From Candidatus Neomarinimicrobiota bacterium (lineage in GTDB: Bacteria > Fidelibacterota > UBA2242 > B5-G15): DNA of 34,954 nucleotides. How positions within the stretch are numbered: the first letter of the stretch is position 1; every line of letters starts with the position of its first letter. The notes beneath the pieces are model-generated. The model worked only from the letters and a program-made list of their open reading frames with translations. It made no database searches and was not told the origin of the DNA. Where the stretch lies: the NCBI GenBank assembly GCA_017656425.1, contig JACDNV010000021.1, positions 1 through 34,954 on the forward strand, written 5' to 3'. The position numbers were made by a program, and so were the translations under genes. Shown here piece by piece: positions 1 through 34,954 of the stretch.

Positions 1-832
1 GCATTCTGCATTCTGCATTGAGCCTTTGCGCTTAACGTCTTGTATTCACGAAGTCACCGAAGACGATTTCCCGAAGGACAAGATAGCCTTACGGCAATTG
101 CAAAATGAAGATTGCAAAGTGCAAAAGTCAAATTTATTTCTGTCTACATTTTGAGTACAAAAGCCAAATCTGACAAAAGGCGATTTTGCATTTTTCAATT
201 TGCATTTTGCATTCTGCATTGAGCCTTTGCGCTTAACGTCTTGTATTCACGAAGTCACCGAAGACGATTTCCCGAAGGGTAAAATAGCCTTATGGCAATT
301 GCAAAATGAAGATTGCAAAGTGCAAAAGTCAAATTTATTTCTGTATACATTTTGAGTACAAAAGCCAAATCTGACAAAAGGCGATTTTGCATTTTTCAAT
401 TTGCATTCTGCATTCTGCATTGAGCCTTTGCGCTTAACGTCTTGTATTCACGAAGTCACCGAAGACGATTTCCCGAAGGGTAAAATAGCCTTATGGCAAT
501 TGCAAAATGAAGATTGCAAAGTGCAAAAGTCAAATTTATTTCTGTCTACATTTTGAATACAAAAGCCAAATCTGACAAAAGGCGATTTTGCATTTTTCAA
601 TTTGCATTCTGCATTCTGCATTGAGCCTTTGCGCTTAACGTCTTGTATTCACGAAGTCGCCGATGGCGATTTCCCGAAGGGCAAGATAGCCTTACGGCAA
701 TTGCAAAATGAAGATTGCAAAATGCAAAAGTCAAATTTATTTCTGTCTACATTTTGAATACAAAAGCCAAATCTGATAAAAGACGATTTTGCATTTTTCA
801 ATTTGCATTCTGCATTGAGCCTTTGCGCTTAA
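1..832. repeat. 201-bp tandem repeat array, about four copies, open at the left window edge
   Basis: The landmark GAGCCTTTGCGC recurs at 20, 221, 422, 623 and 817. The spacings are 201, 201, 201 and 194; the last interval lacks one 7-bp GCATTCT subunit. Each unit contains the microrepeat GCATTCTGCATTCTGCATT, a block GATTTTGCATTTTTCAATTTGC, and a partly complementary block TTGCAAAATGAAGATTGC, so single strands could fold into long imperfect hairpins. Copies differ by a few bases. Copies 2 and 3 share GGGTAAAATAGCCTTATGG, while copies 1 and 4 have variants with CAAGATAGCCTTACGG. No open reading frame spans the array. It starts mid-unit at base 1, so the array probably continues to the left. Confidence 0.95.
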
Positions 833-1180
833 TTTTAACATATTTCCAGTTATCCTTTCCAAAACTTAAACAGATACCATTCTAAAAATATTCACCATGA
901 GATGAACAAAACATATTAATACCAAGCTAAGGCTAATTGTGAATCCACATATAAAAACATGTTCTTCCAGAGGGAAGAAACTTCATAATACGAAAATCAG
1001 GTTATGCACTGATATTCTTATTTCTTCCTTTTCCATTTCCTCTATTCAATAATATTTGAATTTCTCTTTGTTTCTTGATTTTATCTTTTCTCTAGCAGAA
1101 TTATCGGAGAAAAAAATAGCAAAAAATAAAGGTTAATAAATTTGGTTTTAACCTAATATTCGATTATTCTAAACAAAGTT
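833..1180. other. AT-rich intergenic stretch downstream of the GH2 gene
   Basis: No credible reading frame is visible between the repeat array and the 3' end of the minus-strand glycoside hydrolase gene. The only structure I see is the 7-bp stem at 962-979, listed separately. The rest is low-complexity AT-rich sequence with T/C runs around 1015-1090. Confidence 0.6.
950..979 (-). terminator. Candidate rho-independent terminator of the GH2 gene
   Basis: TTCTTCC (962-968) and GGAAGAA (973-979) form a perfect 7-bp stem with a 4-nt loop. Read on the minus strand the stem is followed by ACATGTTTTTATATG, a modest U-run. It lies about 200 nt past the GH2 stop, which is far for a simple terminator, so the call is tentative. 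Confidence 0.3.
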
Positions 1181-3937
1181 TCAATTTTTAATCTCGATTA
1201 TAACCTTTGCTTTCTTAAGCCCTTCTGATTCAGCTACTACTTTTATCCTTCCTGGAATTCCTTTTTTTGATTTAACAATACACAATACCAGCCCATTAAA
1301 TGCTTTCCTGCTTTTAGATGGAAAAGGCGTAAAATCAGTCGGATCACCATTAGCAGTTGCCACTATTTCGCCAGGTCCTTCTATATGAAAATTGACTTTA
1401 TTATTGGCATCAGGCACAGTATAACCTTCCTCATCAGCAATCCTTACAGTTATGAAGGCCAGGTCCTTTCCATCAGCTTTGATTTTATTCCTGTCTGCTT
1501 TAGCAATCAGTCGATATGGTTCTCCTGTTGTTCTTACAATATCCTCAGCCCATTTTCTGCCATCTTTATAAGTAACAACCTTCAATTCACCAGGTTCATA
1601 TCTAACACTATCCCATCTCAATCTATATTCGAAGCGACCTTTCTTTTTTCTTCCAAGTGATTTACCATTAAGAAAAAGTTCAGCTTCATCGCCGGAAGTA
1701 AAAACATGAACAGGTGTGATTTTACCTATTCTATCGGGCCAATTCCAGTGTGGCAGTATATGAGCCATTGGATAATCTGGGCGCCACTTTGATTGATACA
1801 GATAAAACCTATCCTTCTTAAAACCAGCTAAGTCTATTATTCCAAAATAAGAACTCCGCGATTCATAATATGGGGTTGGCTCTCCTAAATAATCCCATCC
1901 TGACCATACAAATTGTCCTGCTACAAAAGGATGCCTATCAATTGATGCAAACACTTTATCGGGAGATGCACCAAAATCAGCAGCATAAAGCTCGTAGGCA
2001 TTTACATGACGAATTTTTGAATCACCACCACGACCGTCCCTAACAAAATCGCTGACTTTATTTGTTACGGGGAAAAGATAAACACTGCGACTGCTCAATG
2101 AAGCAGCTGTCTCAGTACTTAGAATGACTTTTTCCGGGAATTGTTTATGAAACGGTTCGTATTGAGGAGGCGTACGAATTTTATCAGTTCCCTCAAATTC
2201 AGGATCCTGTCGAATACCCTCCCCCTGATAATTTAGACCTATAACATCCATGACAGCTGGCAGAGGCACATAAGGCTTTGCCCAGTTCATGGCACAGGTA
2301 ACAGGTCGGCTAGGGTCTTCTTCCTTAACAATTCTATAAAGCCTTTTCGCAATCTCTACCCCACTCTCACCAGTATACTGCTCGCCCACCTCATTACCAA
2401 TACTCCATATAATTACAGATGGATGATTCCTATCCCTTCGTATGAATGCCCTTAAATCCTGCTCGTACCACTCGGGAAAAATAAGGTGAAAATCATACGT
2501 GGTTTTCCCTATCTCCCAGCAGTCGAATATCTCATCTATTACAAGAAACCCCAGCCTGTCTGTCAGCTCCAATAGTTCAGGTGCAGGAGGGTTATGTGCT
2601 GTCCGTATAGCATTACAACCCATTTCCCTTAAAATTTCTAATTGCCTCTCAGCAGCGCGCAAATTAAAAGCTGTCCCTAATGGCCCAAGGTCATGATGTA
2701 GATTTACACCTTTAATTTTAACCAATTCTCCATTTACAAAAATACCAGAATCAGGATCAAATCGAATATGCCTGATACCAAATGGTGTCTCAAATTTATC
2801 TATAATCTTACTACCTTCCCATAATGTAGTTACCGCTATATACTGATGAGGATATTGTTCTGGTGGTGGACCCCAGAGTTTTGGTTTCTCGACAATAGTT
2901 GAAGACTCTATTTTTTCTCTGCTACCCGGTAATATTTTCATTTCTATTGGTTTAAATGACGCTACCTTCTCTCTTACTATCTTTCTTAAAGGATCGAAGT
3001 AATGAATATCTGTTTTTACATAAACATCTGCTTCTCTATTCGAATCGTTTTGAATGCAAACTTCAATCCTGACATTGGCAAAATCTCTGGAAACTTCAGG
3101 AGTAACTACAAATGTACCCCAATGTGATACATGTACAGGATTTGTTTTAGTTAACCAGACGTTTCTATATATTCCACCTCCTGGATACCATCTTGATGAA
3201 TTAGGTGGATTATCCAGCCGTATTGCAATCAGATTTTCATCTCCCCATTTTATATATTTTGTAATATCCAGATACCATGATGCATATCCATAGGGCCATC
3301 CACCAGCAACATTTCCATTTACCCATACTATTGTATATGACATCGCCCCATCTATTTCCAAGAAAATACATTTCCCGGAGTCTGATTCAGGAATAAATAT
3401 CTTCTTCCGATACCACCCAACTCCCGGGCTGGGTAACCTTCCCATACTTCCACCTACCTCAGGATTGGGACCTGTAAAAAATGGACCATTTATAGCCCAA
3501 TCGTGTGGAAGGTCAACTATTTCCCAATTTGAATCATCATAGTCAAGTAGAACAAAGGGGAAATTACTACTAGGATTATCTTTCGGTCTTTTATAATGCC
3601 TCGACGAATCTTTTATAAATTCATTCCCTGTAGGCGTAACCCAGGGCTTTAAAATAAATTGAAAAGAATTAAAGTTTTTAAATCCAGCCAGCTTAGCAAC
3701 ATCTATTTCGTCTTTTTTACTTTTATACATAAATTGGAATAAATCATAAACCAGAGAATCCGCCTTCTCTCTTGAGGGATATTTAAAAAATCGCCAATCA
3801 TCATTTATTGATATGCGTTTCCTTACATTATAATAAATAACTTTCTTACCACATTCATAAAAAATATTTACGTATATTATAAGAATAAAAATGATAAGGG
3901 AACATCCAACAAAGTTAACATTTAATCTGCCATTCAT
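1181..3937 (-). CDS. Glycoside hydrolase family 2 (beta-galactosidase-like), envelope-anchored or exported
   Basis: The product is 918 residues, a retaining exo-glycosidase of the beta-galactosidase/beta-glucuronidase/beta-mannosidase superfamily. Visible elements are an N-terminal hydrophobic segment (residues about 9-27, NFVGCSLIIFILIIYVNIFY), the sugar-binding jelly-roll (about 120-265), the Ig-like domain (to about 385), the TIM barrel (NGELVKIKGVNLHHD from 402), and C-terminal Ig-like domains from about 740. The acid/base is Glu516 in WSIGNEVGE and the nucleophile Glu609 in ILSTETAAS. Start: the open frame extends 22 codons further to an ATG at 4003, but that has no ribosome site, while ATG 3937 follows AAGGAG at a 6-nt distance. 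A roughly 70-residue insertion (about 53-125) separates DDWRFFKYP from the conserved DSNWEIVDLPHDW. The gene stands alone. It has no secretion-system tail like that of the pectate lyase, so it may be a periplasmic or inner-membrane-anchored enzyme. The substrate cannot be read from the sequence; beta-galactoside is a guess. Confidence 0.9.
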   Translation of the reverse strand: MNGRLNVNFVGCSLIIFILIIYVNIFYECGKKVIYYNVRKRISINDDWRFFKYPSREKADSLVYDLFQFMYKSKKDEIDVAKLAGFKNFNSFQFILKPWVTPTGNEFIKDSSRHYKRPKDNPSSNFPFVLLDYDDSNWEIVDLPHDWAINGPFFTGPNPEVGGSMGRLPSPGVGWYRKKIFIPESDSGKCIFLEIDGAMSYTIVWVNGNVAGGWPYGYASWYLDITKYIKWGDENLIAIRLDNPPNSSRWYPGGGIYRNVWLTKTNPVHVSHWGTFVVTPEVSRDFANVRIEVCIQNDSNREADVYVKTDIHYFDPLRKIVREKVASFKPIEMKILPGSREKIESSTIVEKPKLWGPPPEQYPHQYIAVTTLWEGSKIIDKFETPFGIRHIRFDPDSGIFVNGELVKIKGVNLHHDLGPLGTAFNLRAAERQLEILREMGCNAIRTAHNPPAPELLELTDRLGFLVIDEIFDCWEIGKTTYDFHLIFPEWYEQDLRAFIRRDRNHPSVIIWSIGNEVGEQYTGESGVEIAKRLYRIVKEEDPSRPVTCAMNWAKPYVPLPAVMDVIGLNYQGEGIRQDPEFEGTDKIRTPPQYEPFHKQFPEKVILSTETAASLSSRSVYLFPVTNKVSDFVRDGRGGDSKIRHVNAYELYAADFGASPDKVFASIDRHPFVAGQFVWSGWDYLGEPTPYYESRSSYFGIIDLAGFKKDRFYLYQSKWRPDYPMAHILPHWNWPDRIGKITPVHVFTSGDEAELFLNGKSLGRKKKGRFEYRLRWDSVRYEPGELKVVTYKDGRKWAEDIVRTTGEPYRLIAKADRNKIKADGKDLAFITVRIADEEGYTVPDANNKVNFHIEGPGEIVATANGDPTDFTPFPSKSRKAFNGLVLCIVKSKKGIPGRIKVVAESEGLKKAKVIIEIKN

Positions 3938-4003
3938 AAAAATCTCCTTAATTTTCAATAATAAGAATATACTAAATATACTTTTAAAAATCATACGTTT
4001 CAA

Positions 4004-4449
4004 GAGCCGCTATTAATAAAGGCAGTAAATCGATTATACTTTATAAAATTCTTTAAAATAGAAATATGTGATAGATAGAACTACCCTATAAAATCAATAG
4101 CATCAGTACAAAGTTTGTGATTTAAATAGGTATATAATTTTAATGTTTATCAACCACAGCTTTTGAACTTGTATAGACCTTTGCTTTTACTCATAATTCT
4201 TCAAGAGACTACTAGTAGTTGTTGTGAATACGAATCTCTAACATTTTTTTTAACAAATTTTTGTCGTCTATTATTAATATGCAGCTAATACGATGCATTC
4301 TTCCCCATCACCATTTATCATATCACTTAAGTTACCTAAGATTCTGCGCCATATTAAACTACGCGTCTGTGGACAAGAAGTGGTGATTGATAGCAAGGCA
4401 TACAAACTACAATTATTCGGTATAATTCCCAAACCCATAAGTATAAAAA
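4004..4449. other. Intergenic region between fhs and the GH2 gene, with a perfect 12-bp palindrome
   Basis: No convincing gene is present. ACTACTAGTAGT at 4208-4219 is a perfect palindrome about 270 bp upstream of the GH2 start and could be an operator. TATAAT on the minus strand at 4033-4038 is a possible -10 element for GH2, with a leader near 90 nt, but no good -35 is visible. A 63-codon plus-strand frame (4293-4484) has no ribosome site and runs into the 3' end of fhs, so I do not call it. Confidence 0.45.
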
Positions 4450-6078
4450 TCATACTAGGCCAATTGTTCTGCCATCTGGCATAACTTTTATTCGAACTGC
4501 CACCGGTTCTTTAGGCAACCCTGGCATAGTCAATATGTTTCCTGCAATAGCAACAATAAAACCTGCTCCCGCTGCAATTCTCAATTCATTAATATTAATT
4601 TTAAACTTTCTCGGTCTACCTAATAGTTTTGGATTATCTGATAATGACTTATGAGTTTTCGCTATACAGATTGGAAGATTAGAAAAACCATGTCTATTGA
4701 TTAATTCTATATCTGTTTCCGCAGATCTATCAAAATCCACACCTATAGCACCATAGATCTTTTTAGCTATTCTCTCTATTTTATGCTCAATTGACATATC
4801 AAGTGGATATAAATAGGTAAACTTATAATTTTTATTTTCTTCAATACTTTTTAAAACCGCTTTTGCTAAATCAACAGCCCCTTTCCCACCTTCTTGGTAA
4901 TGGTTTGTTACTACTGATCTAACACCTTCATTTTCACAAAATTCAATTATTTTATCAATATCCTTTCCCGTATCTTCTTTAAAACGATTAATTGCTACAA
5001 CAGGATTAAGACCAAAAAATCTTATATTTTCGATATGCTTGGCGAGATTTCCAAGCCCTCCATCCTCAGTAAATCCACCATGATGCTTTATTGCCCTGAC
5101 CGTTGTGACAATCACAACAGCATCAGGTTTGAGATTTGCAATCCTGCACTTAATATGAAAAAATTTTTCTCCTCCAAGATCTGTACCAAATCCTGCTTCT
5201 GTCACTACATAATCCGTTAACTTCAAAGCCATTCTGGTAGCAATAATACTATTTGTACCCTGAGCTATATTTGCAAATGGACCTCCATGTACAAAAGCAG
5301 GTGTTCCTTCCATAGTCTGCACAAGATTTGGGTGAATCGCATCTCTCAGCAGAACCTGCATCGCACCCTCAGCTCTAATATCTCTTACATAGACAGGTTC
5401 ACCTTTATACGTAAAAGCAACTAGAGCATTAGAAAGTCTTCTTCCAAGGTCCTCAAAGTCACTTGCAAGACACAGCATAGCCATAACCTCAGAAGCCGGA
5501 GTGATAACAAAACCATCAGGTCTTGGGATTCCATGACGTACACCGCCTAAACCAACAAGAATCTCTCTTAATGCCCTGTCATTAAGATCAATAACTCTTT
5601 TCCAGATAATTCTCCGCGGATCGATACCAAGTTCATTTCCATGATAAAGATGATTATCTATCAACGCAGCAAGGAGATTATTTGCTTTACTTACTGAATA
5701 CATATCTCCAACAAAATGTAGGTTTATGTCTTCTGATGGGACAATCTGTGATTTGCCAGCACCTGTACCACCACCTTTAATTCCAAAGTATGGACCAAGT
5801 GAGGGTTCCCTCAGACATATGCTGGATTTGTAACCAAGACATCTCAGCGCATCACCAAGACCTATGGTAGTAGTGGTCTTTCCCTCACCTTTTGGAGTGG
5901 GTGTCATTGCAGTAACAAGTATGAGTTTACCGTCCTTTTTCTTTTCATTTAATTTCAAGTGTTCAATAGGAATTTTAGCAATGTAATGTCCATGAGGGAA
6001 AACATCATCAAAACTTAAACCTAATTCTCTAACCACCTCTCTAATTTTCCTTTTAGGTAAATTATTTGTATTATTCAT
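4450..6078 (-). CDS. fhs: Formate--tetrahydrofolate ligase
   Basis: The 542-residue protein ligates formate to tetrahydrofolate using ATP, giving 10-formyl-THF for purine synthesis, formyl-Met-tRNA or a folate-based C1 pathway in the cytosol. The family signature is clear: an N-terminal IREVVRELGL segment, the P-loop-like TPTPKGEGKTTTTIGLG at residues 59-75, GGGTGAGKSQIVP, and a C-terminal GAGFIVAIAGNILTMPGLPKEP. The length matches the usual 550-560. ATG 6078 is preceded by GGGAG about 8 nt away. It is monocistronic in view, since the GH2 gene is about 500 bp downstream. No other Wood-Ljungdahl or folD gene lies in the window, so an anabolic role is the safer reading. Confidence 0.97.
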   Translation of the reverse strand: MNNTNNLPKRKIREVVRELGLSFDDVFPHGHYIAKIPIEHLKLNEKKKDGKLILVTAMTPTPKGEGKTTTTIGLGDALRCLGYKSSICLREPSLGPYFGIKGGGTGAGKSQIVPSEDINLHFVGDMYSVSKANNLLAALIDNHLYHGNELGIDPRRIIWKRVIDLNDRALREILVGLGGVRHGIPRPDGFVITPASEVMAMLCLASDFEDLGRRLSNALVAFTYKGEPVYVRDIRAEGAMQVLLRDAIHPNLVQTMEGTPAFVHGGPFANIAQGTNSIIATRMALKLTDYVVTEAGFGTDLGGEKFFHIKCRIANLKPDAVVIVTTVRAIKHHGGFTEDGGLGNLAKHIENIRFFGLNPVVAINRFKEDTGKDIDKIIEFCENEGVRSVVTNHYQEGGKGAVDLAKAVLKSIEENKNYKFTYLYPLDMSIEHKIERIAKKIYGAIGVDFDRSAETDIELINRHGFSNLPICIAKTHKSLSDNPKLLGRPRKFKININELRIAAGAGFIVAIAGNILTMPGLPKEPVAVRIKVMPDGRTIGLV

Positions 6079-6119
6079 CTAACGATCTCCCAGACAATAA
6101 ATCATATAGTTATCATAAA

Positions 6120-6129
6120 TTCGATCGAA
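6120..6129. promoter_or_regulatory. Perfect palindrome TTCGATCGAA upstream of fhs
   Basis: A 10-bp perfect inverted repeat lies 42-51 bp upstream of the fhs start in the divergent fhs/rrf2 region. It could be an operator for fhs, but no known motif is matched. Confidence 0.25.
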
Positions 6130-6261
6130 ATTAAAAATTTTGGTAAACAACAAGTAAAACATCTTTTGATATTTAAATAATTTAATTTGTTACGCATTCT
6201 ATTATTATTTTTTCATCGTATTCGAATAATTTTTATATAAAAAAATAAAAACAAACTGTTT

Positions 6262-6304
6262 TTGTACAATTCCTGTTAAAAATACAAAAAAATACTTGTA
6301 TAAT
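6262..6304 (+). promoter_or_regulatory. Candidate promoter and Rrf2 operator for the isc operon
   Basis: TATAAT at 6299-6304 is a perfect -10 element, with a weak -35 (TTAAAA, 6276-6281) at 17-bp spacing and a leader of about 40 nt. Two inverted repeats overlap it: TTGTACAA (6262-6269) and TACAA-N8-TTGTA (6283-6300), the latter covering the spacer and the -10. Rrf2 proteins commonly autoregulate, so these are plausible binding sites for the adjacent regulator. No experimental motif was matched. Confidence 0.4.
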
Positions 6305-6351
6305 TGAAAATTATTACTTATTATTCATATAGTATTAATAGGATTTGAAAA

Positions 6352-6774
6352 ATGATCAAAATTACAACAAAAATTAGATATGCAATCAGACTACTTATTT
6401 TTTTAGCTCAGCGTAAGGGAAAAGTGGTGTTTCTAAAAGATGTTTCGGAAAAGGAAAATATAAGTTTTAAATACCTTGAGCAAATTATACCATACCTTAA
6501 AAATAGTGGACTCATATTGTCTAAAAGGGGCGCCAAAGGTGGCTATATTCTTGCAAAAAAACCATCACAAATAACAATAAAAGAAATAGTCCAGAGCATA
6601 GAAGGACCTATTGCTATTGTTGAATGTGTCACATCACCCGAGTATTGTAATCGTAGGAATAATTGTGCTCCAAATAAACTCTGGAAAAAGTTAAACGAAC
6701 AAATCTCAGATACATTGGAAACCATAACACTAGAAGACTTAGTATCAAATAAAATTTCAATGGAGGTATCATGA
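6352..6774 (+). CDS. Rrf2-family transcriptional regulator with three cysteines (IscR-like)
   Basis: The 140-residue protein has an N-terminal winged helix (residues about 1-75, with ISFKYLEQIIPYLKNSGLILSKRGAKGGYIL) followed by Cys92, Cys99 and Cys105, where IscR ligates a [2Fe-2S] cluster. The spacing here is C-X6-C-X5-C, against C-X5-C-X5-C in E. coli IscR. It likely senses Fe-S status and represses or tunes the operon it starts. Its stop overlaps the iscS ATG by 4 nt (ATGA), so the two are translationally coupled. I call it IscR-like rather than iscR, because Rrf2 members also sense cysteine, NO or redox state. Confidence 0.9.
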   Translation: MIKITTKIRYAIRLLIFLAQRKGKVVFLKDVSEKENISFKYLEQIIPYLKNSGLILSKRGAKGGYILAKKPSQITIKEIVQSIEGPIAIVECVTSPEYCNRRNNCAPNKLWKKLNEQISDTLETITLEDLVSNKISMEVS

Positions 6775-7934
6775 AATACATATACATGGACCATGCGGCT
6801 ACGACACCTACTGACCAAGATGTTTTAAAAGCAATGCTTCCATTTTTTAGCGAAAAATATGGGAATCCATCAAGCCTATATTCTATAGGACAGGAATCAC
6901 GCACAGCCATAGAAGAAGCACGAGGAAAGGTAGCAAAATTTATAGGTGCAAAACATGATGAAATAGTATTCACAAGTGGTGGCACCGAAAGCAACAATTT
7001 CGCATTAATGGGCGTTGCCTGGGCAAATCAGAAAAAAGGTGATCACATTATTACAAGCTCAATCGAACACCATGCTATTATCAATCCATGTAAATTTCTG
7101 GAAAAAAGAGGTTTTAAAGTTACATATTTACCCGTAGATAAATATGGTATCATAGATCCTGATGATGTGAAAAAAGCTGTAACAGACAAAACTATTCTGA
7201 TATCCATCATGCATGCAAATAATGAAATTGGAACCATTGAACCAATCGCCGAAATTGGTAAAATTGCAAAAGAGAAAGAAATTATTTTTCACACTGACGC
7301 TGTACAAACAGTGGGTCATATTCCTGTTAATGTTGATAAATTAAATGTAGATTTACTAAGCTTATCAGCTCATAAATTTTATGGACCAAAAGGAGTGGGA
7401 GCTCTTTACATAAGGAAGGGCACAAAGATAGTCCCATACCTTTATGGTGGTGATCAGGAAAAAAGAAGAAGAGCATCAACAGAAAACGTTCCTGGAATTG
7501 TTGGACTTAAGAGAGCAATAGAACTGGCAGAACAAAATATGGAAGAAGAATCAAAAAGATTAACAAATTTGAGAAATAAATTAATTGAGAAAGTTTTAAC
7601 TGGAATTGATGAGACAATCCTAAATGGACATCCAACACAAAGACTACCTAATAATACAAACTTCTCCTTTAAATATATTGAGGGAGAATCACTAATATTA
7701 AGCCTTGATATGGAGGGAATCGCCTGTAGCACAGGTTCTGCCTGTACATCCAGCATGTTAGAGCCTTCACATGTTCTTCTGGCGATTGGACTACCCCACG
7801 AAATAGCTCATGGGAGCTTAAGATTTACTCTTGGCAGATCAAATAATGAAGAACAAATTGATTATGTAGTTGAAAAACTTAAAAAAGTAGTGAATAAATT
7901 CAGGAGTATGTCTCCTTTGTATAAGAAAAAGTGA
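6771..7934 (+). CDS. iscS: Cysteine desulfurase, IscS/NifS type
   Basis: This PLP enzyme of 387 residues converts cysteine to alanine and delivers persulfide sulfur to the IscU scaffold and to thiouridylase MnmA, also encoded in this window. Seen in the sequence: the N-terminal YMDHAATTP, a PLP Lys202 in LSAHKFYGPKG, the histidine-containing SSIEHHAI, and catalytic Cys325 in STGSACTSSMLEPSHVL. The loop around Cys325 is the long group I form typical of IscS/NifS. ATG 6771 overlaps the upstream regulator and follows GGAGGT inside it. iscU starts 7 bp downstream. Confidence 0.96.
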   Translation: MKYIYMDHAATTPTDQDVLKAMLPFFSEKYGNPSSLYSIGQESRTAIEEARGKVAKFIGAKHDEIVFTSGGTESNNFALMGVAWANQKKGDHIITSSIEHHAIINPCKFLEKRGFKVTYLPVDKYGIIDPDDVKKAVTDKTILISIMHANNEIGTIEPIAEIGKIAKEKEIIFHTDAVQTVGHIPVNVDKLNVDLLSLSAHKFYGPKGVGALYIRKGTKIVPYLYGGDQEKRRRASTENVPGIVGLKRAIELAEQNMEEESKRLTNLRNKLIEKVLTGIDETILNGHPTQRLPNNTNFSFKYIEGESLILSLDMEGIACSTGSACTSSMLEPSHVLLAIGLPHEIAHGSLRFTLGRSNNEEQIDYVVEKLKKVVNKFRSMSPLYKKK

Positions 7935-7941
7935 GGTTAAG

Positions 7942-8325
7942 ATGTCAGTATATAGCGAAAAAGTAATGGACCATTTTAGAAATCCTAGAAATGTAGGAGA
8001 GATCGAGAATCCCGACGGAGTTGGTAAAGTAGGTAATCCGGTTTGTGGTGATATAATGGAATTATACATCAAAGTTAAAGATGAAAAGATAGTTGATGCA
8101 AAATTCAAAACCTTTGGATGCGGAGCTGCTATTGCCACAAGTTCCATGTTAACGGAAATGGTAAAAGGAAAAACTATTGAGGAAGCATTGAAAATAACCA
8201 ATAAAGCAGTGGCGGAAGCACTTGATGGTTTGCCACCAATTAAGATGCATTGTTCGGTACTTGCGGAGGAAGCCCTAAAGAGTGCCATTAAGGACTATTA
8301 TAAGAAGAAGGAAAAGGTAAAATGA
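7942..8325 (+). CDS. iscU: Fe-S cluster assembly scaffold, IscU/NifU N-domain type
   Basis: A 127-residue scaffold on which IscS sulfur and iron form a [2Fe-2S] cluster before transfer to targets. Conserved ligands are visible: Cys35 with Asp37 (NPVCGD), Cys60 (TFGCGAAIATSS) and Cys104 with His103 (KMHCSVLAEEAL). It has the IscU/NifU fold only, without the C-terminal NifU or ferredoxin-like domains of full NifU. GAGGTTAAG precedes the ATG. Its stop codon overlaps the start of the downstream P-type ATPase by 4 nt. No hscA, hscB, iscA or fdx gene follows, so the isc set is minimal here. Confidence 0.95.
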   Translation: MSVYSEKVMDHFRNPRNVGEIENPDGVGKVGNPVCGDIMELYIKVKDEKIVDAKFKTFGCGAAIATSSMLTEMVKGKTIEEALKITNKAVAEALDGLPPIKMHCSVLAEEALKSAIKDYYKKKEKVK

Positions 8326-10652
8326 AAGATAAAGATATTTTTATTGACCCTGTTTGCAATATGAAGGTCACACCAATGACATCCTCGGGAATGGCTATAG
8401 TTAATGGAGAAAAATTTTATTTCTGTTCAACCCATTGCTTACATACCTTTCAGAAAAATCCAGATAGGTTCATACACCAGAAAACAAAGAATACTTCTTC
8501 ATGCTCACACTGCAATCCCGAAACCTCTTCAAAAGAATCATCAAAATCGAAAAATGTTGGAAAAATTAGAACCGGAATATATACATGCCCCATGCATCCA
8601 AATGTTTTAGAAAAAAGTCCAGGAGTATGCCACTACTGTGGAATGTCACTTGAACCTAGATATATCGAAGAAGAATTGGATAGTGAGCCTTCAGACGAAT
8701 ATATCGATATAAGAAAAAGAATGATTGTTAGCTTAATATTTACTATTCCACTCCTTGCTCTTGTAATGCTTGATATGTTCTTTAAAGTTTCAATAATACC
8801 TGATAGGATATCACCTATTATAGAGTTAATACTTACAACTCCTGTTGTTCTCTTTGGCGGCTGGATTTTTTTCAAAAGAGGATATTATTCTATCATAAAT
8901 AAAAGTCCTAATATGTTTACTCTAATTTCTATTGGGACAGGTGTTGCTTTTCTATATAGTCTGATAGCCACAATGCTTCCCGGAATATTCCCCGAATCTT
9001 TAAGAACAGATTCCGGAACGCTCCCCGTGTATTTTGAATCAGCAGCATCTATCATTACATTAATATTAATCGGACAACTAATAGAAATAAAAGCAAGGGA
9101 TAAAACAGGTAATGCAATACGAGAATTAATAAAGCTATACCCCAAAAAAGCACACATTGTAATAGAAGGGAAAGAAAAAGAAGTTGATCTTGAGGAGGTA
9201 AAAGAAAATGATATTTTAAAAGTATATCCCGGCGAAAAAATACCTGTTGATGGCATTATTTTAGAAGGAAACACTTCTATTGATGAATCCATGATTACAG
9301 GCGAGCCAATACCTGTGGCTAAAACTCCAGGAAACCAAGTAATCAGTGGGACAATTAATATTGATGGAAATATCCTGATCAGGGCTTTAAAAGTTGGCAA
9401 AAATACCGTGCTATCGCAAATTATAGAACTGGTAAATAAGGCTCAAAGAAGTCGACCACCAATTCAAAAGCTTGCGGATAAAATCTCATATTACTTCGTT
9501 CCCATTGTGGTAATTATTGCTATAATCACTTTTATTACCTGGCTTATTTTTGGACCACGTCCCACTCTTGCATATGCCATTGTGAGCTCTGTATCCGTTT
9601 TGATTATTGCTTGCCCCTGCGCTCTGGGTCTGGCAACTCCTATGTCAATAGTTGTCGGAGTTGGTAGAGGTACAAGATCAGGAATACTGTTTAGAAACGT
9701 GGATATTATTGAGAAAGCGAAAGATGCTGATATTCTGATTCTGGACAAAACGGGAACGATCACAACAGGAAAACCTATTATAAAAGATATTATCCTATAT
9801 GATGTCATCAGTGACAATGATTTGCTCAAAATAGCAGCAAGTCTTGAGCAATACAGTGAACACCCGGTTGCTAAAGCAGTTATCAAATACGCAAGAGAAA
9901 AGAATATACAAACGATAAAGAGTACAAATTTCAAGATAACCCCGGGTATAGGTATTGTGGGAGAAATTGAAGATAAAAAAATTGAAATTGGAAGCCACAA
10001 AATTTTAACTGAGGAGGAAAAGAAGAGGGTTAATCACTATGAGTCTTCGATTTTTGTTAAAATAAATAAAAAATTATCGGGGGCGCTAATATTTGAGGAT
10101 AGTCCCAAAAAAGAGTCCATTGAGGCTATTGATGGATTAAAGAAAAAAGGAATAAAAATAGTAATGGTCACTGGAGACAAGAAAGAAACAGCAGAAAAGC
10201 TTGCTACACAACTTGGAATTGATAATATTTATTCAGAAGTCTTACCTGAGAATAAACTGAATATCGTAAAGGAGTATCAAAATAGAGGATTTGTTGTAGC
10301 AATGGCTGGTGATGGGATAAACGATGCCCCTGCCTTGATGCAAGCTGATATAGGTATCGCCATGGGTACCGGAACAGATATAGCAATGGAGAGCGCCGAT
10401 ATTATTCTGGTCAAAGGAGATTTATCAGGTATAGAAAAAGCAATTAAATTAAGCAAAATTACGCTTAAAAATATAAAGCAAAATCTCTTCTGGGCTTTCT
10501 TTTATAACACTTTGGGAATTCCAATAGCAGCTGGTCTACTTTATCCATTTTTTGGAATTTTATTATCCCCAATTATAGCCGCCGCAGCAATGACCTTCAG
10601 CGATGTCTCGATTATCTTCAATGCTCTTAGAATAAACAGAGTTAGAATATAG
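8322..10652 (+). CDS. Copper-type heavy-metal P1B ATPase with N-terminal YHS and heavy-metal-binding domains
   Basis: This 776-residue inner-membrane pump exports a metal, most likely Cu+, at the cost of ATP. In order: a YHS/TRASH-like domain (DPVCNM, FYFCSTHC; residues 9-50), a Cys-rich linker (CSHC 61-64), a heavy-metal-binding domain YTCPMHP...CHYCGM (87-108), eight predicted membrane segments, an actuator TGEP (326-329), the membrane CPC (431-433), phosphorylated Asp475 in DKTGT, the SEHP of the nucleotide domain and GDGINDAP. YN and MTFSD in the last membrane helices fit the Cu(I) class (CPC, YN, MxxS). It has no classical GMxCxxC ferredoxin-like domain. The start overlaps iscU by 4 nt, which suggests co-production with the Fe-S machinery that copper damages. 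Silver is an alternative substrate. Confidence 0.92.
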   Translation: MKDKDIFIDPVCNMKVTPMTSSGMAIVNGEKFYFCSTHCLHTFQKNPDRFIHQKTKNTSSCSHCNPETSSKESSKSKNVGKIRTGIYTCPMHPNVLEKSPGVCHYCGMSLEPRYIEEELDSEPSDEYIDIRKRMIVSLIFTIPLLALVMLDMFFKVSIIPDRISPIIELILTTPVVLFGGWIFFKRGYYSIINKSPNMFTLISIGTGVAFLYSLIATMLPGIFPESLRTDSGTLPVYFESAASIITLILIGQLIEIKARDKTGNAIRELIKLYPKKAHIVIEGKEKEVDLEEVKENDILKVYPGEKIPVDGIILEGNTSIDESMITGEPIPVAKTPGNQVISGTINIDGNILIRALKVGKNTVLSQIIELVNKAQRSRPPIQKLADKISYYFVPIVVIIAIITFITWLIFGPRPTLAYAIVSSVSVLIIACPCALGLATPMSIVVGVGRGTRSGILFRNVDIIEKAKDADILILDKTGTITTGKPIIKDIILYDVISDNDLLKIAASLEQYSEHPVAKAVIKYAREKNIQTIKSTNFKITPGIGIVGEIEDKKIEIGSHKILTEEEKKRVNHYESSIFVKINKKLSGALIFEDSPKKESIEAIDGLKKKGIKIVMVTGDKKETAEKLATQLGIDNIYSEVLPENKLNIVKEYQNRGFVVAMAGDGINDAPALMQADIGIAMGTGTDIAMESADIILVKGDLSGIEKAIKLSKITLKNIKQNLFWAFFYNTLGIPIAAGLLYPFFGILLSPIIAAAAMTFSDVSIIFNALRINRVRI

Positions 10653-10667
10653 AAAGGAGAATAATGT

Positions 10668-10889
10668 ATGCACTTGTGGAATTTTGGATGTAGTGGCGGA
10701 TGGTTGGGATATTTATTATGGTTTATTATCTTATTTCTCGCTGTATTTTTTCTACTCAGATTACTTGGAACTTTATCCTGCCCATTCACTTCTGTTAACG
10801 AATCTCCTCTAGATGTTTTAAAGAGCAGATATGCCAGAGGTGAAATTACAAAAGAAGAATTTGAAAGAATGAAAAAGGATATAGAATAA
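10668..10889 (+). CDS. Small membrane protein with C-terminal SHOCT domain
   Basis: A 73-residue protein with one membrane segment (about 11-35) and a C-terminal SHOCT motif (residues 46-72, SPLDVLKSRYARGEITKEEFERMKKD), a short helical hairpin found at the ends of many small bacterial membrane proteins. AAAGGAG sits 8 nt before the ATG. An ATG 4 nt upstream in another frame stops at once. It is 15 bp after the metal ATPase, and such proteins are often found beside copper exporters. Its function is unknown; an accessory role in metal handling or in a membrane complex is inference only. Confidence 0.8.
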   Translation: MHLWNFGCSGGWLGYLLWFIILFLAVFFLLRLLGTLSCPFTSVNESPLDVLKSRYARGEITKEEFERMKKDIE

Positions 10890-10906
10890 ATTAACTTTTA
10901 ATCGCA

Positions 10907-10942
10907 AGTAGCAATTTATAGTAAGTAAAATTGCAATCTACT
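10907..10942 (+). terminator. Hairpin after the isc/copper operon, possible terminator
   Basis: GCAATTT (10911-10917) pairs with AAATTGC (10928-10934) across a 10-nt loop. AGTA (10907-10910) can pair with TACT (10939-10942) past a bulge. Only a weak U-rich tail (CTCTTTAAG) follows, so termination is uncertain. Confidence 0.3.
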
Positions 10943-11139
10943 CTTTAAGAATAAATGAAACACTGGTTGCAATTTCAACTTCTTACTCAACACACTTCTT
11001 TTATATCAGAATGTTCATTTTCGCTTGAACTAATGGAAAGAATAAAGTAGAATTTTTCATTTTACTTGCAAAGATTGAAGCATTGGCATATCACATTAAC
11101 TCTTATTTGATTAGTTTCAATGAAATAAAAATTTTTTAA

Positions 11140-11658
11140 CTAAACTCTATAAAAATATTCTTTCATACTGCTACTACTACTCGGAGATTTACTTTCCCCC
11201 TTATATCCCATCCCAATCATGCATAATACTGCAATACCCGGATCATCTATACCTATAACTTCTTTTACGACATCTTCCGACTTTCTCCCCTGTTTATCAA
11301 ATCTATTTCTTATCTGTACCCACGTTGCACCAAGGTTAAAATCCTCAGCAGCGAGAAGCGTATAAGTCGCTGCAATTGAGGCGTCCTCAATCCAGACATC
11401 ACTTTTTGTTGTATCAGCACAAATTATAAACACAAGGGTTGCGGAGGCAAGAAACTCAGATCCATGTGCTTTTGCTTTTGAAAGAGCTATAATTCTCTCT
11501 GGTTCAGTTGTATAATATACCCGTACAGGGTAGATACTTCTTGAAGAAGGTACAAGCGATACATATTCGATTAATTTTTGGATAATATCTTCCTCAACAG
11601 GCTTTTGATCAAATTTCCTGATACTTCTCCTTCTTTTAATAATATCATAAAATTCCAT
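11140..11658 (-). CDS. Nitroreductase-family FMN oxidoreductase
   Basis: The 172-residue protein has the nitroreductase fold start EFYDIIKRRRSIRKFDQKPVEEDIIQKLIEYVSLVPSS (FMN phosphate-binding arginines) and the mid-domain DASIAATYTLLAAEDFNLGATWVQ, which packs on the flavin. Such enzymes reduce nitro compounds, quinones or flavins with NAD(P)H, and the natural substrate cannot be told. AAGGGG lies upstream of ATG 11658. The gene is divergent from an Rrf2 regulator, 107 bp away, so both promoters share that gap and the regulator may control it. Its C-terminus (ESKSPSSSSSMKEYFYRV) is serine-rich. Confidence 0.88.
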   Translation of the reverse strand: MEFYDIIKRRRSIRKFDQKPVEEDIIQKLIEYVSLVPSSRSIYPVRVYYTTEPERIIALSKAKAHGSEFLASATLVFIICADTTKSDVWIEDASIAATYTLLAAEDFNLGATWVQIRNRFDKQGRKSEDVVKEVIGIDDPGIAVLCMIGMGYKGESKSPSSSSSMKEYFYRV

Positions 11659-11730
11659 AAATCTACCCCTTTTATTTTTTCCTTAGAAAGTTAAAAAAAT
11701 CCTTGCATTAAAGAAAAGGCATAATTAGAT

Positions 11731-11740
11731 TACTATAGTA
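11731..11740. promoter_or_regulatory. Perfect palindrome TACTATAGTA in the nitroreductase/rrf2 divergent region
   Basis: This 10-bp perfect inverted repeat lies 26-35 bp before the rrf2 ATG. Part of it (TAGTATTT, 11736-11743) recurs as a direct repeat just before the start codon. It is a reasonable autoregulatory operator candidate for the downstream Rrf2 protein, but no known motif is matched. Confidence 0.35.
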
Positions 11741-11765
11741 TTTTGATTAATTTAGTAGTATTTAT

Positions 11766-12206
11766 ATGAGGTTAACCACAAGGTCAAGATTTGGATTAAG
11801 ATTTATGCTGGAATTGGCTTTAAACCACAACAAAGGAGTAATGGATATAAAGGATATCGCCCGTAAAGAATATATATCTGAGAAATATCTGGGCCAGCTA
11901 GTAATAATTTTAAAATCCGCTGGGCTTGTATCATCTATAAGAGGAATGCACGGCGGATATGTCCTAAGTAAAGACCCATCTGAGATAAAACTAATAGATA
12001 TAATTGGACACCTTGAAGGCAGCCTTGAAATAGTACCGTGCACAGAAAACCCATCCGCCTGCGATAGAGCTTCCGTCTGTGCCACCAGAGAAGTATGGAC
12101 AAAGATAAGAAATTCAATTAATAATATCTTGAGTTCAATAACACTAGCTGATCTAGTCAAAATTTATAAAGAAAAGCAGGAAGCAAACTTATTGTATAAT
12201 ATATAG
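11766..12206 (+). CDS. Rrf2-family transcriptional regulator heading the sulfur assimilation genes
   Basis: The 146-residue protein has a winged-helix domain (ISEKYLGQLVIILKSAGLVSSIRGMHGGYVLS, residues 37-68) and Cys92, Cys99 and Cys105, the same C-X6-C-X5-C spacing as the other Rrf2 protein in this window. A bound Fe-S cluster is therefore plausible. It precedes cysK, the homocysteine genes and cysE, the position occupied by cysteine-responsive Rrf2 proteins such as CymR of Firmicutes, although CymR lacks this cysteine triad. No SD is visible before the ATG. A 115-bp gap to cysK leaves room for a separate promoter that it may control. Confidence 0.88.
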   Translation: MRLTTRSRFGLRFMLELALNHNKGVMDIKDIARKEYISEKYLGQLVIILKSAGLVSSIRGMHGGYVLSKDPSEIKLIDIIGHLEGSLEIVPCTENPSACDRASVCATREVWTKIRNSINNILSSITLADLVKIYKEKQEANLLYNI

Positions 12207-12321
12207 GACAAATATGTTGGGGATGTAAACAGAAAATTTTTAAAAATAAGTTTGGAATTCAATAAAGCGAAGTTTATCAGATACTTAATCTATCCTCGAC
12301 AAAAAATATAAAGGAGGCACC

Positions 12322-13242
12322 ATGAAAATAGCGGAAAATGTAACACAATTGGTAGGTAATACGCCTTTAGTGAAATTAAAAAAAATAAGCCATGGATTAA
12401 AAACTACTATTATTGGTAAACTTGAATTTTATAATCCATGTTCTAGTGTCAAGGATCGTATTGGTGTAGCAATGATTGAGGCTGCAGAAAGGGAAGGGAA
12501 AATTAGTAAAGATACAATCATTATAGAACCAACCAGTGGGAATACCGGGATAGCTCTTGCATTTGTATGTGCACAACGTGGTTATAAGCTTATATTAACT
12601 ATGCCTGAAAATATGTCCATCGAGCGAAGAAGCCTTCTTGCCACATTCGGAGCTGAAATTGTCCTGACACCGGCAGAAAAAGGAATGAGAGGAGCGGTAG
12701 AAAAAGCCGAAGAACTTTTAAACAAATATCCAAATTCCTTTATGCCCCAACAGTTCAAGAATCCTGCTAATCCAGAAATCCACAGGGAAACAACAGCTGA
12801 AGAAATCTGGAAAGACACCGAAGGAAAAATTGATATATTCGTAGCTGGCATCGGGACTGGCGGCACAATAACCGGTGCTGGAGAGGTATTGAAATCAAGG
12901 AAGCCTAATATAGAAATAATCGGCGTAGAACCCAAAAGATCACCTGTACTGTCTGGAGGAGAGCCTGGCCCTCATAGAATACAAGGCATTGGAGCAGGAT
13001 TTATTCCAGAAGTTCTTAATAAAGATTTACTCGATGAAGTAATTCAGGTAGATGACGAAGATGCTATTGATACAGCGAAAAGACTGGCAAAAGAAGAGGG
13101 AATTCTTGCAGGTATTTCATCGGGTGCTGCAGTATGGGCAGGTATACAAGTAGCTTCACGAGAAGAAAACAAAGATAAACTTATCGTAGTCGTATTGCCA
13201 GATACAGGAGAAAGATATCTTAGTGTCTGGCTAAGTACGTAA
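12322..13242 (+). CDS. cysK: Cysteine synthase (O-acetylserine sulfhydrylase)
   Basis: This 306-residue PLP enzyme makes cysteine from O-acetylserine and sulfide. Visible motifs: VGNTPLVKL at the N-terminus, PLP Lys44 in NPCSSVKDR, the substrate loop PTSGNTG (about 70-76), the phosphate-binding [10 protein letters not shown] (about 174-183), and [10 protein letters not shown] near the C-terminus. The length is normal for CysK/CysM. GGAGG precedes the ATG. It opens a six-gene run (gaps 26, 10, -4, 21 and 3 bp), with cysE supplying its substrate three genes on. CysK and CysM cannot be separated by eye; sulfide use is the more likely. Confidence 0.93.
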
Positions 13243-13268
13243 ACTAAATAGAAGGAGGAGGAGCAGCA

Positions 13269-14471
13269 ATGGCAAAATCAATTCAAGAGATCAACGAAAA
13301 AATTAAGAAAAGGAAAGCTGTCGTAGTAACAGCTGAAGAAATGATTGAGATTGTGAGGGAAAAAGGTGAATCACAGGCAGCAAAAGAAGTAGATGTAGTT
13401 ACTACGGGAACCTTCGGACCCATGTGCTCCTCCGGGGCTTACATAAATATTGGACATTCCAAACCAAAAATAAAAATTGGAGGTGGAAAAGTATACCTAA
13501 ACAGTGTAGAAACATATCCGGGATTCGCAGCTGTAGATATCTACATAGGTGCTACAGCTCTTCCGCCTGATGATCCAAGAAATAAAATATATCCTGGAGA
13601 ATTCAGATACGGAGGAGGACACGTTATTGAGGATTTTGTCTCCGGAAAGGATATCGTATTAACAGCTAACGCATATGGTACTGATTGCTATCCACGCAAA
13701 GAATTAAAAACTTACATCAACATCAAAGATGTAAACGAAGCAGTACTATTTAATCCCAGAAATGCCTACCAGAATTACAATGTAGCTGTGAACTTAAGCG
13801 ATAAAATAATATATACCTACATGGGCACATTAAAACCAAGACTTGGCAATGCAAACTACTGCAGTGCTGGTCAACTCTCACCACTTTTAAAAGACCCCCA
13901 TTATAAAACAATTGGCATTGGGACAAGAATATTCCTTGGAGGTGGTGTAGGTTACGTTGCCTGGTGGGGTACACAGCATAATCCTGGTGTAAAAAGAGCA
14001 GTTAACGGTACACCTTTATCACCAGCTGGCACCCTTGCCGTCATCGGTGATCTTAAACAAATGAGCTCTAACTGGTTAAAAGGAACAAGCATGCTCGGTT
14101 ATGGAGTTACGCTAACTGTAGGTATTGGCATCCCGATACCAGTCTTAAATGAGGAGATTGCATACTACACTGCTATAAAAGATGAGGATATATACACTCA
14201 GATCGTAGATTATAGCAAAGCATATCCCGAAGGCATCCCTGAAATAATTGGCTCAGTAAACTACGCTCAGTTGCGAAGTGGAAAAATAAAAATAGACGGA
14301 AAAGAAGTTCCAACAGGCGCTTTGTCAAGTTATGCAAAGGCAAGGGAAATAGCAACAATTCTAAAAGATTGGATTCAATCAGGGAAATTCCTTTTAACGG
14401 AATATGTTGAAAAATTGCCATCGTCAGATTCAGAATACAAATTTAAACCACTGAACCTTAGAGAAATATAG
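13269..14471 (+). CDS. DUF39 (COG1900) homocysteine biosynthesis protein
   Basis: A 400-residue member of the DUF39 family. In methanogens and sulfur-metabolising bacteria this family, with a NIL-ferredoxin partner, is implicated in making homocysteine from aspartate semialdehyde and sulfide without O-acyl homoserine. Seen: the N-terminal INEKIKKRKAVVVTAEEM, the family-typical TTGTFGPMCSSGAYINIGH with Cys53, NAYGTDCYPRKE with Cys140, NANYCSAGQLSP with Cys198, and a C-terminal YAKAREIATILKDWI. These cysteines could carry persulfide. It has no CBS or ferredoxin extension. A strong AAGGAGGAGGAG ribosome site precedes the ATG. The NIL-ferredoxin gene is 10 bp downstream, exactly the expected partner. 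Confidence 0.9.
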   Translation: MAKSIQEINEKIKKRKAVVVTAEEMIEIVREKGESQAAKEVDVVTTGTFGPMCSSGAYINIGHSKPKIKIGGGKVYLNSVETYPGFAAVDIYIGATALPPDDPRNKIYPGEFRYGGGHVIEDFVSGKDIVLTANAYGTDCYPRKELKTYINIKDVNEAVLFNPRNAYQNYNVAVNLSDKIIYTYMGTLKPRLGNANYCSAGQLSPLLKDPHYKTIGIGTRIFLGGGVGYVAWWGTQHNPGVKRAVNGTPLSPAGTLAVIGDLKQMSSNWLKGTSMLGYGVTLTVGIGIPIPVLNEEIAYYTAIKDEDIYTQIVDYSKAYPEGIPEIIGSVNYAQLRSGKIKIDGKEVPTGALSSYAKAREIATILKDWIQSGKFLLTEYVEKLPSSDSEYKFKPLNLREI

Positions 14472-14481
14472 GGAGGTAAAA

Positions 14482-14895
14482 ATGGCAACAAGAAAAATTG
14501 TACTTCATTTTCCACCTTCCATTGTGAACAAACCATTAATATATAAATTGACCAAAGAATATGATATTGAATTCAATATTCTCAAAGCTTCAATATCGCC
14601 GGAAGAGGAAGGTCTATTGGTTCTGGAATTAAATGGAGAAACAACTAAACTGAACAACGCTATTAAATTTTTAGAAAAGGAAAATATAAAAATACAGTCC
14701 CTTGATCAGGATATAATTCATAATCTTGAAAAATGTACTCACTGTGGATTATGCGTTCCCATTTGTCCAACCTTCGCATTTGAGAAAAACCCTGTCACCC
14801 ACGAGATAAACTTCATAAAAGAGAAATGTATAGCATGTGAATTTTGTGTAAAAGTTTGTCCTTATGATGCATTAACTGTAAATTTCGCAGTATGA
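14482..14895 (+). CDS. NIL-domain 2x[4Fe-4S] ferredoxin, partner of DUF39
   Basis: The 137-residue protein joins an N-terminal NIL domain (residues about 3-75), a ligand or partner module also found on methionine ABC ATPases, to a bacterial ferredoxin domain. The ferredoxin ligands are Cys85/88/91/95 and Cys116/119/122/126 ([12 protein letters not shown] and [12 protein letters not shown]). It probably gives electrons to the preceding DUF39 enzyme in homocysteine formation, as reported for the methanogen pair. GGGAGGT precedes the ATG. The stop overlaps the cysE start by 4 nt. Confidence 0.92.
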
Positions 14896-15641
14896 AAAGG
14901 ATTTTTCAAACTCTCAAAGAAGACATACAGAATGTATTTAAAAAAGACCCGGCAGCAAGAAGCATCCTGGAGGTTCTTTTTACATATCCAGGTTTACACG
15001 CAATCTGGTTGCATAGAATAGCTCATTTCATGTGGAAAAACAAATTCTATTTTATTGCAAGACTTATCTCTCATATTAACAGGTTCCTTACAAATATAGA
15101 AATACACCCCGGTGCCAGGATTGGTCGTAGATTTTTCATAGACCATGGTGCCGGGGTAGTTATTGGTGAAACCACCGAAATAGGGAATGATGTTCTATTA
15201 TATCAGGGAGTAGTATTGGGAGGAACAAGCTTAGAGAAGAAAAAACGACATCCAACCATTGGCAATAACGTATTGATAGGTGCAGGTGCGATAGTACTGG
15301 GTCCGATAAAAATAGGTGATAATGCCAGAATTGGTGCTGGCTCTGTTGTAATTAAAGATGTGCCACCAGGAGCTACTGCAATTGGTGTCCCTGCAAGAAT
15401 AGGTCTTGGTTTTACTAAAAAAGAAATTGAAGCATTAGAACACGGCAAACTCCCTGATCCTATTGCTGACGCGGTAAAGTTTCTAGCTACAGAAATAGAA
15501 AAATTGGAAAAAAGACTCGAAAAAGTTGAAAAACTTGAAGGGATAAAAACACAGATTGACGAATATTTCGAATATAAGAAAAAAGAAATATTTAAATCGT
15601 TTCTAATTAACGAAGAATTTAATGACGGGGCTGGTATTTAA
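14892..15641 (+). CDS. cysE: Serine O-acetyltransferase
   Basis: This 249-residue enzyme acetylates serine with acetyl-CoA to give the CysK substrate. The left-handed beta-helix hexapeptide repeats run from about residue 72 ([41 protein letters not shown]) to about 170. His85 in [10 protein letters not shown] and the RHP loop near His120 match the active site. The N-terminal helical domain is short (about 70 residues), as in many non-enterobacterial CysE proteins. Residues about 198-235 form a charged, Glu/Lys-rich coiled coil after the catalytic domain, an uncommon extension that may mediate oligomerisation. The usual CysK-docking C-terminal Ile is present (GAGI). Confidence 0.92.
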
Positions 15642-15662
15642 TAAAATTATCATCTCAAGACT

Positions 15663-16706
15663 ATGCATGACAAAAAAGTCTTAATCGCTATGAGCGGGGG
15701 TGTTGATTCTTCTGTATCTGCCCTTCTGCTAAAAAAGGCAGGGTACACTATTCGTGGAATTACAATGTGTCTTGGAGTCACATATGAAGATAGAAGAAAA
15801 TGTTGTAGCCGTGAATCAATCAATGATGCAAAAAGAATCTGTGCTCAGTTGGGAATTGAACATCATTTAATAGACTTCTCAAAAGAATTAGAACAATATG
15901 TCATAAAGGATTTTATTGAAAAATATAAAAATGGCATGACGCCCAATCCTTGCGTTGAGTGTAATAGAATCCTAAAATTCGAAAAATTAATAAAGATAGC
16001 AAAGGCTTCAGGATTTGACTACATTGCTACCGGTCATTATGCAAAAATAGCTAACCAGAATGGCTCATTATTCTTAGCTAAAGCCAAGGATAAAAAAAAG
16101 GACCAATCATATTTCCTATATTCAATAAAAAGAGAATATTTAAAAGATATTATCTTCCCACTTTCTGATCTAACAAAGGAGGAAGTTAGGAAAATAGCCA
16201 AAGAGGAAAATCTTCATGTTAACGACAAAGAACAAAGTCAGGATATCTGTTTTATAAAAAATGATTACAGAGAATTTTTGAAAAACTACATGGAAGAAAA
16301 AGAGGGGTTTTTCATAGACAAGGAAGGTAATATTCTCGGAAAACACAAAGGTATTCACAACTATACAATTGGTCAAAGACATGGCTTGGGACTGGGCTAC
16401 CACAAAACTCTGTATGTAATAAGAATTATTTCTGATAAAAATTTAATCGTTCTGGGAGATGAAAAAGATCTATATTCCAGTAAACTTGTAGCCGGCAACT
16501 TGAATCTTTTTATTGATGACAAAAATTTCACCTGTACCGCAAAAATAAGATATAATCATAAGCCCGCTCATTGTGATGTAAAAATAAAAAATAACCTTGC
16601 TTATGTTTCTTTTAAAGAAAAACAGAGAGCAATCACGCCCGGGCAATCAGTTGTATTTTACAAAGATGAACTGGTTCTTGGCGGTGGGATAATACAAGAG
16701 GTTTAA
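15663..16706 (+). CDS. mnmA: tRNA-specific 2-thiouridylase
   Basis: A 347-residue ATP-dependent enzyme that puts sulfur on U34 of tRNA Lys/Glu/Gln, using persulfide ultimately from IscS. Visible: the PP-loop MSGGVDSSVSALLL (residues 10-23), catalytic Cys97 in NPCVECN, an ATGHYAKI segment (122-129), and the second active cysteine Cys196 in SQDICFI. A KCCSRESINDAKRIC stretch (46-60) is cysteine-rich, as in many thermophile or anaerobe homologues. Only a weak ribosome site is seen. It sits 21 bp after cysE and 3 bp before nadA, joining tRNA thiolation to sulfur supply. Confidence 0.95.
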   Translation: MHDKKVLIAMSGGVDSSVSALLLKKAGYTIRGITMCLGVTYEDRRKCCSRESINDAKRICAQLGIEHHLIDFSKELEQYVIKDFIEKYKNGMTPNPCVECNRILKFEKLIKIAKASGFDYIATGHYAKIANQNGSLFLAKAKDKKKDQSYFLYSIKREYLKDIIFPLSDLTKEEVRKIAKEENLHVNDKEQSQDICFIKNDYREFLKNYMEEKEGFFIDKEGNILGKHKGIHNYTIGQRHGLGLGYHKTLYVIRIISDKNLIVLGDEKDLYSSKLVAGNLNLFIDDKNFTCTAKIRYNHKPAHCDVKIKNNLAYVSFKEKQRAITPGQSVVFYKDELVLGGGIIQEV

Positions 16707-16709
16707 GAA

Positions 16710-17624
16710 ATGAACAAACCTATTATTGAAAAAATCAAAAAACTGAAAAAAGAAAGAAATGCGGTAATTCTTGTTCACAACTATCAGCTTCCAGAGGTAC
16801 AGGATATAGCGGATTATATAGGAGACTCACTGGGGTTAAGTATACAGGCGAGCAAAACTGAGGCTGATGTAATTATATTCTGTGGTGTGTACTTTATGGC
16901 TGAGACGGCAAAAATCTTATCCCCTGATAAGATTGTCCTTATACCCGACAAAACAGCAGGTTGCCCGATGGCAGATATGATTACAAAAGAAAAACTTGTA
17001 GAGCTAAAAAAAACTAACCCTGATGCGAAAGTTGTAGCTTACGTCAATACTACTGCTGAGGTTAAAACTGAATGTGATATCTGTTGTACTTCATCCAACG
17101 CTGAACTAGTTGTTAAAAATTTTACAAAAGATATTGAAAAGTTAATTTTTATTCCTGACAAATATCTTGGTAGCTATATTGCAAATAAACTTGGCAAAGA
17201 ATTCATTCTATACGATGGCTATTGCCCAAGCCATGTAAAAATAATGGAAGAAGATATAAAAAGAGAAAAAGAAAAGCATCCAGAAGCAAAAATACTTGTA
17301 CATCCAGAATGCATCTCAGAAGTCATAAAGCTTGCTGATGCTGTACTTTCTACTGATGGCATGGTAAAATATGCAAAAAATTCAAATGCTAAAGAGTTTA
17401 TAATTGGTACAGAGATTGGAATAATTCACCGGCTGCAAAAAGAAAATCCTGATAAAAAATTTTATCCGGCTTCAAATCTTGCCATCTGCCCAAATATGAA
17501 AAAAATAACATTAGAAAAAGTCTACTGGTCACTCGAAGAAATGAAGTACGAGGTTATCCTTAATAAGGAAACTATCGAAAAAGCAAGAAATCCAATTGAA
17601 AAAATGATTTCACTTGTAAAATGA
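16710..17624 (+). CDS. nadA: Quinolinate synthase A
   Basis: The 304-residue enzyme condenses iminoaspartate with dihydroxyacetone phosphate into quinolinate in NAD synthesis. It depends on a [4Fe-4S] cluster. The three cluster cysteines appear as Cys85 (KTAGCPMAD), Cys172 (DGYCPSH) and Cys260 (AICPNMK). VHNYQ, the YVNTTAEVK segment and HPEC are family hallmarks. The length matches the compact thermophile-type enzymes. nadB and nadC are not beside it; an L-aspartate dehydrogenase or oxidase must lie elsewhere. It ends the sulfur operon, and its need for an Fe-S cluster is the only visible link to its neighbours. Confidence 0.95.
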   Translation: MNKPIIEKIKKLKKERNAVILVHNYQLPEVQDIADYIGDSLGLSIQASKTEADVIIFCGVYFMAETAKILSPDKIVLIPDKTAGCPMADMITKEKLVELKKTNPDAKVVAYVNTTAEVKTECDICCTSSNAELVVKNFTKDIEKLIFIPDKYLGSYIANKLGKEFILYDGYCPSHVKIMEEDIKREKEKHPEAKILVHPECISEVIKLADAVLSTDGMVKYAKNSNAKEFIIGTEIGIIHRLQKENPDKKFYPASNLAICPNMKKITLEKVYWSLEEMKYEVILNKETIEKARNPIEKMISLVK

Positions 17625-17929
17625 AGTATTTATCATTAAAAAATCTGCCAGCACAAAAATTCTTACCATTTTTATTTTTATTTTTTTAATAGTTATAAAC
17701 CAACTGATTCCTTCACCTGTAATATCTCCCAAATTCGCCGATTAATATAGCCACTTAAAAAATTAATTTTGTACCTAACAAGCTAATCTGCCATCGCATC
17801 TCAAATTATACACTCCAGTTAACTATTGGTCTAAAATCAATATCTAAAAAACAACTACACAAACTTGGAAAAATTTTTGTCATAAATCCCATTTATACCT
17901 TAAATTAGCCGTTTGATTAATGGTTGAAA
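17625..17929. other. Intergenic gap between nadA and the DHH phosphoesterase gene
   Basis: About 300 bp without a credible gene. A T-rich run at 17669-17689 follows nadA but lacks a clear stem, so I do not call a terminator. The promoter of the next operon should lie here, but no convincing -35/-10 pair could be picked out. Confidence 0.5.
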
Positions 17930-18955
17930 ATGGGGAATACTACCTCGAAATATAATTGGGATAAAGTTATAGATATAATAAGCAATAGTAGTAATATTTT
18001 ACTTACTACTCATATTAATCCTGATGGTGATGGACTGGGATGCGAAGCAGCAATGTACTATTTTTTAAAGAAACTTGGCAAATCTCCGGTAATCTATAAT
18101 TCTTCTCCATTACCCCCTGAGTATGATTTTCTGAATAGAAACGAAATTTTTAACATATATGAAGAATCATTAAAAGATAGTATATTCCGAAATGTTGATT
18201 TAATAATGGTTTTTGATATTGGTACCCCGGAAAGACTTGGATGTATTGGTAATCACATTCAAAATTATCCTATACCAACCGTATGTATTGACCATCATCC
18301 TAATAAACATGGACATTTTAAAATTGAGGTAGTTGATACCGATGCACCATCGGTCACTTTTATGATTTATGATTTTATAAAGAAAGCAAATCCAGACTTG
18401 ATGGATTACGCAATAGCAGAAGCGATTTATGTGGGACTTCTAACAGATACTGGTTCTTTCAGATTTGAAAACACTACCATTGAAGCGATGGAAGTAGCAA
18501 TTGAAATGATGAAGTATGGGGTTAAACCTGGTAAAATGTATAGACTTATATACGAAAATCTTCGACCGATTCAGGCAAAATTACTTGGATATGTCCTTCA
18601 GACTTTACATTACGAGCTTGATGGAAAGATTGCATGGTTCTCACTCACCAGAGTCGAAATTGCAAAACAGGGAGCAAAATTAGAGGATGTTGATGGATTC
18701 ACTGATTTTGTAAGGTCAATAAAAAATGTAGAAGTTTCTGTGATGTTTCTGGAACTGGAAGAAAATAAAATAAAGGTGAATTTCAGATCAAAGGGTAAAA
18801 TAGTAGTCAATGAAATTGCTCATACTTACAATGGAGGCGGTCACCCATATGCTGCTGGAATGACTCTGCAAATGTCAATGAAAGAAGCAATAGAGCTGGT
18901 TCTCAATGAATTAATTAAACTATTTAAAAGATATGGAGAAAACAATGCCTATTAA
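17930..18955 (+). CDS. DHH/DHHA1 phosphoesterase, NrnA-type oligoribonuclease/PAP phosphatase
   Basis: About 341 residues. NrnA proteins remove mononucleotides from short RNAs and dephosphorylate 3'-phosphoadenosine 5'-phosphate (PAP). The metal-binding motifs, numbered from the TTG two codons upstream, are HINPDGDGLG (His30, Asp34, Asp36), FDIG (Asp98), IDHHPN (Asp123-His124-His125) and LLTDTG (Asp175). The DHHA1 domain ends in NGGGHPYAAG near residue 305. I prefer ATG 17930 over an in-frame TTG at 17924, since neither has a ribosome site. It overlaps the dCTP deaminase start by 11 nt. PAP removal would fit sulfate activation, but no cysH or cysC is present here, so RNA turnover is the safer role. 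Confidence 0.9.
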   Translation: MGNTTSKYNWDKVIDIISNSSNILLTTHINPDGDGLGCEAAMYYFLKKLGKSPVIYNSSPLPPEYDFLNRNEIFNIYEESLKDSIFRNVDLIMVFDIGTPERLGCIGNHIQNYPIPTVCIDHHPNKHGHFKIEVVDTDAPSVTFMIYDFIKKANPDLMDYAIAEAIYVGLLTDTGSFRFENTTIEAMEVAIEMMKYGVKPGKMYRLIYENLRPIQAKLLGYVLQTLHYELDGKIAWFSLTRVEIAKQGAKLEDVDGFTDFVRSIKNVEVSVMFLELEENKIKVNFRSKGKIVVNEIAHTYNGGGHPYAAGMTLQMSMKEAIELVLNELIKLFKRYGENNAY

Positions 18956-19502
18956 ATCCGACCAATGGATAATAGAAATGTCGAGAGTATATAAAATGAT
19001 AGAACCATTTGAAGAGAGTCTGATCTCAAAAAATGTCATTTCATACGGGGTATCAAGCTATGGCTACGATGTAAGACTTGCTGATGAATATCGAATACCG
19101 AAGACAAATTCAAATAAAATTATCGATCCCAAGGACAAAATATCATTACAATTTGAAGAATATAAAGGTAATTATTGCATTATTCAGCCAAATAGCTTCA
19201 TTCTTGGAAAAAGTTTAGAATATTTTAGAATACCGAGAAAAATACTTGCACTCTGCTTTGGAAAATCCACCTATGCCCGAACAGGCATTATAATAAATGT
19301 GACACCACTTGAACCCGAATGGGAAGGCTATATAACAATTTCAATTTCCAACACCTCACCAAATCCTGTTCGAATTCACTCCTTTGAAGGCATAATACAG
19401 GTAATATTTATGGAAGCCGATAAAATCTGTGCTATATCTTACGCTGATAGAAGGGGTAAATACCAGGGGCAAAAAAGTATAATCACCTCAAAAGTGGAAT
19501 AA
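18945..19502 (+). CDS. dcd: dCTP deaminase family protein with a substituted catalytic glutamate position
   Basis: A 185-residue trimeric-dUTPase-fold protein. The family converts dCTP to dUTP for thymidylate synthesis. It begins MPIKSDQWI, like most Dcd proteins. ATG 18945 follows GGAG at 6 nt, whereas ATG 18933 has no site, so the shorter start is chosen. Motifs: SSYGYDVRLADEY (38-49), GKSTYARTG (106-114, matching E. coli Ser111/Arg115), PLEPEWEG (121-128) and the C-terminal YADRRGKYQGQ (166-176). By eye, Ser133 in YITISISNT replaces the Glu that is usual in VTLEFSNT and equals catalytic E. coli Glu138. It overlaps the upstream gene by 11 nt, and ispH starts 4 bp after it. Confidence 0.88.
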   Translation: MPIKSDQWIIEMSRVYKMIEPFEESLISKNVISYGVSSYGYDVRLADEYRIPKTNSNKIIDPKDKISLQFEEYKGNYCIIQPNSFILGKSLEYFRIPRKILALCFGKSTYARTGIIINVTPLEPEWEGYITISISNTSPNPVRIHSFEGIIQVIFMEADKICAISYADRRGKYQGQKSIITSKVE

Positions 19503-19506
19503 TTTA

Positions 19507-20340
19507 ATGAAAATAAATGTTGCTAAAGAATCAGGTTTTTGCAGTGGTGTCGCAAGAGCCATAAAGATTGCCAAGGATTCAGTTGAAAAATATGGTAAAA
19601 TATATATGCTTGGTGATATAGTTCATAATGAGCATGTTATAAGAGAACTCGAATCACTTGGCATTGTTACTGTCGATAGTCTCTCTCAAATTTTTGATAA
19701 TAAGTATCCAATACTGCTGAGATCCCACGGAACTCAAGTTACTGTCCTCGAGGAAATAAATAGAAGGGGATTTAAAACAATTGATGCAACCTGTCCCCTT
19801 GTTAAAAATATTCACAAAAAGGCGGAAGAAATATTAAAAGAAGGTCGAAAACTAATAATAATCGGTGATAAGGGACATGAAGAGGTAGAGGCAATAAAAA
19901 GTATTTCTGAAAATGCCATAATAATAAATTCAATTGATGATGTTAGCAAATTACCAAAGATTATCAAGGCGGGTGTTGTAATCCAGTCAACTCAATCAAT
20001 ATCTTTTGTATCCGATATTATAAAGGAGCTAACAAAAATCGTTGAAGACCTGAGAGTCATAAATACAATATGTCAACCAACAAGAAATAGACAGGCACAG
20101 GTTATGGAACTAGCAAAAGAAAATGACGTTGTATTAATAGTTGGTTCAAAATCGAGTGCAAATACAAAAAGGCTCTATGAAATATCAAAAAAAATTAACG
20201 ATAGAACCTACTTTGTAACAAATAAAGACGATATCAAGCTGGAGCTTATTGAAAACGCCGAAAGCATTGGCATTTCATCGGGAGCATCTACCCCGGATTT
20301 TATAATTAAGGAGATAGTAAGTAAAATTGAAAATTTTTGA
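19507..20340 (+). CDS. ispH: 4-hydroxy-3-methylbut-2-enyl diphosphate reductase
   Basis: The 277-residue last enzyme of the MEP isoprenoid route, reducing HMBPP to IPP and DMAPP at a [4Fe-4S] cluster. The cluster ligands are Cys12 (SGFCSGV), Cys96 (DATCPLV) and Cys189 (NTICQPTRNRQ). The substrate residues His40, His74, His124 and Glu126 (IVHN, RSHGT, GHEEVEA) are present. The length is typical of the short bacterial form. dxs, the first enzyme of the same pathway, is three genes downstream in the same operon-like run. No N-terminal S1 domain or other fusion is present. Confidence 0.97.
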   Translation: MKINVAKESGFCSGVARAIKIAKDSVEKYGKIYMLGDIVHNEHVIRELESLGIVTVDSLSQIFDNKYPILLRSHGTQVTVLEEINRRGFKTIDATCPLVKNIHKKAEEILKEGRKLIIIGDKGHEEVEAIKSISENAIIINSIDDVSKLPKIIKAGVVIQSTQSISFVSDIIKELTKIVEDLRVINTICQPTRNRQAQVMELAKENDVVLIVGSKSSANTKRLYEISKKINDRTYFVTNKDDIKLELIENAESIGISSGASTPDFIIKEIVSKIENF

Positions 20341-20372
20341 TTAAATTATGAAAAATTTTGAGGGTGTGAATC

Positions 20373-21254
20373 ATGGAAAAGGGAGCATGGGAAGTAAAAG
20401 TTGGACTAGCTGAGATGTTAAAAGGTGGAGTGATAATGGATGTCACTACACCTGAACAAGCAAGAATCGCTGAAAAAGCGGGAGCGGTAGCCGTAATGGC
20501 TTTAGAAAGGATACCCGCTGATATCAGAGCCCACGGTGGTGTAGCAAGAATGTCAAATGTAAAAGTAATAAAGGCAATTCAGGATGCCGTCTCTATACCT
20601 GTAATGGCAAAATGCAGAATAGGACATTTTGCCGAAGCGCAGATATTAGAAGCACTTGGTGTTGATTTCATAGATGAGAGTGAAGTACTCACTCCAGCCG
20701 ATGAAGAAAACCACATCTGGAAACACGATTTCAAAGTACCTTTTGTTTGCGGGTGCCGCGACCTCGGTGAAGCTCTCAGACGTATAGGCGAAGGCGCTGC
20801 TATGATAAGAACAAAAGGTGAGGCTGGTACTGGTAATATCGTTGAAGCTGTACGGCATATGAGGAGAGTTCAATCAGAAATAAAACGCCTTACCACTCTC
20901 CGCAATGATGAATTGATGGCTGAAGCAAAAAAGCTCGGTGCTCCATTTGAATTGGTAAGAGAAGTGGCAAAAACAGGCAAGCTTCCGGTACCAAATTTTG
21001 CTGCTGGTGGCATTGCTACTCCGGCTGATGCAGCTCTGATGATGCAGTTAGGGGCCGAGTCAGTATTTGTCGGCTCCGGTATATTTAAATCTGAAGACCC
21101 TGAGAAAAGGGCTAGAGCAATCGTACTAGCGGTGACATACTACAACGATCCACAAAAGCTTGCTGAGGTATCTGCTGAACTTGGTGAGCCGATGAAAGGA
21201 ATCGAGTTATCAGAAATTCCTGAGGAAGAAAGACTAGCAGTCCGGGGATGGTAA
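20373..21254 (+). CDS. pdxS: Pyridoxal 5'-phosphate synthase, synthase subunit
   Basis: This 293-residue TIM-barrel enzyme builds PLP from ribose 5-phosphate, glyceraldehyde 3-phosphate and ammonia supplied by PdxT. The two active lysines are Lys80 (VMAKCRIGH) and Lys148 ([10 protein letters not shown]), with Asp23 near the N-terminus. [18 protein letters not shown] and the C-terminal tail are conserved. It is 25 bp before pdxT, the obligate glutaminase partner. PLP made here serves IscS and CysK, encoded in the same window. GAGGGTG precedes the ATG. Confidence 0.98.
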
Positions 21255-21279
21255 AAGCAGGTTTTACAATTAAAATTGT

Positions 21280-21864
21280 ATGACACAGAAAGAATTAACC
21301 GTAGGGATATTAGGATTTCAGGGGGCTTTTAAAAAACACAAACAGGCAATAGAAAGACTAAATCATAAAGCCTTAATAATAAAGTACCCCTCAGAATTAG
21401 AAAAGGTTGATGCTCTCATTATACCAGGCGGCGAATCTACAACGATGACAAAAATCTGGGATGAGATGGGTTATTATGCTCTATTAAAGAAATTTGACAA
21501 ACCAATTTTTGGTACATGTGCTGGATCTATTTTACTGTCAGAAAATCCACACGATGATCGTGTGAAAGCATTAAAGAAAATTCCCGCATCAATCATCAGA
21601 AATGCTTACGGTAGGCAGGTAGATTCATTTGTAGATGAGGTCAGGCTACTTTTCGATAACAAACCGTTTAAAGGAATTTTTATCAGAGCTCCAAAAATTG
21701 AAAAGATAAAAAATGGTGTTGAAATACTTGGGATTCACAATGATGTTCCTGTTTTTATAAAATTCGATAAATACATAGCAACAACTTTCCATCCAGAATT
21801 AACCGATGATTTGAGAATTCATAAATATTTTATTGAAAATATATGTCTAAAAGAAAAGGATTAA
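21280..21864 (+). CDS. pdxT: Pyridoxal 5'-phosphate synthase, glutaminase subunit
   Basis: The 194-residue class I glutaminase releases ammonia from glutamine and channels it into PdxS. The catalytic triad is Cys80 (GTCAGSILL), His171 and Glu173 (TTFHPEL). The oxyanion glycines are in IIPGGESTT (48-55). There is no clear SD; expression probably depends on coupling to pdxS 25 bp upstream. dxs begins 1 bp after its stop. The length is normal for the family. Confidence 0.96.
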   Translation: MTQKELTVGILGFQGAFKKHKQAIERLNHKALIIKYPSELEKVDALIIPGGESTTMTKIWDEMGYYALLKKFDKPIFGTCAGSILLSENPHDDRVKALKKIPASIIRNAYGRQVDSFVDEVRLLFDNKPFKGIFIRAPKIEKIKNGVEILGIHNDVPVFIKFDKYIATTFHPELTDDLRIHKYFIENICLKEKD

Positions 21865-21865
21865 A

Positions 21866-23755
21866 ATGCAAATATCCAACGAGGAATATCCTCTATTATC
21901 AAAGGTTAATTACCCTGTAGATATAAAAGAATTGTCACTTGAGGAATTAACTAAATTAAGTGCAGAAATTAGAGATTTTATAGTCAAAACAGTTAAAAAA
22001 ACTGGTGGTCATCTAGCACCAAGTCTCGGAGCAGTTGAACTTGTGCTGGCACTTCACTATGTCTTTGACACCCCACGCGATAAGCTGATTTGGGATGTGG
22101 GACATCAAGCATACGCTCACAAAATTATAACTGGACGCAAGGAAAAATTCGACACTTTAAGACAATATAATGGAATCTCAGGATTCCTCAAACCTGAAGA
22201 AAGTGAATACGACAATTTTGGCGCAGGTCATGCAAGTACCTCCATCTCAACTGCAGTTGGCTTCGCAATAGCAAGGAATCTAAAAAAAGAAAATTATAAA
22301 GTTGTTGCAATAATTGGTGACGGCTCACTTACAGGTGGTCTGGCATACGAGGGGATAAACAACATCTACCGTGTAAAAGGCCAATTCTTAATAGTTCTGA
22401 ATGATAATGAAATGTCTATTTCAAAAAATGTAGGTTTAATGTCCTACTATCTAACAAAGGTACGAACAAATCCATCCTACATAAAATTCAGGAATGAAGT
22501 CTGGAATGCCCTCGGGAAATTACCTAAGGGATCCAATATTCTAAGATTGCTTGGTCGAAAAATCGATGAATCAATAAAAAATTTCCTTGTGCCAGGATTG
22601 TTGTTTGAAGAACTCGGCTTAAAATATTACGGACCCATCGATGGTCATGATATCGAACAACTCACAACATCCCTAAATAAAATCAAAAATCTTCCATACC
22701 CTGCCTTATTACACGTAATAACAAAAAAGGGGAAAGGATTAACTGATGCTGAAAACGACCCGACTAAATATCACGGCATAGGTCCCATAGAAGTAAAAAG
22801 TCCTGAGGAAGTAAAAATAAATAGTGCTGTATCCTTCAGTAGAGCCTTCGGTGAAATTGCCTGTGAAATAGGTGAAAAATTTCCCGATACGGTTTTTATA
22901 ACAGCGGCAATGTGTGAAGGAACAGGGCTTATCGAATTCTCTAAAAAATTTCCAGATAGGTTTTTTGATGTAGGTATTGCCGAGGAACACGCAGTCACAT
23001 TTTCAGCAGGTCTTGCTATCAATGGTTTACGTCCTATTGTTGCTATATATTCAACATTTTTGCAGAGGTCTTTTGATCAAATAATCCACGACGTTGCATT
23101 GCAAAAGCTACCCGTTATATTCGCAATGGATAGAGCAGGTATTGTAGGTGAAGATGGTCCCACACATCATGGATCCTTCGATATAAGCTATCTGAATATC
23201 ATCCCTAACATGATTATTGCTGCTCCGGAGGATGGAAATGAACTTCGTAATCTCTTGTACACTGCACTAAATCAAAACACAAAACCTTTCGCTATAAGGT
23301 ATCCAAGAGATAAGGCTTACAAGTTTGATCATTATAAGGACCCGGAAATAATTGAAATTGGCAAATGGGATCTAATTAAAAAGGGAAAAGATATAGCTAT
23401 TCTTGCTGTGGGTATAATGACTCATATTGCAGAAAAAGCCTATAAATCTCTTGCAATAGATGGTATAGAGCCAACTGTTGTATATGTTAGATTTATAAAA
23501 CCTTTTGACGAAGCACTACTGGATGAGATTCTGTCAACTCATTCACACATAATAACTGTTGAAGAAAATGCATTAAAGGGCGGGTTTGGTGTTCATATTA
23601 TTAAATATGCTAAGGACAAAGGATTCAATAACAAAATAATAAATCTTGGTATCCCTGATAAATTCGTAGGTCAGGGACCCAGAAAGAAGCTTTTAAAAGA
23701 TTTAGGATTATCTTCGGAAAATTTAGCAGAAATGATAAAATCGATATATAAATAA
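21866..23755 (+). CDS. dxs: 1-deoxy-D-xylulose-5-phosphate synthase
   Basis: This 629-residue thiamine-diphosphate enzyme condenses pyruvate and glyceraldehyde 3-phosphate into DXP, the first MEP step and a thiamine precursor. The TPP motif is IGDGSLTGG (150-158) with LNDNEMSI about 27 residues later. His49 (GGHLAPSLG) and His80 (VGHQAY) are conserved. The pyrimidine domain has VGIAEEHAVTFSAGLA and MDRAGIVGEDGPTHHG, and the C-terminal transketolase domain ends in GIPDKFVGQGPRKKLL. AAGGATTAA precedes the ATG. With PdxS/PdxT present, its DXP is not needed for PLP. Confidence 0.97.
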   Translation: MQISNEEYPLLSKVNYPVDIKELSLEELTKLSAEIRDFIVKTVKKTGGHLAPSLGAVELVLALHYVFDTPRDKLIWDVGHQAYAHKIITGRKEKFDTLRQYNGISGFLKPEESEYDNFGAGHASTSISTAVGFAIARNLKKENYKVVAIIGDGSLTGGLAYEGINNIYRVKGQFLIVLNDNEMSISKNVGLMSYYLTKVRTNPSYIKFRNEVWNALGKLPKGSNILRLLGRKIDESIKNFLVPGLLFEELGLKYYGPIDGHDIEQLTTSLNKIKNLPYPALLHVITKKGKGLTDAENDPTKYHGIGPIEVKSPEEVKINSAVSFSRAFGEIACEIGEKFPDTVFITAAMCEGTGLIEFSKKFPDRFFDVGIAEEHAVTFSAGLAINGLRPIVAIYSTFLQRSFDQIIHDVALQKLPVIFAMDRAGIVGEDGPTHHGSFDISYLNIIPNMIIAAPEDGNELRNLLYTALNQNTKPFAIRYPRDKAYKFDHYKDPEIIEIGKWDLIKKGKDIAILAVGIMTHIAEKAYKSLAIDGIEPTVVYVRFIKPFDEALLDEILSTHSHIITVEENALKGGFGVHIIKYAKDKGFNNKIINLGIPDKFVGQGPRKKLLKDLGLSSENLAEMIKSIYK

Positions 23756-23780
23756 TGGAGAAGAATAAAGGGTACAAATC

Positions 23781-25427
23781 ATGAACGCAATTATTTTACT
23801 TCTTCTTGCATTATGCGGTTTTTTTCTATCCTATAAATTTTATGCAACATTTCTACAGGATAAAATTTTTAAACTTGAAACCAATCTTATTACCCCAGCT
23901 CATCAAATAAATGATGGACTGGATTACGTCCCCACTAGAAAAAGCATTCTTTTTGGCCACCACTTTGCCACAATAGCAGGATTGGGACCTATACTTGGTC
24001 CCGCAATAGGTGTTATCTGGGGATGGCTTCCAGCATTTCTCTGGATAGTGTTTGGATCCATATTTCTTGGTGCAGTTCATGATTTTAGTATCTTAATTGT
24101 ATCATTAAAGAACAAAGGGCTCTATATTGGAGAGCTTGCTGAAAAATTTATCGGCAAAAGGGTGAAAATAATTTTTCAGGTTCTTGTCTTTTTTATGCTC
24201 TCACTCGCAATGGGAGTTTTTGTCCTAATTATTGCTATCCTTTTCAATATGTATAAAGAAGCAGTTATTCCAACTTTGAGCTTGATATTTATAGCTATAA
24301 TAATTGGCATACTATTCAGAAAATATAATTTAAATCTTATTACTGGCGCATTAATTGGACTTATTTTAATTTCGTTAAGCATAATTCTGGGTGTAAAATA
24401 TCCAATTGTAAATGTTAGCCAAACTGCATGGATATGTATACTATTATTTTATGCCTACTTTGCCTCTGTTCTCCCTGTGTGGTTACTTTTACAACCCCGA
24501 GACTATCTAAATGCATACCTGTTATTTTTTGGATTGATAAGCATGTTTTTAGGAATTTTAATAATAAGACCGGAAATAGTTGCACCAGCTATTAACAATA
24601 GAGCTCCAGATTTACCACCACTATTCCCGTTTCTTTTTATTACCATTGCCTGTGGTGCAATAAGTGGATTCCATAACCTGGCATCATCCGGCACGACTGT
24701 GAGACAGCTGGATAGAACGAAAGATGCCAAATTAATAGGGTATGGAGGGATGCTTACAGAGGGATTACTTGCTACCCTAGTCTTGATAGCAGTCTCTGCC
24801 GGTATTACTAAAGCTAAATGGTTTTCACATTACGAAAGCTGGGCAAAAGCTGGTGGACTACAGCCAAAGCTGGAAGCTTTTATAACTGGTGCATCATCGT
24901 TTTTAAGCAAGCTTGGTATTCCAACAAGCATAGGACAGCTATTATTATCAATTATGGTTGTATCATTCGCACTTACTACACTTGACTCAGCAACCAGGCT
25001 TTTAAGATATAATGTTGAAGAGTTATCAAGGACAGTAAAATTTAAATATTTACAAAATAGATTTATCTCCACTCTGATAGCTATAGCTGCTATTGGATAC
25101 TTTGCTTTAATGAAAGCTGGAAATCAGCCTATCGGCCTGATCCTGTGGAAATTATTCGGCTCAACAAACCAATTACTGGCTGCGCTTGGTCTACTGGTCA
25201 TAACAATGTTCGTCATAAAAAATAAATCAAACCCCGTATATGTTTTTATACCAATGCTTTTTATTCTAACAATGACAATCTGGGCTATAATAGCCCAGCT
25301 GATAAATTTCATAGGGGTAGAAAATAAAATCTATTCGTTAATAATTTTATCAATTTTAATCTTATTTTTAACCATATGGCTTCTTATAGAAACAATTATC
25401 TCCTATTTGAAGCTTAAAAAAAACTGA
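23781..25427 (+). CDS. cstA: CstA-family carbon starvation transporter
   Basis: A 548-residue polytopic inner-membrane protein with about 14-16 hydrophobic segments. Family features are the N-terminal YVPTRKSILFGHHFATIAGLGPILGPAIG, GAVHDFSIL, and the conserved CGAISGFHNLASSGTTVRQL. CstA and BtsT-type members import peptides or pyruvate, often during carbon limitation. The substrate here is unknown; pyruvate would feed the adjacent Dxs, but that link is speculative. It is shorter than E. coli CstA (about 700) and closer to the short form in anaerobes. It lies 25 bp after dxs. Confidence 0.93.
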   Translation: MNAIILLLLALCGFFLSYKFYATFLQDKIFKLETNLITPAHQINDGLDYVPTRKSILFGHHFATIAGLGPILGPAIGVIWGWLPAFLWIVFGSIFLGAVHDFSILIVSLKNKGLYIGELAEKFIGKRVKIIFQVLVFFMLSLAMGVFVLIIAILFNMYKEAVIPTLSLIFIAIIIGILFRKYNLNLITGALIGLILISLSIILGVKYPIVNVSQTAWICILLFYAYFASVLPVWLLLQPRDYLNAYLLFFGLISMFLGILIIRPEIVAPAINNRAPDLPPLFPFLFITIACGAISGFHNLASSGTTVRQLDRTKDAKLIGYGGMLTEGLLATLVLIAVSAGITKAKWFSHYESWAKAGGLQPKLEAFITGASSFLSKLGIPTSIGQLLLSIMVVSFALTTLDSATRLLRYNVEELSRTVKFKYLQNRFISTLIAIAAIGYFALMKAGNQPIGLILWKLFGSTNQLLAALGLLVITMFVIKNKSNPVYVFIPMLFILTMTIWAIIAQLINFIGVENKIYSLIILSILILFLTIWLLIETIISYLKLKKN

Positions 25428-25492
25428 GACTTACATCACATTAAGACAAATTTATATAACCTAAATTAAAACGGTAGTAAAAAGGAAGAATT

Positions 25493-28450
25493 ATGAATTT
25501 GAAAAAAGGGAAATTAGAAGCGTTTTTGTTAATTCTGACAATATCATTTGTAATTATCTATTTTGGTTGTGCTCCAAAAATACCAAGTAAATCGGACCTT
25601 CCAAAATGGACAGTGGGAGTTGAATTACCTCTTTTTAATGAAGTGATAACTGCGGATTCGTTATTTAATGACTCACTAATAGTTAAAGTACCACTTGATG
25701 ATAAGGGAAATTATCTAATTGCATTCAAAGACACTATTGATATTGATTCTTCGCAAGTCGGGAATCAGCTGGAAATTAATGACATTCATCACGAGTATTC
25801 TCAATCTGTAGAGGAAGTCTCTACAGATTCTTCCACAAGCAGAATCGTATCAAAATTTGAAGACACAGGTATAAATCCAGTAACATCGGCGGACTCGACA
25901 GAAATAGGAGAAATAACACTTGATGATGTAGCACCTGACTCCACAGCCCCATTTACATTCAGGGAAGTTATGCCTGATGATATTGTCTCAGAACTAGAAA
26001 ATTTAATCAAAGATGGAGGTGGCTCAACGACGGTAGATAGTATCAAAAGTGCAGATTTAAAGCCTCAATATAAAACCTTTACCTTTGATAATTTTAAGTC
26101 AGCAAATTTTATTTCTGGTAATTTAAAAATTGAAATTGTAAATAAAATGATCGTAACCCTCGGAAGTCCTATAAATGTCTCGATAGAAAAAGTAGAAGGT
26201 GAAGATACTGTAATTATAGAAAATGTCCAATGGGACGAGGAAATAGACCCTGGTAACTCATCATCGCAGGTAATCGACTTATCAGGTAAAACCCTACCGG
26301 GTAATATACTTGTAAAAGTATCAGGTCACTCTGCAGGAACGAAAAATCAATCAATTGATATATCAGAAGACGATCTTGACTCAAGATTCTATGTTGTTAT
26401 ATCTGCAGAGAACCTTGTGGTTTCTAGCGCTGAAGCAAAAGTGCCAGAACAAATTGTAGAAGATAACGGGAATATTCTAATAGATGATCCTGATAATAAA
26501 GTACAATCAGCAAAAGTTTACAAAGGAAAATTTAAGATAACAGTATTGAACGATCTATCTCTCGAGGCTAATATAGAAGTACGTGTACCTTCCATACGAA
26601 CACCTAATGGTGAGGGATGGTCATTTGTTGTAAATGCGACTGGTAAAAATACTACCCAAGAGGTTTATCCTATTGACAATTACGAAATTGTTATAAATGA
26701 TATAAACAACCAACAGTTAGAGTACGAATATACCGTTAGAACAGTTGACACCGGGGAAGAATTCTGTACAGTAAATATGCATGATAAAGTAAAAGTCAAC
26801 TTTGATATCTATGGAAGCAATGAAGGTGAAGATATTTCCTTTTCAGAATTCACGGGAATTACGAAAGCACAGGAAATAAGCGATGAAGGTAAAGTTGATG
26901 TTTCAAGTAGTGAAGCAGAAATTGTAAAGGCGACTGTCAAAAGTGGATCTATTGTTTTACGAATTGACAATGGAATAAACCTTGATAACAATAACCAACC
27001 ACACCTTGTGATCAATATACCCCAAATATACGAATCTGAAGGATCAGACCAGTCTTTGACTAGAGAATTTGACATTTCGTCAGGAAAGGAGAAATATGTA
27101 ATAAACCTTTCAGGAAAAGAAATAAGAATGCAAAGGGATAAACAGTTTATAACTTATACCACTAATATAACTACCCAAAGCAATGTAATATCTTCATATA
27201 ATCTTATTGATTCAATAATAACCGATATCATCGTGCCCGAATTGACTTTTCAAAAAGTAACCGGATATTTTAATAAAGAACCAATAGAAGACTCTGATAA
27301 TATAATTCTTGAAGAAGAAACAAAGGTAGATAAGGCATTGATTAAAAGCGGAACACTTCGCTTAAATGTAAAAAACAATATGGGTGTAATTGCCAATGTT
27401 AACTTTTTAATAAATGAAATAGTTAAAGATGGCAGAGAATTTAATATTAACTTTGATCTTCCTGCAAGCCCTGATCCCCTTGTTCTCGAGTATCCTTTAA
27501 ATGGGTATATCATCGATATGGATATGGATAACCAGGTAATCACCTATAACTCTTCCGTAACCTTACCAAGTACAGAACTTATGACACTGGAATTCGGAGA
27601 GGATATCGATATCGATGTAGATTTGGGGGATATAAAATTTGAAAGAGTAACAGGCTATCTTGATACTGTAAGAGTAGAGATTGACACAATTGCTCAGGAA
27701 ATAGGAGCACTGCCAGAGGGGCTGGATGGACTGGAATTTGAAGAAGCGACACTTAAGCTGGTCTTCAATACAAATATCGGTGTCCCTGTAATTCTGGACC
27801 TCACTATCGTAGCAGAAAATGATAATGGCGAGAAAGTCACAAAACATGTAAGGCAAGATATAACCGAAAATAATGTCGTAAATATCCCACAAGCTGAGGA
27901 TTTGTTCAATATCTTCCCGACCAAAATAATAGCTTTCGGTAAATCAGAAGTCGGCGGAAATGGCTCAGTATCTGAAGATCAATACATAGTAGGAAAGCTT
28001 GTAATAGAATTGCCATTCTCATTAATAATAAAGGACGGTTCTGTATACGAAGGGGTAGAACCAAGCAGAATAGAAGATGAAATACCAGATGAGATACAGG
28101 CTGTAAAATTATTCTATGAATATGAAAATCAGATGTCACTTGGGGCAATTGTTGATGTCTTAGTAGCTGAAGATACATCATATTTTAATAGTGATATTAT
28201 GAAACCAGAAACTTTAGCTTCAATTTATCTATTCCCTGATACAACATATTTTGATTCCACATTTGTTGATGAAGAAAAGATGGAATCTTTAAGAGATTCT
28301 TCTTATATAAAACCCATATTCAGATTCCAGGGAATAAAAGATAAAGATGGAAATCCACTGCCTTCCAGACTAATTGCAACGGACAGCCTTGTGTTGACAA
28401 TATATAGCAGAATATATGGTGAAATTAACCCGGAAGAGTTAATCAAATAA
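25493..28450 (+). CDS. Large repeat lipoprotein with six diverged ~137-residue beta-rich units
   Basis: I do not recognise the 985-residue product. It has a lipoprotein signal (LLILTISFVIIYFGC; lipidated Cys26), so it should sit on an envelope membrane. After a Ser/Asp-rich stretch come six diverged units whose core (x-A-x-V/L-K-x-G-x-L-x-I-x-V-x-N, then alternating hydrophobics) starts near residues 202, 338, 477, 614, 750 and 869. The intervals are 136, 139, 137, 136 and 119. Units 4 and 5 are preceded by a matching IxFxxVTGY segment at about 585-592 and 715-722. The protein is acidic, with alternating strand-like residues and few cysteines, which suggests tandem Ig-like sandwiches. AAGGAAG precedes the ATG. 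An outer-membrane protein gene follows 18 bp later, implying a surface pair. Confidence 0.85.
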   Translation: MNLKKGKLEAFLLILTISFVIIYFGCAPKIPSKSDLPKWTVGVELPLFNEVITADSLFNDSLIVKVPLDDKGNYLIAFKDTIDIDSSQVGNQLEINDIHHEYSQSVEEVSTDSSTSRIVSKFEDTGINPVTSADSTEIGEITLDDVAPDSTAPFTFREVMPDDIVSELENLIKDGGGSTTVDSIKSADLKPQYKTFTFDNFKSANFISGNLKIEIVNKMIVTLGSPINVSIEKVEGEDTVIIENVQWDEEIDPGNSSSQVIDLSGKTLPGNILVKVSGHSAGTKNQSIDISEDDLDSRFYVVISAENLVVSSAEAKVPEQIVEDNGNILIDDPDNKVQSAKVYKGKFKITVLNDLSLEANIEVRVPSIRTPNGEGWSFVVNATGKNTTQEVYPIDNYEIVINDINNQQLEYEYTVRTVDTGEEFCTVNMHDKVKVNFDIYGSNEGEDISFSEFTGITKAQEISDEGKVDVSSSEAEIVKATVKSGSIVLRIDNGINLDNNNQPHLVINIPQIYESEGSDQSLTREFDISSGKEKYVINLSGKEIRMQRDKQFITYTTNITTQSNVISSYNLIDSIITDIIVPELTFQKVTGYFNKEPIEDSDNIILEEETKVDKALIKSGTLRLNVKNNMGVIANVNFLINEIVKDGREFNINFDLPASPDPLVLEYPLNGYIIDMDMDNQVITYNSSVTLPSTELMTLEFGEDIDIDVDLGDIKFERVTGYLDTVRVEIDTIAQEIGALPEGLDGLEFEEATLKLVFNTNIGVPVILDLTIVAENDNGEKVTKHVRQDITENNVVNIPQAEDLFNIFPTKIIAFGKSEVGGNGSVSEDQYIVGKLVIELPFSLIIKDGSVYEGVEPSRIEDEIPDEIQAVKLFYEYENQMSLGAIVDVLVAEDTSYFNSDIMKPETLASIYLFPDTTYFDSTFVDEEKMESLRDSSYIKPIFRFQGIKDKDGNPLPSRLIATDSLVLTIYSRIYGEINPEELIK

Positions 28451-28468
28451 TAGAGAATGAGGCATATT

Positions 28469-29767
28469 ATGAATAAAAAAGCAATAGTAATAATTACACT
28501 AATTCTTACAATTTTCCTTTTTTCAAATGGGCAGGTTTACAACAATGCCAAATCTATTTCATTAGCCAATGCATATATGATGGCTGCAACTGGAAGCAAT
28601 GCTATCTACTGGAACCCGGCACTTCTTGCAAACTATACAAATAATATAACAATGAACTTCGGCATTATCCCGATTGTACCTGTAAATTCTATAAATATTG
28701 TAAATAATTCTATAAACGTAAGCTGGCTTAATAGATATTTTTTCTCCGGCCTGTATCTTACTGATGAAATAAAAAATGAAATGTTATCATTTATACCTGG
28801 TTCAGGATTAAATCTTGCAGGATTTGCAAACGGGCAGTTAATTGGTATGCAAGTAAAGAATTTTGCTTTTGCAATTAGTCTTGAAGTTGCTGGTTGGGGA
28901 AAAATTCCAAAAAATGTATTCGAATTTGTATTTATGGGTAGTAGAATCGGAGATACAATAGAACTGAGTGATGTAGATGCAAATGCTTACGGATTTATCA
29001 GTCTTGATATGGGATATGGAAAAAGGTTAAAAAATGATCTGATAGAAAAAATATTTGAATCTTTTTCTATTGGCTTATCTGGTAGACTAATTTTGGGAAT
29101 TGCACATGCACGCCCTGACTATGTGAGTGGTTCTCTTACCTTTTTAAAAGAAGGAATTCAAGCAAACGCTGACACAAGGGTAAAAATTGGACTTGGTGGC
29201 CTGGGTTTTTCTATCGGAGCAGGTATGGCAGGTAAGATCAATGACAAAATTGAAGTTGGACTTTCCTTTAATAATATAATATCTAACATTAGCTGGGGAC
29301 TTTTAAAATCCTATGAAAAACTGATCATTTATGATAAACTAATTGAACCTGATGAAATGTTTGACGAAGATATTGATTCATTATTACAGCTAGGGGTTGT
29401 CATTGATACATTAATTGAAGACGGAGAAAAATTTAACTCACAATTAATACCCTATATAATTCTTGGTGGTAAGTTCAAACCAAATGAATTCATGACAACA
29501 TATTTTAACCTTATACAGCCAATAGGCGAAAACTTAATTAATTCCTCATCACCCGTGATCTCATCAGGAATAGAGATAAACTCATTAGGTTTCTTCCCAA
29601 TAAGGTTTGGACTTGCAATAGGCGGTGGATATGGAATACAATGGGGTAGTGGATTTAGCCTGCAGAGAAATAGATACTCCTTCGACTTCGGCTTTTATCA
29701 AAACGCCGGATTTTTCAACCACGCAAAAGGCTTTGTAATAGCCTTTGGACATGAATTTAGGTTTTAG
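28469..29767 (+). CDS. Outer-membrane beta-barrel protein, PorV/FadL-like with DUF5723-like features
   Basis: About 432 residues with an N-terminal signal peptide (MNKKAIVIITLILTIFLFSNG/Q). After it comes SISLANAYMMAATGSNAIYWNPALLA, the N-terminal signature of FadL/PorV-type barrels of FCB bacteria. Many amphipathic strands follow, and the protein ends in EFRF with the terminal Phe typical of barrels inserted by BAM. I prefer ATG 28469 (GAGG at 6 nt) to the ATG 28457 four codons upstream, which lacks a site. It follows the repeat lipoprotein by 18 bp, and the two are likely co-expressed. A role in type IX export or substrate uptake is possible but not shown. Confidence 0.85.
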   Translation: MNKKAIVIITLILTIFLFSNGQVYNNAKSISLANAYMMAATGSNAIYWNPALLANYTNNITMNFGIIPIVPVNSINIVNNSINVSWLNRYFFSGLYLTDEIKNEMLSFIPGSGLNLAGFANGQLIGMQVKNFAFAISLEVAGWGKIPKNVFEFVFMGSRIGDTIELSDVDANAYGFISLDMGYGKRLKNDLIEKIFESFSIGLSGRLILGIAHARPDYVSGSLTFLKEGIQANADTRVKIGLGGLGFSIGAGMAGKINDKIEVGLSFNNIISNISWGLLKSYEKLIIYDKLIEPDEMFDEDIDSLLQLGVVIDTLIEDGEKFNSQLIPYIILGGKFKPNEFMTTYFNLIQPIGENLINSSSPVISSGIEINSLGFFPIRFGLAIGGGYGIQWGSGFSLQRNRYSFDFGFYQNAGFFNHAKGFVIAFGHEFRF

Positions 29768-29882
29768 CCTTAAATATATTTAAAAAATAACCGAATATCA
29801 TAAATAAAATTTAAGAAGTAGCAATAAACTTTAATTTCATAGATAACTTTTGTATAAATTATAACTAGTAATAATTGTTATA
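29768..29882. other. Short AT-rich intergenic region with a 14-bp palindrome
   Basis: TTAAATATATTTAA at 29770-29783, 3 bp after the barrel gene stop, is a perfect palindrome. A possible -10 TATAAA lies at 29853-29858 before the hydrolase gene. Both are weak signals in such AT-rich sequence. Confidence 0.3.
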
Positions 29883-30539
29883 ATGAAAAAGGAAATTTAT
29901 CTTAATAACAAAAATATAGAAAAGAAGGCAGAAAAATTTTTATTGTTAAGAAATAAATTCAAAAAAAGAGAAATTGAATTACTTCCTTATAGAACAGGCA
30001 TATTAGTTATCGATATGCAAAAATATTTTACAGACACTTCATCACATGCCTACATTCCAAGTGTACCTCCAGTTATTAGACGAATAAAATCACTTATAAA
30101 TATAGCAGAACAAACAAGCATGAAAATTATTTTTACAAAACATATTGATAAGGATAATTCATCTCCGATGACACGTTGGTGGGAGAAGTCCATAAAACCT
30201 AATAATCAGTACAGTCAATTAACACCTGGATTAGTTGATAGCATCGAAAATTTTGTGTTAATAGAAAAAGACCAATATGACGCCTTTTTCAATACAAACC
30301 TCGAGGATTTACTAAAAAACAACAATATAACTACTGTAATCATAACAGGAGTACTCACTCACCTTTGTTGTGAAACCACTGCAAGGTCAGCTTTTATCAG
30401 AGGATTTAATGTTTTATTCCCTGTAGATTGTACAGCCACCTATAATGAACAATTTCATAAAGCCGCACTTTTAAATCTTGCACATGGATTTGCAATATTA
30501 ACGTCAGCAAAAGAAATATATGGAAAACTTTCACATTAG
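29883..30539 (+). CDS. Isochorismatase/nicotinamidase-family cysteine hydrolase
   Basis: The 218-residue protein has the alpha/beta fold of isochorismatase-like amidohydrolases. Its triad is Asp44 (ILVIDMQKYF), Lys129 (LIEKDQYDAFF) and Cys162 (VLTHLCCETTARSAF). The cis-peptide segment GVLTH precedes the nucleophile. Family members hydrolyse amides such as nicotinamide, N-carbamoyl compounds or ureides; the substrate is unknown. A basic N-terminal extension (residues 1-35) precedes the fold. No SD is seen. The flavoprotein gene begins 20 nt before its stop, so it is the first gene of a tightly overlapping trio. Confidence 0.9.
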   Translation: MKKEIYLNNKNIEKKAEKFLLLRNKFKKREIELLPYRTGILVIDMQKYFTDTSSHAYIPSVPPVIRRIKSLINIAEQTSMKIIFTKHIDKDNSSPMTRWWEKSIKPNNQYSQLTPGLVDSIENFVLIEKDQYDAFFNTNLEDLLKNNNITTVIITGVLTHLCCETTARSAFIRGFNVLFPVDCTATYNEQFHKAALLNLAHGFAILTSAKEIYGKLSH

Positions 30540-31389
30540 TATAATTGGAGCCGGTCCAGCCGGTATGTTTTGCGCAATTCAGTTAAAAAAATATGGATAC
30601 GATCCAGTTATATTTGAAAAAGATAAAATTGGGGGGCTGTCGAGAGAAGCCTACTTTATTAATAATATACCAGGATTCCCGAATGGTATTAATGGGATAC
30701 ATTTTGCAAATCTATTACAAAAGCATCTCGAAAAATTTAATATTAAATTTATTAATTCGAAGATTGAGAAAGTGATATACGAAAACAATCAATTTATCCT
30801 AACAACCCTATTTGGTAACTATTCGTGTAATATACTTATTGTCGCATCAGGTACAAAACCAAAACCTTCAAATACAAAAATTAGTGAAAAACTAAAATCA
30901 AAAGTTTTTTATAGCCTGGATAACCTTAGAGACTATAAGGCTAAATGCATAGCAATAATTGGTTCAGGTGATATAGCCTTTGATTATGCACTCAGCTTAT
31001 CCAACAAAAATAAAGTAATAATCTTAAATCGATCAAGCAAACCAAAAGCGATACCAGCCCTCATTGAGGAAGCAGAGAAAAAACATAATATAAAATTACT
31101 AAATGAGACTGAGCTAGTAAAGGTAGAAGAATATAGAGACAGATTGTTACTAACCTTAAATAATCTAAAAGAAATAGTAGTTGATCACATTCTTTTTGCA
31201 ATTGGAAGAGAGCCCGAGCTTGATTTTATTGATAAAAAAATCATTAAGAAGCACAATGTTTTAAATATGAGCGGGAAATTATATATCATAGGGGACGCAA
31301 AAAACGGAATTTATAGACAAATAACGATAGCAGCAGGAGGGGGAATAAGATGTGCAATGGAAATCCACAATCGGTTAAAACAAACATAA
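30520..31389 (+). CDS. Thioredoxin-reductase-like FAD/NAD(P)H oxidoreductase lacking the CxxC
   Basis: The 289-residue flavoprotein has the FAD Rossmann motif GAGPAG (10-15), the NAD(P)H motif IGSGDIAFDYA (147-157), the GDA of the second FAD site (258-260) and YRQITIAAGGG (265-275) of thioredoxin reductases. The redox CxxC that normally lies just before the NAD(P)H motif is absent; only Cys143 is near. TrxR-like proteins without CxxC include ferredoxin-NADP reductases of the YumC type, so an electron-donating role to a partner is plausible. It overlaps the hydrolase gene by 20 nt and the radical SAM gene by 40 nt. It is shorter than YumC-type reductases (about 330-350). Confidence 0.85.
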   Translation: MENFHISIIGAGPAGMFCAIQLKKYGYDPVIFEKDKIGGLSREAYFINNIPGFPNGINGIHFANLLQKHLEKFNIKFINSKIEKVIYENNQFILTTLFGNYSCNILIVASGTKPKPSNTKISEKLKSKVFYSLDNLRDYKAKCIAIIGSGDIAFDYALSLSNKNKVIILNRSSKPKAIPALIEEAEKKHNIKLLNETELVKVEEYRDRLLLTLNNLKEIVVDHILFAIGREPELDFIDKKIIKKHNVLNMSGKLYIIGDAKNGIYRQITIAAGGGIRCAMEIHNRLKQT

Positions 31390-32306
31390 ATATGAGAATA
31401 ATTTCAACAACAGGTAGAGAAGATCTTGCTACTGTTTATACCGCTACAATTAATGGAAAATACGTGGAATTCGTTGAATCTTTACAGCCACCCTTAGACA
31501 TTTCACAGAAATGGGTACTCATTGTTTCAACTTTGAGTGGTTGCCCTATAAAATGTAAAATATGTGATGCAGGTGATTATTATAAAGGGAAATTAACTAT
31601 TGATGAAATACTATCTCAAATAGACTATATGGTTCTTAAAAAATTTCCTGACAGAAAAATAAAAACAAAAAAGTTTAAGATTCAATTTGCGCGAGTTGGA
31701 GAACCAGCTTTCAATCCTGCTGTTTTAGAAGTAATCGACAAATTAAAAACTTATTATTTAGCTGATGGAATAATGCCGTGCATTTCTACAATAGCTCCAG
31801 AGGGTTATGATTACTTTTTTGAAAAACTACTTAAAGTAAAAAAAGAAAAATACCCACATAATTTCCAATTACAATTTTCTATACATACAACAGATCCTGA
31901 TTTGAGAGAATGGCTAATACCTGCAAAAAAATGGAACCTGGATAAAATCGCAATGTATGGTGAAAGATTTTATGATCCCGGTGGAAGAAAAATCACCTTA
32001 AATTTTGCTATAAATGAAAATTCCCCGGTCGATTCGGATATCTTACTGAAACACTACAACCCCGATATCTTTCTTATTAAACTCACACCGATAAATCCTA
32101 CCTATAATGCTCTTCATTATAATCTGGCACACCTTGACTTTGAAAATTATTTAAAAAATATGCAAAACAAATTAACTGATGCAGGTTATGAGGTTATAAT
32201 AAGTATAGGAGAATTGGAAGAAAACAAAATAGGTAGTAACTGTGGTCAGTTCATAAAAAAGCACAGATATACCTCACAAGTTAATAGGTTTGCATATAAG
32301 TATTAA
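31350..32306 (+). CDS. Short RlmN/Cfr-like radical SAM protein lacking the resolving cysteine
   Basis: The 318-residue protein has the radical SAM cluster C65-PIK-C69-KI-C72, RVGEP (115-119), a SIHTTDPDLREWLIPAKKWN segment as in RlmN, and IGSNCGQF with Cys298 at the position of RlmN Cys355, the methyl carrier. RlmN and Cfr carry a second cysteine seven residues before the cluster (Cys118 and Cys105); here that position is Ile58. The N-terminal accessory domain of RlmN is also missing. It is therefore a divergent homologue with unknown substrate. The start at 31350 follows GGAGGGGG at about 9 nt, though that sequence also encodes a conserved Gly run of the upstream protein. ATG 31392, 2 nt past the flavoprotein stop, is the alternative. 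It is the last gene of the trio. Confidence 0.88.
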   Translation: MCNGNPQSVKTNINMRIISTTGREDLATVYTATINGKYVEFVESLQPPLDISQKWVLIVSTLSGCPIKCKICDAGDYYKGKLTIDEILSQIDYMVLKKFPDRKIKTKKFKIQFARVGEPAFNPAVLEVIDKLKTYYLADGIMPCISTIAPEGYDYFFEKLLKVKKEKYPHNFQLQFSIHTTDPDLREWLIPAKKWNLDKIAMYGERFYDPGGRKITLNFAINENSPVDSDILLKHYNPDIFLIKLTPINPTYNALHYNLAHLDFENYLKNMQNKLTDAGYEVIISIGELEENKIGSNCGQFIKKHRYTSQVNRFAYKY

Positions 32307-32960
32307 ATAGACAATTATGCAAAGAACACAACTGTTCCAAATTAAATAAATCCTTGAATAATAAAACGATTGAAGCATGACTATTTATTAAAGAATAAAA
32401 ACTCTTTTATGGATAAACACAATGTAACAGATTAGAAAAATTTAATAGAAAGAGATTATAGTATCAAATTAATCGTGTCTGCAAAATGAATATAAAAAGA
32501 AAAACCCGATTAATTTGGGGCATGTATATGATATTATTGTTTAAATGCAAGATTTGGAATATCATGTAAAAATATTTTCAATCTAATATACAAAATTCCT
32601 GCTATGTGCTTTTCCTTTAATCCCAATTAAACCAAGAGATAAAGAGGAGAACAAGAATTATTAGGATATTTCCCAATGATAAGTCGTTTCTGGGGTTAAT
32701 AAAAATGATGTGTATAGAGTATAGTTAGTATTGGCAAAGTGGGATAAGGTATCTGAACACTATTTCAATACGCCATAATTATATACTATGTTTCTAAATC
32801 ATAAAAAAATTATCATTGTTAGTTTCATACAAAAAACAAGCCCGATCCTCTCTTTACAGGGAATCGGGCCTATCATCTGCATTTTATACTATTACTACCT
32901 ATATATACATAAAACTGGTATTTAACAGAACTTACCTAAGTTCAGTTTTAGTTTACTAAG
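32307..32960. other. Noncoding convergent region between the radical SAM and pectate lyase genes
   Basis: No credible reading frame is found in about 650 bp. It holds an 11-bp perfect inverted repeat, CAAATTAATCG (32465-32475) and CGATTAATTTG (32507-32517), with a 31-nt loop, and the terminator at 32830-32869. Nothing else stands out. It may be decayed sequence, since no relic of a known gene is visible. Confidence 0.5.
32830..32869 (-). terminator. Rho-independent terminator of the pectate lyase gene
   Basis: On the minus strand GCCCGAT and ATCGGGC (32840-32846 and 32863-32869 on the plus strand) form a 7-bp GC-rich stem. It can be extended by CC/GG pairing, with a loop of about 12 nt. The stem is followed by TTGTTTTTTG. 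It lies about 90 bp after the pectate lyase stop. The plus-strand side has no U-run, so it serves the minus strand. Confidence 0.8.
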
Positions 32961-34954
32961 TTACTTAACTAACAACATCTTTTTAACCTGTACGTAATGC
33001 TCTGATCCATCTTCTGATCTTGCTACGAACCGCATTAAATATACTCCACTCTGCAGATTTGTCCCATCAAATTGTACCTCGTATATTCCTGCCTGCTTCA
33101 TTCCTTTTTCCAATGTTAATATTTCTTTACCTAATAAATCATATATCTTTATATCAATATGACTTGTCAATGGTAATTGGTATCTAAATATAGTCACAGG
33201 ATTAAATGGATTTGGATATGGATTTGATATACCATAAGTTTCTGGAATTACAATTACATTAATAGATTTAGAATTATCATAAGCAATTTTTTTACTTAGC
33301 AACAAATCACTTTTAGGACCGCAATTGTTCATTACGATTGATGGTACATTAGCAACAGGGTCTAAATCAAAATTGTACGGTAAATCAAAAACTGGATATG
33401 AATTTGGCATAAAGTCTGGCTCACTGCACCCATCAAAAACGCAATTATTCCAACCAATCTCCCCATCATCCGAACCACCATAATCGGCGAATGGATCATC
33501 TACATTATCAAAATAGGTATTTTCTACTCTTATGTGACATTCTTTTCCAGCTCCGATGCAATAATCGGTGTTGTTACTACTATAATAACAATTATATACA
33601 TGAACATGTCCAAATCTCACCCTCGGTTGTCTTCCTTTTACTCCATTATCATACCAATTATGATGTAATGTCACATGTAGTTTGCCTCTATCACTAGTAC
33701 GACTATCACTATTACCGATTAAATGAGCATAAGAATGATCATCAGGATTATCAAACCAGAAGTGGGACCAAGAAATAGTCACATAGTCAGCTTCTCGAAC
33801 TACAGAACATAATTCATCTTTACTATCATGAAACGCACAGTGAGTAATAAAAACATTCGTTCCACCACTAATTTCCAATACATCTCCGTCAGAAGGACCA
33901 AATGTCAGGTTAGCAATAATATAATTATTACCTTGGATTTTTATAGTACCACCGTAAAGTCCAGAAGATTTGCCAACACCAATAATAGTCTTATTTGAAC
34001 CTATCAAAACATCCTCACCAAGATCAAATCTACCATCAACATAGATTACAGCTGGATCATCATTATCAACAGCTGATTTAAATTCAGATGCACTGGATAC
34101 AGTTATAGGTTCTACATCTCCTCCGCCCGTAGCATTCCTACCGTAACCATCTGGAACAATAGCAATTTGCCCCCCTTGACCTTCCTCAGTAACTGTAATC
34201 TCACATGTAGCCATATATCCACCATCTTCTGTGGTAGCTGTTATAGTCGCCGTACCTGCACTCTCCCCAGTTACTAATCCAGATGAACTAACAGTTGCTA
34301 CCGATGGATTACTTGAACTCCATGTCACGTTCTTATTTGTTGCATTGGAAGGCTCTACCGTTGCCGTCAATTGTACAGTCTCACCTACTCCTATCGAAGC
34401 CGTCGTTGGTTCTACACTAACTCCTGTCACATGTACAACCTGTGTTCCTCCATCTTTAAGAGTAATAGAAATATAATCAATATTGGGTAACCCTGATGAA
34501 TTGGTCGCTTCCAAACGAATCTGCCTTGTCCCCTGTGATAATGTTACATCAATAGATACTTCATCCCAATTATCCCACGACCCTGTTGGTTGAAAGTCTA
34601 CATTGGATACTACTACATTACCATCAACCTTAACCTGTGCTGTCCTGTTTGTTGAAGACCCATTTGCATACCGCCATTCAAGCGTATAAGTTCCACTTTC
34701 TGTAACATTTACCTCCCAGGTAATACCAACACCATTCTCATTAACAGTATTTATAAAACCATCACCCGTATACCCCACATGATTATCATCAACACTACCA
34801 TCATAGCTTAATACTCCGGACTCATTCTCTTGAATGACAATGGTTGTTACTACAACTTCAGTAACTGTAACTTCACATGTAGCCATATATCCACCATCCT
34901 CTGTGGTAGCTGTTATAGTCGCCGTACCTGCACTCTCCCCAGTTACTAATCCAG
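32961..34954 (-). CDS. Secreted modular pectate lyase (PL1) with CBM, Big2 and type IX sorting tail; 5' part outside the window
   Basis: The frame is open to base 34954, so the N-terminus, including the signal peptide, is missing; 22 further codons precede the Met at 34886. Numbered from that Met: end of a Big2 domain (to 10), a CBM6/35-like sugar-binding module (about 17-143), a Big2 Ig-like domain (about 150-234), a PL1 pectate lyase domain (about 245-530), and a FlgD-like/T9SS sorting tail (about 553-641). The lyase domain shows VTISWSHFWFDN and HHNWYDNGVKGRQPRVRFGHVHVYN with the catalytic Arg region (RQPRVR, 419-424). The tail is SNPYPNPFNP, IYDLLGKEI, LQSGVYLMRF. It cleaves polygalacturonate by beta-elimination, probably at the cell surface or outside. 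The Big2 segment is repeated at the right edge. Confidence 0.93.
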   Translation of the reverse strand, partial: GLVTGESAGTATITATTEDGGYMATCEVTVTEVVVTTIVIQENESGVLSYDGSVDDNHVGYTGDGFINTVNENGVGITWEVNVTESGTYTLEWRYANGSSTNRTAQVKVDGNVVVSNVDFQPTGSWDNWDEVSIDVTLSQGTRQIRLEATNSSGLPNIDYISITLKDGGTQVVHVTGVSVEPTTASIGVGETVQLTATVEPSNATNKNVTWSSSNPSVATVSSSGLVTGESAGTATITATTEDGGYMATCEITVTEEGQGGQIAIVPDGYGRNATGGGDVEPITVSSASEFKSAVDNDDPAVIYVDGRFDLGEDVLIGSNKTIIGVGKSSGLYGGTIKIQGNNYIIANLTFGPSDGDVLEISGGTNVFITHCAFHDSKDELCSVVREADYVTISWSHFWFDNPDDHSYAHLIGNSDSRTSDRGKLHVTLHHNWYDNGVKGRQPRVRFGHVHVYNCYYSSNNTDYCIGAGKECHIRVENTYFDNVDDPFADYGGSDDGEIGWNNCVFDGCSEPDFMPNSYPVFDLPYNFDLDPVANVPSIVMNNCGPKSDLLLSKKIAYDNSKSINVIVIPETYGISNPYPNPFNPVTIFRYQLPLTSHIDIKIYDLLGKEILTLEKGMKQAGIYEVQFDGTNLQSGVYLMRFVARSEDGSEHYVQVKKMLLVK
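34190..34276 (-). repeat. Big2-coding direct repeat, copy 1 (spaced 672 bp)
   Basis: The stretch coding GLVTGESAGTATITATTEDGGYMATCEITVTE (residues 203-234) is nearly identical at nucleotide level to the sequence at 34861-34954. There is one difference (TCT for CCT) in the shared Ser/Pro-region codon run and a few more near the TVTE end. The 672-bp offset equals 224 codons, so the reading frame is kept. Confidence 0.9.
34861..34954 (-). repeat. Big2-coding direct repeat, copy 2, running off the right edge
   Basis: It matches the 34190-34276 copy with a 672-bp spacing and continues past the window end. A further CBM-Big2 unit may therefore lie outside, making the gene a tandem module array. 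Confidence 0.85.

Follow-up and report, generated by a model that had tools for sequence, protein, structure and literature searches.

A cassette of three adjacent genes, encoding an isochorismatase-like cysteine hydrolase, a flavoprotein of the thioredoxin reductase (TrxR) fold and a radical-SAM protein of the RlmN/Cfr fold, was found to be real and conserved across distant phyla of Bacteria and Archaea, and the assignment of its three genes to a shared pathway is well supported. As a tentative reading, offered jointly with the reaction steps set out below at a confidence just short of even, we propose that this conserved operon serves one anaerobic pathway in which a small metabolite would be modified. 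The cassette lies in a window of 34,954 bases (the whole stretch of DNA that was analysed), which represents one entire contig of a 2.8 Mb genome that is 99.7% complete. An earlier reading of the window from its letters alone (the sequence-only reading) had put the trio forward as a candidate for an undescribed system; our searches of one open-access library returned no paper on this three-gene cassette.

The three open reading frames reported by the sequence-only reading between positions 29883 and 32306 were all present on the + strand. The hydrolase gene (29883..30539, 218 amino acids) overlaps the flavoprotein gene (30520..31389, 289 amino acids) by 20 nt, as had been claimed. The second reported overlap, of 40 nt between the flavoprotein and radical-SAM genes, holds if the latter is opened at the ATG at 31350 (31350-32306 in the list of open reading frames, 318 amino acids) and disappears with the start used by its orthologs; these start at the counterpart of M15, whose codon is the ATG at 31392. 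With that start the two genes are 2 nt apart and the protein has 304 amino acids (31392..32306). The 40-nt overlap is thus probably a start-codon artefact. An AGGAGG-like stretch precedes the ATG at 31350. Tight coupling of the genes is nonetheless typical of the cassette, since the median spacing in relatives is -11 nt between the hydrolase and flavoprotein genes and -4 nt between the flavoprotein and radical-SAM genes. Upstream, the cassette is preceded at a distance of 115 nt by a porin-like gene; downstream, a gap of ~650 nt separates it from a convergent pectate-lyase-like gene. The window gave no match to Rfam and none in a tRNA scan, a promoter scan returned fewer sites than were found in shuffled sequences, and four terminators were predicted compared to a mean of 2.2 in shuffles.

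To delineate the distribution of the cassette, one genome per species from 84,980 species was scanned with two short peptide patterns. The scan yielded 113 relatives of the radical-SAM gene, a number that is probably an underestimate because exact matches to the patterns were needed, and the best 80 of the 113 were fetched as loci. With thresholds of 120 bits for each of the two partners, and with the radical-SAM gene scoring above 340 bits at all 80 loci, the flavoprotein and radical-SAM genes were found together at 73 of these best 80 loci and all three genes at 60, usually overlapping by a few bases. The order hydrolase-flavoprotein-radical-SAM prevailed (55/80); the order radical-SAM-hydrolase-flavoprotein was seen at four loci and another order at one. 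The incomplete loci held the radical-SAM gene with the flavoprotein only (13), with the hydrolase only (1) or alone (6), some of them being cut by contig ends. Complete trios were distributed over about 18 named phyla which, according to the record labels, are Heimdallarchaeota, Thermoplasmatota, Methanobacteriota, Chloroflexota, Aminicenantes, Ignavibacteriota, Thermotogota, Zixibacteria, Stahlbacteria, Cloacimonadota, Bacteroidota, Acidobacteriota, Caldifarciminota, Krumholzibacteriota, Spirochaetota, Elusimicrobiota, Calditrichota and Fidelibacterota; nearly all of the genomes are metagenome-assembled and mostly draft, some of the phylum labels are doubtful, and the loci are partly non-independent (e.g. 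L029/L030, L065/L068, L054/L060 and many of those from Heimdallarchaeota). Judging from the groups to which they belong, we take the organisms harboring the cassette to be mostly anaerobes. Among Marinimicrobiota, the group to which the window's organism is assigned, the cassette is rare, with 10 of 245 genomes matching the radical-SAM profile (E 1e-30), one of them through a diverged fragment (G015); two genomes of the same order as the window's organism (G022 and G008) carry it. The neighbourhood check that the sequence-only reading had suggested, a search for conserved adjacency in distant genomes, thus bore out its central claim of a conserved trio, the same gene order recurring across distant phyla and both domains. 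Pairwise distance matrices of the three proteins correlated at r 0.79-0.84 over the 60 complete loci, the largest value after shuffling being 0.14; such correlation between trees also reflects shared species history.

The radical-SAM member of the cassette is built on the RlmN scaffold and fails some of the tests that define the RlmN family. Its scores against CfrAB (1.4e-11, 44.3 bits for a cut-off of 530) and against the RlmN model (9.1e-11, 41.3 bits for a cut-off of 290) are low. The structures closest to its AF2 model (pLDDT 91.8) are 6fz6 (Z 27.4) and 5hr6 (Z 27.3), which belong to RlmN and an RlmN-like methylase, RlmN superposing over 281-282 residues with an rmsd of 3.2, followed by Cfr (Z 20.3) and, at Z 15, by the next fold. 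The CX3CX2C motif of the radical-SAM [4Fe-4S] cluster (C65, C69 and C72, numbered from 31350; 31542..31565) is invariant in 81 of 81 rows. In an alignment of 74 family members with 23 canonical RlmN proteins of their relatives, C298 (codon 32241..32243), which is equivalent to the methyl-accepting C355 of RlmN, is a cysteine in every member of both groups; it sits in a C-G-Q loop, and the GEP motif and a conserved serine are likewise shared with RlmN/Cfr. In contrast, the column corresponding by profile alignment to the second cysteine, C118 of E. coli RlmN, holds a cysteine in 23/23 RlmN and Ile, Met, Val or Thr in 74/74 family members (I58 in the window's protein; codon 31521..31523). The N-terminal domain is absent as well: relative to the median start of the family, RlmN proteins carry 45-93 additional residues at the N-terminus, and matches to the RlmN model begin only at position 70 or 100. 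Unlike RlmN, with a median pI of 9.1, the family is mostly acidic (median 5.9); the window's own protein, at pI 8.75, departs from the family median. The family further displays its own invariant residues, K110, R115, Q173, Q175, K244, G287, E291 and N297, at positions where RlmN mostly has N, G, K, A, N, R, G and A, respectively, and its gene, unlike those of RlmN and Cfr, shares an operon with genes for a flavoprotein and a hydrolase. The designation RlmN-like methylase given by the sequence-only reading is therefore apt for the fold and for the methyl-accepting cysteine and does not extend to the second cysteine or to the N-terminal domain. A role as replacement for RlmN was rejected, a canonical RlmN being encoded in the same genome (C8:42829-43845, 385 bits).

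In a review (PMC9692996), the second cysteine of RlmN and Cfr is described as indispensable, probably as the general base; a protein devoid of it should therefore carry out a related but altered chemistry. An alternative reading is a lyase, reductase or isomerase reaction in which C298 would serve as a hydrogen-atom donor or redox residue rather than as a methyl carrier. Loss of the second cysteine would suit this alternative, in that it removes a step that RlmN needs to release the methylated product (PMC9692996), and so would the replacement of RlmN-conserved residues by the new invariants K110, R115, Q173, Q175, K244, E291 and N297. The C-G-Q loop and the cluster motif match those of RlmN so closely, however, as to favour methyl-transfer chemistry, and we consider a non-carrier role for C298 unlikely.

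Relatives of the radical-SAM gene also occur in phages, where they were found in 24 of 50,697 records, with 23-34% identity among the 20 matches listed (of 24). Of six such relatives examined, three possess both cysteines (L201, L202 and L204) and three are devoid of the second one (L199, L200 and L203); its loss is thus not confined to the cassette. Neither a flavoprotein nor a hydrolase is annotated beside the latter three. Two of the six relatives lie near tRNA genes. A search for plasmid carriage gave no match, and two scans of viral contigs gave no relative. PADLOC defence models matched neither the hydrolase nor the radical-SAM protein, and their one weak match to the flavoprotein, involving its first 34 matched residues, revealed nothing relevant.

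The tRNA genes near two of the six phage relatives, together with the RlmN fold (Z 27) and the retained methyl-accepting cysteine, may point to an RNA target. The radical-SAM protein would then be a reduced RlmN-type methylase of tRNA or rRNA, and the other two genes would provide for its redox state and for housekeeping support. Against this stand the absence of the second cysteine from all 74 family members, the full-length RlmN already present in the window's genome, and the association with a small-molecule amidase that has no evident role on RNA; the lack of an N-terminal domain and the low pI of most family members would likewise speak against an RNA substrate. An RNA methylase thus appears improbable, and the modification of a small metabolite remains our preferred reading.

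The flavoprotein adopts the complete fold of the low-Mr TrxR, TrxB. Its AF2 model (pLDDT 96.4) aligned by VIA-align with TrxR 5mh4 at Z 31.8 over 283 residues with an rmsd of 2.4, values for TrxR structures being in the range of Z 31-32 over 283-289 residues. It shares with TrxB the FAD and NAD(P) glycine motifs, of which G10, G12, G148 and G150 are conserved, and the terminal GD...RQ. It differs from TrxB in falling short of the TIGR01292 cut-off (133.5 bits, 6.7e-39, for a cut-off of 343) and in having no CxxC, a feature that the sequence-only reading had correctly recognized. The CATC motif is present in 10 of 10 canonical TrxR (one TrxR-type protein from the window's genome and nine of its relatives), whereas no cysteine occurs among the residues listed for 64 family rows at either of its two cysteine columns; in the window's protein these columns are occupied by Y131 and D134 of the stretch Y-S-L-D (residues 131-134; codons 30910..30921). 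Within this region no column reaches 20% cysteine over 74 aligned flavoproteins, and a CxxC of any kind was seen in only two of the 74, located elsewhere. The window's genome holds a separate TrxR-type protein with CATC.

Ferredoxin-NADP reductase of the TrxR type and Bdr/YpdA are TrxR-like flavoproteins that work without a CxxC, and some members of the TrxR fold reduce ferredoxin. The flavoprotein of the cassette is shorter than these proteins (289 versus 320-340 amino acids) and structurally closer to TrxR; its Z is 25.5 for 8c16_B and 24.8 for 7a7b_A. Having no CxxC, it would pass electrons on from the FAD in some other way, with a ferredoxin, a substrate or the radical-SAM protein as the acceptor. 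Together with the radical-SAM gene, the flavoprotein gene makes up the tightest pair of the cassette. In 47 Marinimicrobiota genomes examined, a trio-type flavoprotein scoring 338-370 bits was found in 8 of the 9 genomes positive for the radical-SAM gene, the ninth (G190) having a flavoprotein fragment at a contig end, and in none of the 38 negative ones, where the best score was 210 bits.

The hydrolase belongs to the isochorismatase family (PF00857, 1.5e-42, 146.1 bits for a cut-off of 27). It displays the Asp-Lys-Cys triad of isochorismatase-like cysteine hydrolases such as RutB, biuret hydrolase and CSHase, with D44 and K129 at 100% and C162 in 61 of 62 rows, the remaining row having an X. 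Its best profile matches were EntB (2fq1, 1e-40) and an uncharacterised cysteine hydrolase (3irv, 4.5e-37). PF00857 is common to the true isochorismatases EntB and PhzD, but EntB (2fq1) carries a Gly at the position of the catalytic Cys. The named amidase equivalogs were all missed by a wide margin: RutB (59.1 bits for a cut-off of 370), biuret hydrolase (58.7 for 378) and nicotinamidase (23 for 174). Because of this distance, the bond targeted by the enzyme can be predicted only to the level of an amide or carbamoyl.

Of the three genes, that of the hydrolase is also the most loosely linked to the others. In 62 genomes positive for the radical-SAM gene, compiled from three sets (18 + 37 + 7), it was detected at 190 bits or above in 58; the four genomes in which it was not found were G042, G294, G113 and G190, in the last two of which the operon lies at a contig end. 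In 11 genomes it was not found beside the pair. Two of these have a trio-type hydrolase elsewhere: in G045 it is on the same chromosome, an apparent remnant adjoining the pair, and in G295 it adjoins the flavoprotein gene, on a contig that also holds the radical-SAM gene. Seven others encode a sister-type hydrolase (G043, G058, G067, G068, G078, G083 and G293) and two have none. That these distant hydrolases are plain orthologs of the trio's was rejected, as nine of them grouped apart, in a well supported clade of their own, in a tree whose bootstrap had not settled; the hydrolases of L187 and L191, which were outside the tree, resemble the sister clade by eye. A second hydrolase scoring above 110 bits was seen in none of 37 radical-SAM-positive genomes checked. 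The sister type occurred in 5 of 38 radical-SAM-negative Marinimicrobiota, all at 190 bits or above, including one in two fragments that was not placed in the tree. We read this pattern, from small numbers uncorrected for kinship, as the replacement of one hydrolase by another, in which case the hydrolase activity would be needed.

No constant fourth gene was found around the cassette, most loci having unrelated neighbours. One-carbon or corrinoid genes were present near 12 of the 80 loci (626,537 bases of flank); background windows drawn from these genomes (812,963 bases) contained them in 2 cases out of 60, in a comparison whose families were chosen after they had been seen at the loci. Loci from Anaerolineales were flanked by MeTr, the MTHFR C-terminal domain, RACo, CooC and DUF3786; those from Thermoplasmata-type archaea by MeTr, RACo, FPGS and formyltransferase; and one Krumholzibacteriota locus by an MttB-like protein, homocysteine methyltransferase and a MetH activation domain. 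Formyltransferase, the Mur-ligase-type FPGS, homocysteine methyltransferase, MetH activation and DUF3786 were named by Pfam, and the rest by eye. A formate-tetrahydrofolate ligase is encoded in the window about 24 kb from the cassette. This enrichment raises the alternative that the cassette acts in one-carbon or corrinoid metabolism, for instance in the synthesis, repair or recycling of a cofactor linked to folate or corrinoid. Cobamide synthesis, such as methylation of an adenine lower ligand, was rejected, CobS being detected in 3 of 48 cassette genomes by a search that was positive in 10 of 14 known genomes. A strict tie to corrinoid activation was not supported either: RACo was found in 22 of the 48 trio genomes reached through the loci, and in none of three Marinimicrobiota with the trio, the window's genome included, compared to 11 of 29 Marinimicrobiota that do not have the trio. 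With most trio genomes devoid of RACo and almost all of them devoid of CobS, we treat the link as no more than a lead, and with the unrelated neighbours at most loci a role of this kind seems improbable. A mere adjacency of the three genes by shared regional ancestry, each serving a separate pathway, might be read from the separable hydrolase and its sister type found without the pair, but is already largely refuted, and very improbable, given the same operon order over about 18 phyla, the overlapping genes, the distinct orthologous groups and the correlated trees.

Returning to a joint pathway acting on a small metabolite, the simplest mechanism using all three proteins would be as follows. 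The substrate would most likely be a compound with both an amide and an aromatic ring. SAM would supply a methyl group, which would be loaded onto Cys298 of the radical-SAM protein and activated by the deoxyadenosyl radical, and the one-carbon unit would pass, as in RlmN, to an sp2 carbon, other residues standing in for the missing second cysteine. The flavoprotein may carry electrons from NAD(P)H to the radical-SAM enzyme, to reduce either its cluster or the cysteinyl radical that remains at the end of a turnover, and the hydrolase may cut an amide or carbamoyl bond of substrate or product, before or after the radical step. The comparisons above show a conserved operon, the joint inheritance of its genes, the protein folds, the retained and lost residues and the separate orthologous groups; the electron flow, the methylene transfer and the smallness of the substrate are what we infer. 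The division of labour put forward by the sequence-only reading, in which the reductase feeds electrons to the radical-SAM protein and a small amide is the target of the hydrolase, would fit all of the findings.

Several observations weigh against this mechanism. If the second cysteine is as indispensable in RlmN and Cfr as PMC9692996 has it, the family may be unable to methylate in the manner of these enzymes. The phage variants of the fold that are devoid of this cysteine (L199, L200 and L203) have neither partner annotated beside them, so that this variant does not require the partners. No hydrolase was found in 4 of 62 radical-SAM-positive genomes, its sister type occurs without the radical-SAM gene, and the pI of the window's own protein is 8.75.

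On balance, we regard as possible, somewhat short of an even expectation, an undescribed pathway of Bacteria and Archaea in which RlmN-type methylcysteine chemistry would have moved from RNA to a small metabolite, with the flavoprotein as the missing reductant, the new invariant residues in place of the second cysteine, and the hydrolase completing the conversion. A three-enzyme operon spread over about 18 named phyla with no assigned function suggests a widespread anaerobic metabolic step that has not yet been described. The cassette also constitutes a natural test of class A radical-SAM chemistry in proteins devoid of the second cysteine of RlmN and Cfr. Finally, the source that reduces the cysteinyl radical in the RlmN/Cfr reaction is, according to PMC9692996, currently unidentified; if the flavoprotein is the electron donor, it would provide a handle on this reductant.

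RlmN-like proteins devoid of the second cysteine (C118 of RlmN) are encoded by Moorella phage MTATph1 (L199:5833-6795), Bacteroides phage Versailles (L200:5833-6840) and Pectobacterium phage Wc4 (L203:4821-5696), and neither a flavoprotein nor a hydrolase is annotated near these three genes. Both this cysteine and the CGQ cysteine (the methyl-accepting C355 of RlmN) are kept in the RlmN-like proteins of three other phage loci (L201, L202 and L204). The radical-SAM body encoded by Moorella phage MTATph1 is split by an in-frame stop (L199:6655-6657) from the segment harboring the conserved CGQ cysteine, the two being annotated as separate genes. The radical-SAM gene of Vibrio phage 166E36-1 directly follows a nicotinamide phosphoribosyltransferase gene and has a ribose-phosphate pyrophosphokinase gene close to it (L202:3125-5822). 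Among cellular genomes, a diverged relative of the radical-SAM protein (34% identity) was found in the Marinimicrobiota genome G015 at one end of contig C63 (L004:1-576), with no cassette partners in view beside it.

A Sir2-like gene, assigned by eye, is located in the flanks of eight of the 80 cassette loci (L033, L034, L088, L089, L094, L098, L103 and L108), five of which are from Heimdallarchaeota, compared to one of 60 background windows. Almost the same set of genes flanks L054 and L060 despite different labels (Aminicenantes and Chrysiogenales), and one of these MAG labels is thus probably wrong. Sister-type hydrolases, which form a clade apart from the cassette hydrolase, are encoded at L186:6401-7069 and L190:6350-7030; genes resembling S-adenosylhomocysteine hydrolase, as judged by eye from sequence, adjoin the former and lie ~5 kb from the latter.

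Elsewhere in the window, a 985-residue ORF (25493-28450) adjoining a PorV/PorQ-like gene yielded no Pfam or NCBIfam match. At 13269-14895, a NIL-ferredoxin gene comes after one for homocysteine biosynthesis (HcyBio); Rrf2, PALP, NadA and FTHFS genes lie close by, and the whole looks like an anaerobic sulfur and one-carbon set.

Follow-up and report, generated by a model that had tools for sequence, protein, structure and literature searches.

A three-gene cassette encodes an RlmN/Cfr-like radical SAM protein family that keeps the carrier cysteine and lacks the resolving cysteine

Introduction

The closest described relatives of the protein studied here are RlmN, which methylates C2 of A2503 in 23S rRNA and C2 of A37 in tRNA (TIGR00048; PDB 3rfa/5hr7), and Cfr, which methylates C8 of A2503 in 23S rRNA (NF000424). 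Two cysteines are the accepted mark of the class A radical SAM methylases (PMC9692996). In RlmN, E105 activates the carrier cysteine for methylation, C118 is required for product release, and M176 is believed to stabilise the cysteinyl radical (PMC9692996). Two groups of phage proteins are also related: the radical SAM protein of Bacteroides phage Versailles (phrog_24834, no assigned function) and a split family found in Moorella phage MTATph1, Kehishuvirus, and Pectobacterium phage Arno18, with a class-A-like core that lacks both M176 and the cysteine seven residues before the cluster motif (position -7).

Here we analyzed a stretch of 34,954 nucleotides from a Candidatus Neomarinimicrobiota bacterium (contig JACDNV010000021.1), hereafter the window. 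An original prediction, made from the sequence alone, had described in it an RlmN/Cfr-like radical SAM protein without the resolving cysteine.

The radical SAM gene and its catalytic residues

The gene of interest is the last of three on the forward strand:

29883 to 30539, + strand: isochorismatase-fold cysteine hydrolase (I), which opens the cassette (PF00857, 146 bits, above the cut-off)
30520 to 31389, + strand: TrxB-like FAD/NAD(P) oxidoreductase (F), the middle gene (PF13738/PF07992)
31392 to 32306, + strand: RlmN/Cfr-like radical SAM protein (R), 304 aa from its probable start (relatives' starts, model, PDB match)

The open reading frame placed by the original prediction at 31350-32306 (+) is present, but the gene probably starts further downstream. 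The start codon of the relatives corresponds to the ATG at 31392, 2 bases beyond where the upstream gene stops (31389), and the first 14 residues of the 31350 version fall within that gene. As the relatives start at this ATG, the product is probably a protein of 304 aa. Residue numbers below follow the 31350 start; 14 is to be subtracted for the corrected one.

Pfam recognized only a radical SAM core in R, and weakly (20 bits). The top NCBIfam model was that of Cfr (NF000424, CfrAB; 44.3 bits, E 1.4e-11, cut-off 530), followed by that of RlmN (TIGR00048; 41.3 bits, cut-off 290), and R reached neither of these curated family cut-offs. An AlphaFold model built from 44 family members (pLDDT 90.4, pTM 0.89) had E. 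coli RlmN as its best match among the solved structures of the PDB (E 1e-12, TM 0.68), with 16-18% identity over the fold. The alignment with full-length E. coli RlmN gave the following equivalences:

31467 to 31469, + strand: Glu40, equivalent to RlmN E105 (alignment; invariant in 76 family members)
31521 to 31523, + strand: Ile58 (Ile44 in the 304-aa numbering), opposite the resolving Cys118 of RlmN (alignment)
31542 to 31565, + strand: CxxxCxxC [4Fe-4S] cluster motif, Cys65/69/72, equivalent to RlmN C125/C129/C132 (alignment; invariant in 76/76)
31689 to 31691, + strand: Ala114, at the position of RlmN M176 in the MGMGEP motif (alignment)
32241 to 32243, + strand: Cys298 in GSNCGQ, equivalent to the methyl-carrier Cys355 of RlmN (alignment, sequence)

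The central claims of the original prediction are borne out by this alignment: Ile58 faces C118, the carrier Cys298 in SNCGQF is retained opposite C355, and the N-terminal accessory domain is absent, as RlmN residues 1 to ~80 have no aligned counterpart in R. Also kept are the GEP motif, the equivalents of S120, S211, S233, R242, and N312, and the beta extension beside the core. The M176 position, a change beyond those named in the original prediction, is occupied by Ala in 86% of 29 aligned family members. As the residues for loading are kept and C118 and M176 are replaced, the first half-reaction looks intact and the second altered, as far as an alignment can tell. The two release residues travel together across the groups compared: RlmN, Cfr, and phage group A have the two, and the R clade and two other clades without Cys at -7 have different residues at both positions.

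R resembles RlmN in its radical SAM core, CxxxCxxC and GEP motifs, E105 equivalent, carrier Cys in a C-terminal CGQ, and fold, and the same likenesses hold for Cfr. It differs from RlmN in lacking Cys118, M176, and the N-terminal domain, in its low identity over the fold, and in its place in a three-gene cassette. Cfr, unlike R, keeps both cysteines (C338 as the carrier), and groups with RlmN and not with R in the tree described below. Since the resolving Cys, M176, the N-terminal domain, and the family cut-offs were all tested and R has none of these residues or regions and falls under the cut-offs, we did not assign the R family to RlmN or Cfr. It is apparently undescribed; no paper on the cassette or on such an RlmN-like enzyme was found among the open-access papers searched.

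Distribution and phylogeny of the family

A scan of one genome per species gave 448 stretches confirmed by tblastn, of which 80 were kept. These 80 relatives are 50-59% identical to R and come from many bacterial phyla as well as from Methanomicrobia and Thermoplasmata; in the source phylum, R is present in 10 of 245 genomes. Among 76 members, the residue at -7 is Ile in 51, Leu in 12, Met in 8, Thr in 2, Val in 1, and Cys in 2, that is, hydrophobic in 72 and other than Cys in 74. The original prediction proposed to look for a clade with Ile or Val at this position; the clade that exists carries Ile, Leu, or Met, and Val occurs once in 76. The carrier Cys is invariant (76/76), together with its CG context, the Glu equivalent to E105, and CxxxCxxC, and no other conserved Cys that could compensate was found among the family members. 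The two proteins with Cys at -7 (loci L078 and L087) form a sister pair in the tree and are members of the cassette family like the others; a regain or chance is possible for this pair. Given the family-wide counts and the position of this pair, the missing Cys is a trait of the clade, and a chance loss or a sequencing error is ruled out.

In an unrooted maximum-likelihood tree, whose bootstrap is not fully settled and from which gain cannot be told from loss of the resolving Cys, the R clade was supported at 96/97 and its grouping with the phage clade that has Thr at -7 (R+V) at 100/98. Outside R+V lie RlmN, Cfr, and a phage group that has Cys at -7; the split phage proteins, with Gly at -7, form another group apart. 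At least two phage clades share the absence of Cys at -7. The Versailles-type phage proteins, the sister clade (~32% identity to R), likewise have a residue other than Cys at -7 and keep the carrier Cys. Unlike R, they have Thr at -7 in 14/14 and ITCGN in place of SNCGQ, and no hydrolase or flavoprotein recurs beside them.

The source genome carries a separate canonical rlmN (C8:42829-43845; 385 bits, cut-off 290) with both cysteines, which agrees with the proposal that R is a paralogue and rules out R as the only RlmN of its genome. A canonical rlmN was found in 11 of the 12 relatives searched. R had no plasmid match that would make it a mobile plasmid gene. A viral origin was also rejected: the cassette family was not found in viral contigs, where only distant phage relatives occur.

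A conserved three-gene cassette

The surroundings of R were surveyed in 81 loci (80 relatives and the window), many of the incomplete loci ending at contig edges. F is present in 71/81 and I in 51/81. Where they co-occur, the order is always I-F-R; 45 loci have the full cassette and another 20 have F-R. F and R mostly share a few bases at their junction (the computed gaps exclude the F stop codon). The pairwise distances of the I, F, and R proteins correlate at 0.78-0.82 over 42 loci, a figure that partly reflects shared descent; conservation is highest in R.

I keeps the Asp-Lys-Cys catalytic triad, with DMQ, KxQYDAF, and LCCETT conserved in 48 sequences. It was also considered as a nicotinamidase, and this was rejected, as no such equivalog scored above its cut-off. 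F scored 133 bits against TIGR01292, under the cut-off of 343, and no column corresponding to the redox CxxC of thioredoxin reductase was found in 68 F sequences. Among 87 flanking genes, the only recurrent extra partners were MttB-type methyltransferases and NadA, and there were no RNA-modification genes. PADLOC gave no match to a known defense system for R or I and one weak, irrelevant match for F. No riboswitch or structured RNA was matched in Rfam.

In four loci (L018, L039, L046, and L055), which probably represent two pairs of relatives, the cassette directly follows an MttB-like gene, and nadA is found downstream on the opposite strand. A gene for a corrinoid protein and one for a homocysteine methyltransferase domain precede the MttB-like gene and the cassette in L039. 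The nadA gene of the window (16710-17624) is 12 kb from the cassette, a distance at which it has little meaning alone.

Split relatives in phages

Records of cultured phages and 59 viral contigs were used to describe the split family. Here the core related to R stops before the carrier segment, and all 58 readable split cores have Gly at -7. A separate gene of 34-68 aa, mostly 5-40 nt downstream of the core, encodes the carrier-Cys segment, xxGYDYAVAIATxxEIxxGAACGQL (L096:5833-6795, L099:4824-5904, L101:3842-4764, and viral contigs L105-L161). A profile made from the C-terminus of intact enzymes found a separate CGQ open reading frame in 59/64 loci with 8461 ORFs tested, and its only four matches without CGQ were all weak. 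The family differs from R by its Gly at -7, its carrier Cys on a separate short peptide, and its position outside R+V. Although a split core and its peptide look like a maturase and its precursor, the match of the peptide is to the C-terminus of RlmN-type enzymes. Two tandem copies of the carrier peptide are present in Vibrio phage D479.

A NAMPT gene lies within ~3 kb of the split core in 10/62 loci, and the order NMNAT-NAMPT-core, directly upstream, is found in L123, L160, and the L147/L149/L151 group. NAMPT genes, some with NMNAT-Nudix, stand beside phage cores in L123, L147/L149/L151, L160, L115, L125, L140, L143, and L108, as well as in L100:3125-5822, and in several of these they share the strand of the core and immediately precede it. 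This neighborhood suggests a role for these phage radical SAM cores in NAD+ metabolism. In Vibrio phage 166E36-1, a Cys-bearing core likewise follows a NAMPT gene. A second radical SAM gene is inserted between NAMPT and the split core in L115:1745-2988 and L125:1508-2736; it overlaps a gene for a protein of ~112 aa with a C-terminal DDxCSRG(F)G tail, similar to a precursor peptide.

Proposed mechanism and alternatives

The original prediction found a new target, RNA or not, the attractive reading. Given the missing N-terminal domain and the tie to two metabolic genes, R indeed most likely has a target that is not the RlmN site. The domain loss and gene context point to a small molecule, which is probably what R acts on. 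Our leading explanation, held tentatively and at somewhat less than even confidence, is that R is a radical SAM enzyme of a separate family built on the class A plan, which would load a methyl group on its cysteine as RlmN does, release the adduct by another route, and act on a small molecule. SAM would methylate Cys298, and a second SAM would generate a Cys-CH2 radical that adds to an unsaturated carbon of the small molecule, perhaps in a heteroaromatic ring. The adduct might then be freed by a base other than cysteine or by a group of the substrate itself. F may give electrons for the cluster and for regeneration of the cysteine, and I may hydrolyse a precursor or the product.

However, the conserved Cys298 could serve a role other than methyl carrying. 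In the main rival explanation, which we consider somewhat doubtful, R is a radical SAM enzyme that does not methylate and uses an RlmN-like scaffold, with Cys298 as a hydrogen-atom donor or radical relay. The loss of C118 and M176 throughout the clade would be expected if no adduct forms, and spore photoproduct lyase finishes its radical reaction with a single Cys (PMC9692996); however, the equivalent of E105, the activator of the carrier Cys, is invariant, as is the CG around Cys298.

It is unlikely, in our estimate, that R is still an RNA methylase that binds RNA without the N-terminal domain and has its adduct released by another base or an outside thiol. The beta extension and the equivalents of E105, S120, S211, N312, and C355 are what such an enzyme would keep. 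Nevertheless, the absence of the RlmN N-terminal domain, the stable association with hydrolase and flavoprotein genes, the lack of RNA-modification neighbors, and the score of 41 bits against a TIGR00048 cut-off of 290 all speak against it. We regard it as quite improbable that the adduct never leaves as a methyl group, with R making a thioether-linked product or modifying itself once per molecule. The C118A variant of RlmN does remain cross-linked to its RNA (PMC9692996; PDB 5hr6/5hr7), and in the phage branch with Gly at -7 the carrier Cys sits on a small peptide of its own. However, the cassette R has its Cys in cis, where a single turnover would be costly, and no tandem carrier copies were seen in the R clade. 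Finally, since two of the catalytic residues of RlmN are missing from R, a decaying or dead copy might be suspected, a reading that is hardly credible with ~50 positions of R invariant across bacteria and archaea and with R the most conserved cassette protein.

If the favored reading, loading on Cys298 with a small-molecule target, is true, class A chemistry extends beyond RNA. The flavoprotein and hydrolase that abut R offer a handle on its substrate. A protein family spread among bacteria and archaea with one of the two class A cysteines, and without the other and its partner Met, is also a natural test of which residues load the methyl group and which release it.

A broader proposal, which we put forward as rather doubtful, is that a branch of class A without the resolving Cys would comprise the cellular three-gene pathway, with a small heteroaromatic molecule as its substrate (possibly of the pyridine/NAD type), and the phage systems near NAD+-synthesis genes, in which the carrier Cys would have become a detachable peptide; the resolving Cys would then be special to the RNA branch and lie outside the core mechanism of the class. 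The pyridine/NAD-type target is proposed from the NAMPT/NMNAT neighbors in phages, and support from the cassette itself is thin.

Other features of the window

A protein encoded at 13269-14471 is partly similar to methanogenesis marker 16 (115 bits, cut-off 364); its gene is flanked by cysK and cysE in a bacterial cluster of sulfur genes. On the reverse strand, 32961-34886 (-) encodes a large protein in which, by eye and from the translation, repeats of an Ig-like segment, a part resembling pectate lyase, and a type IX-like C-terminal sorting tail can be seen.
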